NCBI RefSeq assembly: GCF_004364775.1
Contig: NZ_SOAL01000003.1
Span: 223,814-287,813 of the forward strand
Direction: 5' to 3'
Origin: Comamonas sp. JUb58
GTDB taxonomy: Bacteria; Pseudomonadota; Gammaproteobacteria; Burkholderiales; Burkholderiaceae_C
Length of the DNA stretch: 64,000 nt
Shown: positions 1 through 64,000 of the stretch, one piece after another
Layout of the letters: every line of letters begins with the position of its first letter
Position numbering within the stretch: the first letter of the stretch is position 1
Notes under the pieces: generated by a model
Database searches by the model: none
The model's input: only the letters and a program-made list of their open reading frames with translations
Told to the model about the DNA's origin: nothing
Translations under genes and position numbers: made by a program

Positions 1-292
1 CGATTGGAGCTGTGGCTGGCAGGTCTGTGTGCATGGCTTGGGTCAGCAGCAATGTGCGCCAGATGCTCTGGTCATTCAGCGCTATGAGGCGCCGTCGGGC
101 CTGCAGGTGCAGCGCAGCAGCTTGGGGGAAGGTATTCGGTTTGACCGCTGGGGCATGCCAGTAGCGGGCTTCAGCTTTTTGCTGCTTCCCAAGGGCAAAG
201 GCCTGGAGGATGCCGCCGCCAAAGGGCTGTGTACCAGCCGAGGCGGTCGCGTGCGGGTCGTCGACAAGCCGCCTTGCCCCGTACGGGGATGA
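1..292 (+). CDS. GspH/FimT-family minor pseudopilin, C-terminal fragment
   Basis: The 5' part lies outside the window; the open frame runs from base 2 to a TGA at 290-292. The visible 96 or so residues contain the WxxGWxV-like pattern (WSCGWQVCV) followed by a beta-rich tail ending in a cysteine pair, as in the globular domain of GspH/FimT minor pilins that prime type IV pilus assembly. It sits 15 bp upstream of pilV, in the usual fimT-pilV-pilW-pilX-pilY1-pilE order, and this context carries much of the assignment. The N-terminal prepilin peptide cannot be seen. Confidence 0.75.
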   Translation, partial: DWSCGWQVCVHGLGQQQCAPDALVIQRYEAPSGLQVQRSSLGEGIRFDRWGMPVAGFSFLLLPKGKGLEDAAAKGLCTSRGGRVRVVDKPPCPVRG

Positions 293-307
293 AAGAGGAT
301 CCAGCCC

Positions 308-1000
308 ATGTCCATGCCATCCCACCCTCAAGCCTCCTTCTCGCGAGGCATCAGCTTGCTGGAATCGCTGGTGGCCATGGTCGTGTTGGTGCTCGGCGTT
401 TTGGCAATGCTGGCGATGCAGCTGCACACACTGGCGGACACGCAGACCACTACCCGGCGGGTGCAGGCAATCCGTCTGATCGAAGACCTGGGGGAGCGCA
501 TACGTGCCAACCCCCATGCCTGGGACCAGCTGGAGCACTATGTCAGCGATTGGCAGGACACGGACAACGCTGATATCGCCCAATCTTGCAGTGAGCGCCC
601 CTGTAGCGCGGCGGAACTGGCCGAGCATGAGCTGGCACAGTGGCGGCTGCAAGTGGCGCGCAGCTTACCGCTGGGTCAATCCCGGATTTTTTTGGCACCC
701 GGCGAAAACCAGGCCGCCAACCGGCGCCAGCTGGGCGTGATGATCCGCTGGCGCGAAAGCACGCATGCCAGCCAAGGCTCCAGTGACCATGCGCAGTACC
801 GCAACCCGGTCGATAGTACCCGGAGTGTAGGCGAAGGGGCCCGCACCGATGCGGTGGAAGAACGCGGCGGTGATGTAGTTTGCCAGGACGATGATGGCGA
901 TCTGCGCTACACCTGCCATCTGCAGTACCTGGCCCTGAATGCACGTTGCACAGCAGAGCGCATGGGCAGCGCGGTGCATTACCACTGCGGAGGGGCTTGA
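308..1000 (+). CDS. pilV: Type IV pilus minor pilin PilV
   Basis: A 230-residue protein with a prepilin-type N terminus: a short basic leader, then GISLLESLVAMVVLVLGVLA, with Gly before the cleavage site and the conserved Glu at position 5 of the mature protein. The hydrophobic helix would anchor it in the inner membrane and then pack into the pilus base. The SLLESLVAMVVLVLGVL pattern is characteristic of PilV. The rest is a soluble domain with paired cysteines (for example QSCSERPCS). The pilW start lies one base after this stop, so the genes are co-transcribed and probably translationally coupled. PilV belongs to the priming complex with PilW, PilX, FimT and PilY1. Confidence 0.92.
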   Translation: MSMPSHPQASFSRGISLLESLVAMVVLVLGVLAMLAMQLHTLADTQTTTRRVQAIRLIEDLGERIRANPHAWDQLEHYVSDWQDTDNADIAQSCSERPCSAAELAEHELAQWRLQVARSLPLGQSRIFLAPGENQAANRRQLGVMIRWRESTHASQGSSDHAQYRNPVDSTRSVGEGARTDAVEERGGDVVCQDDDGDLRYTCHLQYLALNARCTAERMGSAVHYHCGGA

Positions 1001-1001
1001 T

Positions 1002-1901
1002 ATGCCAAGACATGTCAGCCCCTTATTGCATGCTGAATCGCCATCGCGGCATTTTTCCAAACCCAGGCTCCAACAACAAGGCTTTAGTCTGGTCGAGTTG
1101 ATGGTGGGCATGGCTGTTGGTTTGCTGGTAATGGCCGCTGCCAGCGTGGCTTTGCTGGCTTCCCGCAGCCTGTCAGCTACCGTCAGCGATGCCAGCTATT
1201 TGCAGCAGCAGGCCAGCTATGCCTTGCGCATCATCGGCCTGCAATTGCGCCAGGCGGGTGGCTTGTACCTTAATCTGAACCTTTCTGCGGGCGTCGATGC
1301 ATCGCTGAACTCGGCGTTGGCACCAGCGACTTTTGAAACCGCCGCACCAGCCGTGGGCAGTGCCCGTGGCTACGCACCGCAAACCGATATTCTGCGGGGC
1401 AGCCATAACAGCCTGCAGACCGGCCACCGCCGCTACAAGGAGCCCGTCTTTGCCCAATCCGGCCTGGCCGCACAAGCGCGCAACTGCCTGGGGGGGCCGG
1501 TGGATGCCAGCGCTGATCAGCGTCTGGAATCGCACTTTCGGCTGCGTGGCCATGTGCTGCGCTGTGGCGGCAACGATACCGCCGCGTCGCCTCAGCCCCT
1601 GGTGGAGAACGTGGCGGCTTTTCGCCTGCGTTATTTGCGCATGCAGGCAACAGGCACGGCGCAGCCGCAGCTCCAGTATGTGAACGTGCAGCAGGCGGGC
1701 CGCGATTGGTCAGAGGTGGTGGCGGTGGAGGTCTGCCTGGTGCTGTTTGGCCAGCAAGCCGGCGCCTTGCCTGCGGGCAGCGGATATAGCGGCTGCGATG
1801 GCGAATGGGTGCAGGTCGCTGATTTGACTGGCCCGCGCAAAGGCCGCATGCACCGCGTATTTCGCAATCTGTTCCAGTTGCGCAGCCAGGGCAGCCTATG
1901 A
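1002..1901 (+). CDS. pilW: Type IV pilus minor pilin PilW
   Basis: The ATG at 1002 was chosen because it follows the pilV stop by one base and gives a normal prepilin leader. An upstream frame extension would run back into pilV. The 299-residue product has the prepilin cleavage region QGFSLVELMVGMAVGLLVM with Gly-Phe at the cut and Glu5. The PilW signature is the long VELMVGMAVGLLV helix followed by a large beta-rich domain ending near NLFQLRSQ. The gene overlaps pilX by four bases (ATGA). PilW is a component of the minor-pilin complex that starts pilus assembly and presents PilY1. Confidence 0.92.
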   Translation: MPRHVSPLLHAESPSRHFSKPRLQQQGFSLVELMVGMAVGLLVMAAASVALLASRSLSATVSDASYLQQQASYALRIIGLQLRQAGGLYLNLNLSAGVDASLNSALAPATFETAAPAVGSARGYAPQTDILRGSHNSLQTGHRRYKEPVFAQSGLAAQARNCLGGPVDASADQRLESHFRLRGHVLRCGGNDTAASPQPLVENVAAFRLRYLRMQATGTAQPQLQYVNVQQAGRDWSEVVAVEVCLVLFGQQAGALPAGSGYSGCDGEWVQVADLTGPRKGRMHRVFRNLFQLRSQGSL

Positions 1902-2674
1902 CAAGCGCTGGCCGCTTTCGCCATCGCAGCCGGGGCGCTGCTTTGCTGACGGTGCTGGTCTTCAGCATGCTGTCGATGTTGTTGGCCTTGTGGGCGGCGC
2001 GTACCGCCTGGTATGGCGAGCTGGTGGTCGGCAATGATGCCGATTACCAGCGGGCCTTTGAGGCCGCAGAGGCCTTGCTGCTGGACGCCGAGCTGGATAT
2101 TCGTGGTGAGCGGGCCGATGGCCGTCCCTGCGCTTATGGTGGTCTGCCTCGTGGGGCGTCCTCCAAGGTATGCCGCAGCGGGGGCACCACCAAGATTCCG
2201 CTAGAGAACGCCGATCTGCCCGCCTTCCTGGCCCAGCTCAGCGCCCAGCCGCAACGCTGCATTGATGCCCTCTGCGCCAAACGCGTAGGGCGCCAGGATA
2301 TCTGGAATGCGCCTGCCCGCGGAACCGCAGCCCGGCAGGCGGGCGAACAAGACCTGTTCGCGCTGATTCGCGCTGGCACCGGTGCGCGTTACGGCCAATA
2401 CACCGGCGCGCAACTGGGCGACGCAGACCGGCCCGCCCATCCCATTCTGGCCGATCGGGGCGCGGCCGAAGCGGGTGGCTGGTACTGGATTGAAGTCATT
2501 CCCTATACCGACAGCAAACCCGGTTTGATCAGCAATGCAGCGGCACAGCAGCTGGAGCTGGTGGGCTTGTCGCCGCATGTGGTCTACCGCATCACCGCCG
2601 TGGCCTTTGGCAGAAAGCCGGACACCTTGGTGGTGCTGGAGCAGAGTTACGCCCGCCCCAGGCGCAAAGACTGA
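1898..2674 (+). CDS. pilX: Type IV pilus assembly protein PilX
   Basis: A 258-residue protein starting in a four-base ATGA overlap with pilW. The N terminus RSRGAALLTVLVFSMLSMLL is the PilX-type variant: a basic leader, then a hydrophobic helix with Gly-Ala at the putative cut and no Glu5. The central region fits the PilX N and C domains, including a double-cysteine stretch (RCIDALCAKR) and a C-terminal beta strand ending in VVLEQSYARP, which is typical of Burkholderiales PilX. It lies directly upstream of pilY1, with which PilX works in pilus biogenesis. The lack of Glu5 is normal for this protein. Confidence 0.9.
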   Translation: MTSAGRFRHRSRGAALLTVLVFSMLSMLLALWAARTAWYGELVVGNDADYQRAFEAAEALLLDAELDIRGERADGRPCAYGGLPRGASSKVCRSGGTTKIPLENADLPAFLAQLSAQPQRCIDALCAKRVGRQDIWNAPARGTAARQAGEQDLFALIRAGTGARYGQYTGAQLGDADRPAHPILADRGAAEAGGWYWIEVIPYTDSKPGLISNAAAQQLELVGLSPHVVYRITAVAFGRKPDTLVVLEQSYARPRRKD

Positions 2675-2683
2675 GAGGCAGAT

Positions 2684-5600
2684 ATGGATCGCAAGAATGC
2701 AGGAGTCGCTTCACTCTGCAACCGTAAAAGCACTCGAATGTGCGCGCTGGCTTGGACCGTTCTGATGCCCACTGCCGCCTGGCCGCTGGAGCTGGCCACC
2801 GAACCTAGCGGTGGTGCCAGCTCCTTTGTGGCCCCCAATGTCATCCTCTCCATCGATGACTCGGCCGCCATGCAGCGCCGCATGGGCAGTACAGAGGCAG
2901 GTTTGGCCAATATCACCACGCCGGATGGCGATGGCCTCTGGGATACGCGAGCGCAGCGCATGGCCGTGCTGCGCCATGCGCTCAAGGAGGTATTGGGTGA
3001 GGGGCAGCAGCTTCCCGATGGTGCGATACGTCTGGCCTGGCAGGCGATGTGGAACCATGGCGCATCACCCGGTGGCGGGCCGGCTGGCATGGTGCAAGGC
3101 CAGCGCCGCCGGGCTGGGGCTAGCTCGGTCAACAGCCCGCGCCTAGTCAGCAATGGCATGCAGGCGCTGCAGGGCCGCCACCGCCAGCAATTTCTGGTCT
3201 TTGCCGATTCGCTCCGCACCGGCCACAGCAGTGATCTGCACCATTTGTTCGGCCAGGCCGATGCCTATCTGCGCCGGCCGTTGAGCCCGCAAGGCCCCTG
3301 GTCCAGCGAACCGGGTGCCGCCAGCAGTAGCTATCTAGGCTGCCGCCGCAACTACCACATTGTGTTGGCTGGCAGCCGCTGGGATGGCCCAGCAACGGGC
3401 GGCGCGCAAGACGACCACACACGTGCCAAAACCTTGCCCGACGGCCAGGTCTACGGCGGCGGCAGCGCCGCGCATAGGGCCGCCACCCAGCTGTACAGCG
3501 ATGCGGTGCCCAGTACCCTGGCCGACTGGGCTTTTCGCAGCTGGGCCGACCCCTTGCAGCGGTCAGGCTTGAGCGGCAGTCTAGCACCTGAAGCTGACTA
3601 CCGCCAAGCACCGCCGCGTGAGCGTTTTGCCGACGGCAGCGGCCAGCCTGCCGTGCTGGAGCGCTACTGGAACCCGCGCTACAACCCCGCCAGCTGGCCG
3701 CATCTGCAGACCTATACGGTGGGCATTGGGTTGGATGCCAGCACCTGGCCCGGCGCGCCGGAGATCCTGGCACCTAGGCAGCAACTGCCATTGGGCTACG
3801 ACGGCAGCTTTGCAGCCTTGGCCAAAGGGGATGTGGTTTGGCCCGATATGCATGCGCAGGGCGAAGGCGTGCGCGCGCTGGATCTCTGGCATGCAGCGAT
3901 CAATGGCCGGGGGCGTTTTTATGCGGCCACAAATGGGCCCGATGTAGCGACTGCACTGCGCAGTATCTTGGCCGATATACAGGCCCAGCATGTAGGCGGA
4001 ACACTGGGAGCAGCCAAGGCCAGCACCGGTGCCGCCAGCGCCAGCCAAGCCATCGCGCAGGATGCCTTGCTGTTTACCGCCAGCTACGACCCGGGCCGTG
4101 CCTGGTCGGGCACCATCCAGGCGCAGGCGATGGGCAGCGATGGCCGCCTGCAGCCGGCACCTGGCTGGGGCGGGCAGACAACGGCTGACAAGCTCGATGC
4201 GATTGCCTGGCAGCAGCGCCTGGTGCTGACTTGGGGCGATGCGCAGCAGCGCGGCGTGCCTTTTCGCTGGGCCGCAGATGAGAGCCATTGGAGCACGGCG
4301 CAGAAGCTGGCCCTGCAATGCCATACCGATGGCGAGCAAGGCCAGGCAAGCGGCGAGCAGCGCCTGAACTATCTGCGGGGCGAACGCCGCCAGGAAGTCC
4401 AGCATGGTGGCAGCCTGCGCAGCAGGCACTCACGCCAAGGCGATATCGTGAACTCGCAAATCTGGTACCTGGGCAAGCCTTCTGCGCGCCACACCGACGC
4501 AAGCTACCTCGACTTTGTGTTGCGCCAGCAGAACCGCTTGCCGATGCTCTATGTCGGTGGCAATGACGGCATGCTGCACGGCTTCTCGGCCCGCAGTGGC
4601 GAAGAAAAAATAGCCTATGTGCCCCGGGGCGTGATTCTCGGTCTGCGTGCTTTGACCAGACCCGCCTACGATGGCCAGCACCGCTATTTTGTCGATGGCT
4701 CGCCGCTGGCCGGCGATGCCAACCTGGGCAGCGCCAGCAGCCCGCGCTGGCGCAGCGTGCTGGCGGGCACCTTGGGTGCCGGTGGCAAGGGCTTTTTTGT
4801 GCTGGATGTCACCGAGCCCGAGACGACGTTTGCCGAAGCGCAGGCAGCAGAGCTGGTACTGATGGACCGCAGTTGGCATGCGACGGAATCCGCACTGCGC
4901 TGCGAGGCGGAGACGGGCGCAGCACTGCAGGCTTGCACACAGCTGGCCGAGGCCTTTGCCGATATCGGCCATATCACTGCCAGCCCCTCGCGCGACGACA
5001 TCGACCCGCAGCGCACAACGCAAATCGCCCAGCTCAACAATGGCCGCTGGGCGTTGGTGCTGGGCAATGGCTACAACAGCGCCAATGGCAGGCCGGTGCT
5101 GCTGATCCAGTACCTCGATGGCGCGCAAGAGCTGCTGCGTTTGGTGGCGACTGGCGCCACCACCGCGCAGGCCTGCAGGCAGCAGACCACGCCGCAGGCG
5201 AGCTGCCGCCAGCTGCAGGACAACGGCCTGTCTGCTCCCAGGCTGGTCGATATCAACGGCGATGGCCGGCCCGATGTGGTCTACGCCGGCGACAACCAGG
5301 GCAATCTCTGGAAGTTTCTGATCAGCGCCGACAACGATGCGGCATGGGGCGTCGCACAGTGGGGCGCGCTCGCGGCCACCACCAGCAACCAGGGCACCGC
5401 TGGCGTGCCGCTCTACCAGGCCCGGGGCGGCCCGCGCAGTGCGCCTGGGCAGCGCAGTTTGCTCCAGCCCATCAGCACTGCCCCCTTGGTGCGCAGCAAT
5501 GATCGCCTGCGCACCCTGCAGCAGGCGGGTGGCCAGCGCCAGGTGCCCGTAGGCGGCCTGATGGTGGCCTTTGGCACCGGCCGCAACGCCAGCCGCCAGG

Positions 5601-6304
5601 ATCCGCAAGACGATAGCGTTCAGAGCCTGTATGCCGTGCTCGACTCCAGCCGCTACAAGAGGGTGGGCGAGCGCGGTGAGCGGGTGGAGGTATGCGCCTC
5701 GGCGGCCGATGCGGAATGCCAGTCGGCGCTGGGCAGCGATGCCGATCTGCCCAGCCCCGTGGCGCTAAGCCAGCTGCTGCAGCGCCGCATCAACCCGAGC
5801 GCCGTCAATACCCGCAGCAGCGATAGCCGCCAGTTCTGGGCGATGGACGAAAGCGAAGGCGCCGACGCGCTGGATTGGAACCAGCACCGAGGCTGGTACC
5901 TGGACCTACCAGAAACTGGCGAACGGCTGTTGCAGCCTTTGGGGTTCTACAGCGGCAGCAATCTGCTGGCGGTGATCAGCGAGGTGCCCGCGCATGCCCG
6001 CGATGGCGAACCGGGCCAGGAGCGTTGTGAGCCGGTGGAGGGCACTGAAGCACGCCAGTATTTCAGCCTGCTCAATCTCATCGATGGCGCGCGGCCACGC
6101 TTGCAGCTGCTGGATGCCGATGGCGATGGGGTGTTTGATGCACAGTCCGATGGCCAGGCCTCGCGCATGTCGCTGGGCGCGGGCCCGCATGCGATGCTGC
6201 GCCTGCGCAATGGCGAGGGCCAGCAGCGCATCCGCATCGATGGCGAATCGCTGCGCGATCTGCCGGAAGTGCCGATTCGGCCTACATGGCGCCAGGCGCG
6301 ATGA
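2684..6304 (+). CDS. pilY1: PilY1 pilus tip adhesin / assembly factor
   Basis: A 1206-residue protein, normal length for PilY1. It carries an N-terminal signal region, then a VWA-like segment beginning VAPNVILSIDDSAAMQ near residue 45. The C-terminal half reads as a PilY1 beta-propeller, with the Ile-Trp-Tyr-Leu-Gly and Tyr-Val-Gly-Gly-Asn-Asp-Gly blade motifs. Two EF-hand-like calcium loops are visible: DINGDGRPD at about residues 856-864 and DADGDGVFD at about 1144-1152. In studied systems the propeller calcium site controls extension versus retraction of the pilus. The gene lies 9 bp after pilX and overlaps pilE by four bases (ATGA at 6301). Confidence 0.93.
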   Translation: MDRKNAGVASLCNRKSTRMCALAWTVLMPTAAWPLELATEPSGGASSFVAPNVILSIDDSAAMQRRMGSTEAGLANITTPDGDGLWDTRAQRMAVLRHALKEVLGEGQQLPDGAIRLAWQAMWNHGASPGGGPAGMVQGQRRRAGASSVNSPRLVSNGMQALQGRHRQQFLVFADSLRTGHSSDLHHLFGQADAYLRRPLSPQGPWSSEPGAASSSYLGCRRNYHIVLAGSRWDGPATGGAQDDHTRAKTLPDGQVYGGGSAAHRAATQLYSDAVPSTLADWAFRSWADPLQRSGLSGSLAPEADYRQAPPRERFADGSGQPAVLERYWNPRYNPASWPHLQTYTVGIGLDASTWPGAPEILAPRQQLPLGYDGSFAALAKGDVVWPDMHAQGEGVRALDLWHAAINGRGRFYAATNGPDVATALRSILADIQAQHVGGTLGAAKASTGAASASQAIAQDALLFTASYDPGRAWSGTIQAQAMGSDGRLQPAPGWGGQTTADKLDAIAWQQRLVLTWGDAQQRGVPFRWAADESHWSTAQKLALQCHTDGEQGQASGEQRLNYLRGERRQEVQHGGSLRSRHSRQGDIVNSQIWYLGKPSARHTDASYLDFVLRQQNRLPMLYVGGNDGMLHGFSARSGEEKIAYVPRGVILGLRALTRPAYDGQHRYFVDGSPLAGDANLGSASSPRWRSVLAGTLGAGGKGFFVLDVTEPETTFAEAQAAELVLMDRSWHATESALRCEAETGAALQACTQLAEAFADIGHITASPSRDDIDPQRTTQIAQLNNGRWALVLGNGYNSANGRPVLLIQYLDGAQELLRLVATGATTAQACRQQTTPQASCRQLQDNGLSAPRLVDINGDGRPDVVYAGDNQGNLWKFLISADNDAAWGVAQWGALAATTSNQGTAGVPLYQARGGPRSAPGQRSLLQPISTAPLVRSNDRLRTLQQAGGQRQVPVGGLMVAFGTGRNASRQDPQDDSVQSLYAVLDSSRYKRVGERGERVEVCASAADAECQSALGSDADLPSPVALSQLLQRRINPSAVNTRSSDSRQFWAMDESEGADALDWNQHRGWYLDLPETGERLLQPLGFYSGSNLLAVISEVPAHARDGEPGQERCEPVEGTEARQYFSLLNLIDGARPRLQLLDADGDGVFDAQSDGQASRMSLGAGPHAMLRLRNGEGQQRIRIDGESLRDLPEVPIRPTWRQAR

Positions 6305-6744
6305 AAGGGGCGGGCATGCAAATTCGTCCTTGCAAGGCATGCGCCGGCTTGACCTTGATCGAGCTGATGATTGTGCTGGCCATCATCGGCATCTTGAGCG
6401 CGGTCGCCTTGCCCAGCTACAGCGAATATGTGCGCCGGGGCCACCGCACGGAGGCCCGCACAGGGCTGTTCCAAGCCGCGCAATGGCTGGAGCGCGCGGC
6501 CACCGCCAATGGTGTCTATCCGCTGGAATTGCCTGCGGCGCTGACCTGGCAGGAGCTGCCCGATAAGCGCTACACGATTGGCTTTGCCGATGGCAACAGC
6601 CCTGCGCGCTATACCCTGGTGGCTACCCGTAAACAGGGGGCGCAACAGCGGGACCGCTGCGGCAACTACACCTTGACGCAGGATGGGCGGCAAGACAATC
6701 TGCAGCTGGCGCAGGGCAGCAGCTCGGCGGAGTGCTGGCGCTGA
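6301..6744 (+). CDS. pilE: Type IV pilin (PilE-type minor pilin)
   Basis: The ATG at 6301 overlaps the pilY1 stop (ATGA). A second in-frame ATG at 6316 is also possible and would give a shorter leader. The prepilin motif CAGLTLIELMIVLAIIGILS is textbook: Gly at the cleavage site, Glu at mature position 5 and a long hydrophobic helix. A small domain follows and ends with a cysteine loop (CGNY to the final ECWR). At 147 residues it matches the PilE proteins that close the fimT-to-pilE operon in Burkholderiales; whether it is the major subunit cannot be told from sequence. It is the last gene on this strand before the convergent hslR. Confidence 0.88.
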   Translation: MKGAGMQIRPCKACAGLTLIELMIVLAIIGILSAVALPSYSEYVRRGHRTEARTGLFQAAQWLERAATANGVYPLELPAALTWQELPDKRYTIGFADGNSPARYTLVATRKQGAQQRDRCGNYTLTQDGRQDNLQLAQGSSSAECWR

Positions 6745-6787
6745 GGCGCAGAGCGCTTAGGTCAGAAGAGGCCGCAAATGCAGACGC

Positions 6788-7234
6788 CTATTGCGCGCTC
6801 CAGCGGTCGTTCCAGCTGCGCAGCTCCTGCATGTCGCGGCGGTCTTTCTTCGTGGGGCGGCCGGCCTGCAGGCTGTTGGCAGGCTCGGGCGCCAGGCGGC
6901 GCTGCTCGCTCAGCACTTCGCGCTGGCGAATGCTGTCGGCGGTCTCCTCGTACATCTGCTGGGCCACGGGCGCGGGGCCGCGTGTGGCCGCCATGCCCAG
7001 CACAGCGACGGTGCGCGGCGTCTGCGCCTGCAGCAGCTCGACGGTGTCCTGCGCCCGCACTTCCTTGGAGGGTTTGGCGACGGTGCCGTTGACCTTCACA
7101 TGGCCCTTGTGAATGGCCTCGACCGCAATGGCGCGGGTCTTGTAAAAGCGGGCGCACCACAGCCATTTGTCGATGCGCATCGTGGGAGTCTGGTCGGTCT
7201 CAGTGTGGGCCATCTTCGGCGGGTGGTTGGACAT
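6788..7234 (-). CDS. hslR: Hsp15-like S4-domain RNA-binding protein
   Basis: Residues 19 to about 80 form an S4 RNA-binding domain starting MRIDKWLWCARFYKTRA, which matches Hsp15 closely, including the KTRA and KPSKEV segments. The C-terminal YEETADS and KKDRRDMQEL regions are also Hsp15-like. Hsp15 binds 50S subunits carrying stalled peptidyl-tRNA after heat stress and assists ribosome rescue. The chosen start overlaps the end of the upstream sensor kinase gene by 35 bases; starts at residues 8 or 19 are alternatives. The length of 148 residues is slightly more than the E. coli protein. Confidence 0.88.
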   Translation of the reverse strand: MSNHPPKMAHTETDQTPTMRIDKWLWCARFYKTRAIAVEAIHKGHVKVNGTVAKPSKEVRAQDTVELLQAQTPRTVAVLGMAATRGPAPVAQQMYEETADSIRQREVLSEQRRLAPEPANSLQAGRPTKKDRRDMQELRSWNDRWSAQ

Positions 7235-8669
7235 TCGGCTTGAACTCTACTACAGCATCGAAACCTTGGATATGGCCATGGTGCAGGCGGTTGTGCAAGG
7301 ACAGGCGTGCGCCCAGCGCCGTGACGATGGAGTGGCAGATGGCGAGGCCCAGGCCCGAGCCATCACGCAGGTTGCCAGTGACAAAGGGCTCGGTCAGCCG
7401 CGCCTGCATCTCGGCGCTGACGCCGGGGCCCCAGTCGCTGATGCGCAAGCTCGCTGCTGGGCCTTGCTGCGTCAGCTGCAGCAGCAGCGGTGCATCGGGT
7501 GGTGAATGCTGGATGGCATTGTGCAAAAGGTTGCGCACCAGCTCGCGCAGCATCCAAGGGTGGGCGGCCAGCAGCACCTCTTCGCTTTGCAGCTCGAACT
7601 GCAGGTTCTTGTCGGCCAGCAAGGGCGAAAGCTCAATCACCATGTCGCGCACGATGGCCGTCAGGTCAACGGTCTGGGTGTGCTCGGACTGGTGCAGCTG
7701 CTCTACCTTGGCCAGCGACAGCATCTGGTTGGCCAGCAAGGTGGCATGGTCCACGGTGGCGGCAATCTCGCTCAATGCCTGCTCGGGCTCCACATCGCCG
7801 CGCTGGGCGGATTGCACCTGCACCTTGAGCACGGCGAGCGGCGTGCGCAGCTGGTGCGAGGCATCGCGCACAAAGCGCTTCTGGTGCTGCACCAGGTGCG
7901 ACAGCCGCGCCATCACGCGGTTGGTGGCATCGACCAGCGGCAACACTTCTGATGGCGTCGCGGCTGGGGTTTTGAGGGGTTGCAAGGCATGGTCGCTGCG
8001 CGCATTGAGCTGGTCGCTCAGCTGCAGGATCGGCAAGGTGGCGCGCCGCACCACGACGACCACGACAACGGCAATGCAGCCAAACAGCAAGGCCTGCTGC
8101 ACCAGGGTGCCCCAGAGAATGTCGCGCGCCAGCGATTCGCGGATCTCCAAGGTCTCTGCCACCTGGATCAAGGCCATGCCACGGCCGGTGGCGCTGGCCA
8201 CCGGTTGCAGCAGCGCGGCCATGCGCACCGGCATGCCGCGGAACTCGGCATTGTAGAAATCGACCAGCGCGGCATAGGGCGGCTGCTGGGCAATGCGCCC
8301 GCGCCAGATCGGCAGCTCGGCAAAACCGCCAATCAGCTCGCCGCTCATGTTGGAGACGCGGTAGAACAGCCGCGACTGGTTGTCAGCCTCGAAAGCCTCC
8401 AGCGCCGAATAGGGTACGGCCGAATCGACAATCGCCAGCTCGTCATAACCGGCCACCGTCAGCTGCTCGCCAATCACCTTGGCCGATGCCAGCAGGCTGC
8501 GGTCATAAGCGGTGTTGATGGCCTGCAGTGACTGGCGGTAAAGGCTGCTGGTGTTGTAGATGATGAAGACCACCACGGGCAGCAAGATGCCCAGCAGCAG
8601 GTTGCGGCGCAGCGAGCGGATACGTGGCGCCTGGGATCGGCCGGCGGCCTTGCTGCTGTCAGGCGCCAT
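7200..8669 (-). CDS. tctE: TctE-type sensor histidine kinase
   Basis: A membrane histidine kinase of about 489 residues. There is a transmembrane helix near residues 20-40, a periplasmic domain, a second helix near 190-210 and a HAMP-like linker. The H-box VRDASHQLRTPLAVLKVQVQ carries the phosphoacceptor His, followed by N, G1 and G2 boxes (HNAIQHSP, DWGPGV, GSGLGLAI). The DASHQLRTPL wording and the neighbouring tctD and tctCBA genes identify it as TctE-like, a sensor for carboxylate uptake. The ATG at 8669 overlaps the tctD stop by 11 bases; a GTG three codons upstream is also possible. The ligand cannot be inferred. Confidence 0.87.
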   Translation of the reverse strand: MAPDSSKAAGRSQAPRIRSLRRNLLLGILLPVVVFIIYNTSSLYRQSLQAINTAYDRSLLASAKVIGEQLTVAGYDELAIVDSAVPYSALEAFEADNQSRLFYRVSNMSGELIGGFAELPIWRGRIAQQPPYAALVDFYNAEFRGMPVRMAALLQPVASATGRGMALIQVAETLEIRESLARDILWGTLVQQALLFGCIAVVVVVVVRRATLPILQLSDQLNARSDHALQPLKTPAATPSEVLPLVDATNRVMARLSHLVQHQKRFVRDASHQLRTPLAVLKVQVQSAQRGDVEPEQALSEIAATVDHATLLANQMLSLAKVEQLHQSEHTQTVDLTAIVRDMVIELSPLLADKNLQFELQSEEVLLAAHPWMLRELVRNLLHNAIQHSPPDAPLLLQLTQQGPAASLRISDWGPGVSAEMQARLTEPFVTGNLRDGSGLGLAICHSIVTALGARLSLHNRLHHGHIQGFDAVVEFKPNVQPPAEDGPH

Positions 8670-9354
8670 CGGCGGCACCGGGCTTGAGCAGGTAGCCCAG
8701 GCCGCGCAAGGTCATCAGCTGCATATGGGTGGGCGCCAGCTTTTTGCGCAGGCGGTAGGCCACCACTTCGACAGCCTCCAGCTGCACATCGCTCTCGCCG
8801 GCGAAGACGGCGCTGAACAAGCGCTCCTTGGTCACCGCCTGGCCCATGGGCTGGCTCAGCACGCGCAGAAAAGCCACTTCGCGCGGCGTCAGTTCAAACA
8901 AATTGCCACGCCAGTAAAACGACTCGGAGGTCTTGTCATAGCGCAGCGCCATGCCGGGCGCCACAGACGGTGCTGCGGGCTCGGCCACCAGCGGTTGCGC
9001 GCGCCGCACCAGGGCGCGGATGCGCGCTTCCAGCTCGTCCAGGTCAAAGGGCTTGGCCAGGTAGTCATCGGCGCCCGAGTTCAGGCCCAGAATGCGGTCG
9101 CCCACGGTGCCGCGCGCGGTCAATATCAGGGTGGGGGTGGCCAGGCCTTCGCTGCGCGCCTGGGCGATGATCTCCAGCCCGTCCATCGTCGGCAGGCTCA
9201 GGTCCAGCACCACCACATCGGGCTCCAACTTGCGCCAGGCTGGCAGCGCCGCACCGCCATCGGTGATGGGGGTGACCTCCATCCCCCGCCGGCGCAAGGT
9301 GCGCTGCAAGGTGGTCTGCATGGTGGGGTCGTCTTCGATCAGCAAGAGGTGCAT
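8659..9354 (-). CDS. tctD: TctD-type OmpR-family response regulator
   Basis: The ATG at 9354 starts MHLLLIEDD, a standard receiver start; an upstream in-frame start would add six residues. The receiver domain has the acidic pair near residues 8-9, the phosphoacceptor Asp in VVVLDLSLP, and the Thr and Lys of TARG and LAKPFDLDEL. The C-terminal winged helix includes LTPREVAFLRVL, VEVVAYRLRKKL and the TLRGLGYLL tail. It is paired with the overlapping tctE and divergent from tctC, so it probably activates tctCBA. Two TGACAGC direct repeats 11 bp apart lie in the divergent promoter. Confidence 0.9.
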   Translation of the reverse strand: MHLLLIEDDPTMQTTLQRTLRRRGMEVTPITDGGAALPAWRKLEPDVVVLDLSLPTMDGLEIIAQARSEGLATPTLILTARGTVGDRILGLNSGADDYLAKPFDLDELEARIRALVRRAQPLVAEPAAPSVAPGMALRYDKTSESFYWRGNLFELTPREVAFLRVLSQPMGQAVTKERLFSAVFAGESDVQLEAVEVVAYRLRKKLAPTHMQLMTLRGLGYLLKPGAADGA

Positions 9355-9423
9355 GGCGGGAGTGTGCACCAATTCGCCGACGGCTCCGGACTCGGTGTTT
9401 TCCCTAGTTCTGGAGGGCCTGGC

Positions 9424-9441
9424 TGACAGCCATTTGACAGC
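9424..9441. promoter_or_regulatory. Putative TctD tandem binding site in the tctD/tctC divergent promoter
   Basis: The heptamer TGACAGC occurs at 9424-9430 and again at 9435-9441, exactly 11 bp start to start. OmpR-family regulators bind tandem direct half-sites with this spacing as head-to-tail dimers. The site lies between tctD (start 9354) and tctC (start 9490), the expected place for a TctD operator. The link to TctD is inference. No convincing -10 element can be assigned with the TTGACA at 9434. Confidence 0.45.
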
Positions 9442-9489
9442 TAGGGTCGCGATGATTCAGGCACTAACAACACCAAACTGGAGACAAGC

Positions 9490-10449
9490 ATGCGCCGTGA
9501 TGCGTTCCTCAAATCTTTGCTGGCCATGGCCGCTGCCGGCGGCCTGCCGATGGTTGCCCAGGCAGCCACCAACGTCAAAATGATGCTGCCCGCCAACCCC
9601 GGCGGTGGCTGGGACACGACCGGCCGCGCGCTGGGCAAGGCACTGCAGGATGCGGGCGTGGCTGGCTCCGTGACCTATGACAACAAGGGTGGCGCGGCAG
9701 GTGCCATCGGCCTGGCGCAGTTCGTCAACGGCAGCAAAGGCGATGCCAACGCGATGATGGTGATGGGCGCCGTCATGCTGGGCGGCATCATCACCGGCAA
9801 GCCGCCGGTGGACCTGAACCAGGCCACGCCGCTGGCACGCCTGACCAGCGAATACAACGTCTTTGTGCTTCCCGCCAACTCGCCCTACAAGAGCATGGCC
9901 GAGGTGGTGGCCCAGCTCAAGAAGGACCCAGGCTCGATCAAGTGGGGCGGCGGCTCGCGCGGCTCCACCGAGCACATTGCGGCGGCAATGATTGCCCGCG
10001 CCGTCGGCGTGGACCCGGCCAAGATCAACTATGTCGCCTTCCGCGGCGGCGGTGAGGCGATTGCTGCCGTGCTGGGTGGCAATGTCACCGTCGGCGGCAG
10101 CGGCTTCAGCGAGTTTGCCGAGTACATTGCCACCGGCAAGATGCGCCCGATCGCCGTCACCTCGGCCCAGCGCCTGGAAGGCTCGACCGTGCCCACGCTC
10201 AAGGAGCAGGGCATTGATGTGGAAATCGGCAACTGGCGCGGCGTCTATGGCGCGCCTGGCATCTCGGCCGACCAGCGCGCCCAGCTGATCAGCATGCTGG
10301 AAAAGGCCACCAAGAGCGCCAGCTGGGCCGAGTCGATGAAGAAGAACGACTGGACCTCGGCCTGGCTGGCCGGCGATGCCTTCAGCCAGTTCGTCACGGC
10401 AGAGTTCGCCAATCTCAAGGACACCATGACCCGCGCAGGCATGGTTTAA
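9490..10449 (+). CDS. tctC: Tripartite tricarboxylate transporter substrate-binding protein (TctC)
   Basis: A 319-residue Bug-family periplasmic binding protein. The N-terminal export signal runs MRRDAFLKSLLAMAAAGGLP and ends at AQAA near residue 25. The mature protein starts with a MMLPANPGGGWDTTGRALG pattern, the substrate-loop signature of TctC proteins, and later shows GGAAGAIGLAQF and a Gly-rich FRGGGEAIAAVLGG motif. The protein would deliver a carboxylate such as a tricarboxylate or related organic acid to the TctAB membrane complex. tctB and tctA follow on the same strand and tctDE lies upstream in divergent orientation. The true substrate is unknown. Confidence 0.9.
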   Translation: MRRDAFLKSLLAMAAAGGLPMVAQAATNVKMMLPANPGGGWDTTGRALGKALQDAGVAGSVTYDNKGGAAGAIGLAQFVNGSKGDANAMMVMGAVMLGGIITGKPPVDLNQATPLARLTSEYNVFVLPANSPYKSMAEVVAQLKKDPGSIKWGGGSRGSTEHIAAAMIARAVGVDPAKINYVAFRGGGEAIAAVLGGNVTVGGSGFSEFAEYIATGKMRPIAVTSAQRLEGSTVPTLKEQGIDVEIGNWRGVYGAPGISADQRAQLISMLEKATKSASWAESMKKNDWTSAWLAGDAFSQFVTAEFANLKDTMTRAGMV

Positions 10450-10457
10450 GCGCAGCC

Positions 10458-10481
10458 GGCATGGCCCTGGGCGGCCATGCC
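10458..10481 (+). promoter_or_regulatory. Hairpin between tctC and tctB
   Basis: A perfect 9-bp stem, GGCATGGCC (10458-10466) with GGCCATGCC (10473-10481) and a six-base loop, begins 8 bases after the tctC stop with no T-run behind it. Hairpins at this position commonly stabilise the binding-protein message so that it accumulates above the membrane-subunit mRNA. That role is inferred. Confidence 0.5.
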
Positions 10482-10604
10482 CTGCGCATTGCGCACCCCC
10501 TTTTCAGCGGATGGAGGCACCGGCCTGGCCCGGTGCCTGGCTGGGCTGTTGCCGCCTGATCGGTGGCATGAGGGAGGCGCCGTCATCTTTTCAGGAGTTT
10601 CGAT

Positions 10605-11189
10605 ATGAGCAACACCGCAGATTCTTCGGGGCCCGACGCCAACGGCGCCGCCGCGCCTGCGCCGGAGGCTTTCGAGCATGCGCACACACCGCGCACCACC
10701 TCGCAGCTGCTGGTCGGCATAGCGGTCTTGGTGATCGCCGGCCTGCTGTCCTGGGGGGCATTGCACATCCCTTCGCAGGCGGGCTACAGCGGCGTGGGGC
10801 CGGATTTTCTGCCCTGGCTGTCTGCCAGCGTGCTGGGCCTCTGCGGCATCTGGCTGTGCTGGGAGGCGCTGACCGGCGGCTTCCACCACCTCGATGCTCC
10901 CGATGGCGCCCAGCATGGTGACTGGGGTGCGCTCACCTGGGTTTGCGCAGGGCTGATCAGCAGCGCGGCGCTGATCACCACCTTGGGCTTCATCCTTAGC
11001 TGCAGCCTGTGCTATGTGCTGGCCACGCAAGGCCTGCGCCGCGCCACCGGCCAAACGCAGGCGGGCTCGTTCAAGACCATGGGCAAGGACCTGGTGACGG
11101 GTCTGCTGATTTCTGCGCCCGTGTTCTGGGCCTTTACCCAATTCCTGGCAATCAACTTGCCCGGGCTGACCGAGACAGGGTGGCTGTGA
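10605..11189 (+). CDS. tctB: Tripartite tricarboxylate transporter small membrane subunit (TctB)
   Basis: A 194-residue membrane protein with a soluble, acidic N terminus and four hydrophobic segments (about residues 34-54, 65-85, 110-140 and 165-185). The spacing fits TctB, the small integral subunit of the tripartite tricarboxylate transporter family. An AGGAG ribosome binding site sits 8 bases before the ATG. The stop shares one base with the tctA ATG (TGATG), indicating translational coupling. TctB families share little sequence, so the call relies partly on its position between tctC and tctA. Confidence 0.85.
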   Translation: MSNTADSSGPDANGAAAPAPEAFEHAHTPRTTSQLLVGIAVLVIAGLLSWGALHIPSQAGYSGVGPDFLPWLSASVLGLCGIWLCWEALTGGFHHLDAPDGAQHGDWGALTWVCAGLISSAALITTLGFILSCSLCYVLATQGLRRATGQTQAGSFKTMGKDLVTGLLISAPVFWAFTQFLAINLPGLTETGWL

Positions 11190-12703
11190 TGGAAATTTTC
11201 AATGCACTGATTCAAGGTTTCATGACGGCGGCCACGCCGGTGAACCTGCTCTGGGCCCTGGTGGGCTGCGCCTTGGGCACGGCTGTGGGCGTGCTGCCCG
11301 GCATTGGGCCCGCTGTGGCCGTGGCCATGCTGCTGCCGATCACGGCCAAGGTCGAGGTAACGGCCTCGATGATCTTCTTTGCCGGCATCTACTACGGCGC
11401 CATGTATGGCGGCTCGACCACCTCGATCCTGCTCAACACCCCCGGTGAGACAGCGAGCATGGTGACGGCGATGGAGGGCAACAAGATGGCCAAGAGCGGG
11501 CGCGCCGGTGCAGCGCTGGCGACCTCGGCCATCGGCTCCTTTGTGGCCGGCACGATTGCGACCGTGGTGGTGACCTTGTTTGCGCCCACCGTGGCCGAGT
11601 TTGCCGTGCGCCTGGGCCCGCCTGAGTACTTCATGCTGATGGTGCTGGCCTTCACCACCGTCAGTGCGGTGCTGGGCAAGAGCAGCCTGCGCGGCTTGAC
11701 CGCCTTGTTCCTGGGCCTGGCCGTGGGTTGCATCGGCATGGACCAGATCACCGGCGCAGCGCGCTACACCATGGGCAAGCCCGAGCTGCTCGATGGCATC
11801 GACATCGTGCTGGTCGCCGTGGGCCTGTTTGCGGTGGCCGAGGTGCTGTACTTCGCGCTTTACGAAGCCAAGACCCTCGACACGCAGAACAAAATGGGCC
11901 GCGTGCACATGACGCGCCGCGACTGGAAGCGCTCGATACCCGCCTGGATCCGTGGCACGGTCATCGGCACGCCGTTTGGCTGCATCCCTGCGGGCGGTAC
12001 CGAGATCCCGACCTTTCTGAGCTATGCGGCCGAGAAGAAACTGGCCAAGGGTGATGACAAGGCCGAGTTCGGCAGCACCGGCGCCATCGAAGGCGTGGCC
12101 GGCCCCGAGGCCGCCAACAACGCCACGGTGACGGCCGCGCTGATCCCGCTGCTGACCCTGGGCATTCCCACCAGCAATACCACGGCGGTGCTGCTGGGCG
12201 CGTTCCAGAACTATGGCATCAACCCCGGCCCCCAGCTGTTCACCAGCTCGGCGGCGCTGGTGTGGGCGCTGATTGCCTCGCTCTACATCGGCAATGTGAT
12301 GCTGCTGGTGCTGAACTTGCCGATGGTGGGCATGTGGGTCAAGCTGCTGAAGATTCCCAAGCCGCAGCTCTATGCTGGCATCCTGATTTTCGCCACCGTC
12401 GGCGCCTATGGCATGCGCCAGAGCACCTTCGACCTGTTCCTGCTGCTGGGCATTGGCGTGCTGGGTGTGGTGATGCGGCGCTTTGACTTCCCCACCGCAC
12501 CGGTCGTGGTCGGCATGATCCTGGGCCCGCTGGCCGAGGCCCAGATGCGCAACGCCGTCGCCATTGGCGAAGGCAGCTGGACCATCTTCCTGCAGCGCCC
12601 CATGTCGCTGACCCTGATCATCATCGTGCTGGCGGTGCTGATCGTCCCCCGGGTTCTGAAATGGATGGGCAACAAAAAGGCGCTGCAAGCTGCAGCGGCC
12701 TGA
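11189..12703 (+). CDS. tctA: Tripartite tricarboxylate transporter large permease (TctA)
   Basis: A 504-residue polytopic permease. The ATG at 11189, overlapping the tctB stop, gives the canonical [11 protein letters not shown] start. Family signatures are present: [16 protein letters not shown] near residue 35, [19 protein letters not shown] near residue 70, and [22 protein letters not shown] in the second half, followed by [11 protein letters not shown]. About 12 transmembrane segments are evident. TctA forms the sodium- or proton-driven translocation path for the carboxylate delivered by TctC. An intrinsic terminator follows the stop. Confidence 0.95.
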
Positions 12704-12733
12704 TGCCCAGCGCTGGCAAAGCATCCTTCTCTT

Positions 12734-12757
12734 GGCACCCTGCGGGGTGCCTTTTTT
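12734..12757 (+). terminator. Intrinsic terminator of the tctCBA operon
   Basis: A 7-bp GC-rich stem, GGCACCC (12734-12740) with GGGTGCC (12745-12751) and loop TGCG, is followed directly by six T residues. It lies 31 bases after the tctA stop. Confidence 0.9.
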
Positions 12758-12898
12758 ATGCTGCTCGGGGCGCGCTAGCGTTCTAAAGTTGCAACACTGT
12801 ATTGCCCATTTGTGGGCTAGGCAGCCGCCCTGGCATGGCCTACCATTCCAGGATCAAAAACGCTTGCTGCCCTTGCAGCTTACGAACGGCTTGTTTCC

Positions 12899-13840
12899 AT
12901 GGATCTGATTGTCGCCCTGGTGCGCGAATACGGCGTTGGCATCGTATTTCTCAATGTGCTGATCGAGCAGTTGGGCGCGCCCATCCCTGCCTATCCGGTG
13001 CTGATGGTGACCGGGGCCATCCATGGCCATTCGCTGGCGCAGCAGTTGCTGCTGGTGGTGGTGGCTGTGGTTGCCGCACTGCTGGCCGATGGCGTCTGGT
13101 ATGTGATGGGCCGGCGCTATGGGCGGCGGGTGCTGTCGCGCATCTGCAAGATCTCGCTCTCGCCCGATTCCTGCGTGCAGAACACTGAATCGCTCTACGG
13201 CCGCTGGGGCGCCAAGTCGCTGCTGATTGCCAAGTTTGTGCCCGGCTTTGCATCGATTGCCAGTGCGCTGGCCGGTGCCGTGGGTACCACGCCGACCCGC
13301 TTTGTGCTGTTCGATGGCCTGGGCGCCTTGCTCTGGGTGGGCTCGGCCGTGCTGCTGGGGGGGCTGTTCAGCTCCACGGTCGAGGACTTATTGGCCGTGC
13401 TGGCGCAGCTGGGCCAGTGGGGCTTGCTGCTGCTGGGCATCGTGTTTGCCGTCTTCATTGCGCGGCGCTGGTGGAGCCGCCGCCAGGTGATCCGCTCGCT
13501 GCGCATGGAGCGGCTCACCGTCGATGAGCTCAATGACATGCTGGGCGGCGATGAACTGCCCGTCATCCTCGATGTGCGTGCCGGTACGGCGTTTGAGGCA
13601 TCGCACATCCCCGGTGCGCATTCCTATGATCCGCATGCCAATGGCGCACGATTGCCAGCTATCGATCCCGAGGCATCTGTGATCATCTACTGCGCCTGCC
13701 CCAATGAGGTATCGGCTGCCCGCATTGCGCAGCTGCTGCGCCGTGCCGGCATCCGGCGGGTGCGGCCGCTGCTGGGCGGTATTGATGCCTGGGTCGATGC
13801 GGGCTACCAGGTGCATGGCAGCAGCGCTGCGCCCGCTTGA
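12899..13840 (+). CDS. DedA-family membrane protein fused to a rhodanese domain
   Basis: A 313-residue two-domain protein. Residues 1 to about 190 are a DedA/VTT (SNARE-associated) membrane domain with the expected LIEQLGAPIPAYPVLMVTGA start, a RYGRRVL segment and the conserved AKFVPGFASIASALAG re-entrant motif; DedA proteins are implicated in lipid-carrier or phospholipid flipping and proton-dependent membrane homeostasis. Residues 205 to 310 form a rhodanese domain with LPVILDVRAGTAFEASHIPGA and a catalytic cysteine loop, YCACPNEVSA. The fused cysteine suggests a sulfur or redox role at the cytoplasmic face. The gene is monocistronic between convergent neighbours. Confidence 0.88.
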   Translation: MDLIVALVREYGVGIVFLNVLIEQLGAPIPAYPVLMVTGAIHGHSLAQQLLLVVVAVVAALLADGVWYVMGRRYGRRVLSRICKISLSPDSCVQNTESLYGRWGAKSLLIAKFVPGFASIASALAGAVGTTPTRFVLFDGLGALLWVGSAVLLGGLFSSTVEDLLAVLAQLGQWGLLLLGIVFAVFIARRWWSRRQVIRSLRMERLTVDELNDMLGGDELPVILDVRAGTAFEASHIPGAHSYDPHANGARLPAIDPEASVIIYCACPNEVSAARIAQLLRRAGIRRVRPLLGGIDAWVDAGYQVHGSSAAPA

Positions 13841-13851
13841 TCAGCAGCGAT

Positions 13852-15099
13852 TTATAAGCAGAGGAAGGCCAGTGCCGCAATGGCGGTGGGCAGCAAGGCC
13901 CCCAGCAACAGGCCGCCAATGCTGATGGTCGCGTTGCTGAAGCCGTGCTTGAGCAGGGCCACACCGGCAGGGTTGGGGGCATTGGCAATCACCGTCAGGC
14001 CGCCACCGGCGACGGCACCGGCCATCAGCATGTACTTGGCCGCATCGCTCATGCCTTCGATCTGCGCGCCCAGGTAGGTCAGCGCGGCATTGTCGGTGAT
14101 GGCGGTCAGGCCCAGCGCACCAAAGAACAGCAGCAGCGGCGCCATGCTGGCCACCAGCGGCTGCAGCCACCAGCTTTGCAGGCCGCCCAGCACCACCAGG
14201 CCCGCCAGGAAAAAGCCCACCAGCAGCGCCTCCTTGAGGATCAGCGGGCTCTGGTACTTGGCATAGGCATGGGTGTAGCCCAGAAACAGCAGAAACACGC
14301 CGAGGAACAGCACCGGGTGGTGGGCCAGCACGACCACCGCCGCCAGCAAGGCCGCATGCACGGCCACTACGCCCAGCGGCATGTGCGCCTGCGCATCGTC
14401 GCTTGCCGGCGCTGCCGCCAGATGGCCGCGCATGCACCAGGTGGCAATGCTGGCATTGACCAGCACGGCAATCACCGCTTTCCAGCCAAACTGGCTCAGC
14501 ATAAAGGCGCTGTCCCAGCCCCAGGTCGCCGCCACCATCAGCACCGGCGGTGCGGCATAAGAGGTGAGGGTGCCGCCAATCGAGATGTTGACGAAGAGCA
14601 CGCCCAGCGCCAGGTACTTGAGGCGGGTGGGCATGCGTGGGGTAAAGACCAGCGGCGCCAAGGTGAGTGCGGCAATGGTCATTGCGGCCGGCTCGGTGAT
14701 CAGCGATCCCATCAGCGGCACGGCAGCCAGACCCAGCCAGGCCAGGCTCAGGGCCGTGGGCAGCGGCGTGGCGCTGGCCAGTGCGGCCAAGCTGCGCTGC
14801 ACCGTCATCACGATGGGGCGGGATGCCGCCATCACCATGACGACAAAGACGAAGAGGGGTTCGGTGTAGTTGCGCGACTCGGCGTAGTCGATCGCCTGGG
14901 CTGGGCCGCTGGCAAAGGCCATGACGCCGATCAGCACCATGGCCCAGAAGCCGAAGACGATCTCGACCTCGCCCAAAAGATGGAAAACGCCCGCGTGGCG
15001 CGGGTAGCGGTGCGACAGGCGCTCGAATTGCTTGGCAAGAAAGGTGTGGGCCAGCGCGATGGCAAAGATGCCAGCGGCCAGGTGCTCGATCGCAAACAT
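13852..15099 (-). CDS. Putative Na+/H+ antiporter (PF07399-type membrane protein)
   Basis: A polytopic membrane protein of 415 residues with about 10 to 11 hydrophobic segments. The ATG at 15099 (MFAIEHLAAGIFAIALAHTF) is preferred because the longer frame adds a non-membrane tail unlike the family. Visible family features are the EVEIVFGFWAMVL helix, the SLITEPAAMTIAALTLAP motif with a membrane-embedded acidic residue, and a NISIGGTLTSYAAPPVLMVA segment like the polar loops of NhaD/ArsB-type carriers. It probably exchanges cations for protons in the inner membrane. It stands alone, convergent with the DedA-rhodanese gene (11 bp between stops). Substrate and direction are not evident. Confidence 0.78.
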   Translation of the reverse strand: MFAIEHLAAGIFAIALAHTFLAKQFERLSHRYPRHAGVFHLLGEVEIVFGFWAMVLIGVMAFASGPAQAIDYAESRNYTEPLFVFVVMVMAASRPIVMTVQRSLAALASATPLPTALSLAWLGLAAVPLMGSLITEPAAMTIAALTLAPLVFTPRMPTRLKYLALGVLFVNISIGGTLTSYAAPPVLMVAATWGWDSAFMLSQFGWKAVIAVLVNASIATWCMRGHLAAAPASDDAQAHMPLGVVAVHAALLAAVVVLAHHPVLFLGVFLLFLGYTHAYAKYQSPLILKEALLVGFFLAGLVVLGGLQSWWLQPLVASMAPLLLFFGALGLTAITDNAALTYLGAQIEGMSDAAKYMLMAGAVAGGGLTVIANAPNPAGVALLKHGFSNATISIGGLLLGALLPTAIAALAFLCL

Positions 15100-15327
15100 G
15101 GGCTGCTCCGATGCGAAGCATGCAAGCGTTTGCGGGCGGCCGGGGCACACGTAGGTGGCAGCGACCGCAGACAAAAGCTGGCAGGCAACGGGGTTCCAGC
15201 GAGGCGGCCCGACCTTCGCTTACAACCTGCCGCTACACCCTATGTGACGACACCCAAGCTTTCCATTTTACAAAAAAATAATCAGATATGGGTTTTCAAT
15301 GTCTTTTTGCAGACTTTGAATAAGCTC

Positions 15328-16371
15328 TCAGGCCGGCGGGTTGCGGCGCTTGCTGCGCAGCCACCAGGCGGCGATCAGCGAGAACAGCACGATCACGCCG
15401 ACCAGTAGCCAAAAGCCCAACGGGTCTTGGCTGAGCGGAATGCCGCCCACATTCATGCCGAAGAGGCCGGCCATCATGTTCACCGGCAGGGCCAGCACGG
15501 TGATCATCGTCAAGGTGTAGAGCGAGCGGTTGGTGTCCTCGTTGATGCCGGCGGCAATCTCTTCCTGCAAGAGCTTGATGCGCTCTTCGAGCGACTGCAT
15601 GTCGCGCAGGAAGACGGAGAACTCCTCGCTGGCGGCGCGCAGCGCATGCAGGTCTTCGTCGCGCATCCACTGCGGCGGCGTCTGCAGCAGGCGGAACATG
15701 GCTGAGGGTTCAGGCGCCAGCAGACGCTTCAGCCGCACCAGCAGGCGGCGCAGCGCACCCAGCTGGCGCGGCTGCATGCGCGTGCGCCCACTCAGCATGG
15801 TGTCCTCGATCTGGTCAACGCGGTGGGTCACATCGCGCACGATGCGCACCAGCACATCGGCTTGGGCGCGCAGCAGGCGCTCCAGCAACTGCGGGCTGGA
15901 GCCGGGCGTGTCGCCCTGGCGAATCTGCTGGCGCAGCGCATCGACCGAGCGCAGCGGGTGGGCGCGCGCCGATATCACCCACTGGGGTGAGGCCTGGATC
16001 CACATCGTGTGGATGTCGCTGGACTCGAACTGGAAGTCGAAATCGATGTCGTTGATGACGGCGAGCAGCGCGTCATCCATGCGCTCGATACGGGTCGAGG
16101 CCAGGCCATCACGCAGCGCCTCGAAGTACTGCTCATCGAGCGCCGCATACTGCTGCAGCCAGCGCAGGCAGTGGGCGTGGGAGAGGTTGAAGTGCAGCCA
16201 GATAAAGCCCGTGCTGTTGGGCGGTGCGGCCAGCCAGGCCTGCGCTTGCTCGGCATTCAGCGCGGTGGCGGGGCCATGGCCGTCGAAGGCATAGCCCCAG
16301 ATCAGGCCGCTGTTGTCATGGGGGGAGACCAGCGGAAGCGGGTCGGTCTCGCGCGGCAGGGGTTCGTTCAA
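15328..16371 (-). CDS. zntB: CorA-family divalent cation transporter, ZntB-like
   Basis: A 347-residue protein with a large cytoplasmic N-terminal alpha/beta domain, a long helical stalk (residues about 150-280) and two C-terminal transmembrane helices. The first helix ends in the family signature GMN, here LFGMNVGGIP near residue 312. The hydrophobic start WGYAFDG and the WLHFNLSH motif are ZntB-like. ZntB proteins carry zinc, often coupled to protons, and form pentamers, but CorA-type magnesium or other cation transport is also possible. No metal-responsive operator was recognised upstream. Confidence 0.82.
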   Translation of the reverse strand: MNEPLPRETDPLPLVSPHDNSGLIWGYAFDGHGPATALNAEQAQAWLAAPPNSTGFIWLHFNLSHAHCLRWLQQYAALDEQYFEALRDGLASTRIERMDDALLAVINDIDFDFQFESSDIHTMWIQASPQWVISARAHPLRSVDALRQQIRQGDTPGSSPQLLERLLRAQADVLVRIVRDVTHRVDQIEDTMLSGRTRMQPRQLGALRRLLVRLKRLLAPEPSAMFRLLQTPPQWMRDEDLHALRAASEEFSVFLRDMQSLEERIKLLQEEIAAGINEDTNRSLYTLTMITVLALPVNMMAGLFGMNVGGIPLSQDPLGFWLLVGVIVLFSLIAAWWLRSKRRNPPA

Positions 16372-16472
16372 GATAGCACTCCGGGGACGGGCGGTTGCCC
16401 CTCGCCAACCCCCGTATTTTTGGTGGCTATCGTGACTTTTTCATGACAAAGCGATGACGCGCACTGGCGTGC

Positions 16473-16637
16473 TCAGTCGGGCATCGAGCAGTGGCCGCCG
16501 CTGGCGTGCTGGCCCGAGCCCGCTGCGATCAGTGGCGCTTCGTAGCGCAGGTCCACCGGCTGGCTGTGGACGTAATCCCAGGCGATGAAGGCGACCAGCA
16601 GCACCCAGAAGGCGCTGCGCAAAACAGTGGTGTTCAT
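16473..16637 (-). CDS. 54-residue small membrane protein downstream of yeeE
   Basis: A short frame with an AGGAG ribosome binding site seven bases before its ATG, starting 15 bp after the yeeE stop on the same strand. The predicted peptide has one hydrophobic segment (about residues 7-20, LRSAFWVLLVAFIAWDY), then a polar tail with one His-Cys pair near the end (GGHCSMPD). It is not a family I recognise. The ribosome binding site, close spacing and membrane segment support a real gene co-expressed with the sulfur transporter. The His and Cys residues suggest a possible metal- or thiol-handling role, which is speculation. Confidence 0.55.
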   Translation of the reverse strand: MNTTVLRSAFWVLLVAFIAWDYVHSQPVDLRYEAPLIAAGSGQHASGGHCSMPD

Positions 16638-16652
16638 GTACGGCTCCTGCGC

Positions 16653-17750
16653 TTAAAAACCAAAATGGCGGCGAATGCGCAGCCCGAAGATGGTGCCGAC
16701 AAAGGCCAGCGGCACCCAGATCCAGCCATGGATGCTGCCGGTGCTGATGCCCGAGAGCATCGCGCCCACATTGCAGCCAAAGGCCAGGCGCGAGCTGTAG
16801 CCCAGCACCAGGCCGGCCACCAAGGCCACCAGCCATTGCGTGCCGGTCAGCGCCTTGGCGGCGGCGGGCTTGCCCGCCGCAATCCACAGCGCACCGGCCA
16901 GGATGCCGATGTTGGTGATGCTGGTGATGTCCAGCAGCACGGTCTCGTGCAGGCGCTGGGCATTGCCCGGCTGGCTCCAGAACCAGTTGCCTGCCAGGTC
17001 CACCATGCCGGTGCCGTTCGCTACCTTGGCGGCCCAGAGTCCAAAGCCATAGACGACGCCCCATGGCTGGCCGGCAATCACCAGGTTCAGGGTCGCGAAG
17101 ATGGCCAGGCCAATTGCGCCCATCACCCACTTGCGCTGCCACAGGCCGGGCATGCTGCGCTGCTGCGCGGCATTGGCCTTGGCGCAATAGGCCTGGACCG
17201 CAAAGCCGATGACGGCCAGCGCCGCCAAGGTGGCGAGCAGCGCAGGCAGCCAGCCCCAGGTGCTGACCAGGCCCACGGCCGGCATGCGGCCCAGGTCCAG
17301 CCACCAGCCCAGATGCAGCGATCCCAGAAAGCTGCCGATCGCAAACATCGGCAGGATGGCCGTGTTCATCGGGATGCCCATGCCCGCCTTGTACAGGGTG
17401 CCGCTGCCGCAGCCATCGGCAATCTGCATGCACAGGCCAAACACAAAGGCCCCCACCAGCAGGCTGATGCTGGGTGGGCCCAGGGCGGCCGTCAGCTCAG
17501 GGTAGTGGCCCAGCAGCGGCATGGCCATCGCGGCGGCCAGCGCCAGCAGCAGCAACTGGCCAAACACGCCGCGCGGGTCCTTGTCCTCGACCAGCATGCG
17601 CCAGCCGGTGGTAAAGCCAAAGCGCTGGCCGGCCAGGATGGCACCCAGGCCGATACCGACCAGGAACAGCGCCGCCTGGCGCAGCGATACCGACCACAGC
17701 AGCCAGCCAAAAAAGGCCGCCATCAGGATCGACAAGGGAAGTCGTTTCAT
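16653..17750 (-). CDS. YeeE/YedE-family sulfur-compound transporter
   Basis: A membrane protein of about 365 residues with 9 to 10 hydrophobic segments. The ATG at 17750 (MKRLPLSILMA) is preferred over one three codons upstream. It contains the repeated YeeE/YedE motif, first as FGLCMQIADGCGSGTLYKAG and again as LAFGCNVGAMLSGI. Each has a conserved Cys in a Gly-rich loop, which in the thiosulfate transporter TsuA relays the substrate by thiol contacts. YedE relatives are linked to selenium metabolism instead. The periplasmic sulfurtransferase upstream favours a thiosulfate or sulfur role. Confidence 0.85.
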   Translation of the reverse strand: MKRLPLSILMAAFFGWLLWSVSLRQAALFLVGIGLGAILAGQRFGFTTGWRMLVEDKDPRGVFGQLLLLALAAAMAMPLLGHYPELTAALGPPSISLLVGAFVFGLCMQIADGCGSGTLYKAGMGIPMNTAILPMFAIGSFLGSLHLGWWLDLGRMPAVGLVSTWGWLPALLATLAALAVIGFAVQAYCAKANAAQQRSMPGLWQRKWVMGAIGLAIFATLNLVIAGQPWGVVYGFGLWAAKVANGTGMVDLAGNWFWSQPGNAQRLHETVLLDITSITNIGILAGALWIAAGKPAAAKALTGTQWLVALVAGLVLGYSSRLAFGCNVGAMLSGISTGSIHGWIWVPLAFVGTIFGLRIRRHFGF

Positions 17751-17778
17751 CACGATCACCGTTGAGAGTCAATACAAC

Positions 17779-17815
17779 AAAAAGCTGCCAGCACCTTTGC
17801 GGGAGTGCTGGCAGC
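17779..17815 (-). terminator. Intrinsic terminator between sulfurtransferase and yeeE
   Basis: Read on the minus strand, an 11-bp stem GCTGCCAGCAC/GTGCTGGCAGC (17805-17815 with 17784-17794) is followed by five T residues. It lies 18 bases after the sulfurtransferase stop and about 30 bases before the yeeE start. It probably reduces, but need not abolish, read-through into yeeE. Confidence 0.8.
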
Positions 17816-17833
17816 CAAAGAACCGGGTCTGGC

Positions 17834-18793
17834 TTACTTGAACTTGCGCTGCCACCATTGCTTGGCGTCATAGGCCAGCGATTCGGCGCGGCCGGGCTGG
17901 TTTTCCATCACCGGGGCATCGGGCTGCTGGGTCCAGTCCACCATCGAGCCGGCATACAGCTTGACATTAGGCAGGCCCGCCATCTCACTCAGGCCAAACC
18001 AGTCGGTGGCGGCCCAGTGGCCGGTATTGCAGAAGGCCACGGTGTCCTGGCCGTCCTTGCGGCTCACCTTGTCGGCGATTTGCCGGGCGGTGGCCGGGTC
18101 GACAAACTGGGCCGTGCCCTTGACAAACCACTGGTTGAAATCCAGCTGCTGCGCGCCGGGCAGGGTGCCCGAGAGCTTGGCCGCTGGCGCCCGCGTCTTG
18201 CCCTGGTAGAAGGCATCGGGGCGGGAATCGACCAGTGCGGCATTGCTCAGGTCCACATGGGAGCGTACCTGGTCGCGCGTGGCGATCAGGCGCTCGTCCA
18301 GCACGGGCTGGTAGCTGCTGGCCTGCACCTTAGGCGCCTCGGTGCTGACGGGCTTGCCCTCGGCCACCCAGGTCTTCATGCCGCCGTTGACGATGGACAG
18401 GTCCTTCAGACCCAGCACCTTCAGGCTCCAGTAGACACGCGCCATCGCGCCAAAATCGGTGGCATCGGCGCCGGTGGATACCACCACCGCATGCGTGGCC
18501 GGGGTCAAGCCCAGCGACTGCACCAGGGCGGTGAGCTTGGGCAGATCGGGCAGCTCACCGGGGTTGGTGGCCGGGCCGCGCCACTTGCCATAGGGCGCAT
18601 TGAGCGCGCCGGGGATATGGCCTTCGGCATAGAGCTTGGGCTCGCGGATATCGATGACGACGGGCGCGGCTGTACTTTGTTGGGCGGTAGCCAGTTCGGC
18701 CGGGCTCAAAAGCGGCTGGGCGGCATGGGCTGCCGTGAGCCAGCTGCTGGCAAACAGAGCGCTGGCCACAGCAAGATGGCGAAGGGTTGTCAT
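17834..18793 (-). CDS. Periplasmic thiosulfate sulfurtransferase (tandem rhodanese)
   Basis: The ATG at 18793 gives a clean signal peptide (MTTLRHLAVASALFASSWLT, cleavage after AHA near residue 25), so the protein is exported. Two rhodanese domains follow. The first (about residues 35-150) has VVIDIREPKLYAEGHIPGAL but no cysteine in its active-site position (VVVSTGADAT), as expected for the structural repeat. The second carries the catalytic loop FCNTGHWAATDWF with the sulfur-accepting Cys. Such enzymes move sulfane sulfur from thiosulfate to a thiophilic acceptor. The gene precedes yeeE in the same direction, suggesting sulfur capture at the envelope. Confidence 0.87.
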   Translation of the reverse strand: MTTLRHLAVASALFASSWLTAAHAAQPLLSPAELATAQQSTAAPVVIDIREPKLYAEGHIPGALNAPYGKWRGPATNPGELPDLPKLTALVQSLGLTPATHAVVVSTGADATDFGAMARVYWSLKVLGLKDLSIVNGGMKTWVAEGKPVSTEAPKVQASSYQPVLDERLIATRDQVRSHVDLSNAALVDSRPDAFYQGKTRAPAAKLSGTLPGAQQLDFNQWFVKGTAQFVDPATARQIADKVSRKDGQDTVAFCNTGHWAATDWFGLSEMAGLPNVKLYAGSMVDWTQQPDAPVMENQPGRAESLAYDAKQWWQRKFK

Positions 18794-18934
18794 GGCAATA
18801 GCTTGTAGAGGCAAATCAATGGGCTCTATTGTCCCGCGATTGTGGTCCGCCAGCACGCTATGCGCAGATTGAATATATGGCGGTAAGGTTATATGCCCTG
18901 AGGGAATAAAGGCCGCTCTACCTGCCTGGTTTGT

Positions 18935-19477
18935 CTATACCCAGAGCCCGGCGCGAAAGCCGCGCGCCGCGTAATAGGACTGCACGCCATTGTGGTAGCT
19001 GAACACGCGCTCATAGCGCCGGTCGCCAAACAGCGCGCCACCCAGGCGGCGCATTTCGTCGGGCGTGGCCAGCCAGCTGGAGGTCTTGCAGTCAAACGCG
19101 CCCAGGGTCTGCAGATGGCGGTACTGCTGCTCGTCGAGCAATTGCACACCCATCGCTGCGGCCATGCCCTGCGCGCTGCCGGCGGGTTTGTTTTCCTTGC
19201 GGGCGGCGAGTGCCTGCTCGTCAAAGCAGAGGCTGCGCCGGCCGCTGGGGCTTTCGGCGGCGCAATCGGCAAACAGCAGCTGGCCGCTCGCGTCCTGCAG
19301 GATGACATCGGGTTCGCCGCCGGTGGCTTCCATCTGGGCCAGCGCTTGGTGGGCGGCGGTGTTCTTGTCCAGGCGCTGCTGCACCTGCGCCCATGCCAGA
19401 TTGGGGTGGCGCGGCATGTGGGTTTCAAAGCGTGCTTTCAGCACGGCTACCAATGTCTGCAGTTCGGTCTTGTTCAT
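18935..19477 (-). CDS. DUF4256 family protein
   Basis: A 180-residue soluble protein beginning MNKTELQTLVAVLKARFE, with the ATG at 19477. A longer upstream frame lacks conserved character and overlaps the likely promoter. The sequence fits the DUF4256 family: a HPNLAWAQVQQRL segment, GGEPDVILQD, a CAAESPSGRRSLCFDEQAL block and a tail with YERVFSYHNGVQSYYAARGFR. No catalytic role has been established for the family and no convincing active site can be pointed out. It is a single gene, divergent from the ParB-like gene 106 bp away. Confidence 0.8.
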   Translation of the reverse strand: MNKTELQTLVAVLKARFETHMPRHPNLAWAQVQQRLDKNTAAHQALAQMEATGGEPDVILQDASGQLLFADCAAESPSGRRSLCFDEQALAARKENKPAGSAQGMAAAMGVQLLDEQQYRHLQTLGAFDCKTSSWLATPDEMRRLGGALFGDRRYERVFSYHNGVQSYYAARGFRAGLWV

Positions 19478-19583
19478 GGCTGTCAAATCCTTGTCAAGCG
19501 GCTGCCACTTTTGCGCACTTCTACAATCGGCGCAAGCTTTTTGAAGGATTACCCAACGGCGGCACCTGCCGCCGCGCTGCATT

Positions 19584-20474
19584 ATGGATATTGTTGTCAA
19601 CGAAGAACTCAAGGCCTACATCGACCCGCTGACCCCTGACGAGCATGCCTCGCTGGAGCGCAGCATTCTGGCCGAAGGCTGCCGCGATGCGCTGGTGCTC
19701 TGGGGCAATGTGCTGGTCGACGGCCACAACCGCTACGGCATCTGCCAAAAGCATGGCCTGCCTTTCAACACGGTACAGAACACCCAGTTCCAGTCGATGC
19801 AGGATGTCTACCTGTGGATGATCGACCAGCACCTGGGGCGCCGCAGCGTCTCGGATTTTCAGCGTGGCGTGTTGGCGCTGCGCAAGCGCGAGATTCTGGA
19901 GCACCGTAAGCTGGAGAAGGCCCACCCGGTGCCTGCGCAGCCCGCCGAAGGCGAGGCGCCTGCGGTCAGCAATGCCGACGAGGCTTTCTCGCCGGTCGAT
20001 GCCGCCGAGCTGGAAAAGGTAGCCACGCGCGAGGCCATCGCCAAGGCGGCCCGCCTGTCGAGCAGCCAGGTCGCGCAGATCGAGAAGATCCAGAAGAGTG
20101 CCGCACCGGCGCTGGTCGAGGCCTTGAAGGCCGGCGACATCTCCATCAATGCCGCCGCCGTGGTGGCCACTCTGCCGCATGAAGAGCAGCAAGCCGCTGC
20201 GCAGGGCGGCAAGGATGGCTTGAAGCAGGTGGTCAAGCAAGTGCGCGATGCCAAGCGCAAGCCCAAGGAAGAGGCCCCCGAGGCCGAAGAACCCGCCAGC
20301 GCCCCCTCGGCCGCACATGGCGCCGAAGCGGTGGATGCGGCGCTGGACAAGGCCCAGCAGCAGATAAGCGACTTGCGCGCCCGCGTGCAGGAGCTGGAGT
20401 TGGAAAATGCTCAGCTTCGCCTGCAGCTGGCAGCCGCCTCGTCGCAGGATCTGCCGGTCCCTGACGAAGCCTGA
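19584..20474 (+). CDS. ParB-like nuclease-fold / plasmid-partition-related protein
   Basis: A 296-residue protein. The N-terminal 100 residues resemble the ParB/sulfiredoxin fold: DPLTPDEHASLERSILAEGC, then ALVLWGNVLVDGHNRYGIC with a ParB-style DGHNR turn. The centre has a helix-turn-helix-like part (KAARLSSSQVAQIEKIQ) and an Ala/Glu-rich linker. The C-terminal 50 residues form a coiled coil (LDKAQQQISDLRARVQELEL) suited to dimerisation. No parA is adjacent, so this is unlikely to be the chromosome-partition ParB; it may be a DNA-binding regulator. The start follows a short spacer after the divergent DUF4256 gene. Confidence 0.72.
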   Translation: MDIVVNEELKAYIDPLTPDEHASLERSILAEGCRDALVLWGNVLVDGHNRYGICQKHGLPFNTVQNTQFQSMQDVYLWMIDQHLGRRSVSDFQRGVLALRKREILEHRKLEKAHPVPAQPAEGEAPAVSNADEAFSPVDAAELEKVATREAIAKAARLSSSQVAQIEKIQKSAAPALVEALKAGDISINAAAVVATLPHEEQQAAAQGGKDGLKQVVKQVRDAKRKPKEEAPEAEEPASAPSAAHGAEAVDAALDKAQQQISDLRARVQELELENAQLRLQLAAASSQDLPVPDEA

Positions 20475-20504
20475 TCCAGGCTTTCGTCCTTGCGCGCTCC
20501 GCCT

Positions 20505-23279
20505 TTAATCCAGTGGCGGTCGCTTGGCCGGCTTGGGCAACAGCCGCTGGCGTGAGCGCTGGGCACGGGGCCGTGCTGCATCGGCACGCTGGCAGGCCAG
20601 GCGGTACTGCAGCAGGCTGGCCTCGGCCGCCTGCACCACCGCAATAGGCAGGCGCTGCGCCTCAGGCATGGGGTGCAGGGCGCCCGTAGCGGGCAGCTCG
20701 CACTGGTCCATCAGCAAGGCCAGGCCCTGGCCCACATGCTCGGCCGTGTAGACATGGAACTGCCCGGCCTCCACCGCCTGCACCACGCGCTCAGCCAGCA
20801 TCAGATGGCGCTGGTTGCGCGCGGGGATAAGCACGCCATGGCTGCCATCCAGTCCTTGTTCGGCGCAAAGGTCAAACCAGCCTTCGATCTTTTCATTGAG
20901 GCCGCCCACGGGCAGCACCTCGCCATGCTGGTTGAGCGCGCCGGTGACGGCAATGCTCTGGCGCAGTGGCAGGCCCGACAGCGATGACAGCAGCGCATAG
21001 AGCTCGGCGCAGCTGGCCGAGTCGCCTTCGACTCCGCTGTATTCCTGCTCAAACACCACCGAGGCATTGAGCGCCAGGGGGGCCAGGTGGCCAAACAAGG
21101 CCGTCAGATAGCCCTGCAAAATCAGCACGCCCTTGTCGTGGATGGGGCCGGACATGGCGACCTCGCGCTCGATGTTCATCACCCCTTCCTGGCCGGCATG
21201 GGTGCGCGCGCTGATGCGCACCGGCAGCCCAAAACGGTGGTCGCCGGTGTCGATCTGCGACATGCCATTGATCTGGCCGACCTGGCTGCCGGCAAAGGAG
21301 ATCAGGTGCTCGCCGTCGCTGATGGCGGCATGCAGGTCCTGTTCCATCGCGTTGTGGCGCAGGCGCTGCGCGGCCAGTGCGGCCTCCACATCGGCGGCCT
21401 GCACCAGGCGGTCCTGCCCTGAGCGCCGGGCGCGCTGCGCGCTTTCCAGCAGCAAGGCTTCGAGCTGGTTCAAGCGGCCGCTTTGGCGCTGCTGGTCATC
21501 GGCCTCGCGGTGGGATTGCTCCAGCAACCGGGCGACTGCGCTGGCATCGCAGTGCGGCATCTGGTAGAGCTTGCAGCGCTGTGCCATCAGTGCGGCGGTG
21601 GCGCGGTAGGTGGCGGTTGAAGCCTTGAACTGCTCGGCAAAATCGACCTTGACGCGAAAGCGCCGGGCCATGTCGGGATCGCTTTCCTGCAGTTGGTAGT
21701 AGGCCTCTTCGGAGCCGACCAGCACCAGCTTGAAGTTCAGTGGCAGCAGCTCGGGCAGCATCGCGCCGCTGCTGCTGGGGCCTTGCGCGGCATGGGCATC
21801 TTCAATGCGCAGCTGGCGCGTGCGCAGCACCCGGCGCAGCGCTTGCCAGCTGTCCTCGTCGCCCAGCAGGTCGCGCAGGTGCAGCATCAAAAAACCGCCA
21901 TCGGCACGCAGCACGCTGCCCGCGCGGATGCAGGAGAAATCGCTGCGGCGCTCGTCCTCCTCGGGCGGGTCGATGGTGCCAAACAGGTTGCGCAGGCTGG
22001 GCTGGTCCTCCAGCACCACGGGGGCATGGGCCTCGCCATGGTGGTCCACGATCAGGTTGAGCTGGCTGAGTGCGCGCAGCGCCTTGCGCTTGGCCTCCAG
22101 CAGGGCGCGGGCATCGTCGCGTGCATCCTGGCTTTCGCCTTCGCCCTCGATGCTGTCGGTCTGGTCGAGCAGTGCATCGGCATCCTGCGCAATGCTGCCC
22201 GGCACCCACAGCGCCATGTTCTTGAGCCACTCGGCCTGCATCTGCGACAGCCAGCGCTGCAAGGTCGCCGCATGCTCGGCGCTGGGCGTCAGGCCATCGA
22301 GCACCTGGGCCGATGCGGCCTGCCACAGCGGAGTGGCCAGCGATTGGTAGAACAGGTTCAGCGACGCATCACGCGCCATTTGCGCCTGCCGCACCTGGCC
22401 GCGGAACTGCGCCAGCTGCACGCGCAGCTGGTATTCCAGGTCTTCGGCGGGAGCTGTGGGGCTGGGGGCATCGGCGGCGTCTTCGCCTTCGCCGGGCGAC
22501 AGCAGCAGCGCGGGGTCGGCATCGTTGTCTGCCTGGGGCGGGGTGGCACTAGCCAGCGCGGGTAGCTGGTCATCAGACTCTGCCGGGGGCTGGTCTTGCT
22601 GCACATCGGCCGCCGTCAACGCTGCAGGCGTATCGGCAGCAGGCTGGCCGGCATCCGGGCCGCTGGCGTCGCCAGGCGCGCTGTCCTGGCTGTCCACCAC
22701 CAGCTGGCCTTCCTCGCGGCGAATGCGCAGGCCGGCGCCCTGGGCCCAGTCGTGCAGCGTAGCAAAGGCGGCTTCTTCGGCCTGGCGGGCCTGGTTGTAG
22801 AGCTGCTCGATCTGGCTGCGGTGCTGCGCTTGCTGCACGGCCTTGTCGAGCTGCTCGGGCAGCTTGTCCACCATGGCCTCGATGCGGCGGCGCAGGCTGC
22901 GGCCCTGGCCGGCGGGCAGGCGCAGCGCCTGGGGGCGCTCGGGCACGGCAAAGTTGTGCACAAAGGCGATATCTTGCGCGGCCGGGCGGCGCTGCGCCTC
23001 GGCCTGCATGGCCTGGCGCAGCAGCGATGTGCGGCCGCTGCCTTCCTCGCCCAGCACAAACAGGTGGTAGTCAGGCGGGTCCATCGCCAGGCCAAACTCG
23101 GCCGCTGCCTGCGCGCGCTGCTGGCCGATCCAGGAGAAGGGCTCCTGCACCAGCTCGGCCGTGCTGGCAAAGCCCAGCTGGGCCGGGTCAATGCGCAGGC
23201 GCAGCTGGTAGGCCTGCAGCAGCTCGGCGCAGAGCAGGGTGGGGGCAGGGCGGGAAGGGGTCAGTGGCGTGTCGGACAA
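20505..23279 (-). CDS. Lon-like ATP-dependent protease (LonB/YcbZ type)
   Basis: A 924-residue AAA-type protease with a C-terminal Lon (S16) domain. The N-terminal nucleotide-binding loop is GEEGSGRTSLLRQ, an atypical P-loop with Arg replacing the usual Lys. A long acidic, coiled-coil-rich insertion (about residues 150-350) follows, then AAA_32-type segments (SCIRAGSVLRADGGFLMLHL, AVARLLEQSHREAD). The protease dyad is Ser754 (GDSAS) and Lys797 (NEKIEG). This matches the YcbZ/LonB group rather than classical LonA, which is present at 56882. It lies tail to tail with the ParB-like gene. Confidence 0.88.
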   Translation of the reverse strand: MSDTPLTPSRPAPTLLCAELLQAYQLRLRIDPAQLGFASTAELVQEPFSWIGQQRAQAAAEFGLAMDPPDYHLFVLGEEGSGRTSLLRQAMQAEAQRRPAAQDIAFVHNFAVPERPQALRLPAGQGRSLRRRIEAMVDKLPEQLDKAVQQAQHRSQIEQLYNQARQAEEAAFATLHDWAQGAGLRIRREEGQLVVDSQDSAPGDASGPDAGQPAADTPAALTAADVQQDQPPAESDDQLPALASATPPQADNDADPALLLSPGEGEDAADAPSPTAPAEDLEYQLRVQLAQFRGQVRQAQMARDASLNLFYQSLATPLWQAASAQVLDGLTPSAEHAATLQRWLSQMQAEWLKNMALWVPGSIAQDADALLDQTDSIEGEGESQDARDDARALLEAKRKALRALSQLNLIVDHHGEAHAPVVLEDQPSLRNLFGTIDPPEEDERRSDFSCIRAGSVLRADGGFLMLHLRDLLGDEDSWQALRRVLRTRQLRIEDAHAAQGPSSSGAMLPELLPLNFKLVLVGSEEAYYQLQESDPDMARRFRVKVDFAEQFKASTATYRATAALMAQRCKLYQMPHCDASAVARLLEQSHREADDQQRQSGRLNQLEALLLESAQRARRSGQDRLVQAADVEAALAAQRLRHNAMEQDLHAAISDGEHLISFAGSQVGQINGMSQIDTGDHRFGLPVRISARTHAGQEGVMNIEREVAMSGPIHDKGVLILQGYLTALFGHLAPLALNASVVFEQEYSGVEGDSASCAELYALLSSLSGLPLRQSIAVTGALNQHGEVLPVGGLNEKIEGWFDLCAEQGLDGSHGVLIPARNQRHLMLAERVVQAVEAGQFHVYTAEHVGQGLALLMDQCELPATGALHPMPEAQRLPIAVVQAAEASLLQYRLACQRADAARPRAQRSRQRLLPKPAKRPPLD

Positions 23280-23372
23280 GGGAATGTTTTTTCTGGAGAG
23301 CCCCAGGGGCGCGGGCGCCTGAGGCCATGTTGTGGGTCAATGTAGGTGTCGGGGCTAAGCGCAAGCGCGGGG

Positions 23373-23840
23373 CTAGAGCGCCAGCCGCATGATGTGCTGC
23401 GGGCCGTAGCCGCCGTCCAGGTAGAGCTCGCCGGTGTCTTCAAAACCGCACTGGCGGTACAGCGGTATTGCGGCGGCGTTCTTGCAGTTCACCGTCAGAA
23501 ACACGGATGTTGCAGCCAGGCCCTGCGCCTGCAGGTAGGCGGGCAGCGCCTGCAGGCTGCGCTTGGCCAGGCCCTTGCCCTGAAAGCGCTGGTCGATAAA
23601 GAAGCTGCGCAGGCCCAGGCTGTCCGCCGACGCAAAGGGGTAGTGCTTTGCGTAGTCCTGGTCGATCAGGAAAAAGCCGGCGATCTCCTCGCCATCGCCA
23701 ATCAGATGGGCGCCCAACCGGGGGTGCAGCTCGGCCAGGGTCTGGGCAATCGGGGCGACAAAGGGCAACTGCGCCTCGTGCAGGGACAGACCCAGCACGC
23801 GTTCGCGCTGCTCGGGCCGGTAAGGGGAGAGGAGGGTCAT
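23373..23840 (-). CDS. GNAT-family N-acetyltransferase
   Basis: A 155-residue GNAT protein. Core motif A, with an acetyl-CoA-binding RFQGKGLAKRSLQALPAYL segment, is near residues 88-106. It is preceded by a beta strand (SLGLRSFFID) and followed by the motif B region, CKNAAAIPLYRQCGFEDTGE. The N terminus carries EIAGFFLIDQDY, which is typical. The acceptor cannot be predicted. The gene lies 36 bp downstream of hemH on the same strand and may be co-transcribed. Confidence 0.85.
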   Translation of the reverse strand: MTLLSPYRPEQRERVLGLSLHEAQLPFVAPIAQTLAELHPRLGAHLIGDGEEIAGFFLIDQDYAKHYPFASADSLGLRSFFIDQRFQGKGLAKRSLQALPAYLQAQGLAATSVFLTVNCKNAAAIPLYRQCGFEDTGELYLDGGYGPQHIMRLAL

Positions 23841-23876
23841 GGTGGTGCGGTCTCTGGCAGCGTGGTGCGGGGCAGC

Positions 23877-24926
23877 TCAGCGGGGCTGGGAGGGCGCCGT
23901 GCCGGTGTCCCAGCCTTGCAGGTGCTGCAGGGCCAGCTCGCGCAGCGCCTGGATCCAGCGGGGCTGGTCGTTCAAACAGGCAATGTAGTCGAACTGCTGG
24001 CCGCCTGCATGCACAAAGGCTTCGCGCACCTCCTGGTTGATCTCTTCGAGCGTCTCCAGACAGTCGGCGGGAAAGCCGGGGCACATGACCTGCACATGGC
24101 GCAGGCCTTGCTGGGCCAGCGCGATCAGGCTGGGCTCGGTATAGGGCTCCAGCCATTTGGCCTTGCCAAAGCGCGACTGGAAGGTCAGCAGGTACTCGCT
24201 CTCGGCCAGGCCCAGCTCGGCGGCCAGCAGGCGGGCCGTCTCCTGCGATTGCTGCTGGTAGGGGTCACCCAGGCGCACATTGCGCTCGGGAATGCCGTGG
24301 AAGCTCATCACCAGCTTGGGCGCGCGGCCATCCAGCTGCCACTGCTTGCGCACGCTCTGGGCCAGTGCCTGGATATAGCCAGGATCGCGGTGGTAGCTGC
24401 GCACAAAGCGGATCTCGGGAATGTCGCGCGCGCTGGTGCACCAGGCATTGACGGCATCCACCACGCTGGCTGTGGTGGTGGCCGAGTACTGCGGGTACAG
24501 CGGCAGCACCAGCACGCGGCGCACACCCTCGGCCTTGAAGGCATCGAGCTGGCTGGCAATCGAGGGGTTGCCGTAGCGCATGGCCGGCCGCACCAGCACC
24601 TGGTGGCCCGCTTCGCCCAAGGTGCCGCGCAGCAGCTTGGCCTGCTTCTCCGTCCAGACGGCCAGCGGCGAGCCCTCGGGCATCCAGATGCTGCGGTACT
24701 TGGCGGCCGACTTGGCCGGGCGCGTGCGCAAAATCACGCCGTGCAGCAGCGGCTTCCAGACCAGGGGCGGGATCTCGACCACGCGCTGGTCGCTCAGAAA
24801 CTCGGCCAGGTAGCGGCGGGTGGCCGCTGTGGTGGGCGCATCCGGTGTGCCCAGGTTGCACAGCAGGATGCCGGTTCTGTCAGGGAGGGGTTGGCCAAGA
24901 GGCTCGGGTCGGAAGCGTGAAACCAT
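23877..24926 (-). CDS. hemH: Ferrochelatase
   Basis: A 349-residue ferrochelatase. The ATG at 24926 gives MVSRFRPEPLGQPLPDRTGI; a much longer open frame upstream overlaps the divergent HAD gene and is not credible. Characteristic segments are LLCNLGTPDAPT, RYGNPSI, LPLYPQYSATTTAS, the metal-inserting histidine region VMSFHGIPERNV, and LTFQSRFGKAKWLEPYT, followed by CPGFPADCLETLEEI. The enzyme inserts ferrous iron into protoporphyrin IX in the last step of protoheme synthesis. The gene diverges from the HAD hydrolase. Confidence 0.95.
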   Translation of the reverse strand: MVSRFRPEPLGQPLPDRTGILLCNLGTPDAPTTAATRRYLAEFLSDQRVVEIPPLVWKPLLHGVILRTRPAKSAAKYRSIWMPEGSPLAVWTEKQAKLLRGTLGEAGHQVLVRPAMRYGNPSIASQLDAFKAEGVRRVLVLPLYPQYSATTTASVVDAVNAWCTSARDIPEIRFVRSYHRDPGYIQALAQSVRKQWQLDGRAPKLVMSFHGIPERNVRLGDPYQQQSQETARLLAAELGLAESEYLLTFQSRFGKAKWLEPYTEPSLIALAQQGLRHVQVMCPGFPADCLETLEEINQEVREAFVHAGGQQFDYIACLNDQPRWIQALRELALQHLQGWDTGTAPSQPR

Positions 24927-25055
24927 GGCTGGGATTGTCGCAGCTTGGCAGCAGGCCCCGGCGCATACCCCTGGGCGCTGCGAGCCGGCGCGCGCTTGTC
25001 CGACAGAGGACGGCTGCGCCGCGCCAGGCGGCAGTGATCCGCTATGCTTGGCGCC

Positions 25056-25799
25056 ATGCTCGATCTCTCCCGAATCCGTGCCATCAGCCTTGACCTGGAT
25101 GACACCCTCTGGCCGGTGCTGCCGACCCTGAAAGCGGCCGAAGCCGCACAGCACGCTTTTTTGCTGGCCCATGCGCCGGCGACCGCTGCCTTGCTGCAGG
25201 ACGCGGCCGAGGCCCAGCGCATCCGCCAGTCGGTGCGCGATGACTTTGTGCACCTGTCGCACGACATGACGCATTTCCGCCAGCAGTTCATCCGCCGCGC
25301 GCTGCAGCAAAGCGGTGGTGATGAAGCGCTGGTCGAGGCCGCATTTGCCCAGTTCTTTGCGGCCCGCAACCGGGTGACCTGGTTTGCCGAGGTCGAAGAT
25401 GCGCTGGCCTGGCTGTCCTCGCGCTACCCGCTGGTCGCCGTCTCCAACGGCAATGCCCAGCTCGACCTGGTGGGCCTGTCGCCCTGGTTTGTGGCCAGCA
25501 CCAGCGCGCGTGAGGTGGGGGTGGCCAAGCCCGACCGGCGTATTTTTGCCGCTGCATCCGAGCGCGCCGGCATCGATCTGCCCGCCTTCTTGCATGTGGG
25601 CGACGACGCCGAGCTGGATGTGCAAGGCGCCTTGGCCTGCGGCATGCAGGCCGCCTGGGTGCAGCGCCAGGAGCTGCACCACCACCAGCGCAGCGAAACA
25701 GGCCAGGCCCTGCGCTGGCCTTTGAGTAGCCCCTCGCCCCAAGCGCTGGTGCGCAATCTGACCGAGTTGTGTGATCTGCTGGGGCGGCCCCCTGCCTGA
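25056..25799 (+). CDS. HAD-superfamily hydrolase
   Basis: A protein of about 247 residues. The ATG at 25056 is preferred; one four codons upstream is possible. Motif I is ISLDLDDTLWPV with the nucleophile Asp and the acid-base Asp two residues on. Motif II lies in PLVAVSNGNA (Ser/Thr position), and motif III/IV in KPDRRIFAA with Lys and FLHVGDDAELDVQGALA with the metal-binding acids. A helical cap sits between motifs I and II (about residues 20-100). It is a small-phosphate-ester phosphatase of the HAD IA/YigB-like group; the substrate cannot be told. It is divergent from hemH. Confidence 0.88.
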   Translation: MLDLSRIRAISLDLDDTLWPVLPTLKAAEAAQHAFLLAHAPATAALLQDAAEAQRIRQSVRDDFVHLSHDMTHFRQQFIRRALQQSGGDEALVEAAFAQFFAARNRVTWFAEVEDALAWLSSRYPLVAVSNGNAQLDLVGLSPWFVASTSAREVGVAKPDRRIFAAASERAGIDLPAFLHVGDDAELDVQGALACGMQAAWVQRQELHHHQRSETGQALRWPLSSPSPQALVRNLTELCDLLGRPPA

Positions 25800-25925
25800 C
25801 AGACCGGCATCACCACTGCGGTGATTGCTGCACCCACTGCAGCTATCAACTGTATGGCGCACTATTTATCTGTTGCCATGCAGGCTCTAAGCTGGCGCCA
25901 TCGACAAAACCGCAAGGAGTGACGC

Positions 25926-26900
25926 ATGGCGCAAGTGATTCGTTTGGCAGCAGCCGGTGGCCCGGAATGCATGCAATTGCAGCAGCTGGAGGTGACTGCA
26001 CCCGGCCCGGGTGAGGTCTTGCTGGCGCAGCAAGCGGTGGGGGTGAACCCGCTCGATCTGCTGCAGCGCAAGGGTGTGGCGCCCATCCCGCTGCCCTCCG
26101 GCCTGGGGTTGGAAGGCGCGGGCCAGGTGCTGGCGTTGGGCGCGGGCGTGAGCCAGTTTGCCGTCGGCGACCGGGTGGCCTATGCCACCGGGCCTATGGG
26201 GGCCTATGCGAGCGAGCGCCTCTATCCGGCTGAGCGCCTGGTCAAGCTGCCCGATAGCATCAGCGCCGAGCAGGCCGCTGCCGTGTTGTTCAAAGGCATT
26301 ACCGCGCAGTACCTGCTGACGAGCACCTATGCCGTCGGCCCCGGCACCGTTGTGCTGCTCTATGGCGCATCGGGCGGTGTGGGCCAGCTGATGGCCTCCT
26401 GGGCCAAGCACCTGGGCGCCACCGTCATCGGCGTGGTCTCCAAACCGCAAAGCCAGGCGCGGGCGCTGGCCGCCGGTTGCGACCAGGCGCTGGTGTTCGA
26501 TCCCCAGACCCTAACCGCCCAGCTGCGCGAAGCCACCGGCGGCCGCATGGCCGATGTGGTCTATGACGGCCTGGGCAAGCTGTCCTTTGCCATATCGCTG
26601 GACTGCCTGCGCCCCCGGGGCCTGATGGTGTCCTTTGGCGCTACGACCGGTGCGCCGCCCGCCGTGGAGATGGGCATGCTCAACGCCAAGGGCTCGCTCT
26701 ACATCACCCGCCCCTCGCTGGCCGCGCATACCGCGACAGCGGCCGAGTACCAGCAACGCGCCAGCGCCGTGCTGCAGGCGGTAGAGCAGGGCATCATCCA
26801 ACCCGCCATTGGGCGCCGCTATGCGCTGGCGGATGTGGCTGCCGCGCATGCCGATCTGGAGGCGGGGCAGACCCAGGGGGCGGTGGTGTTGCTGCCTTGA
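25926..26900 (+). CDS. qor: Quinone oxidoreductase (zinc-free medium-chain reductase)
   Basis: A 324-residue medium-chain dehydrogenase/reductase without the zinc-binding cysteines. The N-terminal catalytic domain has VGVNPLDLLQRKG and GLEGAGQVLALG. The Rossmann domain carries the NADPH-binding motif LLYGASGGVGQL near residue 145, and the C-terminal region has GLMVSFGATTG and LADVAAAHADLEAG. This is the NADPH:quinone oxidoreductase pattern (Qor/YhdH-like), reducing quinones or other enones by single-electron or hydride transfer. The gene lies alone, 118 bp before rhs, with an AAGGAG ribosome binding site. Confidence 0.9.
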   Translation: MAQVIRLAAAGGPECMQLQQLEVTAPGPGEVLLAQQAVGVNPLDLLQRKGVAPIPLPSGLGLEGAGQVLALGAGVSQFAVGDRVAYATGPMGAYASERLYPAERLVKLPDSISAEQAAAVLFKGITAQYLLTSTYAVGPGTVVLLYGASGGVGQLMASWAKHLGATVIGVVSKPQSQARALAAGCDQALVFDPQTLTAQLREATGGRMADVVYDGLGKLSFAISLDCLRPRGLMVSFGATTGAPPAVEMGMLNAKGSLYITRPSLAAHTATAAEYQQRASAVLQAVEQGIIQPAIGRRYALADVAAAHADLEAGQTQGAVVLLP

Positions 26901-27018
26901 TGAGAGGTAGGTCCGGACTCAACTTGTCGTCAATGCTGGGTTTAGGTGTGAAACCCTATCGAAATTGTTAATTTAGTAGTTTTGAACTATCATTTTTCCA
27001 TTTTTGGTAGGAGTAAGC

Positions 27019-30000
27019 ATGTCAGGAAAGCCAGCAGCTCGAATAGATGACAAGGTCAAATACGCGCGGATAGTGACAGGTTCGCGCACCGTGTTGATTG
27101 GTACCCAAGGCGGGGTGGCGTGTTCCGTCTGCCCGGGCGGCAAGGCAGAGAGCAAAGATGATGGCAAGGGAATTGGCAACCCCGTCAATGCTCAGTTAGG
27201 CGCCAAAGTATTGTCTGGGTCTTCTGACTTGGACTTTGCCCTACCAGGCGCCATGCCCGTCGTCTGGCAGCGCCAGTACAGCAGCTATGTCAACGCGCAG
27301 CATGGCGGCCACTGCGGGGTGCTGGGCTATGGCTGGGGCCTTCCCATGGATTTGCGCATCAAGGTGGAAGCAAGCGCCACCTTGCTGCACGACAGCCAGG
27401 GCCGCACGATCACCTTTGATGCGCTGGCCGCTGGTGAATCCATCTACAGCCCGAGCGAAGACATCTGGCTGCTGCGCTCGGGATGGCATCTGGGCGACTT
27501 GACCAAAGACCTGGCCTCGATGACCGGGCCCGCCAAGTTCACTGAGCGCGGCGCCGCAGATAGCTTTGAAGCCCCACCTCCCCGCAGCCAGCAGGCGCCC
27601 TTGTGGTGGCAGGGTCGCTTCTCCTGGATCCGGCGCGATATGGCTTGCGGGGATTTGATGATCCTGGCGGCCAATGGGAGCGGTGATACCGTCTGGGTGT
27701 TTGGCCCGGCGAACTGGCAGGCGATTGAAGCGGCACGCAAAGATATCCATGAACAGAAGACCGCAGGCAAACCGGTCACGGTGACAGAGCCGGAGATCGA
27801 TGCAAACTGGATTTTGCTGGGCAAAGTAGACCGGCTGGGGCGGTCCCAGCGCTACCACTGGACCAAAGTGCTGGGCCAGGAGCGCATTACCACGATCGAC
27901 GATGGTGTGGGCCGGGGCTACCAATTGCACTACACGCAAGCCATTGCAGTGCAGGATGCCCAGCACTTTCACCACAAGCGCACGGACACCGACGACCACG
28001 AAGACGAACATTTCTTCTGGCAAGCCGACAGTGGCGTGCGCCTGGCAAAGGTAGATTTGTATCGCGACCCTTTGGCACCCATGCTGCAGACCAATCCCAC
28101 CACCTTGGTGCAGTACAGCTATAGCGACCAGGGCGATCTCACCTCCGTCACCAACCGTCACGGCCAGGTCGTGCGCCGCTTTGCCTGGCGCAACCACTTG
28201 ATGATTGCCCACCAGGAGCGCGGCGGGCCGGAGCACCACTATGCCTATGACCGCTACGAGCCAGGCGGCCAAGCCATCGAGCAGCGCAACCAGGAAGGCT
28301 TGGACTACAAGTTTGACTACCAGGAGCGACCGGAGGTAGATGGCCAGCCGAGGCGAGCATGTGTCGTCACGGATAGCTTGGGCCGGGTCGAAAAATACAT
28401 CTTTCAAGGTGAAGCCGGCTTAGCAAGATTGGTGGAACATACCCGCGCTGACGGAAGCACCATCAAACGCAAGTACAACCAGTACGGCCACTTAAGCGAA
28501 GTCACTGACCCGCTAGGCCGCAGCGTATACATGGCCGTCAGCCCCATGGGCCAGTTGCTGGCAACGCAAGGCCCAGACGGATCGCGCAGCAGCCAGCGCT
28601 TTGATGACAGCACCAACATGCTGCAAAGCAGTACCGACGCCGCAGGCCGCACCACCCACTACGAGTACGACTTTCACAACCGCCTGACGCGGGTGACCTT
28701 GCCGGATGGCAGCAGCGAGCAATACCACTACCCCAACATCACCGGCGGCCCCGCAGACCTGGCGACCCGCGCCAACGCCGACAAGCCCATCCGCATCACC
28801 GATGCGAATGGTCGCGACAAACATATTGCCTACACCCCCACCGGGCAGACCGCCAGCTACACCGACTGCTCAGGCCAAAGCACCCACTACGAATACAACC
28901 GCTGGGGCCAGACCACGGCGGTGCGCAATGCGCTGGGTGAGCGGGTGGCCTATGAATACAACGAGCAGGACCAGCTGCGATCCGTTTACTACCCTGATGG
29001 GAGCAAGGAGCACTACATCTACGATGCCCGGGGGCAGGTAGTCGAAGTGAAGGCCGGGCGCCGCGATGACAGAGATAAAAAAACTCCAGTCAGCACTACA
29101 GCACCCAGCGTGCGCATGGCCTATGACCTCTGGGGGCGTCTCGTGCAGCGCAGCCACGCGGGTCAGCATCTGGGCTTTGCCTACGACACCGCCGGGCGCC
29201 TGACCCTGCTCACCAACGAAAACGGCGAGCACACCCGCTTCACCTGGGATGTGATGGACCGCTTGGCCCAAGAAACCGGCTTTGACGCCCGGGTGCAGAG
29301 CTACCAATACGATGCGGCGGGCCAGCTTGTTCAATCTAGCGATGGCTGGGCGGCAGAGCAAGGCCTGGCAGCACACACCAGCCACTACGAGTGGACCATC
29401 ACCGGCCAATTGGCGGCCCGCCACCTACCAGCAACCGACCTGTTGCCGGCGACCACGCAGCGCTATGAATGGGGCAAGGTGGGCGAATTGCTGCAAGCGA
29501 GCGTGTGGCACCAAGTAGAAGAAGATGCTGTTGGACCCCACCGCCATCCAGCCCAAGAAGGCCTCCTGCAAAGCCAAGCAGTCATCGAACGCGATGCAGC
29601 CGGCCGGGTCATCGGCGAAGTCCAGCGCCTCTACAAAACCCCCACCCCGGACGAACTGCAAGACCAGTTCTTTACCCCCGAGATCGAGTTTGAACACCGC
29701 ATCAGCCACCAGCTAGACGCCCTGGGCCACCGCCAAGGCAGCCAGCTCCAAGGCCTGGGCAACGTCGGCTACCTGCTCTACGGCGCAGGCCACGTGCATG
29801 ACATCACCTGGCAAGGCGAGAGCCTGGTGAACTTTGAGCGCGATGCGCTGCACCGTGAGATTCACCGCCAAGTCCTCACCGACATCAATAGCCAAACCCC
29901 TGGCGAAAACACCGCCAAGCCGCTCTACCGCAAGCTCAGCTGGGATGCTGGCGGGCGCATGGAAACGATGCAGTGGATGGGTTTGGAGCAGGGTAGCGCG

Positions 30001-31809
30001 CTGGATGACATGCTTGCCACGCCCGGCGGGCAAGCCCCCAACCGCGTGCCACCAACGCTGCTGGGCGCCATGACCGCCCGCCAGTACTACTACGACAGCC
30101 TGGGCCAGATGGTCGGCATGCGCAGCCACGCGGGCATCAGCCGCTTTGCCTACGACGGAGCAGGGCGCCTGACAGGCGCGCACACGCCGCATGCTGGCTC
30201 CCAGCGCTGGCAGTTCGACCCGGCAGGCAATCGCCTTCCTACCGCTGGTCCCGAGACCAAGCCCACCGCAACCGACACCATCACCGGCCACCTCAACGAA
30301 ACAGACCGCCTGCGCGCCCAGCAACGCGCTGCAGTCCAAGCCAACCCCATCACCAAAGAGCAACTGCTGCGCAGCGACTTCAACCCGCTCCAAGCTCCCC
30401 CAGACCCCAGCAGTAACCAACCGCTGCACACCAGCAAACGCTGGGCCGGCAACCGCGTGGCGTATTACGAGAACCAAGAAGATGCGAGCAGCGCAGGCGC
30501 AAAGATCCACTATCAATATGACAGCCGAGGCAACCGCACCCAAAGCTTGGATGAGGCCACAGGCCGCAAGCTGGAGCTGGCGTATGACAGTGGCAACCAG
30601 TTGGGGCAGGTAGTCGTTGAAGAAGCAGGTCAGCGCCACACCCAGAGCTACCGATACGACGCGTTTGGGCGGCGTCTTGCTAAGTACAACGCGCCGAGCA
30701 ATGGCGGCTCAAGTGAAGAGAACGAAACAGACTACTTCGGTTGGGACGGAGATCGCCTGATCCACACCGAGCGCTTCAACAGCGCCAACGCCAAAGACGA
30801 CGATGGCGCAGCGCAACCAGAAGTCATCCACACCATCTACGAGCCAGGGTCGTTTACCCCACTCATCCAACTGCGCAGAGCCAGCAAAGCAGCGCCCGAT
30901 CTGGCGGAAGAACTCCTCGCTCAAATCCAGCCTGGCATCGCGCAAGAAGCGTTGCGTTCCATGTTCACGGACCTCAGCGCCACAACAGCGCGCATCAACG
31001 AGAACATCGGCAAGCTGGGCATCAGTGGCGATGTGCAGCGCTACATGCGCCAGCAGCTCCACGAGTTTGAGCAGGCCGTCAAAACCCAGCGCGAAGAAAC
31101 GGCGCAAAAGGTAGAGATCCGCCACTACCTCTGCGACCACCTGGGAACGCCTAATGCGCTGATCCGCGAGGACAGCCGGCTGGATTGGGCGGTGCAATTA
31201 GATGCCTGGGGGAATGTGCGGGCGGAGCATAACCCGGGTGATTTGTACCAGCCGATTCGGCTGCCTGGGCAGCATGCGGATGGGGAGACGGGGCTTTATT
31301 ACAACCGGCATCGGTATTATCAACCCCTTGCAGGGAAATATATAAATCACGATCCAATTGGCATTGAAGGCGGCATAAATACCTACGCTTATGGATTTCA
31401 ATCTCCTGCCATCCTCACTGATCCGACAGGGCAGTTCGTACCAGTTTTAGTAGGTATCGGGGCGGGGATTGCATTTGACTATTTCATAGAGAAATATAAA
31501 GAAAGAAATTGCTGCGATAAAGAGTTGTCATGCACAAATTCTCTTTTAGGTACTGAGGGAAATGCGGCCGTTGGTGGTGCCGTTGGAGCTACTGGGCCAT
31601 TTGATACCAAGCCGAGAACTGGTATTGCAGGTGGCGGCCGAGCGGGTTCTACCACCTCAGTTGCCAGCAAGATTAATCATGCGGCGTCCAAAAAAGGATA
31701 TTATTCAGTGCGCACTAGAAATTTAGTAACAAAGGGACTTAGAAAAGTGCCGTACTTGGGTGTGGCAGTTTCAGGCTATGAGATATATGATGCAACATCA
31801 TGTGAATAA
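27019..31809 (+). CDS. PAAR/Rhs polymorphic toxin, full-length effector
   Basis: A 1596-residue Rhs protein. The ATG at 27019 follows a GGTAGGAG ribosome binding site; a GTG upstream is less likely. The first 65 residues (KPAARIDDKVK, TVLIGTQGGVACSVCPGG) look like a PAAR-type spike domain, then a DUF6531-like part and many YD repeats (RFxYDxxGRLT patterns) forming the Rhs shell. The hyperconserved core ends at 31320 with LYYNRHRYY, followed by the self-cleavage-like LTDPTG. The last 125 residues (31432-31806) are a separate, AT-rich tip of unknown toxic activity. Such proteins are delivered by type VI secretion and cleave off the tip inside the shell. No vgrG or EagR gene is in the window. 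Confidence 0.9.
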   Translation: MSGKPAARIDDKVKYARIVTGSRTVLIGTQGGVACSVCPGGKAESKDDGKGIGNPVNAQLGAKVLSGSSDLDFALPGAMPVVWQRQYSSYVNAQHGGHCGVLGYGWGLPMDLRIKVEASATLLHDSQGRTITFDALAAGESIYSPSEDIWLLRSGWHLGDLTKDLASMTGPAKFTERGAADSFEAPPPRSQQAPLWWQGRFSWIRRDMACGDLMILAANGSGDTVWVFGPANWQAIEAARKDIHEQKTAGKPVTVTEPEIDANWILLGKVDRLGRSQRYHWTKVLGQERITTIDDGVGRGYQLHYTQAIAVQDAQHFHHKRTDTDDHEDEHFFWQADSGVRLAKVDLYRDPLAPMLQTNPTTLVQYSYSDQGDLTSVTNRHGQVVRRFAWRNHLMIAHQERGGPEHHYAYDRYEPGGQAIEQRNQEGLDYKFDYQERPEVDGQPRRACVVTDSLGRVEKYIFQGEAGLARLVEHTRADGSTIKRKYNQYGHLSEVTDPLGRSVYMAVSPMGQLLATQGPDGSRSSQRFDDSTNMLQSSTDAAGRTTHYEYDFHNRLTRVTLPDGSSEQYHYPNITGGPADLATRANADKPIRITDANGRDKHIAYTPTGQTASYTDCSGQSTHYEYNRWGQTTAVRNALGERVAYEYNEQDQLRSVYYPDGSKEHYIYDARGQVVEVKAGRRDDRDKKTPVSTTAPSVRMAYDLWGRLVQRSHAGQHLGFAYDTAGRLTLLTNENGEHTRFTWDVMDRLAQETGFDARVQSYQYDAAGQLVQSSDGWAAEQGLAAHTSHYEWTITGQLAARHLPATDLLPATTQRYEWGKVGELLQASVWHQVEEDAVGPHRHPAQEGLLQSQAVIERDAAGRVIGEVQRLYKTPTPDELQDQFFTPEIEFEHRISHQLDALGHRQGSQLQGLGNVGYLLYGAGHVHDITWQGESLVNFERDALHREIHRQVLTDINSQTPGENTAKPLYRKLSWDAGGRMETMQWMGLEQGSALDDMLATPGGQAPNRVPPTLLGAMTARQYYYDSLGQMVGMRSHAGISRFAYDGAGRLTGAHTPHAGSQRWQFDPAGNRLPTAGPETKPTATDTITGHLNETDRLRAQQRAAVQANPITKEQLLRSDFNPLQAPPDPSSNQPLHTSKRWAGNRVAYYENQEDASSAGAKIHYQYDSRGNRTQSLDEATGRKLELAYDSGNQLGQVVVEEAGQRHTQSYRYDAFGRRLAKYNAPSNGGSSEENETDYFGWDGDRLIHTERFNSANAKDDDGAAQPEVIHTIYEPGSFTPLIQLRRASKAAPDLAEELLAQIQPGIAQEALRSMFTDLSATTARINENIGKLGISGDVQRYMRQQLHEFEQAVKTQREETAQKVEIRHYLCDHLGTPNALIREDSRLDWAVQLDAWGNVRAEHNPGDLYQPIRLPGQHADGETGLYYNRHRYYQPLAGKYINHDPIGIEGGINTYAYGFQSPAILTDPTGQFVPVLVGIGAGIAFDYFIEKYKERNCCDKELSCTNSLLGTEGNAAVGGAVGATGPFDTKPRTGIAGGGRAGSTTSVASKINHAASKKGYYSVRTRNLVTKGLRKVPYLGVAVSGYEIYDATSCE
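31021..31320 (+). repeat. Rhs core-end direct repeat, copy 1
   Basis: About 300 bp at the end of the intact Rhs core (from ISGDVQ to NRHRYY) recurs at 32270-32569 with high identity and in part at 33518-33726. Identity ends sharply after CGGTATTAT, where the tips diverge. This junction would support homologous recombination between cassettes. Confidence 0.93.
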
Positions 31810-32161
31810 AGATACTAATAATATATCTTTTGAAGTACGAGACTGCCTTAAAAAATGTGGAGTCTCTAACAGACTAATAAAAAATTGCACAAGAAAAACT
31901 CGTCTGCTTCATGACTTAAATATATATGGAGATGTCGCTGAGAGTCTTATTGAAATGCTTGAAAAAGATCATGGCGTAAATATTCTTTATTTTGATTTTC
32001 AAAAATACTTTCCCGAGGAATTTTTTGGAGAGAATTTGATAGGAAAAATATTATTTCGCATAGTTCCGTTTACCATAATGATTGAAAAAAGAAAATCCAA
32101 ATACAATCCATTGACATTAATTCAAATTGAAAATGCCATAAAGAATAAATTTCTAACTTAA
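31790..32161 (+). CDS. DUF1493-family protein, candidate immunity protein for the intact Rhs tip
   Basis: A 123-residue protein with its ATG at 31790 inside the last 20 bases of rhs, which couples the two genes. It has the DUF1493 pattern: a TRLLHDLNIYGDVAESLIE block, then VNILYFDFQKYFPEEFF with the KYFPEE motif, and an acidic centre. Related proteins often sit behind Rhs or contact-inhibition toxins and neutralise them. The gene is strongly AT-rich, like the tip it follows. Position, overlap and family support an immunity role. Direct binding to the 125-residue tip is inferred. Confidence 0.72.
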   Translation: MQHHVNKDTNNISFEVRDCLKKCGVSNRLIKNCTRKTRLLHDLNIYGDVAESLIEMLEKDHGVNILYFDFQKYFPEEFFGENLIGKILFRIVPFTIMIEKRKSKYNPLTLIQIENAIKNKFLT

Positions 32162-32179
32162 CGCAAGGTCAATTTATCC

Positions 32180-33187
32180 ATGCCATCGAGTATTGAGCGC
32201 GCATGCAAGTGCCGCCACCGCTTTCTATTACGGCGAGGTCGCACAGCGAGAAATGACAGCCCATGCCGGATCAGTGACGATGTGCAGCGCTTCATGCGCC
32301 AGCAACTCCACGAGTTTGAGCAGGACGTCAAAACCCAGCGCGAAGAAGCGGCGCAAAAAGTCGAGATCCGCCACTATCTCTGCGATCACCTGGGAACGCC
32401 CAATGCGCTGATCCGGGAAGACAGCCGGCTGGATTGGGCGGTGCAATTGGATGCTTGGGGGAATGTGCGGGCGGAGCATAACCCGGGTGACTTGTACCAG
32501 CCGATTCGGTTGCCGGGGCAGCATGCGGATGGGGTGACGGGGCTTTATTACAACCGGCATCGGTATTATGAGTCAGGAATGGGTAGATATATTAATCCAG
32601 ATCCTATCGGAATTTTTGGAGGGGTAAATTTATTCTCATATGTGGGAAATGCATCAAATATTTATGCAGATCCTTTAGGGCTAGTGAGATGGTCCGAAGT
32701 TGTTAATAACGGTCTTGGCATATTAGGAAATACAGGTGGCGCTGTAGTGGGAGTCGCATTACTTGCAGCACCTGAACCAACTACGCTAACAAAAATTGCT
32801 GGAGGCGCAGTGCTTTCAAAATCCATATACGGGTTGGGAACCAGCTGGTACGGTTTCACCAGAGCATTCAGTGATGATTCCGGATATGATATTTCACCAG
32901 ACAGGGCAACATTAGCACGTACTCTTGTTTGCGTTGCTGGATGCAATGACGCAGGAAGACGGGTTGCTGATGCATTAGATTTAGGACTCGATTTAGCAGA
33001 TGGGAAAGTCCCAGTAAACAATAAAATAAAACTTCCTATAACTTGGGGAATGGATGTGGATCCGCCGTGGAAACAACCCGTTAGTAGTATGTTTACAAAT
33101 TCACAAAACAACTCATTAAACTTACTTCAGGGATCTGCCGCACTCCAGAGCATGATAAGTTCAACGGACGCAATTTGCAAAAAATAA
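32180..33187 (+). CDS. Displaced Rhs C-terminal cassette 2 with a hydrophobic tip
   Basis: A 335-residue open frame. The first 30 residues are unrelated to Rhs; from 32270 it repeats the end of the Rhs core, then passes the YADPLG cleavage-like motif into a tip of about 170 residues. The tip has a Gly/Ala-rich hydrophobic part (LGNTGGAVVGVALLAAP), a KSIYGLGTSWYGFTRAFSDD block and a C-rich stretch. The ATG at 32180 has no convincing ribosome binding site, so it may act as a recombination donor rather than be expressed. The tip is clearly related to the one in cassette 3. Its stop shares one base with the next ATG (TAATG). Confidence 0.8.
   Translation: MPSSIERACKCRHRFLLRRGRTARNDSPCRISDDVQRFMRQQLHEFEQDVKTQREEAAQKVEIRHYLCDHLGTPNALIREDSRLDWAVQLDAWGNVRAEHNPGDLYQPIRLPGQHADGVTGLYYNRHRYYESGMGRYINPDPIGIFGGVNLFSYVGNASNIYADPLGLVRWSEVVNNGLGILGNTGGAVVGVALLAAPEPTTLTKIAGGAVLSKSIYGLGTSWYGFTRAFSDDSGYDISPDRATLARTLVCVAGCNDAGRRVADALDLGLDLADGKVPVNNKIKLPITWGMDVDPPWKQPVSSMFTNSQNNSLNLLQGSAALQSMISSTDAICKK
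32270..32569 (+). repeat. Rhs core-end direct repeat, copy 2
   Basis: Near-identical to 31021-31320, with scattered base changes (for example ATCAGTGACG for ATCAGTGGCG) and the same reading frame. The repeat marks where the displaced cassette joined the array. Confidence 0.93.
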
Positions 33188-33474
33188 TGTGGATAAAAAT
33201 AAATGCAAAACTTCTTATTTGTCATTTCGATAAGTATGGATACATGTGTTCCGGTTTGTTGTCAGTGCTAATGAATTTAGCTCTAATTGTAAAAATAAAA
33301 TATGACCACTTACCTTTTTTTATTTTTCTTCTTCTATATGGTTTTATATTTCTTTACGGCTTAGAGGCTGGGCACAAGGGATATAAGAATAATAAAAATC
33401 ACAAGGTTTTTTTTCTGCTTTATGTAGTTCCGTATTTAACGTCAGCGATTTTTATAGTATTTAACTTTGTTTAA
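33187..33474 (+). CDS. Small membrane protein A, candidate immunity to cassette 2 tip
   Basis: A 95-residue protein whose ATG at 33187 overlaps the cassette 2 stop by one base. It has three to four hydrophobic segments (about residues 22-38, 44-60 and 74-95). A short cytoplasmic turn, EAGHKGYKNNKNHKVFF, resembles the Y-[E/D]-H-G-Y-x-I motif of three similar genes at 35474, 35800 and 36199. AT-rich, with no known domain. Gene overlap with a hydrophobic toxin tip and the membrane location fit an immunity protein, as in pairs such as Tse5-Tsi5 where a small membrane protein blocks a pore-forming Rhs tip. Confidence 0.65.
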   Translation: MWIKINAKLLICHFDKYGYMCSGLLSVLMNLALIVKIKYDHLPFFIFLLLYGFIFLYGLEAGHKGYKNNKNHKVFFLLYVVPYLTSAIFIVFNFV

Positions 33475-33517
33475 TTGTACGGCAGACAATTCAGTTCTCT
33501 TTCGGCTAGATTAGCCA

Positions 33518-33726
33518 GCGAGTACCGCTAACACCTTTGCGACCACCTGGATACGCCCAATGCGCTGATCCGGGAAGACAGCCGGCTGGACTGGGCTGTG
33601 CAATTGGATGCCTGGGGAAATGTCCGGGCGGAGCATAACCCGGGTGACTTGTACCAGCCGATTCGGTTGCCGGGTCAGCATGCGGATGAGGTTACAGGGC
33701 TTTATTACAACCGGCATCGGTATTAT
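33518..33726 (+). repeat. Rhs core-end direct repeat, copy 3 (partial, mutated)
   Basis: This part matches the last 200 or so bases of the core repeat, from CTGCGACCACCTGG onward, up to CGGTATTATGAGTCAG. Upstream homology is mutated: a TAA occupies 33529-33531 where the other copies read through. It marks the join of cassette 3. Confidence 0.88.
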
Positions 33727-34365
33727 GAGTCAGAGATTGGAGACTACATTAATCAAGATCCAATCGGATTGGTTGGAGGGCTAAATAAAAAATCCTATGT
33801 GGGAAGTAGCCCATTAACGTATCACGATCCCGTCGGGCTCATTAGATGGGCGGATGTAGGTAGTAACACGGTTGGTGCAGTAGGTTCTGGTGCCGGGGTT
33901 TTCCTGGGGGCTGCACTATTTGCTTTCCCGAGTGGAGTGTCTCAAGTTGTCGGTGCTGCAATGTTTTCAAAATCGATATACGGATTTGGAGCAAGTATGT
34001 ATGGGCTTGCTAGAGCATTTAGTGATGATGCTTCTTACGATATGCCAAGCAAATATCAGACTCTGCCAAGAGTAGTGGCTACGTCGATCAGTTGCAGCCC
34101 AAATGCAGAGCGCTATGCAGATGCGGCTGAGCTTGCACTGGATTTGGCAGCCGGGAGGCTGCCAGCGGGCTTCAAAAACAATCCAAGTGGCTACTTAAGA
34201 AACTCGGTGGGGTATCCGCAAATAGATAGTAGTAATTTCACTTCACCTGCAACTTATTCAGCAATTTCATCTCAGGAGCTGAATGCGCTCTCGAATTTAC
34301 TTCAATTAACTCAGGGCGGTCTCAAATCCGAAGCGCAACACCGCTGCCTGATTGAAACGGTTTGA
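33518..34365 (+). pseudogene. Displaced Rhs C-terminal cassette 3, truncated by IS30
   Basis: From the core repeat the frame runs on (GTG at 33598 is the first possible start, with no ribosome binding site), through HDPVG, into a tip related to that of cassette 2. Shared parts are the VxRW-like opening, a Gly/Ala-rich hydrophobic stretch (VGAVGSGAGVFLGAALFAFP) and SKSIYGFGASMYGLARAFSDD. An in-frame TAA at 33529 and a shortened core argue against an intact gene. The last 17 codons before the stop at 34363 belong to the inserted IS30, so the real C terminus lies beyond it, near 35473. Confidence 0.82.
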
Positions 34366-35443
34366 GAGTCAGTGAATGGTAGCGGCTTGTCGCTGCGCAA
34401 TCGCCTGCACGAACTGCTTAAACGCCTGGTACGGAGACTTCCATTCCAGCGTCTGGCGCGGCCGGTTATTCATCAGGTCGGCAATGGAATCCAGTGCATC
34501 TTGGTCATGCACACCCAGGTCCGTCCCCTTGGGCAAGAACTGGCGCAGCAAGCCATTGGTGTTCTCGCAGCTGCCTCGCTGCCAAGGACTGTGGGGATCA
34601 CAGAAGTACACCCGCACACCCGTTGCCTGGGCCAACTCCCGATGGCGGGACATCTCCTTGCCCTGATCGTAGGTGAGCGTCTGGCGCATGGGCTGGGCCA
34701 CCTGGTTGAGCTTGGCCGTGAAGGCCGCCAAAGCCGACTGGGCCGTGGCATCAGGCATGCGGCACAGCAGCACCAGGCGCGTGCTGCGCTCCACCAGTAC
34801 ACCCACGGCAGACTGGTTGTTGGCTCCCTTGATCAGGTCCCCCTCCCAGTGCCCAGGCATCAGCCGGTCATTGACCTCGGGAGGGCGCACATGAATGCTG
34901 ACCATCTCTGGAATCTGGCCCCGCCGGTCCTGCCCTGCTGAACGAGGCCTGCGGCCGCTGCGTCCCCAGCGCAGCAGCGCAAGCAGCTGCTTCTTGAGTT
35001 CCCCGCGGGGATAGGCATAGATGGCGTTGTAGATCGTCTCGTGAGACACATGCTGGCTGGATTCCTCGGGGTTCATGCTGTGCAGTGTGCGGGCAATCTG
35101 CTGGGGCGACCAACGCCACAGCAAAAGATGACAGACCACGTGCCACAAAGCGCCATGCGGGTGCAGCTTGGGCAGGGGTCGAGAGGCGATGCGACGGGCT
35201 TCACAGGCCGCCTGCGCAGGCTTGAAAGCATAGCCATCAGAGGTCGAACTATTGCGGGAAAGCTCACGGCAAATGGTGCTGGGGCTGCGCCCGAGCAGGT
35301 GGGCAATGGATCGTTGGCTGTAGCCCTGCTGCAAAAGAGAAGCCACAGTCAAGCGATCTTCTGGCTGCAAGTGTGTGTATCGTGAAGTCATCTGTGCAAA
35401 TTACCTGGGGCTCAGGTGTTGCACTTCAAGTTTGAGACCGCCC
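34314..35443. mobile_element. IS30-family insertion sequence
   Basis: About 1.13 kb bounded by imperfect inverted repeats that begin GGGCGGTCTCAAA (34314 inward, and complementary from 35443). About 26 of the first 29 bases match between ends. One long open frame, the IS30-type transposase, fills it on the minus strand. A clear target-site duplication was not found in the flanking bases, perhaps because the insertion is old or small deletions occurred. It interrupts the Rhs cassette 3 tip. Confidence 0.88.
34369..35391 (-). CDS. IS30-family transposase
   Basis: A 340-residue transposase. It opens with a helix-turn-helix containing RLTVASLLQQGYSQRSIA and LGRSPSTICRELSRN. The catalytic part has GHWEGDLI (first Asp), TYDQGKE (second Asp) and WQRGSCENTNGLLRQF (Glu), the DDE arrangement of IS30, plus the RPRQTLEWKSP tail. 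It cuts and pastes the enclosing element. The gene looks complete and GC-rich, unlike the AT-rich DNA around it, which shows the element is an incomer. Confidence 0.95.
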   Translation of the reverse strand: MTSRYTHLQPEDRLTVASLLQQGYSQRSIAHLLGRSPSTICRELSRNSSTSDGYAFKPAQAACEARRIASRPLPKLHPHGALWHVVCHLLLWRWSPQQIARTLHSMNPEESSQHVSHETIYNAIYAYPRGELKKQLLALLRWGRSGRRPRSAGQDRRGQIPEMVSIHVRPPEVNDRLMPGHWEGDLIKGANNQSAVGVLVERSTRLVLLCRMPDATAQSALAAFTAKLNQVAQPMRQTLTYDQGKEMSRHRELAQATGVRVYFCDPHSPWQRGSCENTNGLLRQFLPKGTDLGVHDQDALDSIADLMNNRPRQTLEWKSPYQAFKQFVQAIAQRQAATIH

Positions 35444-35473
35444 AGTCATTTCTATATAGCAAAGATGCAGTAA

Positions 35474-35725
35474 ATGCGAATTCAAATTAAAGTTCTTCTG
35501 ATTGTTTTTTATTTGATAATGAGTTTTAACATTTGCATTAATATTCCAGATTTGAAAGATAAAGTTGTAGTCATTTTTTTCTTTGTTGCGCTGCAATTAT
35601 CGATGGTATATGAGCACGGTTATAAAATTTTTGCTAAAAATCAAAGAAACAAGATTTTATTTTTAATGGTGTATCTTATTCCATTAATGGTTACCTTATA
35701 CATTTGTGCATCAGTCTATGTTTAA
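35474..35725 (+). CDS. Small membrane protein B, candidate immunity to cassette 3 tip
   Basis: An 83-residue protein with the ATG directly after a TAA at 35471-35473. It has an N-terminal hydrophobic segment (about residues 5-22), a middle one (31-45) and a C-terminal one (62-82), with the motif SMVYEHGYKIFAKN between. It belongs with proteins A, C and D. If the IS30 is removed, the frame ending at the TAA continues the cassette 3 tip, so B would follow that toxin as protein A follows cassette 2. It is short, hydrophobic and AT-rich; no enzyme function is evident. Confidence 0.65.
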   Translation: MRIQIKVLLIVFYLIMSFNICINIPDLKDKVVVIFFFVALQLSMVYEHGYKIFAKNQRNKILFLMVYLIPLMVTLYICASVYV

Positions 35726-35799
35726 GTAGATTAGGGTAGCTCGCGTTCCGTGTAAGTGCGTGCATATTTTGATGTGACATGAAACTTAGGGCTGGCTAA

Positions 35800-36044
35800 A
35801 TGAAGCTATATGCAATAATAGGTAATTTGGTATTTTGTTTATTTATTTGTGCTAATGTCATTGAATCTCGAGGAAGGCTCATTAGAATTATTTTTTAATC
35901 ATTCTGCAGATGTGTATGATATACGAACATGGCTATAGGATATTCTTCAAGGATGGGTATAGGAAGATATTCTACGCAATTTATATTGCGCCTTTCTTGC
36001 TGACGGTGTTTGTTGTTTTCGCATATTCTAATAAAGCTTTGTAA
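35800..36044 (+). pseudogene. Frameshifted small membrane protein C of the same family
   Basis: An ATG at 35800 opens a frame that encodes a hydrophobic start (MKLYAIIGNLVFCLFICANV) and stops after 32 codons. In another frame, from about 35910, MCMIYEHGYRIFFKDGYRK and a hydrophobic tail continue to a stop at 36042-36044. Joined, the two halves would give a protein of about 75 residues with the family motif EHGYRIFF. A frameshift near 35900 broke it. This is a decayed orphan immunity-like gene. Confidence 0.65.
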
Positions 36045-36198
36045 AAGCTACTGTTGATTCGCCTAAATCTGATCGATTAGGCGTATTAATTGGTTCGTTC
36101 TCCGTTTCTCCTCATGTGAAGCTATATATGAAGCTGAATGAAAGGATTAGAGATTTGTGGCGATTTCAGACTTGGTGGTGAGCTTGGGAAGCTGAAAA

Positions 36199-36435
36199 AT
36201 GAGAATTTTTCCGATAGTGATGTATTTGCTTTCATCTGTGTATATTTTCTTGAGTATTTATAATTCTCAATATCAATTAATCGGAAATGCTTTTCAGATT
36301 TCCTTGTTATTCTGCTTATTATATGATCATGGATATAATATTTATTATAAAAAAGGACGCAGAGCGGTGTTTTTAATAAATTACATCATTCCTTTTATTT
36401 TGGTTTTTTGTATATTTGTTAAAAGTGAGCTGTAG
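36199..36435 (+). CDS. Small membrane protein D, orphan immunity-like
   Basis: A 78-residue protein with hydrophobic segments at about residues 4-20, 28-41 and 58-73, and the motif LLYDHGYNIYYKKGRRAVFL matching B and C. No toxin tip lies next to it in the window, so it may be an orphan copy kept against tips met from kin. A weak purine-rich ribosome binding site (GGGAAGCTG) precedes the ATG. Upstream of the gene, at about 36060-36083, a hairpin CGCCTAA/TTAGGCG is visible. AT-rich. Confidence 0.6.
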   Translation: MRIFPIVMYLLSSVYIFLSIYNSQYQLIGNAFQISLLFCLLYDHGYNIYYKKGRRAVFLINYIIPFILVFCIFVKSEL

Positions 36436-36610
36436 CGATGCGTCTAAAATGATTGTTGTATTCAGTTGAGTGGCGAAGATAGCAGCTTGCGAATAATCCG
36501 ATGCACATCGATCGCTGGGGCGCAAAGTGTCGAGAACATCACTCCGCACAATGGCACGTATGCAGATCTCTGCCCTATAGTTCTGCCAATGCCCACTCCG
36601 CCCCACCACC

Positions 36611-37546
36611 ATGCCCCTGCTCGACAGCCAACACGCCGATGAACTCAGCGCCTTGCTGGCGGTGTTCGATGCCGGCTCCTTTGTCGCGGCGGCTGCGCAG
36701 TTGCAGCGCCACCCGACGGTGCTGTCGCGCCGGCTGAGTGCGCTGGAGGCACGGCTGGGGATCCGGCTGCTGGAGCGGTCCACGCGCCAGCTGCGATTTA
36801 CCAGTGAGGGCCAGCATTTTGTGGCCCAGGTGCGCGAGGCCATGGCCTTGCTGGACCAGGCGCAGCGCCAGGCCAGCGAAGCCGCAGCCGTTGTGCGCGG
36901 GTCGCTGCGGCTGTCCTTGCCAGCTAGCATGGGGCGGCGCTGGCTCAGCCCCATGGTGGCGGGGTTTGCCAAGGCCCATCCGCAGGTGGTGTTGGATGTG
37001 GTCTATGCCGAGCGCTTTGTGGACATCATTGGCGAGCACTTTGATGCGGCGATCCGCATCGGGTCGCTGGCCGACAGCAGCCTGGTGGCGACGCGGCTGT
37101 GCGACCACCGGCGCCTGGTCTGCGCCGCACCCAGCTACCTGGCCGAGCAGGGCTGGCCGCATACGCCGCAGGATCTGGCCCAGCACCGCTGCCTGGGCTT
37201 TACCGGGCTGCGCAGCTATCCGCAGTGGCAGTTCTCGCGTGGGTCCGAATCCTGCCTGGTCAGCATCCGCGCCAGCATGGTCAGCAATGACAACGAGGCC
37301 CTGCTGGTGGCCGCACGCCAAGGCCTGGGCATCATCGCAGGCGGTGATTGGTTGCTGGGCCCCGAAGTGGCGGCCGGCCATTTGCAGGAGGTATTGCCGC
37401 AGTGGCAGCTGCAGGCCGATGCCGGCATCTACCTGGTGCGGCCCTCCAGCCAGTGGAGCAGTGCCGCATCCAGCGCCTGGCGCGACTGGGTGATTGCGCA
37501 TTTTGCGCAGGGCGCGCCTTGGCGCGCGGCGGCAGGCGCTGTTTGA
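36611..37546 (+). CDS. LysR-family transcriptional regulator
   Basis: A 311-residue LysR-type regulator. The N-terminal winged helix runs from about residue 10 to 70: LSALLAVFDAGSFVAAAAQL, then HPTVLSRRLSALEARLG, the standard DNA-recognition helix, and RLLERSTRQLRFTSEG. A linker helix and two effector-binding lobes follow (residues 90-300), including AIRIGSLADSSLVATRL. GC-rich and compact, it marks the right edge of the AT-rich toxin array. Its target genes are not obvious, since hpnE is convergent and closely placed. Confidence 0.9.
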   Translation: MPLLDSQHADELSALLAVFDAGSFVAAAAQLQRHPTVLSRRLSALEARLGIRLLERSTRQLRFTSEGQHFVAQVREAMALLDQAQRQASEAAAVVRGSLRLSLPASMGRRWLSPMVAGFAKAHPQVVLDVVYAERFVDIIGEHFDAAIRIGSLADSSLVATRLCDHRRLVCAAPSYLAEQGWPHTPQDLAQHRCLGFTGLRSYPQWQFSRGSESCLVSIRASMVSNDNEALLVAARQGLGIIAGGDWLLGPEVAAGHLQEVLPQWQLQADAGIYLVRPSSQWSSAASSAWRDWVIAHFAQGAPWRAAAGAV

Positions 37547-37553
37547 ATCCTGA

Positions 37554-38867
37554 TCAGGCCAGCGCGTGGGCGGCGGCGATGCCGCTGCGTACTGCGCCTT
37601 CCAACGTGGCCGGGTAGGGCCCGTCGATGTAGTCGCCGCAGGCCAGCAGGCCGGGCGCAATCAGCATGCCGGGGCGCTGCATGCCGGGGGTACAGGCAAA
37701 GGTGGCGCGCTTTTCCACCACGGTTTTGAGGGGCTGCAAGGCCAGGCCCAGCTGGGCTTGTGCCTGGGCGAGGACCTGCTGCTCGATCTCGGCGCGGTCG
37801 CCCTCGCTGGTGCTGATGACAAAGGCCAGGAGGCCGGCAGGGTCGCCCAGCTGGGCACGGTCAAACACAAACTGTGCGGGCTGGCTGGGGCTGCTGTGCA
37901 GCGCCAACCAAGGGGCATGCAGGCTATGGCCCTGGGCATTGGGAGCCGGGTTCCAGGCGTAGACGGTGGCAATGGCGGTGTGCGTCAGGCGCTCGGCGTC
38001 GTCGGCCCAGGCCAGGGCCTCGGCGTGGTCGTTGGATGGATGGGCGAAGGCTGCATGCACCAGGCGCGCCGCCTCCCAGGCCGGGCAGGCCAGCAAGACC
38101 TGGTCATAGTGCTGGCCCTGGATCTGCCAACCGGCACCGGTCTGTACCAACTGCGGCACCCGGCTGCCCAGATGGCAGTCATGGCCCCGGGCCTGCAGCC
38201 AACTGGCAGCGGCAACGGGGAAGAGCTGGCCCAGGTCCACCAGCGGCAGCCAGAAGTGCGAGCCCTTGTCGACCGCGAACAGGCTGTCTTGCAGCACGCG
38301 CAAAAACACCTGGCCGCTGGCCTGGTGCAGAGGAGTGTTCAATGCGGAGATGCACAGCGGGTCAAAAAACTCGGCCAGCAGGCGCGGGGGCAGGCCGGCG
38401 CAGAGATCGGCCACACTGGCCTGTGGCGCGCAGCGAAAGCCCTGGCGCTGCCAGGCAGCGGCCCGGCGCAGCAGATGCAGCCGCTCCAGCAAGGACCAGC
38501 CTTTGGCCGTGGCGATGCCGATCAGCGCATCCCAGGGCGGGGATCTGTCGGGAAAACGGATGCCCCGGCCATCGGGGTAGCGCATGGCCAGTGGCCTTTT
38601 GATGAAGGAGGCATCGGTGCTGACCCCCACCCGCTCCATCAGCGCGCGGCAGGCGGTGTAGGCGCCAATCAGAATGTGCTGGCCGTTGTCGACCGTGATC
38701 TCTTCGCCGCTGGGCAAGGCCAAGGCCAGGCCGCGCGCGCGGCCGCCCCAGTGCGCTGAGGATTCCCAGACCGTCACTTGGTGGGCGCTGGCCGAGGCGA
38801 GCTCGACGGCGGCGGCCATGCCGGCCCAGCCGCCACCGACCACGGCGATGCGTTGGCTGCTGGCCAC
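37554..38867 (-). CDS. hpnE: Hydroxysqualene dehydroxylase HpnE
   Basis: A 437-residue flavoprotein of the amine-oxidase/phytoene-desaturase fold. The N-terminal FAD-binding motif is AVVGGGWAGMAAAVELA, followed by the substrate-domain pattern of HpnE (GGRARGLALALPSGEEI, DNGQHILIGAY), and a C-terminal FAD region with LLACGDYIDGPYPATLEGA. It converts hydroxysqualene to squalene in the HpnCDE route to squalene and hopanoids. It follows hpnD after one base, so the two are co-transcribed. The partner hpnC lies 7 kb away, beyond an inserted block. Confidence 0.92.
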   Translation of the reverse strand: MASSQRIAVVGGGWAGMAAAVELASASAHQVTVWESSAHWGGRARGLALALPSGEEITVDNGQHILIGAYTACRALMERVGVSTDASFIKRPLAMRYPDGRGIRFPDRSPPWDALIGIATAKGWSLLERLHLLRRAAAWQRQGFRCAPQASVADLCAGLPPRLLAEFFDPLCISALNTPLHQASGQVFLRVLQDSLFAVDKGSHFWLPLVDLGQLFPVAAASWLQARGHDCHLGSRVPQLVQTGAGWQIQGQHYDQVLLACPAWEAARLVHAAFAHPSNDHAEALAWADDAERLTHTAIATVYAWNPAPNAQGHSLHAPWLALHSSPSQPAQFVFDRAQLGDPAGLLAFVISTSEGDRAEIEQQVLAQAQAQLGLALQPLKTVVEKRATFACTPGMQRPGMLIAPGLLACGDYIDGPYPATLEGAVRSGIAAAHALA

Positions 38868-38868
38868 C

Positions 38869-39711
38869 TTACATGCGGCCCAGTGCCTGCATGCGCCAGG
38901 CCAGCCAGAGCTTGCGCAGAGGGGTCAGGCTCACGCGCTGGTGCAGCACCTGGAACTTGTCCTGCTCGATCTCGCGCAGCAGGGTGCGGTAGATGCTGGC
39001 CATCATCAGCCCGGGCTTCTGCGCGCGGTAATCGGCCTGCGGCAGCAGGGCCAGTGCTTCGTCATAGAGCTGGTGGGCGCGCTGGGCTTGAAAGCGCATC
39101 AGCGCCTCGAAGCGGTCCGAGTACTTGCGGTTGAGAATCTCGTGCGCCTTGACATCGAACTGCTGCAGCTCGTTGACGGGAAGGTAGATGCGGCCGCGCA
39201 TCGCGTCCTCGCCCACATCGCGGATGATGTTGGTGAGCTGGAACGCCAGGCCCAGCTTGTGGGCGTACTGCGTGGTTTGCGGGCTGGTCTGGCCAAAGAT
39301 GCGGGCTGCTACTTCGCCCACTACGCCTGCCACCAGGTGGCAGTAGCGCTGCAGGCCCGGAAAATCCAGGTAACGGGTTTGCTCCAGGTCCATCTGGCAG
39401 CCTTCGATCACCGCCAGCAGGTGCTCGGCCTGGATGGAGAAGGCGCTGGCATGGGGCATCAGCGCCTGCATGACCGGGTGGCTGGGCTGGCCGGCAAAGC
39501 TCTTGCGGACCTCGCTCTGCCACCAGGCCAGCTTGGTCGCCGCCACGCCCGGGTCGCTCACCTCGTCGACGACATCGTCGACCTCTCTGCAAAAGGCATA
39601 AAAGGCGGTGATCGCTGCACGCCTGTCCTTGGGCAGAAAGAGAAAGGCATAGTAAAAGCTGCTGCCTGAGGCTGCGGCCTTGTTTTGAACATACTGCTGG
39701 GGCGTGGTCAT
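38869..39711 (-). CDS. hpnD: Presqualene diphosphate synthase HpnD
   Basis: A 280-residue squalene-synthase-fold enzyme. The first Asp-rich motif, REVDDVVDE (D45, D46, D49), binds the diphosphate via magnesium. The second is RDVGEDAMRGRIYLP (D165, E168, D169), with the RIYLP extension typical of HpnD. It condenses two farnesyl diphosphates to presqualene diphosphate. It is followed one base later by hpnE on the same strand. HpnD is distinguished from HpnC by the LAWWQSEVRKSFAGQPSHPV segment and by pathway context. Confidence 0.93.
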   Translation of the reverse strand: MTTPQQYVQNKAAASGSSFYYAFLFLPKDRRAAITAFYAFCREVDDVVDEVSDPGVAATKLAWWQSEVRKSFAGQPSHPVMQALMPHASAFSIQAEHLLAVIEGCQMDLEQTRYLDFPGLQRYCHLVAGVVGEVAARIFGQTSPQTTQYAHKLGLAFQLTNIIRDVGEDAMRGRIYLPVNELQQFDVKAHEILNRKYSDRFEALMRFQAQRAHQLYDEALALLPQADYRAQKPGLMMASIYRTLLREIEQDKFQVLHQRVSLTPLRKLWLAWRMQALGRM

Positions 39712-40040
39712 AAGCGCCGTATTGTCCCATGGGCCAGAGGCCCGGGAAGATTACCCCGGCGACAGATTCTCAAGTCATCGCAGCGCCTTGCTGTGGATCT
39801 ATGCTGGGCCTCGCCATCTGGGTCGAATTGGCACCAAGACCGGGGGTGAGCGCTTGCACAGCTTTGTTGACATTGGCGCAGTCAGGGCTGGCCGAGTGCC
39901 AGAAAACTCCGGATTCCTCAACAAATTCAATCCACTGCTTCCATGCGTCTGGCCCTTGGCGGGGTTTGGTCGCGGCTATGGAAGTCTTTTGTTGCAATAG
40001 TTGTTAGATATTGACATCCTGCGCTCCATATAATCGCGGT
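39712..40040. other. Intergenic region upstream of the ncRNA candidate
   Basis: About 330 bp with no convincing gene. A TATAAT box lies at 40029-40034, with no properly spaced -35. A TTGACA at 40011-40016 is only 12 bp away and so is not a partner. A 75-codon minus-strand frame (39770-39997) starts with TTG and lacks a ribosome binding site; it is not annotated. This region also holds the promoter of the divergent hpnD. Confidence 0.5.
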
Positions 40041-40195
40041 CGCCAACGAGGCACAAGGGAGGTGCATACCGCCAGGGCGTTCAGACCAAAGCCAACAAGA
40101 AGTCTGGGCACCCACGCCATGGGCGGCATGCGCGGAGGAAGGATGCAGGCACCACGATTGACGGGGTGTCTGCAACCGGTCTTTCTGCTTTTTTA
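40041..40195 (+). ncRNA. Candidate structured RNA of about 155 nt
   Basis: Starting some 7 bases downstream of TATAAT (40029-40034), the sequence has nested pairings. These include GCATACCGCC with GGCGGCATGC (one mismatch), and an inner hairpin GGCGT/ACGCC and CAGAC/GTCTG. A strong hairpin, GCAGGCACC (40145-40153) with GGTGTCTGC (40165-40173), is followed by a T-rich run ending TTTTTT at 40189-40194. It encodes no clear protein. The two ends can also fold as a long imperfect rod. I cannot assign it to an RNA family; 6S RNA is one to test. It could instead be a leader of the two-component operon. Confidence 0.45.
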
Positions 40196-40208
40196 AATCT
40201 GCGGGTTG

Positions 40209-40242
40209 CGGGCTGATCACCATTGAGGGGTCAGCCCGTTTT
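40209..40242 (+). terminator. Intrinsic terminator upstream of the QseB-like regulator
   Basis: An 8-bp stem, CGGGCTGA (40209-40216) with TCAGCCCG (40231-40238), is followed by TTTT. It lies downstream of the structured RNA candidate and 52 bp before the response regulator. It either ends the RNA transcript or acts as an attenuator for the regulator gene. Confidence 0.7.
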
Positions 40243-40293
40243 CCTTCTGGGCCTGTTTCCCATCACGTTATTGGCCGCTTGCATAATGCAGCC

Positions 40294-40977
40294 ATGCGCA
40301 TACTCCTGGTAGAAGATGATCAGATGATTGGCGAAGTGGTGCTGGATGCACTGCGTGCCGAATCCTGGGCGGTGGATTGGGTCAAGGACGGGGCGATGGC
40401 GCAGACGGCGCTGGCGACGGCCGGCTATGACCTGGTGCTGCTGGACCTGGGCCTGCCCAAGGTGGATGGGCTGCAGGTGCTGCGCGAGATGCGCGCGCGC
40501 CAGGTCCGCATTCCGGTGCTGGTGGCCACGGCGCGTGATGCCATCGCCGAGCGGGTGGCGGGGCTCGACGCCGGCGCCGACGACTACATCATCAAACCCT
40601 ATGACCTGGACGAGCTGCTGGCGCGCATCCGTGCGCTGCTGCGCCGTGCCAGCGGCCGGGCCGAGCCCGAGTACTGCTGGGGCCAGGTGCGCCTGGTACC
40701 CGCCTCGCGCGAGGCCTTTGTGGCCGGGCAGCCAGTGCAGCTGTCTGCCCGCGAATGGGCGGTGCTGGAGCCCTTGATCGCCCGGCCTGGCCGCGTGCTT
40801 TCGCGCGCGCAGCTGGAAGAAAAGCTCTATTCCTGGCGCGATGACATCAGCAGCAATGCGGTCGAGGTCTACATCCACGGGGTGCGCAAAAAGCTGGGTG
40901 CCGATCTGATCCAGAATGTGCGCGGCCTGGGCTACCTAGTGCCGGTCGAGTCGCTGCCCACCGGGGTGGCACCTTGA
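40294..40977 (+). CDS. OmpR-family response regulator (QseB/PmrA-like)
   Basis: A 227-residue regulator; the ATG at 40294 starts MRILLVEDDQMIGEVVLDAL. The receiver domain has the acidic pair near residues 8-9, the phosphoacceptor Asp in LVLLDLGLP, and Lys in YIIKPYDLDELLA. The winged-helix domain includes LSAREWAVLEPLIARPGRVLS, the QLEEKLYSW segment and NAVEVYIHGVRKKLG, which are QseB/PmrA-subfamily signatures. It is coupled to the kinase that overlaps it by four bases (TTGA). A tandem CTTAG-type site at 45211-45227, upstream of the HtrA gene, is a candidate target. Confidence 0.9.
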   Translation: MRILLVEDDQMIGEVVLDALRAESWAVDWVKDGAMAQTALATAGYDLVLLDLGLPKVDGLQVLREMRARQVRIPVLVATARDAIAERVAGLDAGADDYIIKPYDLDELLARIRALLRRASGRAEPEYCWGQVRLVPASREAFVAGQPVQLSAREWAVLEPLIARPGRVLSRAQLEEKLYSWRDDISSNAVEVYIHGVRKKLGADLIQNVRGLGYLVPVESLPTGVAP

Positions 40978-42311
40978 GCAAGCCGCTGTGGACGCGGCGG
41001 CCTTTTTCGCTGCGTGCGCGGCTGATCTGGGCGCTGCTGGCCGTTGTGGTGGTGGCCGCGGGCCTGCAGGCCGTCAGCATCTACCGCACGGCGCGGGCAG
41101 AGACCGAGGCGCTGTTCGATGTGCAGATGCAGCGCATTGCGCTGGCGCTGTCGGCCGGGCTGGCTTCCGAGGTGGCCTCGGATGCGCTGGCCGATCCGCA
41201 GGCCAAGGCCCAGGACATGATCGTGCAGATCTGGCGCTCGGACGGCATCATGCTCTACCGCTCCAGCAATTCCCGCCTGCTGCCCCAGGTCGCCGTGCTG
41301 GGTTTCAGCGATGCACGTGCCCATGGCGTGGCCTTTCGCATCTACGCGCTGCAGACGCCGACCCAGGTGATCCAAGTGGCGCAAGAGGCGGCATCGCGCG
41401 GCCAGATGGCCGGCAATGTGGCCTTGCGCTCCATCGTGCCGGTGCTGCTGCTGGCCCCGCTGATCATGCTGGTGGTGTGGTGGGTGGTGGCCCATACCTT
41501 GGCGCCGTTGGCGCGCACCCGCGAGCAGCTGGCGGCGCGCCAGGCCGATGATTTGTCGCCGCTGGCGGATGCCGATCTGCCGCTGGAAGTGCAGCCCCTG
41601 GTGCAGGAGATGAACCTGCTGCTGGCGCGTTTGCAGGCCGCCTTTGATGCGCTGCAGCGCTTTGTGGGCGATGCCGCCCATGAGCTACGCACCCCCCTGG
41701 CGGCTCTGCGGCTGCAGGTGCAGGGCCTCGCCCGCGCGCCCGATGATGCTGCGCGGCGCGTGGCCAGCGAGCGGGTGATGGCGGGCATCGACCGGGCCAC
41801 GCGCATGGTCGAACAACTGCTGCACCTGGCCCGCCAGGAGGCCGGGCAGATGCAGGCAGCGCCTGCGCAGCCCGTCGCGGTGGCGGCGCTGTGCGAGATG
41901 GCGGTGGATGAGCTGCAACCGCTGGCCCAGCAGGCTGGCTTGACCCTGCAGCACGAACTGGACGAGACCCTGGAGCCCGTGCAGGGCCAGGCCGATGCGC
42001 TGGGCCTGCTGCTGCGCAACCTGCTGGAAAACGCGCTGCGCTACACCCCCGCCGGTGGCCAGGTGCGCTGCCGCTGGTACCGCGATGCAGAGGGCCAGCA
42101 GGTGCTCAGCGTCGAAGACAGCGGGCCCGGCGTGGTCCCCGAAGAGCGCGAGCGGGTGCTGGACCGCTTCTACCGCGTGCCCGGCACCACCGCGCATGGC
42201 AGCGGGCTGGGGCTGGCGATTGTCAGCGCGGTGGCACGCCAGCACGGCGCGCAGCTGCTGCTGGATGCGTCGGAGGAGCTAGGCGGTCTGCGCGTGCGGG
42301 TCATCTTCTAA
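40974..42311 (+). CDS. Sensor histidine kinase partner of the QseB-like regulator
   Basis: A 445-residue kinase starting with a TTG that overlaps the regulator stop, so it is translationally coupled. There are transmembrane helices at about residues 18-36 and 155-180, with a periplasmic sensor domain between and a HAMP-like linker. The H-box is FVGDAAHELRTPLAALRLQVQ, with the phosphoacceptor His near residue 238. N, G1 and G2 motifs follow (NLLENALRYTP, VEDSGPGVV, HGSGLGLAI). QseC/PmrB-like by architecture and pairing. The signal is unknown. Confidence 0.88.
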   Translation: MSKPLWTRRPFSLRARLIWALLAVVVVAAGLQAVSIYRTARAETEALFDVQMQRIALALSAGLASEVASDALADPQAKAQDMIVQIWRSDGIMLYRSSNSRLLPQVAVLGFSDARAHGVAFRIYALQTPTQVIQVAQEAASRGQMAGNVALRSIVPVLLLAPLIMLVVWWVVAHTLAPLARTREQLAARQADDLSPLADADLPLEVQPLVQEMNLLLARLQAAFDALQRFVGDAAHELRTPLAALRLQVQGLARAPDDAARRVASERVMAGIDRATRMVEQLLHLARQEAGQMQAAPAQPVAVAALCEMAVDELQPLAQQAGLTLQHELDETLEPVQGQADALGLLLRNLLENALRYTPAGGQVRCRWYRDAEGQQVLSVEDSGPGVVPEERERVLDRFYRVPGTTAHGSGLGLAIVSAVARQHGAQLLLDASEELGGLRVRVIF

Positions 42312-42433
42312 GAGCCACTAATACGACCCTTGATACGTCGTTGCAAAGCCTTGCCGTACTACTGTACTGCCTGCGGCTTTGCGTCTAGTCTCAACCGCAA
42401 ACCTGTGGTTTGCTGGGTCGTCTTAGCGGCTCT
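42311..42433. repeat. Large palindromic intergenic element with three nested hairpins
   Basis: A 19-bp arm at 42311-42329, AGAGCCACTAATACGACCC, pairs with 42415-42433 (17 of 19 positions). Inside are GCAAAGCC (42343-42350) with GGCTTTGC (42375-42382), and GCAAACC with GGTTTGC (42397-42403, 42407-42413). The result is a compact three-hairpin cruciform, typical of non-autonomous intergenic repeats. It may also end or stabilise the upstream two-component message. Whether it recurs in the genome cannot be seen here. Confidence 0.6.
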
Positions 42434-42566
42434 GAGCGCAAATGGCGCAAACTGATTCGTTGTAAATATCAGCTTATTCAATCTGCGAACTTCTAGGGTT
42501 AGCAGGGGGAGGGGGCCGTCGGTAGCTAGGGGATAAAGGAGCGCATAAGAACCTCAGGAGACCGGC

Positions 42567-43535
42567 ATGAACCCGTGGAGCATCGCGCTCAGTGCAGCGC
42601 TGTTGGGGGTGTGGGGCGCTGCAGCGCATGCCCAGCCCAAGGCTTTTCCGCAGCAGCCCATCAAGCTGGTGGTGGGCTACTCACCAGGTGGCTCGGTCGA
42701 TATCGTGGCGCGGCAGTACGGACAAAAGCTCTCCGAGCTGCTGGGCCAGAGCGTGATTGTCGAGAACAAGGCCGGCGCCAGCGGCACCCTGGCCGCCAAT
42801 GCGGTGAAGAACGCAGCGCCCAATGGCTACACCCTGTACTTTGTCGCCAGCCCCACGATCAGCATCACCCCGGCGGTGACGAGCACCAGCTTTGACCCGG
42901 TGGCAGACTTCTCTCCCATCGGCTCGGTGGTCAAGTACACCAATGTGCTGCTGGTGGGCGCGCAGTCGCCGTTCAAGTCGCTGCAAGAGCTGCTGGCCTT
43001 TGGCAAGGACCATCCCGGCCAGCTGACGTATGCCTCGGCAGGCAATGGCTCGTCCAACCACCTCTCGGGCGTGTTGCTGGCCAAGTACGCGGGCATCACG
43101 ATGACGCATGTGCCCTTCAAGGGCAATGCACCGGCCATGGCCGAGCTGATGGCCAACCGCGTCTCGATCCTGTTCGACCTGAACACGACGGCGGTCACGC
43201 AAGTGCAGGGCGGCGGCGTGCGCGCGCTGGCGCTGACATCCCCGGTGCGCAACCCGCAGCTGCCCCAGACGCCGACGATGGCTGAGTCCGGCTACCCGGA
43301 CTTCAATTTCGAAGGCTGGATCGGCCTGCTGGCGCCCGCCAAAACGGCACCCGAGGTGGTCGAGGCGCTGGCCCAGGCCAACCAGAAAATCCTGGCCGAT
43401 GCCCGCTTTGTTGCCGACATGGAGCGCTCGGGCTATGCCATCGACCCGGTCAGCACCGCCGATCTGAAAAAACGCATTGCCAGCGACTACGACTTCTTCA
43501 AGCAATTGGCCCCGGACGTTCAGGCCAGCCAGTAA
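42567..43535 (+). CDS. Bug-family substrate-binding protein
   Basis: A 322-residue extracytoplasmic binding protein with a signal peptide (MNPWSIALSAALLGVWGAAA, cleavage after AHA near residue 24). The mature start is FPQQPIKLVVGYSPGGSVDI, the Bug/TctC substrate-loop motif, with further GASGTLAANAV and an HLSGVLLAKYAGI segment. Bug proteins are numerous in Comamonadaceae and Alcaligenaceae. They bind carboxylates or related small acids for TTT transporters or signalling. No TctAB permease is next to it. It sits directly before a ThDP enzyme, which suggests a shared substrate. Confidence 0.88.
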   Translation: MNPWSIALSAALLGVWGAAAHAQPKAFPQQPIKLVVGYSPGGSVDIVARQYGQKLSELLGQSVIVENKAGASGTLAANAVKNAAPNGYTLYFVASPTISITPAVTSTSFDPVADFSPIGSVVKYTNVLLVGAQSPFKSLQELLAFGKDHPGQLTYASAGNGSSNHLSGVLLAKYAGITMTHVPFKGNAPAMAELMANRVSILFDLNTTAVTQVQGGGVRALALTSPVRNPQLPQTPTMAESGYPDFNFEGWIGLLAPAKTAPEVVEALAQANQKILADARFVADMERSGYAIDPVSTADLKKRIASDYDFFKQLAPDVQASQ

Positions 43536-43542
43536 ACCCACC

Positions 43543-45192
43543 ATGTTACACACTTTCAATATCGGCGACCTGGTCGCCCAGTTTCTGCATGCCATCGATA
43601 CCGAGCTGGTCTTCGGCATCATCTCGGTGCACAACATCCCGATCATGGATGGCATTGCCCGCCAGGGCGGCATCCGCGTGGTGATGACGCGCGGCGAAAT
43701 GGGCGCTGCCCACATGGCCGATGGCTATGCCCGGCGCAGCGGCAAGCTGGGCGTGCTGGTCTCCAGCACCGGGCCGGGCGCGGCCAATACCGTGTCGGGT
43801 TTGCTGGAGGCCTCGTTTGCCTCCACGCCGCTGCTGCACATCACCGGCCAGGTGCCGCGCAAGTTTTTGGGGCGCGACACCGGCGCCACCCACAATGTGC
43901 GCGACCAGCTCGGCATGCTGCAATCGGTCTGCAAGGCCAGCTACCGCGTTGAACGGGCCGAAGACGCGCTGCGCATCTTGCAGCAGGCGGCCAGCGAGGC
44001 GCTGACGGCGCCGATGGGGCCGGTCAGCATCGAGATTCCAATCGATGTGCAAAAGCAACCCATCCCGCAGGCCGATGCGGGCGCAAGCCTGGCGCTGCCG
44101 CCCCTGCCCGCGCGGCCCCGGGCCAGCGATGCCGATATCGCGCAGCTGGCCGAACGCGTGCTTGCGGCGCGGCGGCCCATGCTCTGGGTGGGGCGGGGTG
44201 CCATCGATTGCGGCGTGCCCTTGCAGCAGCTGCTGGACAGGGGCTTTGGCATGGTATCGAGCTGGGCCGGGCGTGGCATTGTGCCCGAGGACCATGCCTG
44301 CAACCTGGGCGGCCTCAACGGTACCGGCGCGCCCGAGGTCATCGACTTTTACAAGACCGTGGATCTGATGATCGTGGTGGGCTCGCGGCTGCGCGGCCAG
44401 GAGACCGTGGACCAAAGCCTGGCCTTGCCCGGCCAGCGGGTGCAGATCGACCTGGACCCTGCCGCTGAAGGCCGCAGCTACGACTGCGCGCAGTTTGTCT
44501 GTGGCGATGCGCGCGATGTCCTCGAGCGCCTGGTGGCGGCGTTGGGCAGCTACCAGGCCGAGCCCGGCTACCGCGAGCAATTTGCCGACATGAAGCAGCG
44601 CGCCCGCCAGGCCTTTGCCCGTACTCTGGGCCCCTATGCCGGCTTTGCCGAACAGCTCCGACGCCAGCTGCCGCGCAATGCCGTTTGGGCGCGCGATATC
44701 ACCGTGGCGAACTCCACCTGGGGCAACCGCTTGTTCGAGGTCTACGGCTCCCGCGATGCCATGCACCCGGTGGGCGCTGGCATTGGCCAGGGCCTGCCGC
44801 TGGGCATCGGCGCGGCCTTTGCGGCAGGTGGTGCCAAGACCGTGGTGCTGAGCGGCGATGCCGGCTTCATGATGAATGTCTGCGAGCTCTGGACCGCCAT
44901 GCAGGAGCGGCTGGACATGCTGCTCATCGTCATGAACGACGCCGGCTACGGCGTGATCAAGCACATGCAGGATGCGAACTTTGGCGGCCGGCGCGTCTAC
45001 GGCGATCTGGCACCGCCGGACTTTGCGCTGCTGGCGCAATCGGCCGGCATGGCCTACCGCAAGCTGGACCGGGCCGATGGCCTGGCGCAGGCGGTGGCGC
45101 AGCTGGCAAGCGCACCCGGGCTGGCGATTCTGGAAGTGGACATGCTGGCCATTGGCGAGGCGCCGCCTTATTTCCCTTATCAGAAGTCCTAA
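43543..45192 (+). CDS. Thiamine-diphosphate-dependent enzyme (acetolactate-synthase-like)
   Basis: A 549-residue enzyme; the ATG at 43543 starts 7 bases after the Bug gene. The N-terminal pyrimidine-binding domain carries the catalytic Glu in TRGEMGAAHMADGYAR, with a GPGAANTVSG loop. The middle domain has a Rossmann-like core (PMLWVGRGAIDCG), and the C-terminal domain has the ThDP motif as SGDAGFMMNVCELW to NDAGYG, with Ala in place of the Gly of GDG. Family members include acetolactate synthases, benzoylformate decarboxylases and glyoxylate carboligases. The exact substrate is not clear. Coupling to a Bug protein favours a 2-oxo acid or related carboxylate. Confidence 0.88.
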   Translation: MLHTFNIGDLVAQFLHAIDTELVFGIISVHNIPIMDGIARQGGIRVVMTRGEMGAAHMADGYARRSGKLGVLVSSTGPGAANTVSGLLEASFASTPLLHITGQVPRKFLGRDTGATHNVRDQLGMLQSVCKASYRVERAEDALRILQQAASEALTAPMGPVSIEIPIDVQKQPIPQADAGASLALPPLPARPRASDADIAQLAERVLAARRPMLWVGRGAIDCGVPLQQLLDRGFGMVSSWAGRGIVPEDHACNLGGLNGTGAPEVIDFYKTVDLMIVVGSRLRGQETVDQSLALPGQRVQIDLDPAAEGRSYDCAQFVCGDARDVLERLVAALGSYQAEPGYREQFADMKQRARQAFARTLGPYAGFAEQLRRQLPRNAVWARDITVANSTWGNRLFEVYGSRDAMHPVGAGIGQGLPLGIGAAFAAGGAKTVVLSGDAGFMMNVCELWTAMQERLDMLLIVMNDAGYGVIKHMQDANFGGRRVYGDLAPPDFALLAQSAGMAYRKLDRADGLAQAVAQLASAPGLAILEVDMLAIGEAPPYFPYQKS

Positions 45193-45210
45193 CGATGAAA
45201 GGAATGCGCG

Positions 45211-45227
45211 TCTAAGTTTCTTCTAAG
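45211..45227. promoter_or_regulatory. Tandem response-regulator half-sites upstream of the HtrA gene
   Basis: TCTAAG occurs at 45211-45216 and 45222-45227, 11 bp apart start to start. Read on the other strand this is CTTAGA twice, close to the CTTAA-type direct repeats bound by QseB/PmrA-family regulators. It lies 58 bp before the HtrA ATG. The QseB-like regulator at 40294 is a natural candidate. The site is a proposal only. Confidence 0.45.
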
Positions 45228-45284
45228 TCTGGGCAGGCACATTAGCTCCATCGACCTCATGCAAGTGGTATTCAGGAGTACAAA

Positions 45285-46832
45285 ATGTCTGTTCCTTCTT
45301 TTCAACTCGGTTCGCGCAAACTCGTAGCTGCCTTGCTGACGGCAGGTGTGTTGGGCGGCGTTGGTGCCTCTGCACTGCAGCATGTGCAATGGAATGCCCA
45401 TGCCCAAGGCGTTCCTGCCGTCATGGCGCAAGCAGCGCCCGCTGCAGCTCCCATGGTGAGCCTGCCCAATTTCACGACCATCACCCAGCAGGCCGGTCCT
45501 GCGGTGGTGAACATCAGTGTGCGCGGCACCCGCAAGGTCTCGGACGATGAGGACGACGGCGACGATGCCGACGCCGCACCTTCGGCCAACCGGGGCCAGC
45601 AGATCGACCCCAATGACCCGATGCTGCAGTTCTTCCGCCAGTTCGGCTTTGGTGTGCCGCAGCAAGGCATGCCCCACGGCTTTGGTCGCCAGGTGCCGCA
45701 AGAGGTGCCAATGGCCGGCGAAGGCTCGGGCTTCATCATCAGCCCCGATGGCACGATCCTGACCAATGCCCACGTGGTCAAGGGCGCCAAGACGGTGACG
45801 GTCAAGCTGACCGACCGGCGCGAGTTCAAGGCCAAGGTGCTGGGCTCGGACCCCAAGACCGATATCGCGGTGATCAAGATTGACGCCAAGGATTTGCCCG
45901 TTGCCAAGATCGGTGACTCCAAGGCCATCCAGCAAGGCGAATGGGTGCTGGCCATTGGCTCGCCCTTTGGCTTCGAGAACTCGGTGACGGCCGGTGTGGT
46001 CAGCGCCAAGGGCCGTGCGCTGCCCGATGACAGCTCGGTGCCCTTTATCCAGACCGATGTGGCGATCAACCCCGGCAATTCCGGTGGCCCGCTGATCAAT
46101 GCCCGAGGCGAGGTGGTCGGCATCAACTCGCAGATCTACAGCAAGAGCGGCGGCTACCAAGGTCTGTCCTTTGCGATCCCGATTGACCTGGCGGTCAACA
46201 TCAAGGACCAGATCGTCTCGCACGGCAAGGTCGACCATGCCCGCCTCGGTGTCGTGATCCAGGAGGTCAACCAGGCCTTTGCCGATTCCTTCAAGCTGCC
46301 CAAGCCCGAAGGCGCCCTGGTGGCCAGTGTGGAAAAGGGCGGCCCTGCCGACAAGGCCGGCCTGCAGCCCGGCGATGTGATCACCGGCTACAACGGCCAG
46401 TCGATTGTGTCGTCCAACGACCTGCCTGCGGCCATTGCCACGGCGCGGCCCGGCACCAAGGCCGAGCTGCAAGTCTGGCGCGGCGGCAAGGCCACCACCT
46501 TGCAAGCCACCTTGGGCGGCAATGTCAGCAAGGGCGAGCAGGTGGCTGGCAATGAGAAGGTCGGCAAGGGCAAGCTGGGCCTGGCGCTGCGCGAGCTGAC
46601 GCCCCAGGAAAAGCAGGCCAGCGGCAGCCAGCAGGGCTTGATCGTCGAGCAAGCGGCCGGGCCTGCAGCGCTGGCCGGTGTACAGCCCGGTGACGTGGTG
46701 CTGTCCGTCAACGGCGCGGCGGTGAGCGGGATCGAGGATTTGCGCAAGCAGGTCGCCCAGTCCGACAAGTCGGTGGCGCTGCTGATCGAGCGCAATGGCC
46801 AGAAGATTTTTGTACCCGTGCAGCTGGGTTAA
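45285..46832 (+). CDS. DegP/HtrA-family periplasmic serine protease
   Basis: A 515-residue Do-type protease with an N-terminal membrane anchor or signal (residues about 12-30, LVAALLTAGVLGGVGASA). A trypsin-like domain has the catalytic triad His163 (NAHVV), Asp193 (KTDIAV) and Ser266 (GNSGG). Two PDZ domains follow, the first around LGVVIQEVNQAF to GDVITGYNGQ and the second around GLIVEQAAGP to GDVVLSVNGAAV. The acidic insertion DDEDDGDDADAA before the protease domain is distinctive. It degrades or refolds misfolded envelope proteins, like MucD/DegP. A strong terminator follows. Confidence 0.93.
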   Translation: MSVPSFQLGSRKLVAALLTAGVLGGVGASALQHVQWNAHAQGVPAVMAQAAPAAAPMVSLPNFTTITQQAGPAVVNISVRGTRKVSDDEDDGDDADAAPSANRGQQIDPNDPMLQFFRQFGFGVPQQGMPHGFGRQVPQEVPMAGEGSGFIISPDGTILTNAHVVKGAKTVTVKLTDRREFKAKVLGSDPKTDIAVIKIDAKDLPVAKIGDSKAIQQGEWVLAIGSPFGFENSVTAGVVSAKGRALPDDSSVPFIQTDVAINPGNSGGPLINARGEVVGINSQIYSKSGGYQGLSFAIPIDLAVNIKDQIVSHGKVDHARLGVVIQEVNQAFADSFKLPKPEGALVASVEKGGPADKAGLQPGDVITGYNGQSIVSSNDLPAAIATARPGTKAELQVWRGGKATTLQATLGGNVSKGEQVAGNEKVGKGKLGLALRELTPQEKQASGSQQGLIVEQAAGPAALAGVQPGDVVLSVNGAAVSGIEDLRKQVAQSDKSVALLIERNGQKIFVPVQLG

Positions 46833-46947
46833 GAAAGGTTAGACCATGTCAAACACATTTCCCACTTGGGCAAAGGATGGCTGAGCACTGAGCCGCCTGG
46901 CCGCAAGGCCCGTAAACACTCTCCTCGGGGGTTCCCATAACCCCTTT

Positions 46948-46978
46948 AGGCCGGATCGCAGGATTCGGCCTTTTTTTT
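46948..46978 (+). terminator. Intrinsic terminator after the HtrA gene
   Basis: The stem AGGCCGGATC (46948 onward) pairs with GGATTCGGCC nearby, with a short loop, then TTTTTTTT at 46971-46978. It lies about 115 bases after the protease stop and 19 bases before the convergent hpnC stop. Confidence 0.88.
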
Positions 46979-46996
46979 GTTCGGGCAGATAGCGGC

Positions 46997-47893
46997 TTAC
47001 ATGCGCCAGGCGCGCCACAGCATCAGTGGCACATCGCCCTTGCCAATGGTGCGGCGCTGCCACAGGCTCTGGCCTTGCAACGCCTCGACCTTGTCCAGAA
47101 TGCGCAAGCCCCCTTGCACCACCAGGCGCAGCTCCCAGCCGGCGCGGCCGGGCACGCGGTGTACCAGCGGCGCGCCCTCCTCCATCAAGCGGCGGGCCCA
47201 GGCGGCCTGGTCCATCACCAGCTGGCGCAGCGCCGGGCTGTCCTGGCGCTGCTGCATGGCGGCCGTGGTGATACCGGCGGCCTGGCAGTCGGCATCATTG
47301 AGGTAGTAGCGGCCACGCGGAATATCGACGCTCAGGTCCTGCCAGAAGTTGATCAGCTGCAGCGCGCTGCAGATGGCATCGCTCTGGACCAGGGATGGGG
47401 CATCATCCACGCCATAGAGATGCAGCAGCAAGCGGCCTACCGGGTTGGCCGAGCGGCGGCAGTAGTCGAGCAGCTCGCTGCGGTCGGCATAGCGCGCGCC
47501 TTGGGCGGTCTTGTCGATGTCCTGCATGAAGGCACTGATCAAATCATCGAGCAGCACCACCGGCAGCTGCCACTGTTGGATGGCTGCCTGCAGCGGCGCA
47601 AACACGGCCTGCCAGCGCGCCAGTGGCGGCTTGCCCGCTGCGATATGGGCCAGCGCATCGCGGTAGGCCTGCAGCTCGGCCAGGCGGGTGGGCGCATCGG
47701 CATCGCCCTCGTCGGCAATGTCATCGGCCGTGCGCGCAAAGTGGTAGATCGCCGCAATGGGAGGGCGCAACGCCGGCGGGCACAGCCAGGAGGCCACCGG
47801 AAAATTCTCGTAGTGGGTGACGGGCGTGGCCACGGCGGGCGCTGAAGAGGAGGGCGTGGAATCTTTCACAGCGCCGATGCTAGCGCATCCCAC
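46997..47893 (-). CDS. hpnC: Hydroxysqualene synthase HpnC
   Basis: A 298-residue squalene-synthase-fold enzyme. The first Asp-rich motif is HFARTADDIADEGD (D57, D58, D61) and the second is LINFWQDLSVDIPRGRYYL. It converts presqualene diphosphate to hydroxysqualene, the middle step between HpnD and HpnE. HpnC is recognised by FARTADDIADEG and NFWQDL. The start is a GTG at 47893 because no ATG lies near the expected N terminus; the first 25 residues are not conserved. In related genomes hpnC usually abuts hpnD; here 7 kb separates them. Confidence 0.88.
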   Translation of the reverse strand: MGCASIGAVKDSTPSSSAPAVATPVTHYENFPVASWLCPPALRPPIAAIYHFARTADDIADEGDADAPTRLAELQAYRDALAHIAAGKPPLARWQAVFAPLQAAIQQWQLPVVLLDDLISAFMQDIDKTAQGARYADRSELLDYCRRSANPVGRLLLHLYGVDDAPSLVQSDAICSALQLINFWQDLSVDIPRGRYYLNDADCQAAGITTAAMQQRQDSPALRQLVMDQAAWARRLMEEGAPLVHRVPGRAGWELRLVVQGGLRILDKVEALQGQSLWQRRTIGKGDVPLMLWRAWRM

Positions 47894-47912
47894 ACGGTGT
47901 GGCGGCCAAGCA

Positions 47913-47961
47913 TTGACAGCCGGGAGCGAACTGTCTAAATTAGTGACCGTTTGGTCATTAA
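47913..47961 (+). promoter_or_regulatory. Efflux operon promoter overlapping a TetR-type operator
   Basis: A -35 TTGACA at 47913-47918 is spaced 17 bp from TAAATT at 47936-47941. It overlaps the palindrome TTAGTGACC-GTTT-GGTCATTAA at 47940-47961, with 8 of 9 arm bases matching. This is the layout of an RND-pump promoter repressed by a TetR-family regulator. No tetR gene is in the neighbouring sequence, so the regulator would be encoded elsewhere. Confidence 0.6.
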
Positions 47962-48067
47962 GGGCCCTCTGCGCAGCGCGCCTCCGGCTGTTGTGCAGAG
48001 GGTCCTTGGTGCGTTTCCCTCTTTTTCATCTGCCGGGCCAGGGTCATCTTGGCCTCTCACCGCCCGC

Positions 48068-49294
48068 ATGCACACCATGTTCCTACCTCTTCGAGCGCCC
48101 AGCGCGCGTGCCGCAGTGCTGCTGCTGTCGATGGCTGCCTTGGCCAGCTTGACGGCCTGTTCACGCCAGGAATCCCCGCCAGAGCCGATCCGGGCGGTCA
48201 AGCTGCAAACGGTGGGTGCCGCGCCGCTGCAGGCGCAGACGGCGTTTGCCGGCGATATCCGGGCGCGCACCGAGGCGCAGCTGGGCTTTCGAGTAGCGGG
48301 CAAGGTGCTGAGCCGCAATGTGGAGCTGGGCCAGGCCATCAAGCCCGGGCAGTTGCTGGCCCAGTTGGATGGCGCCGATTACGCGCTAGCGGCGCAAGGC
48401 GCGCAGGCTCAGGTGCAGGCCGCCACCACGCAGCGTGATCTGGAGGCGGCCAACTACCGCCGCTTCAAGGAGCTGCGCGACAAGAACTTCATCAGCGCGG
48501 CCGAGATGGAGCGCCATGCGGCGGCGCTGAAATCGGCCCAGGCCCAGCTGGACCAGGCCAAGGCCAATGCCGCCAGCCAGAGCAACCAGACGGCCTATAC
48601 CCGTCTGGTGTCCGATGTGGCCGGCGTGGTGACTGCCGTGAATGTGGAGCCCGGCCAGGTCGTGTCTGCCGGCAGCCCGGTGCTGCGCGTGGCCAAGGAC
48701 GGCGCACGCGATGCCGTGTTTGCCGTGCCCGAGGACCGCATTGCCCAGCTCAAGCCTGGCCAGCCGGTGCAGGTCAAGGTCTGGCCCGAGGAACAGGCGC
48801 TGGGCGCCCATATCCGCGAAGTGGCGGCCAGCGCCGATGCCGCCACGCGCACCTACCAGGTCAAGGCCTCGCTGGATGCAGCCCCCAATGATGTGCTGCC
48901 CAAGCTGGGCGCCACGGTGACCGTGCTGCCGCCTGAGCGCCCCGCCGGTGCCGACAAGGCGGCCGATGTGATCAAGCTGCCTTTGTCGGCGCTCTGGGAC
49001 AAGGGCGGCAGCAGCCAAGTCTGGGTGTTTGACCCGGCCAGCTCCACCGTGCAAGCCCAGGCGGTGGCCGTGGCGCGCATGGACGGCAATGACGCCGTCA
49101 TCCAAAGCGGCCTGCAAGCCGGGCAGCAGGTGGTGATTGCCGGCGTGCATGTGCTCAATGCCGGCCAGAAGGTGACGGTGTTCCAGTCCAAGTACGCCGC
49201 CTCGGCGCCCGCGCAGACCCAGGCCGATGCTCCGGTGGTGAATGCGCCCGCCGCGGCAGATGCCGCTGCGCCTGCACCTGCGTCCAAACAATAA
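48068..49294 (+). CDS. RND efflux periplasmic adaptor (membrane fusion protein)
   Basis: The ATG at 48068 (MHTMFLPLRAP) gives a lipoprotein signal with the lipobox LASLTAC near residue 29, so the adaptor is lipid-anchored. A second ATG three codons on is possible. Domains in order: a barrel-sandwich hybrid (RARTEAQLGFRVAGKVLSR; KPGQLLAQLDGADY), a coiled-coil hairpin (about residues 95-150), a second lipoyl half with a beta-barrel (VTAVNVEPGQVVSAGSPVL), and a membrane-proximal domain. It couples the pump to an outer-membrane channel. The pump gene follows 9 bp on. Confidence 0.9.
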   Translation: MHTMFLPLRAPSARAAVLLLSMAALASLTACSRQESPPEPIRAVKLQTVGAAPLQAQTAFAGDIRARTEAQLGFRVAGKVLSRNVELGQAIKPGQLLAQLDGADYALAAQGAQAQVQAATTQRDLEAANYRRFKELRDKNFISAAEMERHAAALKSAQAQLDQAKANAASQSNQTAYTRLVSDVAGVVTAVNVEPGQVVSAGSPVLRVAKDGARDAVFAVPEDRIAQLKPGQPVQVKVWPEEQALGAHIREVAASADAATRTYQVKASLDAAPNDVLPKLGATVTVLPPERPAGADKAADVIKLPLSALWDKGGSSQVWVFDPASSTVQAQAVAVARMDGNDAVIQSGLQAGQQVVIAGVHVLNAGQKVTVFQSKYAASAPAQTQADAPVVNAPAAADAAAPAPASKQ

Positions 49295-49303
49295 GAGGTG
49301 GCC

Positions 49304-52300
49304 ATGCAAACACCTCAGAACACGCCGCAATGCGCTGGCACGCCATCCTCGGCCCCGGAGCCCGATGGCGAGAAGCACAGCAGCAGCAAGGGCTTCAACC
49401 TCTCGCGCTGGGCACTGCAGCATGTGCCGCTCACACGCTATTTGCTCATCATGCTGCTGGTGCTGGGCATCGGCGCCTATTTTCAGCTGGGCCAGGATGA
49501 AGACCCGCCCTTCACCTTCCGCGCGATGGTGGTCTCGGCCGCATGGCCTGGCGCCACGGCGCAGCAGATGGCCGAGCAGGTGACTGACAAGGTTGAGCGC
49601 ACCCTGCAGGACGTGCCCAATGCCGACAAGATCGTCAGCTACTCCAAGCCCGGCGAGATGCTGGTCATCCTGAACCTGCGCGAAGACACGCGCCCGCAGG
49701 ATGTGCCGCAGACCTGGCTGGCGGTGCGCAAAAAGGTGGGCGATATGCGCGCCAGCTTGCCCCAGGGCGTGCTCGGCCCTTTCTACAACGATGACTTTGG
49801 CGATGTCTACGGCGTGATCTATGCGCTGCAGGGCGAGGGCTATAGCTACGCCGAGCTCAAGGAATATGCCGACAGCGTGCGCCAGAGCCTGCTGCGGGTG
49901 AAGGATGTCGCCAAGGTCGAACTCTTTGGCGTGCAGGACGAGAAGCTCTATATCGAGATCTCGCGCAGCAAGCTGGCCCAGCTGGGGCTGGACATGAACC
50001 AGGTCATCGCCCAGCTCGGCCAGCAAAACGCGGTGCAAAGCGGTGGCGAGGTGCAGGCCGGTGCCGACCGGGTGCAGGTCGAGGTGACGGGCGAGTTCCG
50101 CCAGTTGGACGACGTCAAGGCCATGCCGATCCGGGGGCCCAATGGCAACCAGCTCAAGCTGGGCGATATTGCTGACATCTACCGCAGCTACCTGGACCCG
50201 GCCAAGACCAAGGTGCATTTCCAGGGCCAGCCCACGGTGGCCTTGGGCATCTCGATGCGCAAGGGCGGCGATGTGATTGCACTGGGCAAACATCTGCATG
50301 AGGCGGTGGACAAGATTGTGCCCGCCTTGCCGGCCGGCCTGAGCCTGGAGAACGTGCAGGACCAGCCCAAGGCCGTGTCCACCTCGGTGAACGAGTTTGT
50401 GCGCGTGCTGATCGAGGCGGTGGTGATTGTGCTGGCGGTGAGCTTTGTGAGCCTGGGCATGCATATCCGCAAGGGCAAGGACCCACTGTGGCGCCGCATC
50501 ACCCTGGATCCGCGCCCCGGGCTGGTGGTGGGCATCACCATTCCGCTGGTGCTCTGCGCCACCTTTCTGGCGATGTGGTACTGGGGCATTGGCTTGCACA
50601 AGGTCTCGCTGGGCTCGCTGATCATTGCGCTGGGCCTCTTGGTGGATGACGCCATCATTGCGGTCGAGATGATGGTGCGCAAGATGGAAGAGGGCTATGA
50701 CAAGCTGAGCGCGGCTACCGCCGCCTATGACATCACCGCCAAGCCCATGCTGACGGGCACCTTGATCACGGCGGCGGGCTTTATGCCGATTGGCATCGCC
50801 AAGTCCACCACCGGTGAGTACACCTTTGCGATCTTTGCGGTGACGGTGATTGCGCTGGTCATCAGCTGGGTGGCCTCGGTCTACTTTGTTCCCTACCTGG
50901 GCACGGTGTTCCTGAAGAAGCCCAAGCATGCGCCGCAAGAGGAGGGTGGCGAGCACGCGATGTTCGACACTCCCTTCTACAACCGTTTCCGCCGCACTGT
51001 CTCCTGGTGCGTGGAGCACCGCTGGCTGACGATTGGTGCCACGGTGCTGGTGTTTGCGCTGGGCCTGTTTGGCATGAGCAAGGTCCAGCAGCAGTTCTTC
51101 CCCGATTCCAACCGCACCGAGATCCTGATGGATGTCTGGCTGCCCGAGGGGTCGAGCATGGCTGCCAACGAAGAGGTGACGCGGCGCATCGAGCAGCGCA
51201 TGCAGGCGCAGGACGGCATCGAGTCCGTCACCTCCTGGATCGGCTCGGGCGTGCCGCGCTTCTACCTGCCGCTGGACCAGATCTTCCCGCAGTCCAATGT
51301 GTCGCAGCTGATCCTGCTGCCCCACAATCTGGCCGACCGCGACAGCCTGATGAAGCGCCTGCCGACCTTGCTGGCCCAGGAGTTCCCGGAAGTGCGCGCC
51401 CGTGTCAAGCTGCTGCCCAGCGGCCCGCCGGTGCCCTACCCGGTGCAGTTCCGCGTGATGGGCCAGGACCCCAAGCTGCTGCGCGCGCTGGCCAGCGAAG
51501 TGCGTGCCAAGCTGGAGGCCTCGCCCGATATGCGGGGTGTGAACGACAACTGGAACGAGTCCATCAAGGTGCTGCGCCTGGAGGTGGACCAGAGCAAGGC
51601 CCGTGCGCTGGGCGTGAGCAACCAGAGCATTGCCCAGGCCACGCGCACGCAGCTGTCGGGCAACACCATCGGCCAGTACCGCGAAGGCGACAAGCTGATC
51701 GACATGGTGCTGCGCCAGCCGGTGGATGAGCGCCAGGCCGTGACCGATGTGGGCAATGCCTATGTGGCATCGAGCAGCGGCCAGGCCATCCTGCTGTCGC
51801 AGATTGCCAAGCCCAGTTTTGTCTGGGAGCCGGGTATTCTGTGGCGCCAGGGCAGGGAGTACGCGATCACCGTTCAAGGCGATGTGGCCGCCGGTCTGCA
51901 AGGCCCGACGGTGACACAAAAGCTCTGGCCTGATCTGCAGAAGCTGCAGCAGGGCTGGGCCGACAAGGGCCTGAACCAGTACCGCATCGAGATTGCTGGC
52001 GCGGTGGAAGAAAGCGCCAAGGGTTCGGACTCCATCATGGCGGGCATGCCCATCATGGTGTTCATCGTCTTCACCCTGCTGATGCTGCAACTGCACAGCT
52101 TCAGCCGTTCGGTGCTGGTCTATATCACCGGCTTCCTGGGCATTGCGGGCGTGACTGCGGCCTTGTTGCTGCTGAACCGGCCCTTTGGCTTTGTCGCCTT
52201 GCTGGGCGTGATCGCCCTGATGGGCATGATCCAGCGCAACTCGGTGATCCTGATCGACCAGATCGAGGCCAACCATGCGGCCGGCCTGTCGACCTGGGAT

Positions 52301-52537
52301 GCGATTGTCGAAGCTGCCACTCACCGGCTGCGCCCGATTGCGCTGACCGCCGCTGCTGCCGTGCTGGCGATGATCCCGCTGTCTCGCAGCATCTTCTGGG
52401 GGCCGATGGCCGTTGCCATCATGGGCGGCCTGGTGGTTGCCACGGTGCTGACCTTGCTGGCGCTGCCGGCGATGTATGCGGCCTGGTTCCGCGTGAAAAA
52501 GGAGCACAGCGATGTGCCACTGTCGGCTGGGGTTTGA
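49304..52537 (+). CDS. RND-family efflux pump permease
   Basis: A 1077-residue AcrB/HAE-type permease, with the ATG at 49304 after an AAGAGG ribosome binding site. It has about 12 transmembrane helices in two repeats and two large periplasmic loops. The transmembrane proton relay appears as LGLLVDDAIIAVE in helix 4. The first loop carries QDEDPPFTFRAMVVSAAWPG and the end IPLSRSIFWGPMAVAIMGG, which are family hallmarks. It exports toxic compounds or other amphiphiles with the adaptor next door; specificity cannot be inferred. No TolC-like gene is present here. Confidence 0.92.
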   Translation: MQTPQNTPQCAGTPSSAPEPDGEKHSSSKGFNLSRWALQHVPLTRYLLIMLLVLGIGAYFQLGQDEDPPFTFRAMVVSAAWPGATAQQMAEQVTDKVERTLQDVPNADKIVSYSKPGEMLVILNLREDTRPQDVPQTWLAVRKKVGDMRASLPQGVLGPFYNDDFGDVYGVIYALQGEGYSYAELKEYADSVRQSLLRVKDVAKVELFGVQDEKLYIEISRSKLAQLGLDMNQVIAQLGQQNAVQSGGEVQAGADRVQVEVTGEFRQLDDVKAMPIRGPNGNQLKLGDIADIYRSYLDPAKTKVHFQGQPTVALGISMRKGGDVIALGKHLHEAVDKIVPALPAGLSLENVQDQPKAVSTSVNEFVRVLIEAVVIVLAVSFVSLGMHIRKGKDPLWRRITLDPRPGLVVGITIPLVLCATFLAMWYWGIGLHKVSLGSLIIALGLLVDDAIIAVEMMVRKMEEGYDKLSAATAAYDITAKPMLTGTLITAAGFMPIGIAKSTTGEYTFAIFAVTVIALVISWVASVYFVPYLGTVFLKKPKHAPQEEGGEHAMFDTPFYNRFRRTVSWCVEHRWLTIGATVLVFALGLFGMSKVQQQFFPDSNRTEILMDVWLPEGSSMAANEEVTRRIEQRMQAQDGIESVTSWIGSGVPRFYLPLDQIFPQSNVSQLILLPHNLADRDSLMKRLPTLLAQEFPEVRARVKLLPSGPPVPYPVQFRVMGQDPKLLRALASEVRAKLEASPDMRGVNDNWNESIKVLRLEVDQSKARALGVSNQSIAQATRTQLSGNTIGQYREGDKLIDMVLRQPVDERQAVTDVGNAYVASSSGQAILLSQIAKPSFVWEPGILWRQGREYAITVQGDVAAGLQGPTVTQKLWPDLQKLQQGWADKGLNQYRIEIAGAVEESAKGSDSIMAGMPIMVFIVFTLLMLQLHSFSRSVLVYITGFLGIAGVTAALLLLNRPFGFVALLGVIALMGMIQRNSVILIDQIEANHAAGLSTWDAIVEAATHRLRPIALTAAAAVLAMIPLSRSIFWGPMAVAIMGGLVVATVLTLLALPAMYAAWFRVKKEHSDVPLSAGV

Positions 52538-52658
52538 ACGGTGTTTGATGCAAGCCAGTTTTTGCCCAGGTTTGCCCAAGGCGACAGTGGCTTGCATTAG
52601 AATCGCGGATTGACCTAAAAACAGGCGGGTTGGCTGACAAGCTGGCTGCGGCCGCAGC

Positions 52659-52745
52659 GCGCGGGTGGCGAAATTGGTAGACGCACCAGGTTTAGGTCCT
52701 GACGCCAGCAATGGTGTGGGGGTTCGAGTCCCCCCCCGCGCACCA
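52659..52745 (+). tRNA. tRNA-Leu (anticodon UAG)
   Basis: The acceptor stem GCGCGGG pairs with CCCGCGC, followed by ACCA at 52742-52745 (CCA encoded). The anticodon loop TTTAGGT reads UAG. The long variable arm and 87-base length are typical of leucine tRNAs. A TAGAAT box lies at 52598-52603. Confidence 0.97.
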
Positions 52746-52795
52746 AAAATTAATAGCAGAAGGTATAAGCACCATCTGCTTTTGCACTGAATATG

Positions 52796-52828
52796 AGCCG
52801 AATTTCCTGCAGGAGATTCGGCTTTTTT
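52796..52828 (+). terminator. Intrinsic terminator of tRNA-Leu
   Basis: The stem AGCCGAA (52796-52802) pairs with TTCGGCT (52817-52823), then TTTTTT. It lies about 50 bases after the tRNA. Confidence 0.9.
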
Positions 52829-53234
52829 CTTGGCGTTTTGCGCCAGCGGCTGGCGGTATCCGGGTCTGACCCTGCGCCAAGACGGTATTGGCATCCAAGA
52901 AAAGAGCTGGCTTTATATATAATGTTCGGTTTCGGTCGATGGCGCCTTGCGCTGCACCGCTTTCGTGACAACGCTGGTTTTTGCCGCGTCACGCCAGGTG
53001 TTGCTTGCTACTGAATGCGCTGTCATCGTTTGATTTTTGGGTGTGCTGGGCTTAGGGCCAGTCGCCTATCTACTGGGACCCCAGGTTGTAAAACGGTGCC
53101 AATCCCCGTTGATGCCATCCCCGATGTGACACGGAATGTCCTCGCATCGGACGCAAGCTTTGCCGCTTGCAGGCTGGCTTGAATGGCGTTTGCACACCGT
53201 GGCCGGAAGGGTTCGTGCCTAACTAGGATTAACC
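52829..53234. promoter_or_regulatory. Upstream region of tig
   Basis: About 400 bp without a gene. A TTTATATATAAT sequence sits at 52912-52923, with TTGGCA at 52888-52893, which gives an 18-bp spacing to TTTATA, so a promoter here is plausible. No heat-shock consensus is clear. Only shadow frames are open. A TAGGAT purine stretch lies just before the tig ATG. Confidence 0.4.
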
Positions 53235-54548
53235 ATGGCAGTGAATGTTGAAACCCTTGAAAAGCTCGAGCGCAAAATTTCGCTGAGCTTGCCTCTCGCA
53301 TCCGTGCAAACCGAAGTGGACAGCCGCCTGAAGCGCCTGGCCCGCACCGTGAAGATGGACGGCTTCCGTCCAGGCAAGGTGCCGATGAACGTGGTGGCAC
53401 AGCGCTATGGCTATTCCGTGCAGTACGAAGTGCTCAACGAGAAGGTCGGCGAGGCTTTTGCCAAGGCCGCCAACGAAGCCGAGCTGCGCGTGGCCGGTCA
53501 GCCCAAGATCACTGAAAAAGAAGGCGCACCTGAGGGTGAGCTGGCATTTGACGCCGTGTTCGAAGTGTTCCCCGAAGTCAAGATCGGTGACCTGGCTTCC
53601 GCTGAAGTCGAGAAGCTGGCTGCCGACGTGGACGACGCTGCCATCGAAAAGACCATCGACATCCTGCGCAAGCAGCGTCGCACCTTCGCCCAGCGCCCAG
53701 CCGACACGGCTGCCGTTGACGGCGACCGCGTGACCGTGGACTTCGAAGGCAAGATCGACGGCGAACCCTTCGCTGGCGGCAAGGCTGAAGCATTCCAGTT
53801 CCTGATCGGCGAAGGCCAGATGCTCAAGGAATTCGAAGACGCAGTGCGCGGCATGAAGACCGGCGAATCCAAGACTTTCCCCCTGGCATTCCCAGAGGAC
53901 TACCACGGCAAGGAAGTGGCTGGCAAGACCGCCGACTTCCTGGTGACCGTCAAGAAGGTGGAAGCCGCCAACCTGCCCGAAGTGAACGAAGCACTGGCCA
54001 AGTCCCTGGGCATTGCTGACGGTTCCGTCGAAGGCCTGCGCGCTGACATCAAGAAGAACCTGGAGCGTGAAGTCAAGTTCCGCGTTCAGTCGCGTAACAA
54101 GCAAGCCGTGATGGAAGCCCTGGTTTCCAAGGCTGAGCTGGACCTGCCCAAGGCCAGCATCGACGCCGAAGTCGGCCGTCTGCTGGAAGGCGCCCGTGAA
54201 GAGCTGAAGCAACGCGGCATCAAGGACGCTGAAAAGGCGGAAATCCCTGCTGACGTGTTCCTGCCCCAAGCCGAGCGCCGCGTGCGTCTGGGTCTGGTGG
54301 TGGCCGAGCTGGTCAAGGCCAACAAGCTGGAAGCCACGCCTGAGCAAATCAAGGCCCACATCGACGAGCTGGCATCGAGCTACGAGAAGCCAGAAGACGT
54401 CGTGCGTTGGTACTTTGGTGACCGCCAACGTCTGGCCGAAGTCGAAGCCGTTGTGATCGAAAACAACGTGACCGAATTCGTGCTGGGCAAGGCCAAGGTC
54501 AGCGATAAGACCGTGTCCTTCGACGAACTGATGGGCCAACAAGGCTGA
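53235..54548 (+). CDS. tig: Trigger factor
   Basis: A 437-residue ribosome-associated chaperone. The N-terminal ribosome-binding domain carries VKMDGFRPGKVPM, matching the conserved GFRxGKxP ribosome-docking loop. A middle PPIase (FKBP-like) domain spans about residues 155-245 (DGDRVTVDFEGKIDGEPFAGG, GESKTFPLAFPEDY), and a helical C-terminal substrate-cradle domain follows. It folds nascent chains emerging from the ribosome. It precedes clpP-clpX-lon, as in most Proteobacteria, and its mRNA ends in a terminator at 54602-54637. Confidence 0.97.
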   Translation: MAVNVETLEKLERKISLSLPLASVQTEVDSRLKRLARTVKMDGFRPGKVPMNVVAQRYGYSVQYEVLNEKVGEAFAKAANEAELRVAGQPKITEKEGAPEGELAFDAVFEVFPEVKIGDLASAEVEKLAADVDDAAIEKTIDILRKQRRTFAQRPADTAAVDGDRVTVDFEGKIDGEPFAGGKAEAFQFLIGEGQMLKEFEDAVRGMKTGESKTFPLAFPEDYHGKEVAGKTADFLVTVKKVEAANLPEVNEALAKSLGIADGSVEGLRADIKKNLEREVKFRVQSRNKQAVMEALVSKAELDLPKASIDAEVGRLLEGAREELKQRGIKDAEKAEIPADVFLPQAERRVRLGLVVAELVKANKLEATPEQIKAHIDELASSYEKPEDVVRWYFGDRQRLAEVEAVVIENNVTEFVLGKAKVSDKTVSFDELMGQQG

Positions 54549-54601
54549 TAGGACGCGTGCTGGACGGCCATGGCCGCCAGCACTGCTGACAGCTGAAAAC
54601 A

Positions 54602-54637
54602 GGGGCTTGTGCTTTTGGGCGCAGGCCCCATTTTATT
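54602..54637 (+). terminator. Intrinsic terminator between tig and clpP
   Basis: The stem GGGGCTTGTGC (54602-54612) pairs with GCGCAGGCCCC (54619-54629) through one wobble pair, then ATTTTATT. A second palindrome, GTGCTGG to CCAGCAC at 54557-54583, precedes it. Confidence 0.85.
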
Positions 54638-54702
54638 GGGGTACAGTTAGCGCAGTCACAGTGCATTGACGCTAGCTTCCACCAATCCTGAACGGAGATG
54701 TA

Positions 54703-55311
54703 ATGAGCGCACAAGATATTCAGAACTTGGGTTTGATCCCGATGGTGATCGAGCAATCGGGCCGTGGTGAGCGCTCGTTTGACATTTACTCGCGTCTGCT
54801 CAAGGACCGCGTGATTTTCCTGGTGGGCGAAGTCAACGACCAGACCGCCAACCTGGTGGTCGCCCAGCTGCTGTTCCTGGAAAGCGAAAACCCCGACAAG
54901 GAGATTTCGCTCTACATCAACTCGCCTGGCGGCAGCGTGACGGCCGGCATGGCCATCTATGACACCATGCAGTTCATCAAGCCCCAGGTCTCGACCATGT
55001 GCCTGGGCTTTGCTGCCAGCATGGGTGCTTTCCTGCTGGCCGCTGGTGAGAAGGGCAAGCGCTACTCGCTGCCCAACTCCAAGATCATGATCCACCAGGT
55101 GCTGGGCGGTGCCCGTGGCCAGGCAACGGATATCGAAATCCATGCCCGCGACATCATCCGCACCAAGGAGCAGATGAACCGCATCCTGGCAGACCGCACC
55201 GGCCAGCCTTATGAAAAGGTCAAGGCCGATACCGAGCGCGACTACTTCATGACGGCACCAGAAGCCCAGGAGTACGGTTTGGTCGATACTGTGGTAGAAA
55301 AGCGCCCATAA
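54703..55311 (+). CDS. clpP: ATP-dependent Clp protease proteolytic subunit
   Basis: A 202-residue serine protease. The catalytic triad is Ser106 (AASMGAF), His131 (MIHQVL) and Asp180 (TERDYF), with the same spacing as E. coli ClpP. The N-terminal propeptide region precedes [20 protein letters not shown]. It forms the two-ring chamber that degrades proteins fed by ClpX or ClpA. A ribosome binding site (GGAG) lies near the ATG. A GC-rich palindrome at 55328-55360 separates it from clpX. Confidence 0.98.
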
Positions 55312-55327
55312 GTAGGCTTTTCCGGTG

Positions 55328-55360
55328 AAGCGGCCCCAACCCTACCGGTTGAGGCCGCTT
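55328..55360 (+). promoter_or_regulatory. GC-rich hairpin between clpP and clpX
   Basis: The stem AAGCGGCC (55328-55335) pairs with GGCCGCTT (55353-55360), and an inner CAACC/GGTTG pairing extends it. There is only a short T-run, so it may slow rather than end transcription into clpX. Confidence 0.6.
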
Positions 55361-55412
55361 TGTAGTTGGTTATCATTGTTTCCACATAGATTCGATTGAA
55401 GGCATTGCCCCC

Positions 55413-56684
55413 ATGGCCGAGAAAAAAGGCTCATCCAGCGAAAAAACCCTGTACTGCTCCTTCTGCGGCAAGAGCCAGCATGAGGTGAAGAAACTCATTG
55501 CCGGACCGTCCGTGTTCATCTGCGATGAGTGCATCAACCTCTGCAATGACATCGTGCGCGACGAAGTGGCGGCAGAAGGCAAGGAGGGCGAGAAGGCCAA
55601 GGGCAATGATCTGCCGACACCGGCCGAGATCAAGGCTACCCTGGACAACTATGTCATCGGTCAGGATCCCGCCAAGCGCACCTTGGCCGTGGCGGTGTAC
55701 AACCACTACAAGCGCCTGGCGCACAAGGACAAGGCCGGCAAGGACGATGTGGAGCTGGCCAAGAGCAATATCTTGCTGATCGGCCCCACCGGTTCGGGCA
55801 AGACCTTGCTCGCCCAGACCCTGGCCCGCCAGCTGAACGTGCCCTTTGTGATGGCCGACGCCACCACCTTGACGGAAGCCGGCTATGTCGGCGAGGACGT
55901 CGAGAACATCGTGCAGAAGCTGCTGCAAAGCTGCAACTACGATGTGGAGCGCGCCCAGCGCGGTATCGTCTATATCGACGAAATCGACAAGATCACGCGC
56001 AAGGCGGACAACCCCTCGATCACCCGTGACGTTTCGGGCGAAGGCGTGCAGCAGGCGCTGCTCAAGCTGATTGAAGGCACGATGGCCTCGATCCCGCCCC
56101 AAGGCGGCCGCAAGCACCCGAACCAGGATTTCCTGCAGGTCGACACGACCAATATCCTGTTCATCTGCGGCGGCGCCTTTGCGGGGCTCGAAAAGGTCAT
56201 CGAGAACCGTTCCGAGGCCTCGGGCATCGGTTTCGGTGCCACCGTCAAGAGCAAGCAGCAGCGTTCCATCTCCGAGGCTTTCCGCGACATCGAGCCGGAA
56301 GACCTGATCAAGTTCGGCATCATCCCCGAGCTGGTGGGTCGTCTGCCGGTGGTCACCGCGCTGGCCGAGCTGTCGGAAGACGCGCTGGTCCAGATCCTGA
56401 CCCAGCCCAAGAATGCGCTGGTCAAGCAGTACAACAAGCTGCTGGGCATGGAAGGCGTGGAGCTGGAAGTGCGCCCGGATGCCCTGATCGCGATTGCGAA
56501 GAAGGCCCTGGCCCGCAAGACCGGCGCGCGTGGTTTGCGCTCGATCTTGGAGCAGTCGCTGATGACCACCATGTTTGACCTGCCCACCACCGACAATGTG
56601 GCCAAGGTGGTGGTCGAAGAAGCGACCATCAATGAAGGCAAGCCGCCCCTCCTGGTGTACCGGGAAGCGGCCAAGAAGGCCTGA
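55413..56684 (+). CDS. clpX: ClpX ATPase, substrate unfoldase of the Clp protease
   Basis: A 423-residue AAA+ protein. The zinc-binding N-terminal domain has Cys15, Cys18, Cys37 and Cys40 (CSFC and CDEC). The Walker A motif is GPTGSGKT at residues 124-131, and Walker B lies in VYIDEIDKI. The GIGFGATV region is the IGF loop that docks ClpP. The sensor-2 region contains [12 protein letters not shown]. It recognises tagged proteins such as ssrA-tagged ones and threads them into ClpP. A terminator hairpin follows at 56693-56722. Confidence 0.98.
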
Positions 56685-56692
56685 CAGGCTGC

Positions 56693-56730
56693 GATGGCAG
56701 AGACCGCATGGGCTCTGCCATCGGTGTTTT
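56693..56730 (+). terminator. Intrinsic terminator after clpX
   Basis: The stem GATGGCAGAG (56693-56702) pairs with CTCTGCCATC (56713-56722), then GGTGTTTT. About 150 bp later lon starts. Confidence 0.75.
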
Positions 56731-56881
56731 ACAAGGATCGCCTGGCGCTGCCGGGCGCCATCCCAAGGGCTTGAGGGTGCATTTGCTGGCCTGCACCCGC
56801 CCTGGCCCCTGGTTTTTCATGGCCAAGGGTTGAAAAATCACTTTTACGAATCATCTTCGTACAAGTTTCAAAAGGATTTTC

Positions 56882-59341
56882 ATGTCCGACAACCAAACCC
56901 CTTCCTCCCATCCCCTGGAATTGCCCATGCTCCCGCTGCGGGACGTGGTCGTTTTTCCGCACATGGTGATTCCGCTGTTCGTTGGCCGCCCCAAGAGCAT
57001 CAAGGCTCTGGAGACAGCCATGGAGGGCGACCGCAAGATCATGCTGGTGGCCCAGAAGACGGCTGCCAAGGACGACCCCACGGTGAACGACATGTTCAGC
57101 GTGGGCTGCGTATCGACCATCCTGCAGATGCTCAAGCTCCCGGACGGCACCGTCAAGGTGCTGGTGGAGGGTGTGCAGCGTGCCCAGGTGCAGGAAATCG
57201 CCGAAGGCGAGGACTACTTCACCGCCCAGATCGAACCCGTGGAGCCCGGCGATAGCGCCGACAAGGCCAGCGAGATCGAGGCCCTGCGCCGCGCCGTGAT
57301 GCAGCAGTTTGACCAGTACGTCAAGCTCAACAAGAAGATCCCGTCCGAGATCCTGACCTCCATCTCCGGCATCGATGACGCTGGCCGCCTGGCCGACACC
57401 ATTGCCGCCCATCTGCCGCTGAAGCTGGAGAACAAGCAGGCCGTGCTGGAACTGCAAAAGGTGCAGGACCGCCTGGAAAACCTGTACGACCAGCTCGAAC
57501 GCGAAGTCGACATCCTCAATGTCGACAAGAAGATCCGTGGCCGCGTCAAAAAGCAGATGGAAAAGAGCCAGCGCGACTTCTACCTGAACGAGCAGGTCAA
57601 GGCCATCCAGAAGGAGTTGGGCGAGGGCGAAGACGGCGCTGATCTGGAAGACCTTGAGAAGAAGATCAAGCTCGCCAAGATGACGCAGGATGCGCGCAAG
57701 AAGGCCGAGGGCGAGCTCAAGAAGCTCAAGCTGATGTCGCCGATGTCGGCCGAAGCCTCGGTGGTGCGCAACTACATCGAAACCCTGGTGAACCTGCCAT
57801 GGGGCAAGAAGACCAAGGTCAAGAAAGACCTGGTGGTCGCCGAGGACGTGCTGAACGAAGACCACTACGGTCTGGACAAGGTCAAGGACCGCATCCTGGA
57901 ATACCTCGCGGTGCAACAGCGCGTGGACAAGGTCAAGGCACCGATCCTGTGCCTGGTCGGCCCTCCTGGCGTGGGCAAGACCTCGCTGGGCCAGTCGATT
58001 GCCAAAGCCACCGGCCGCAAGTATGTGCGTATGGCGCTGGGCGGCATGCGTGACGAGGCCGAGATCCGCGGTCACCGCCGTACCTACATCGGCGCGATGC
58101 CGGGCAAGGTGCTGCAGAACCTGTCCAAGGTCGGCACGCGCAATCCGCTGTTCCTGCTCGACGAAATCGACAAGCTGGGCATGGACTTCCGGGGTGACCC
58201 ATCCAGCGCCTTGCTGGAGGTGCTCGACCCCGAGCAGAACAGCAAGTTTGGCGACCACTATGTGGAAGTCGACTTCGACCTCAGCGATGTGATGTTTGTG
58301 GCGACCTCGAACTCGATGAACATCCCGCCAGCGCTGCTGGACCGGATGGAAGTGATCCGCCTGGCGGGTTACACCGAGGACGAGAAGACCAATATCGCGA
58401 TGCGCTACCTGCTGCCCAAGCAGATCGAGAATAACGGCGTCAAGGCTGGCGAGCTCGAACTGCGCGAGGACGCCGTGCGCGACATCGTGCGCTACTACAC
58501 CCGTGAAGCCGGTGTGCGTTCGCTCGAGCGTGAGCTGTCCAAGATCTGCCGCAAGGTGGTCAAGAACATCCAGCTGGGCAAGGCACAGGCACCGGTGCAG
58601 GTGACGGCCGACAACCTGCCCGACTACCTGGGTGTGCGCAAGTTCAGCTACGGCCATGCCGAGCAGAAGAACCAGGTCGGCCAGGTCGTGGGCCTGGCCT
58701 GGACCGAGGTGGGCGGCGATTTGCTGACCATCGAAGCAGCTGCCATGCCCGGCAAGGGCGTCATCAACCGCACCGGCTCGCTGGGCGATGTGATGAAGGA
58801 ATCGGTCGAAGCAGCCCGCACCGTGGTGCGCAGCCGTGCACGTTCACTGGGCATCCGCGACGACGTGTTCGAGAAGCGCGACATCCACATCCACGTGCCC
58901 GATGGCGCCACCCCCAAGGATGGCCCCAGCGCTGGTGCCGCGATGACGACGGCGCTGGTGTCGGTGCTGACTGGCATCCCCGTGCGTGCCGATGTGGCGA
59001 TGACCGGTGAGATCACCTTGCGCGGTGAAGTCACCGCCATCGGTGGCTTGAAGGAAAAGCTGTTGGCCGCGCTGCGTGGTGGCATCAAGACCGTGATGAT
59101 CCCGGAAGAGAACGTCAAGGACCTGGCCGAGATCCCCGACAACGTCAAGAGCGGTCTGGAGATCGTGCCGGTGCGCTGGATCGACAAGGTGCTGGAAGTG
59201 GCGCTGGAAGTCAAACCCACGCCCTTGAGCGACAGCGATGCGCCTGCGGCCGAGCCGGTGCCCGTGGTGCCTGCGGTGGCCGTTGCAGCTACCGCCGCCA
59301 AGGCCGCACCAGCGCGCCGCTCGCGTGCCGTCAAGCACTGA
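56882..59341 (+). CDS. lon: ATP-dependent protease Lon (LonA type)
   Basis: An 819-residue LonA protease. The substrate-binding N domain starts [20 protein letters not shown]. The AAA+ domain has Walker A GPPGVGKT and Walker B FLLDEIDK. The Ser-Lys dyad is Ser683 (GPSAG) and Lys726 (GGLKEKLL), 43 residues apart as in E. coli. The tail ends with an Ala/Pro-rich and basic extension not needed for activity. It degrades misfolded and regulatory proteins. A ribosome binding site (AAAGGA) lies ahead of the ATG. Confidence 0.98.
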
Positions 59342-59362
59342 TCGGCTGCTGAGCAGCAAGGA

Positions 59363-59394
59363 AAACCGGCCCGTCATCAAAAACGGGCCGGTTT
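59363..59394 (+). terminator. Intrinsic terminator after lon
   Basis: A perfect 12-bp stem, AAACCGGCCCGT (59363-59374) with ACGGGCCGGTTT (59383-59394) and an 8-base loop, lies 21 bases after the lon stop. Confidence 0.85.
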
Positions 59395-59479
59395 GCCAAA
59401 AAGACCAAAAAATATGCGTTACAATGCATACCATCGCGGAGCCCGGTATATAATAGCGGACTTCCGGTAAAGCGGATAT

Positions 59480-59555
59480 GCGGGAATAGCTCAGTTGGTA
59501 GAGCGATACCTTGCCAAGGTATAGGTCGACGGTTCGAACCCGTTTTCCCGCTCCA
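59480..59555 (+). tRNA. tRNA-Gly (anticodon GCC), copy 1
   Basis: The acceptor stem GCGGGAA pairs with TTCCCGC, and TCCA completes the 3' end. The anticodon loop TTGCCAA reads GCC. Identical in sequence to the copies at 59720, 59837 and 59952. A TATAAT box at 59449-59454 probably drives the cluster. Confidence 0.97.
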
Positions 59556-59595
59556 AATTGGCTGTGTTGATGGCTTCAGCATGGCAACAATCGAT

Positions 59596-59669
59596 GGCGC
59601 GATAGCAAAGCGGTTATGCCCCGGATTGCAAATCCGGTTAGACCAGTTCGACTCTGGTTCGCGCCTCCA
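59596..59669 (+). tRNA. tRNA-Cys (anticodon GCA)
   Basis: The acceptor stem GGCGCGA pairs with TCGCGCC, followed by TCCA. The anticodon loop TTGCAAA reads GCA. 74 bases, normal for tRNA-Cys, and the second gene of the cluster. Confidence 0.97.
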
Positions 59670-59719
59670 GGACATGCTTGTCAGTACGTTTTGGGTTCGT
59701 GGTGAAACGAACAAAATTT

Positions 59720-59795
59720 GCGGGAATAGCTCAGTTGGTAGAGCGATACCTTGCCAAGGTATAGGTCGACGGTTCGAACCCGTTTTCCCGCTCCA
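59720..59795 (+). tRNA. tRNA-Gly (anticodon GCC), copy 2
   Basis: Same sequence as copy 1. The following spacer, to the next copy, is similar to the one after copy 3. Confidence 0.97.
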
Positions 59796-59836
59796 GTTTT
59801 TCAAAGCTGGTGTGGCTTCAGTTCATGCTAGTTTTT

Positions 59837-59912
59837 GCGGGAATAGCTCAGTTGGTAGAGCGATACCTTGCCAAGGTATAGGTCGACGGTTCGAACCCGT
59901 TTTCCCGCTCCA
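59837..59912 (+). tRNA. tRNA-Gly (anticodon GCC), copy 3
   Basis: Same sequence as copy 1. Together with its downstream spacer it repeats the unit that starts at 59720. Confidence 0.97.
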
Positions 59913-59951
59913 GTGTTCAAAGCTGGTGTGGATCCGTTCATGCTGGTTTTT

Positions 59952-60027
59952 GCGGGAATAGCTCAGTTGGTAGAGCGATACCTTGCCAAGGTATAGGTCG
60001 ACGGTTCGAACCCGTTTTCCCGCTCCA
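59952..60027 (+). tRNA. tRNA-Gly (anticodon GCC), copy 4
   Basis: Same sequence as copy 1; the last tRNA-Gly of the cluster, with a terminator 14 bases downstream. Confidence 0.97.
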
Positions 60028-60040
60028 ACACATTTCGAAA

Positions 60041-60064
60041 AAGAGCCTCAGGGCTCTTTTTTGC
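60041..60064 (+). terminator. Intrinsic terminator of the tRNA-Gly/Cys cluster
   Basis: The stem AAGAGCC (60041-60047) pairs with GGCTCTT (60052-60058) with loop TCAG, then TTTT. Confidence 0.9.
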
Positions 60065-60267
60065 TTTTCAGCTTCGGCCTTTTGCTAGCCGGAGCTGGCT
60101 GCCACCGCGAGCCTGCGGGTCGCGCAGGACTTGCAGCTTCCTTCTTCTTTTTCTTCATGCGGTACGACATGCGCTTGCAATCATCGCTGCAGCGTTGCGC
60201 TCAGCCACGATCTACTGCTGTCTTCGTCCAATAGCGTAGCTGGAGCAGCTAGAATGACATGCTGCGT

Positions 60268-60356
60268 GCCCCGATGGTGAAATTGGTAGACACCCGGGAC
60301 TTAAAATCCCGTGCCGCGAAAGTGGCGTGCCGGTTCGATCCCGGCTCGGGGCACCA
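60268..60356 (+). tRNA. tRNA-Leu (anticodon UAA)
   Basis: The acceptor stem GCCCCGA pairs with TCGGGGC, followed by ACCA (60353-60356). The anticodon loop CTTAAAA reads UAA. 89 bases with a long variable arm. A TAGAAT box at 60250-60255 precedes it. The integrase gene starts 162 bases later, so this tRNA is the likely attachment site. Confidence 0.96.
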
Positions 60357-60517
60357 TCCATATATTTTGCTTTCACTGGATTTAACTTTGCAGAGTGAAA
60401 ATCGTGAATTTTCAAGCTTTAGCGGATACCATCTAACCCGTTTTAACTGCCAAAAGTGATTGTCCGTGAAGCTGGCTGCACGGGAAATGCACGGGCAAAT
60501 GCACGGGAGATTTGGGG

Positions 60518-61531
60518 ATGGGGAAGCCGAGGAAAACTGCTGAGGGCACATGGCGCGTGCAGTACCAGCTGGATGGCAAGCGTGTCGGAGGCACATTCGC
60601 AACCAAGCGAGAGGCTGACGACTGGTTGGCTCGCACTCGGGTAGAAAGCACGGCTCGCCAGCAAGGGAAAACCGGCACCATCAAGACACTCAAGCAGGCG
60701 ATGTTGCGTTATGGAGAGGAGGTTTCTCCAACCAAGCGCGGCGGTGATAAGGAAGTCATCCGCATCAACGCCATTCTGCAGCATGAGGCATTCCCCTCCA
60801 ATGTGAAGATGTCGGACCTGACTCCAGACCATCTGACAGCCTGGCGGGATGCCCGGCTCAAGATTCGGGCACGCGGCTCAGTCTTGCGGGACATGAACCT
60901 TCTCTCATCCATCATGACGACGGCAAGGCGGGAATGGCGCTGGATTGCAGCCAACCCAATGAGTGATGTTCGCCGGCCTGCTGAGCCTGACCACCGCGAG
61001 GTAGTCATATCGCGGGTCCAGATCGTCAAGATGATGCGCGCGCTGGACTACTCTAGCGGTCCTGTCCGGAGTGTTCGACAGGCGGTAGCCATGGCGTTTG
61101 CTATGGCTCTATGTACGGGGATGCGGGCGGGGGAGTTGTGTAATTTGAAGTGGGAAGATGTGCGAGAGGATCATGTCATCCTGCACATCACCAAAAACGG
61201 GAAGCGCCGTGAAGTTCCGCTGAGTTCACGGGCAAAGATGCTCATCAACCGGCTGCGCGGCTGGGATGAGGTGAAGGTGTTCGGGATTACCGCGCAATCC
61301 TTGGACGCGATGTTCCGCAAGTATCGGGTCCGTGCAGGGCTCTCGGGGTTCACGTTCCATGACAGCCGGCATACGGCGGCAACGATGATCGCCGGCCGCA
61401 TGCGCAGTGGCAGCATGCCTGCGCAGCAGGCCGTCATGGACCTTTGCAAAATGTTTGGGTGGTCCAGGATGGACCAGGCGCTGGTCTACTACAACCCCAA
61501 GGCCGGGGACATAGCCGCGCGCCTTGGTTAG
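60518..61531 (+). CDS. Tyrosine-recombinase integrase
   Basis: A 337-residue integrase; the ATG at 60518 follows a GGGAGA ribosome binding site. The N-terminal part has an Arm/SAM-like DNA-binding region (KLKIRARGSVLRDMNLLSS-like helix). The catalytic domain carries Arg in TGMRAGELCNLKW, the HxxR box HDSRHTAAT, and a Tyr in ALVYYNP. It integrates and, with an excisionase, excises the island at tRNA-Leu(UAA), the tRNA immediately upstream. The gene overlaps the convergent excisionase-like gene by a few bases. Confidence 0.92.
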   Translation: MGKPRKTAEGTWRVQYQLDGKRVGGTFATKREADDWLARTRVESTARQQGKTGTIKTLKQAMLRYGEEVSPTKRGGDKEVIRINAILQHEAFPSNVKMSDLTPDHLTAWRDARLKIRARGSVLRDMNLLSSIMTTARREWRWIAANPMSDVRRPAEPDHREVVISRVQIVKMMRALDYSSGPVRSVRQAVAMAFAMALCTGMRAGELCNLKWEDVREDHVILHITKNGKRREVPLSSRAKMLINRLRGWDEVKVFGITAQSLDAMFRKYRVRAGLSGFTFHDSRHTAATMIAGRMRSGSMPAQQAVMDLCKMFGWSRMDQALVYYNPKAGDIAARLG

Positions 61532-61782
61532 GCCTTCTTCTTTGATTCCCACTCAAGCACCTCGGCGAGCAGCCAGCGGCCGTCGTTGCAGGGTTCGGGG
61601 AAGTCGCCGCGGCGGACCATCGCCATCACTGTCTGGCGGCATCGGCCCACGCGCTCTGTGACTTGCACAGTGCTGAGCCGGTCGCCCTTGTTCTGGGCCA
61701 TCAGGATCACAGCATCAGTCGCCTGCGCCACGGCTTTAGTGAGGCGTGCGACCTCCTTCTGGAGTGCTTCGATTTCACTCAT
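61528..61782 (-). CDS. Excisionase-like helix-turn-helix protein
   Basis: An 84-residue protein; the ATG at 61782 has a GGAGA ribosome binding site. It opens with a coiled-coil-like MSEIEALQKEVARLTKAV and then carries a small winged-helix region, DRLSTVQVTERVGRCRQTVM, with the AlpA/MerR-like recognition helix and a GRWLLAEVLEWE end. Small DNA-binding proteins next to an integrase often direct excision or regulate it. A longer form from 61812 is possible. The stop overlaps the integrase stop. Confidence 0.65.
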   Translation of the reverse strand: MSEIEALQKEVARLTKAVAQATDAVILMAQNKGDRLSTVQVTERVGRCRQTVMAMVRRGDFPEPCNDGRWLLAEVLEWESKKKA

Positions 61783-61808
61783 ATCAGTTCTCCAAAAAAT
61801 TACCCCGC

Positions 61809-61889
61809 TCATTGGCGGGGCTCGGTTTCGTCTAGTTCGCGGAAGGGTGCTCGTTTGTCACCCCATTTGCGGGAGCGTTTGGTGGGCAT
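61809..61889 (-). CDS. 26-residue phage micro-protein, translationally coupled
   Basis: A short frame beginning MPTKRSRKWGDKRAPFRELD. It is basic, then acidic. Its TGA overlaps the ATG at 61812 that starts the longer excisionase-like frame. Coupling and strand favour a real small gene, but length alone makes it uncertain. Confidence 0.35.
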   Translation of the reverse strand: MPTKRSRKWGDKRAPFRELDETEPRQ

Positions 61890-61934
61890 AGTTACCGATC
61901 GGGTAGATGTTGGGTATTTGCCGTCCCAACCGGG

Positions 61935-62000
61935 TCATTTCTTACCGCTCGGGAATGGCTGCCAGCGGTCTGCCTCACGGCTTGGGTCAGGGGTTGTCAT
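61935..62000 (-). CDS. 21-residue phage micro-protein
   Basis: A short frame starting MTTPDPSREADRWQPFPSGK. Its ATG overlaps the stop of the upstream gene (ATGA), suggesting translational coupling. There is no family match I recognise. Confidence 0.3.
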   Translation of the reverse strand: MTTPDPSREADRWQPFPSGKK

Positions 62001-62866
62001 TGGTGGCTTCCATGAGGTTTCACATGCTCCCAGCTCGAACCAGGCTGCCCTGGCGCGTTGCTGTTGGTGCAGGCGTTGTCGTGGTGGGTAGCTTTGGGGC
62101 AGCGCTTGTTGCCGCAATCGGGGCACACGATGAAGCGCATGTCGGATAGCGTGGCGGGCCGGCAGGTTTCACACCAGCAGGATGCGGCTGACTTCTTGAC
62201 CAGCCCGGACAGGTCAAACGGCACATGGCGGCATTTGTCGCAGCGGTGGAAGGTGGAATAGCCATTCCAGTCGGCTTGATAGTGGCCCTCACTGCAGTGC
62301 ATGCAGATCTTGCCAATGCCAGCCTGAAAGGCTTCGTCCTGATCCTTTTTGCGCCGCACTTGCAGATTTTTGTAGGCAGCTTCAATCTGCTCATCCGTCA
62401 GCGGCTCACGCTCAGGTGGGGGAGGGGCGGCTGAGAGCATGCCGTTCCACATGCGCAGCCCGTCCGGCCACTCTTCTTCTAGCCACTCACTGTGCGAGCT
62501 GTGATCCATCAAGGCCTTCTGAGCAGCACGCTTCATGTTGGAGTCTGGCTCCACTGGCACCAGGCGCCACCCATCCGGCGCAGCCTGCCGCGCTGATAGC
62601 TGGGCCAACTGGTTGCGCGCCTCGGTGTTCAGCCGATTGGCCATGTCCAGGCGCTGGGTGAGGGCGGTGACTTGCTGCTCGGCTATCACCGCCCGATTTG
62701 CTTGGGCGATGAGTTGATCCTCAAGAGAGTCGGCGCGGGCGCGCAAACAATCAAGCATGTTGAAGTCGGGAGATTTGCCCAGCGGCGGCTTCCAGAGAAT
62801 GCCACCCTCATGGGTGTAGCCGAGGTTTTCGAGCGTGGCTATGGCTGCTTTGGCCTTATCGGTCAT
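61997..62866 (-). CDS. Phage-type hypothetical protein with C-terminal zinc ribbons
   Basis: A 289-residue protein. The first part is helical and contains a coiled coil (about residues 45-90). The middle has DGWRLVPVEPD, a phrase common in phage and phage-remnant proteins. The C-terminal 100 residues hold many Cys pairs arranged as zinc ribbons: ICMHCSEGH, HRCDKCR, CWCETC and CPDCGNKRC. Such domains bind nucleic acid or protein. The gene starts in a four-base overlap with the HNH gene stop. Function unknown. Confidence 0.6.
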   Translation of the reverse strand: MTDKAKAAIATLENLGYTHEGGILWKPPLGKSPDFNMLDCLRARADSLEDQLIAQANRAVIAEQQVTALTQRLDMANRLNTEARNQLAQLSARQAAPDGWRLVPVEPDSNMKRAAQKALMDHSSHSEWLEEEWPDGLRMWNGMLSAAPPPPEREPLTDEQIEAAYKNLQVRRKKDQDEAFQAGIGKICMHCSEGHYQADWNGYSTFHRCDKCRHVPFDLSGLVKKSAASCWCETCRPATLSDMRFIVCPDCGNKRCPKATHHDNACTNSNAPGQPGSSWEHVKPHGSHQ

Positions 62867-63255
62867 GGTGCTTCCTTGGGGGCGGGCTCGGCCAGCCGTT
62901 CAAAGTAAAAGGTCACGGGCGAGCTGGTGAGCTGAACGAGGCCGTAGCGCACGGCGCGGCGGAATGTGCTCACATCGCGCTGCAGCACATCGTTGCTCCG
63001 CTGGATGATGTCGCGCCAACTTTCCAGGCTCATGGAATGCTTATCGATGTTGCAGGGCGGGCATGCTGGGTTCATGTTCTCCAGCGTGTCGCGGTGGGGG
63101 TAGTCGGGCCCCCTGGGGGCCTTCAGCCAGTCGTTGCGCACAATCGGTTCAATGTGATCGGCGTGCCAGCGTTCGCCCAGCGGCTGCCCGCAGTATGCGC
63201 ACCGGCCGCCGAACTTTTCCCGGAGAGTGGCACGCTTTGCTTTGTTCAGGGCCAT
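62863..63255 (-). CDS. HNH endonuclease
   Basis: A 130-residue protein with the HNH fold: CAYCGQPLGERWHADHIEP gives the first zinc Cys pair and His-Asp-His, and ENMNPACPPCNIDKHSMS gives the Asn and the second Cys pair. A basic N terminus (ALNKAKRATLREKFGG) precedes it. HNH proteins in prophages cut DNA during packaging or defence. The stop overlaps the start of the following gene (ATGA). Confidence 0.85.
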   Translation of the reverse strand: MALNKAKRATLREKFGGRCAYCGQPLGERWHADHIEPIVRNDWLKAPRGPDYPHRDTLENMNPACPPCNIDKHSMSLESWRDIIQRSNDVLQRDVSTFRRAVRYGLVQLTSSPVTFYFERLAEPAPKEAP

Positions 63256-63256
63256 C

Positions 63257-63673
63257 TCAATCCTCCTTCTTGGCCTGGGCTGCCATCAGGGCGTCCACAT
63301 AGATGGCACGCTGTTTGGATGCCGCCATTGGGGTTGGCTTTGCGTATTTGCCGATCAAGAGCGCATGCTCCTTGATAGCGGCCCATTCTTTGGGGCGGTT
63401 TTCTACCGGGCTGTGCGGGCCTCCGTCGTAAAGCTTTCCGAGCGTGCCGTTTGACAGTCGATAGTACGGCGTTGAGCGTGCCAAGGCCTTTGCTGTATCA
63501 GCGGCAACTGCTATGCATTCCGTTTCTGCGCAAATTTTTCTCACTGCCTGCTCAGAATATCGGCCAGCCTTTTCCACGCAGATCGTGTACCCGCGGCTTT
63601 CAGCCTTCCACCAGCAGATGTGCTCGTCGTGCCTTTGTGTGTGGCCCACATGGGCGATCAGATACTCATTCAT
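63257..63673 (-). CDS. Phage hypothetical protein
   Basis: A 138-residue protein with the ATG at 63673, preceded by a GGACAG ribosome binding site. The longer frame upstream lies in the IS21 end. It shows MNEYLIAHVGHTQRHDEHIC at the N terminus and CIAVAADTAKALARST near the middle. No domain was recognised. It lies one base from the HNH gene and probably belongs to one operon. The IS21 element has inserted just upstream and may have removed its promoter. Confidence 0.6.
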   Translation of the reverse strand: MNEYLIAHVGHTQRHDEHICWWKAESRGYTICVEKAGRYSEQAVRKICAETECIAVAADTAKALARSTPYYRLSNGTLGKLYDGGPHSPVENRPKEWAAIKEHALLIGKYAKPTPMAASKQRAIYVDALMAAQAKKED

Positions 63674-63721
63674 TGGTTGCTGTCCTTCTGTGGTTGGGCC
63701 TGGGCGGGCTGGCCCTCCCTC

Positions 63722-64000
63722 TGTTAGTGCCGATGCAAATCTGATCAGGTAAACCACAAAGTGCCGATGCAAAATTGACCAGGGTGTTCCACTGACCTGC
63801 TGAAACTTTCAGCAGGGGATTCAAGGTGATCACCATGGACATGATTGGCAAGGTCAGGCGCATGAAGCTGCGTGACCAACTCTCCCTCAGCGAGATCGCG
63901 AGACGCACTGGCCTTGCTCGCAATACCGTCAAGAAGTGGCTCAAGGCTCCCGGCGACGTCGTGCCCAAGTACGAGCGGATCAAGCAGGCTGGAAAGCTCA
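63722..64000. mobile_element. IS21-family insertion sequence, left end (partial)
   Basis: The element begins near TGTTAGTGCCGATGCAAATC at 63722 and continues beyond the window. Two similar repeats, GTGCCGATGCAAA at 63727 and 63761, are the kind of terminal transposase-binding sites seen in IS21. The start of IstA follows at 63835. Confidence 0.85.
63835..64000 (+). CDS. istA: IS21-family transposase IstA, N-terminal part
   Basis: The first 55 residues of the transposase, starting at an ATG or a nearby in-frame GTG at 63826. The helix-turn-helix is visible as QLSLSEIARRTGLARNTVKK, followed by WLKAPGDVVPKYER, both typical of IstA. The rest lies outside the window. It works with IstB for transposition. 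Confidence 0.85.
   Translation, partial: MDMIGKVRRMKLRDQLSLSEIARRTGLARNTVKKWLKAPGDVVPKYERIKQAGKL

What the first reader, a model, noticed from the sequence alone, without database searches (positions are those of the whole stretch)
31021..36435. Rhs tip-swapping array with three core-end repeats and a paralogous toxin-immunity set
An intact PAAR/Rhs effector is followed by two displaced cassettes. Each repeats the last 200-300 bp of the Rhs core and then carries a new tip. The core repeats would let the intact rhs gene exchange its tip by homologous recombination. Tips 2 and 3 are related to each other but not to the expressed tip. Displaced rhs tips are known in other bacteria; this arrangement with an expanded small-membrane-protein family behind it is less usual. 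Function of the tips is unproven.
Basis: partly seen in the sequence, partly recalled or inferred. Interest (0 to 1): 0.85.

Follow-up and report, generated by a model that had tools for sequence, protein, structure and literature searches.

The report
Spare toxin tips behind rhs gene
A bacterial rhs gene, whose last part likely encodes a toxin used against rival bacteria, is followed by two spare last parts, each preceded by a copy of the gene's joining stretch; relatives carry one of the spares fused to full-length rhs genes, so it is likely a swappable reserve of a kind already known from other bacteria.

Summary
The three core-end repeats are real: 31021-31320, 32270-32569 (94% identical) and about 33519-33726 (89% over 202 bp). 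Homology stops right after the YYNRHRYY motif, and three different tips follow. Tip 2 and its small membrane ORF (TAATG overlap) are intact. Tip 3 is not: an IS30 element (34315-35442) sits inside its 3' end and separates it from its likely immunity ORF. The finding does not mention it.

A Comamonas Rhs of 1608 aa carries tip 2 (94%) in frame on the same kind of core (90% to this one, 94% to another Rhs core of this genome). A Delftia Rhs carries it on a different core, behind VgrG and followed by a homologue of the small membrane ORF. No carrier of tip 3 was found in 53 genus genomes. The 9.7-kb island is absent from the same site in three relatives; a fourth has an rhs there with another tip and no cassettes.

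This is a new member of a known kind (orphan rhs-CT/rhsI modules; PMC3150448, PMC3967940). Open oddity: no TssC, TssK or Hcp was found in this genome.

The parts
26903..36570 (.). rhs island of 9,668 bp between a conserved quinone oxidoreductase gene and a LysR-type regulator gene
   Evidence: absent from the same site in 3 of 3 relatives aligned there with both flanks (G015, G040, G019; flanks 30-60 bp apart); a 4th, G029, has an rhs there
27019..31809 (+). full-length rhs gene (ATG at 27019 inside ORF 27004-31809), weak PAAR-like N-terminus, tip 1
31021..31320 (+). core-end repeat, copy 1 (ends with the codons for YYNRHRYY)
31321..31809 (+). tip 1 (the tip joined to the full-length core)
31787..32161 (+). 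likely immunity gene of tip 1, overlapping its end; DUF1493-like, below cut-off (18.5 bits, cut-off 21)
32270..32569 (+). core-end repeat, copy 2, 94% identical to copy 1
32570..33187 (+). tip 2, displaced, open reading frame continuous with copy 2
33187..33474 (+). small membrane ORF (95 aa, 3 predicted hydrophobic stretches), start overlaps the tip 2 stop (TAATG); likely immunity of tip 2
33519..33726 (+). core-end repeat, copy 3, shorter (89% over 202 bp)
33727..34314 (+). tip 3, displaced and cut off by IS30; the ORF runs on to 34365 in IS sequence
34315..35442 (-). IS30-family element, transposase ORF 34369-35391, 27-bp inverted repeats, CAG duplicated on both sides
35474..35725 (+). small membrane ORF (83 aa) beyond the IS; likely immunity of tip 3
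35800..36044 (+). frame-broken copy of the small membrane ORF (pieces in two frames)
36199..36435 (+). small membrane ORF (78 aa), paralogue of 35474-35725

Best explanation
The locus is a full-length rhs gene followed by two displaced tip cassettes that each begin with a copy of the gene's core end; the intact first cassette likely serves as a spare tip that would be joined to an rhs core by homologous recombination in that shared stretch, while the second is split from its likely immunity gene by an IS30 element. Shown: the repeats, the sharp homology boundary, the reading frames, the IS, the occurrence of tip 2 in frame on full-length Rhs proteins elsewhere, and the presence of a related small membrane ORF behind tip 2 in G052 (Delftia). 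Inferred: that the tips are antibacterial toxins, probably acting at the membrane; that the small membrane ORFs are their immunity proteins; that new tips arrive by recombination at the core end and push older tip-immunity pairs downstream; and that recombination between copies 1 and 2 would load tip 2 and delete tip 1 with its immunity gene unless the locus is first duplicated.
For: Repeats and boundary. Tip 2 in frame on full-length Rhs: P0003 (Comamonas sp., core 90%, tip 94% over 179 residues) and P0002/G052 (core 31%, tip 66% counted from RHRYY on, 71% counted after DPxGL). A related small membrane ORF 301 bp behind tip 2 in G052. A sister species has another tip at the same site, and three relatives lack the island. 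Further displaced core ends at C1, C9 and C2 of the same genome (C1 and C9). Precedent: in Salmonella, rhs main and orphan share 522 bp at 95% identity and evolved lines recombine them (PMC3967940, passages and Discussion read); the orphan rhs-CT/rhsI modules of Dickeya dadantii behave as toxin-immunity pairs (PMC3150448, passages).
Against: The last 156 bp of copy 2 are not closest to copy 1, so recent exchange within this locus is not visible. The shared stretch is shorter than in Salmonella, and the longest identical run between copies 1 and 2 is 35 bp. No carrier of tip 3 was found. The P0003 tip is 23 residues shorter, with its last 3 residues different. No toxicity or immunity was measured, and the tip model has low confidence (pLDDT 40). 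TssC, TssK and Hcp were not found in this genome, so delivery is unclear.
Confidence: 0.75

Rival explanations
1. The cassettes are remains of replaced tips, and selection keeps only the small membrane immunity genes, which protect against neighbours that still use the old tips.
For: Tip 3 is split by IS30 while a small membrane ORF behind it stays open, and three related small membrane genes, one of them broken, lie in a row. Effector displacement with retained immunity genes is described in Vibrio cholerae (PMC5361080, abstract, opening text and section list), and orphan immunity genes behind rhs in Serratia (PMC10539506, passages). Strings of immunity genes for a membrane-depolarising toxin are known in the type VII system (PMC9484751, abstract and section list).
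Against: Tip 2 is intact with its core end in frame, and one of the three small membrane copies behind tip 3 is itself broken.
Confidence: 0.35
2. The displaced cassettes are expressed on their own and act inside the cell as toxin-antitoxin modules.
For: Both cassettes have an ATG or GTG in frame. An orphan RHS in Salmonella is reported to act as a type II toxin-antitoxin module (PMC7043789, title and start of abstract in search listings).
Against: No start signal was tested. The ATG of cassette 2 lies in sequence without core homology. Tip 2 elsewhere sits on full-length Rhs.
Confidence: 0.1
3. The repeats are an assembly error.
For: Several other rhs genes of this draft genome end at contig edges (C14, C46, C23, C9 end).
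Against: The three copies differ by 6-11%, lie inside a 288-kb contig with different tips and genes between them, and a displaced core end also occurs in the single-contig genome G019.
Confidence: 0.02

Closest known systems
Orphan rhs-CT/rhsI modules (Salmonella Typhimurium LT2 rhs main/orphan, PMC3967940; Dickeya dadantii rhsC locus, PMC3150448)
   Same: Full-length rhs followed by core-end fragments with new tips and small genes behind them; the orphan tip is found on full-length Rhs elsewhere; a shared homologous stretch could allow fusion
   Different: Shorter homology (300 bp at 94% here, 522 bp at 95% in LT2); two related tips in the array; third cassette split by IS30; small membrane ORFs as likely immunity; no T6SS core genes found in the genome; no recombinants or toxicity shown
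Tse5/Tsi5 (RhsP1) of Pseudomonas aeruginosa (PMC9637101; PDB 8cp6)
   Same: Best PDB match of this Rhs by sequence, in the core; PAAR-like but atypical N-terminus; immunity is a membrane protein (Tsi5 has two predicted transmembrane regions)
   Different: Tip 2 has no PDB sequence match up to E 10, so no link to Tse5-CT (tip 3 not searched); pore formation by tip 2 is only a guess
Orphan immunity arrays (Serratia Rhs1 locus PMC10539506; Vibrio cholerae T6SS clusters PMC5361080)
   Same: Extra immunity-like genes kept behind an effector locus
   Different: Here tip remnants are still present in front of them; protection untested

Membership tests
Orphan rhs-CT/rhsI module | Fragment downstream of a full-length rhs, carrying a piece of the conserved core and a variable C-terminal tip, without the N-terminal part | tested here: met
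Orphan rhs-CT/rhsI module | Small immunity-like gene directly behind the tip | tested here: met
   tip 2: TAATG overlap with ORF 33187-33474, and a homologue behind tip 2 in G052. Tip 3: separated by IS30
Orphan rhs-CT/rhsI module | Same tip found on full-length Rhs elsewhere | tested here: met
   tip 2: P0003 and P0002. Not met for tip 3 in 53 genus genomes
Orphan rhs-CT/rhsI module | Tip is toxic and blocked by its immunity protein | not testable with these tools
   needs expression in a laboratory strain
T6SS PAAR-Rhs effector | PAAR domain at the N-terminus | tested here: inconclusive
   PF05488 14.4 bits, cut-off 27, partial
T6SS PAAR-Rhs effector | A T6SS machine in the same genome | tested here: not met
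   TssK PF05936 0 of 1; TssC PF05943 absent here, found in 14 of 53 genus genomes; Hcp PF05638 absent here, found in 2 of 6 genomes; one VgrG at C9
IS30 family | IS30-type transposase, terminal inverted repeats, short target duplication | tested here: met
   NF033563 310 bits, cut-off 80; inverted repeats and CAG/CAG flanks

The most novel reading that the evidence does not exclude
This Comamonas-like lineage keeps a genome-wide library of Rhs tips, with displaced core ends at four loci and the same kind of core at several, in a cell without a T6SS machine, so these Rhs proteins are either delivered by an unrecognised route or kept as an immunity and kin-recognition library that exchanges tips between paralogous loci.
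Probability: 0.15. Interest if true: 0.6.

Novelty: new member of a known kind. Interest (0 to 1): 0.35.

Why it matters
It extends the orphan-tip model, shown experimentally in Salmonella, to a Comamonas-like genome, with a natural full-length carrier of one displaced tip, an empty site in relatives, and a sister species with another tip at the same site. It adds a tip family with no Pfam or NCBIfam match above cut-off that occurs with small membrane proteins and is possibly a membrane-acting toxin. A genome without detectable T6SS core genes but with several such loci would make the question of T6SS-independent Rhs function directly testable.

Tried and rejected
Two scans of genome contigs with tip 2 (single protein and two-row alignment) found no relative, although genome search found G052. 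The plasmid collection gave 1136 records with a match to core end plus tip 2, none covering 80% or more; the 20 listed matches end within about 45 residues after the RHRYY motif. The AlphaFold2 model of core end plus tip 2 has mean pLDDT 40, so no fold search was run. The small membrane ORF model has three helices at mean pLDDT 67, and its protein search gave three relatives, all on contigs of 1.1 to 6.2 kb whose surroundings were not available. Tip 2 has no PDB sequence match up to E 10.

I considered recent duplication or gene conversion between copies 1 and 2. It is not supported over the last 156 bp, although over 300 bp the two copies are each other's closest (94.0%; next 92.3% and 91.3%). 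I rejected the assembly error (see rivals). The core piece of cassette 3 in the script was cut out of frame and gave no hits; it is not used. The motif searches did not list the C2 locus; its displaced core end rests alone. Of the five LysR matches outside this genome (at most 43 candidates scored per genome), four sites were compared; G021, a partial match, was not. One search printed only DNA matches longer than 60 bp. Tip 3 included residues encoded by the IS; it was cut at 34311. Of the paper searches (10 of 29 and 8 of 8 papers listed), only the Tse5 and CDI ionophore papers were used.
Full report
What is there. The window lies in contig C3 of a 5.46-Mb genome in 60 contigs. No call names the organism; the nearest protein relatives bear the names Comamonas and Delftia. 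A full-length rhs gene (27019-31809) ends in tip 1 and is followed by an overlapping small gene (31787-32161) with a sub-threshold DUF1493 match. Two more copies of the last part of the core follow, at 32270-32569 and about 33519-33726, 94% (300 bp) and 89% (202 bp) identical to the first. Similarity drops right after the codons for YYNRHRYY: for copy 1 against either cassette it falls from 92-98% to 56-58% between the 50 bp before and the 50 bp after. Each copy then brings its own stretch with both DPxG motifs and its own tip. That DPxG motifs take part in self-cleavage of Rhs proteins is recalled, not tested. Cassettes 2 and 3 are open in the Rhs frame.

An IS30 element (transposase NF033563, 310 bits) lies at 34315-35442, with 27-bp inverted repeats and CAG on both sides, inside the 3' end of tip 3. 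It is the only full copy found in the genome, 40 of 81 candidate places having been scored; the other match is 106 bp at 76%. The tip-3 ORF therefore ends in IS sequence, and the small membrane ORF 35474-35725 lies beyond the IS. Behind it come a frame-broken copy (35800-36044) and ORF 36199-36435. The first and last are clear paralogues (z 11.4 over 500 shuffles). ORF 33187-33474 behind tip 2 is only weakly similar to them (z 4.2 and 2.4), but is a clear relative of the ORF behind tip 2 in G052 (z 20.7).

Do relatives carry the spare tips on full-length Rhs? For tip 2, yes. Among 53 genus genomes (own included) tip 2 is found in 2: here and in G052, where it is part of an open frame of 1430 codons. 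That G052 gene (ORF of 1412 aa) lies 54 bp behind a VgrG gene (PF05954, PF22178 and PF04717 above cut-off), and a 96-aa membrane ORF that begins 301 bp further on matches ORF 33187-33474 at 39%. In a drawn set of 399 family genomes 3 have a match, own included. The third, G239, has the tip in two frames behind an Rhs core at 36.5%. In the protein collection the search with the G052 protein found two proteins: P0002 (G052 itself, named Delftia tsuruhatensis) and P0003, a Comamonas Rhs of 1608 aa. The search with the displaced ORF found three shorter ones (P0004-P0006; Comamonas piscis, Delftia acidovorans, Comamonas sp.), two of them labelled partial. P0003 has a core 90% identical to this Rhs over 1434 residues and tip 2 at 94% over 179; its tip is 23 residues shorter and its last 3 residues differ. 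Its core is nearer to the C19 Rhs of this genome (93.6%) than to the Rhs of this locus (90.2%), so tip 2 occurs on a paralogous core. For tip 3, no: only the tip-2 kin appear.

The site. In G015, G040 and G019 the flanking genes are adjacent (30-60 bp between the matching flanks) and no match longer than 60 bp to 26903-36570 is seen there. In G029 the site, judged from its LysR side because the contig ends inside the gene, has an rhs with a different tip and no cassettes. The island is thus variable at a fixed site. Other loci of this genome have displaced core ends too: C1, C9 and C2 (C1 and C9). Similar tips sit on different cores across species. Of nine pairs of loci compared, the C19 tip is 92.4% identical in DNA to that of G019a and the C1 tip 89.0% to that of G019c, against 87.8% and 84.4% for the core stretch before the core end. 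Three pairs with related tips go the other way (C19 and C14: tip 81.4%, core 86.8%; C14 and G029b: 86.6% and 88.3%; C19 and G029b: 79.2% and 84.8%), and in the other four the tips are much further apart than the cores.

How it likely works. New tips would arrive by homologous recombination at the core end and push the resident tip and its immunity gene downstream, core-end copy included. Later recombination between core ends would load a stored tip again. In Salmonella LT2, main and orphan rhs share 522 bp at 95% identity, and evolved lines carry main-orphan junctions and deploy the orphan tip; the authors propose prior duplication of the locus so that immunity is kept (PMC3967940; passages and Discussion read). 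Here the stretch is 300 bp at 94%, with a longest identical run of 35 bp, so switching would probably be rarer. Over the last 156 bp the two copies are not closest to each other (94.9%, against up to 96.8% and 97.4% to other loci), so there is no sign of recent exchange inside this array.

What the tips do. Beyond the Rhs core, tips 2 and 3 match no family above cut-off in Pfam or NCBIfam; both have the same sub-threshold match to DUF4781 (10.4 and 11.2 bits, cut-off 27.9). Tip 2 has no PDB match. Each of the three tips has one hydrophobic stretch by a simple Kyte-Doolittle scan, and the small membrane ORFs have two or three. A membrane-acting toxin with a membrane immunity protein, as for Tse5/Tsi5 (PMC9637101, passages) or the CDI ionophores (PMC11630599, passages), is a guess by analogy. 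The full-length Rhs is closest in PDB to Tse5 by sequence of the core.

Delivery. No TssK, TssC (found in 14 of 53 genus genomes) or Hcp (found in 2 of 6) was found in this genome, which is rated 100% complete. One VgrG lies near another Rhs at C9. G019, a single-contig genome with several Rhs of this family, also lacks TssC and Hcp. G029, which has the same family, has both. T6SS delivery is therefore not supported for this strain, and the PAAR match is below cut-off.

Novelty. Orphan rhs tips, their exchange and their presence on full-length Rhs elsewhere are in print (PMC3150448, passages; PMC3967940; PMC10539506, passages). One search for Comamonas, rhs and type VI secretion together gave two papers, neither on this subject by title and start of abstract. 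Two further searches (12 of 66 and 2 of 2 papers listed) showed none on Comamonas rhs tips by title. I file it as a new member of a known kind.

Noticed in passing
window genome G000 and G019: No TssC or Hcp found (and no TssK in G000), although both genomes hold several Rhs genes of this family; one VgrG in G000.
   Followed up: partly
34315-35442: IS30 element inside a displaced rhs tip; the only full copy found in the genome, 40 of 81 candidate places scored.
   Followed up: yes
P0003 (Comamonas sp. Rhs, 1608 aa): The in-frame tip 2 is 23 residues shorter than in this window, with its last 3 residues different; a real truncation or a sequencing error cannot be told apart.
   Followed up: no
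L033/L034 (G239): A tip 2 relative in another genus of the family lies in two reading frames behind an Rhs core.
   Followed up: partly
G000 contigs C14, C46, C23, C9 end: Four contigs begin or end inside rhs genes, so the draft assembly breaks at rhs cores and the count of rhs loci is uncertain.
   Followed up: no
L011 6610-7395: The C1 rhs locus also has a displaced core end (78% protein identity to this core over 55 residues) with a tip of its own.
   Followed up: partly
L073 (G029): A displaced core end with another tip also occurs in the sister genome G029, behind an rhs in a different contig from the syntenic one.
   Followed up: partly
32684-33184 and 33841-34362: Both displaced tips have the same weak, sub-threshold match to Pfam DUF4781 (10.4 and 11.2 bits, cut-off 27.9).
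   Followed up: no
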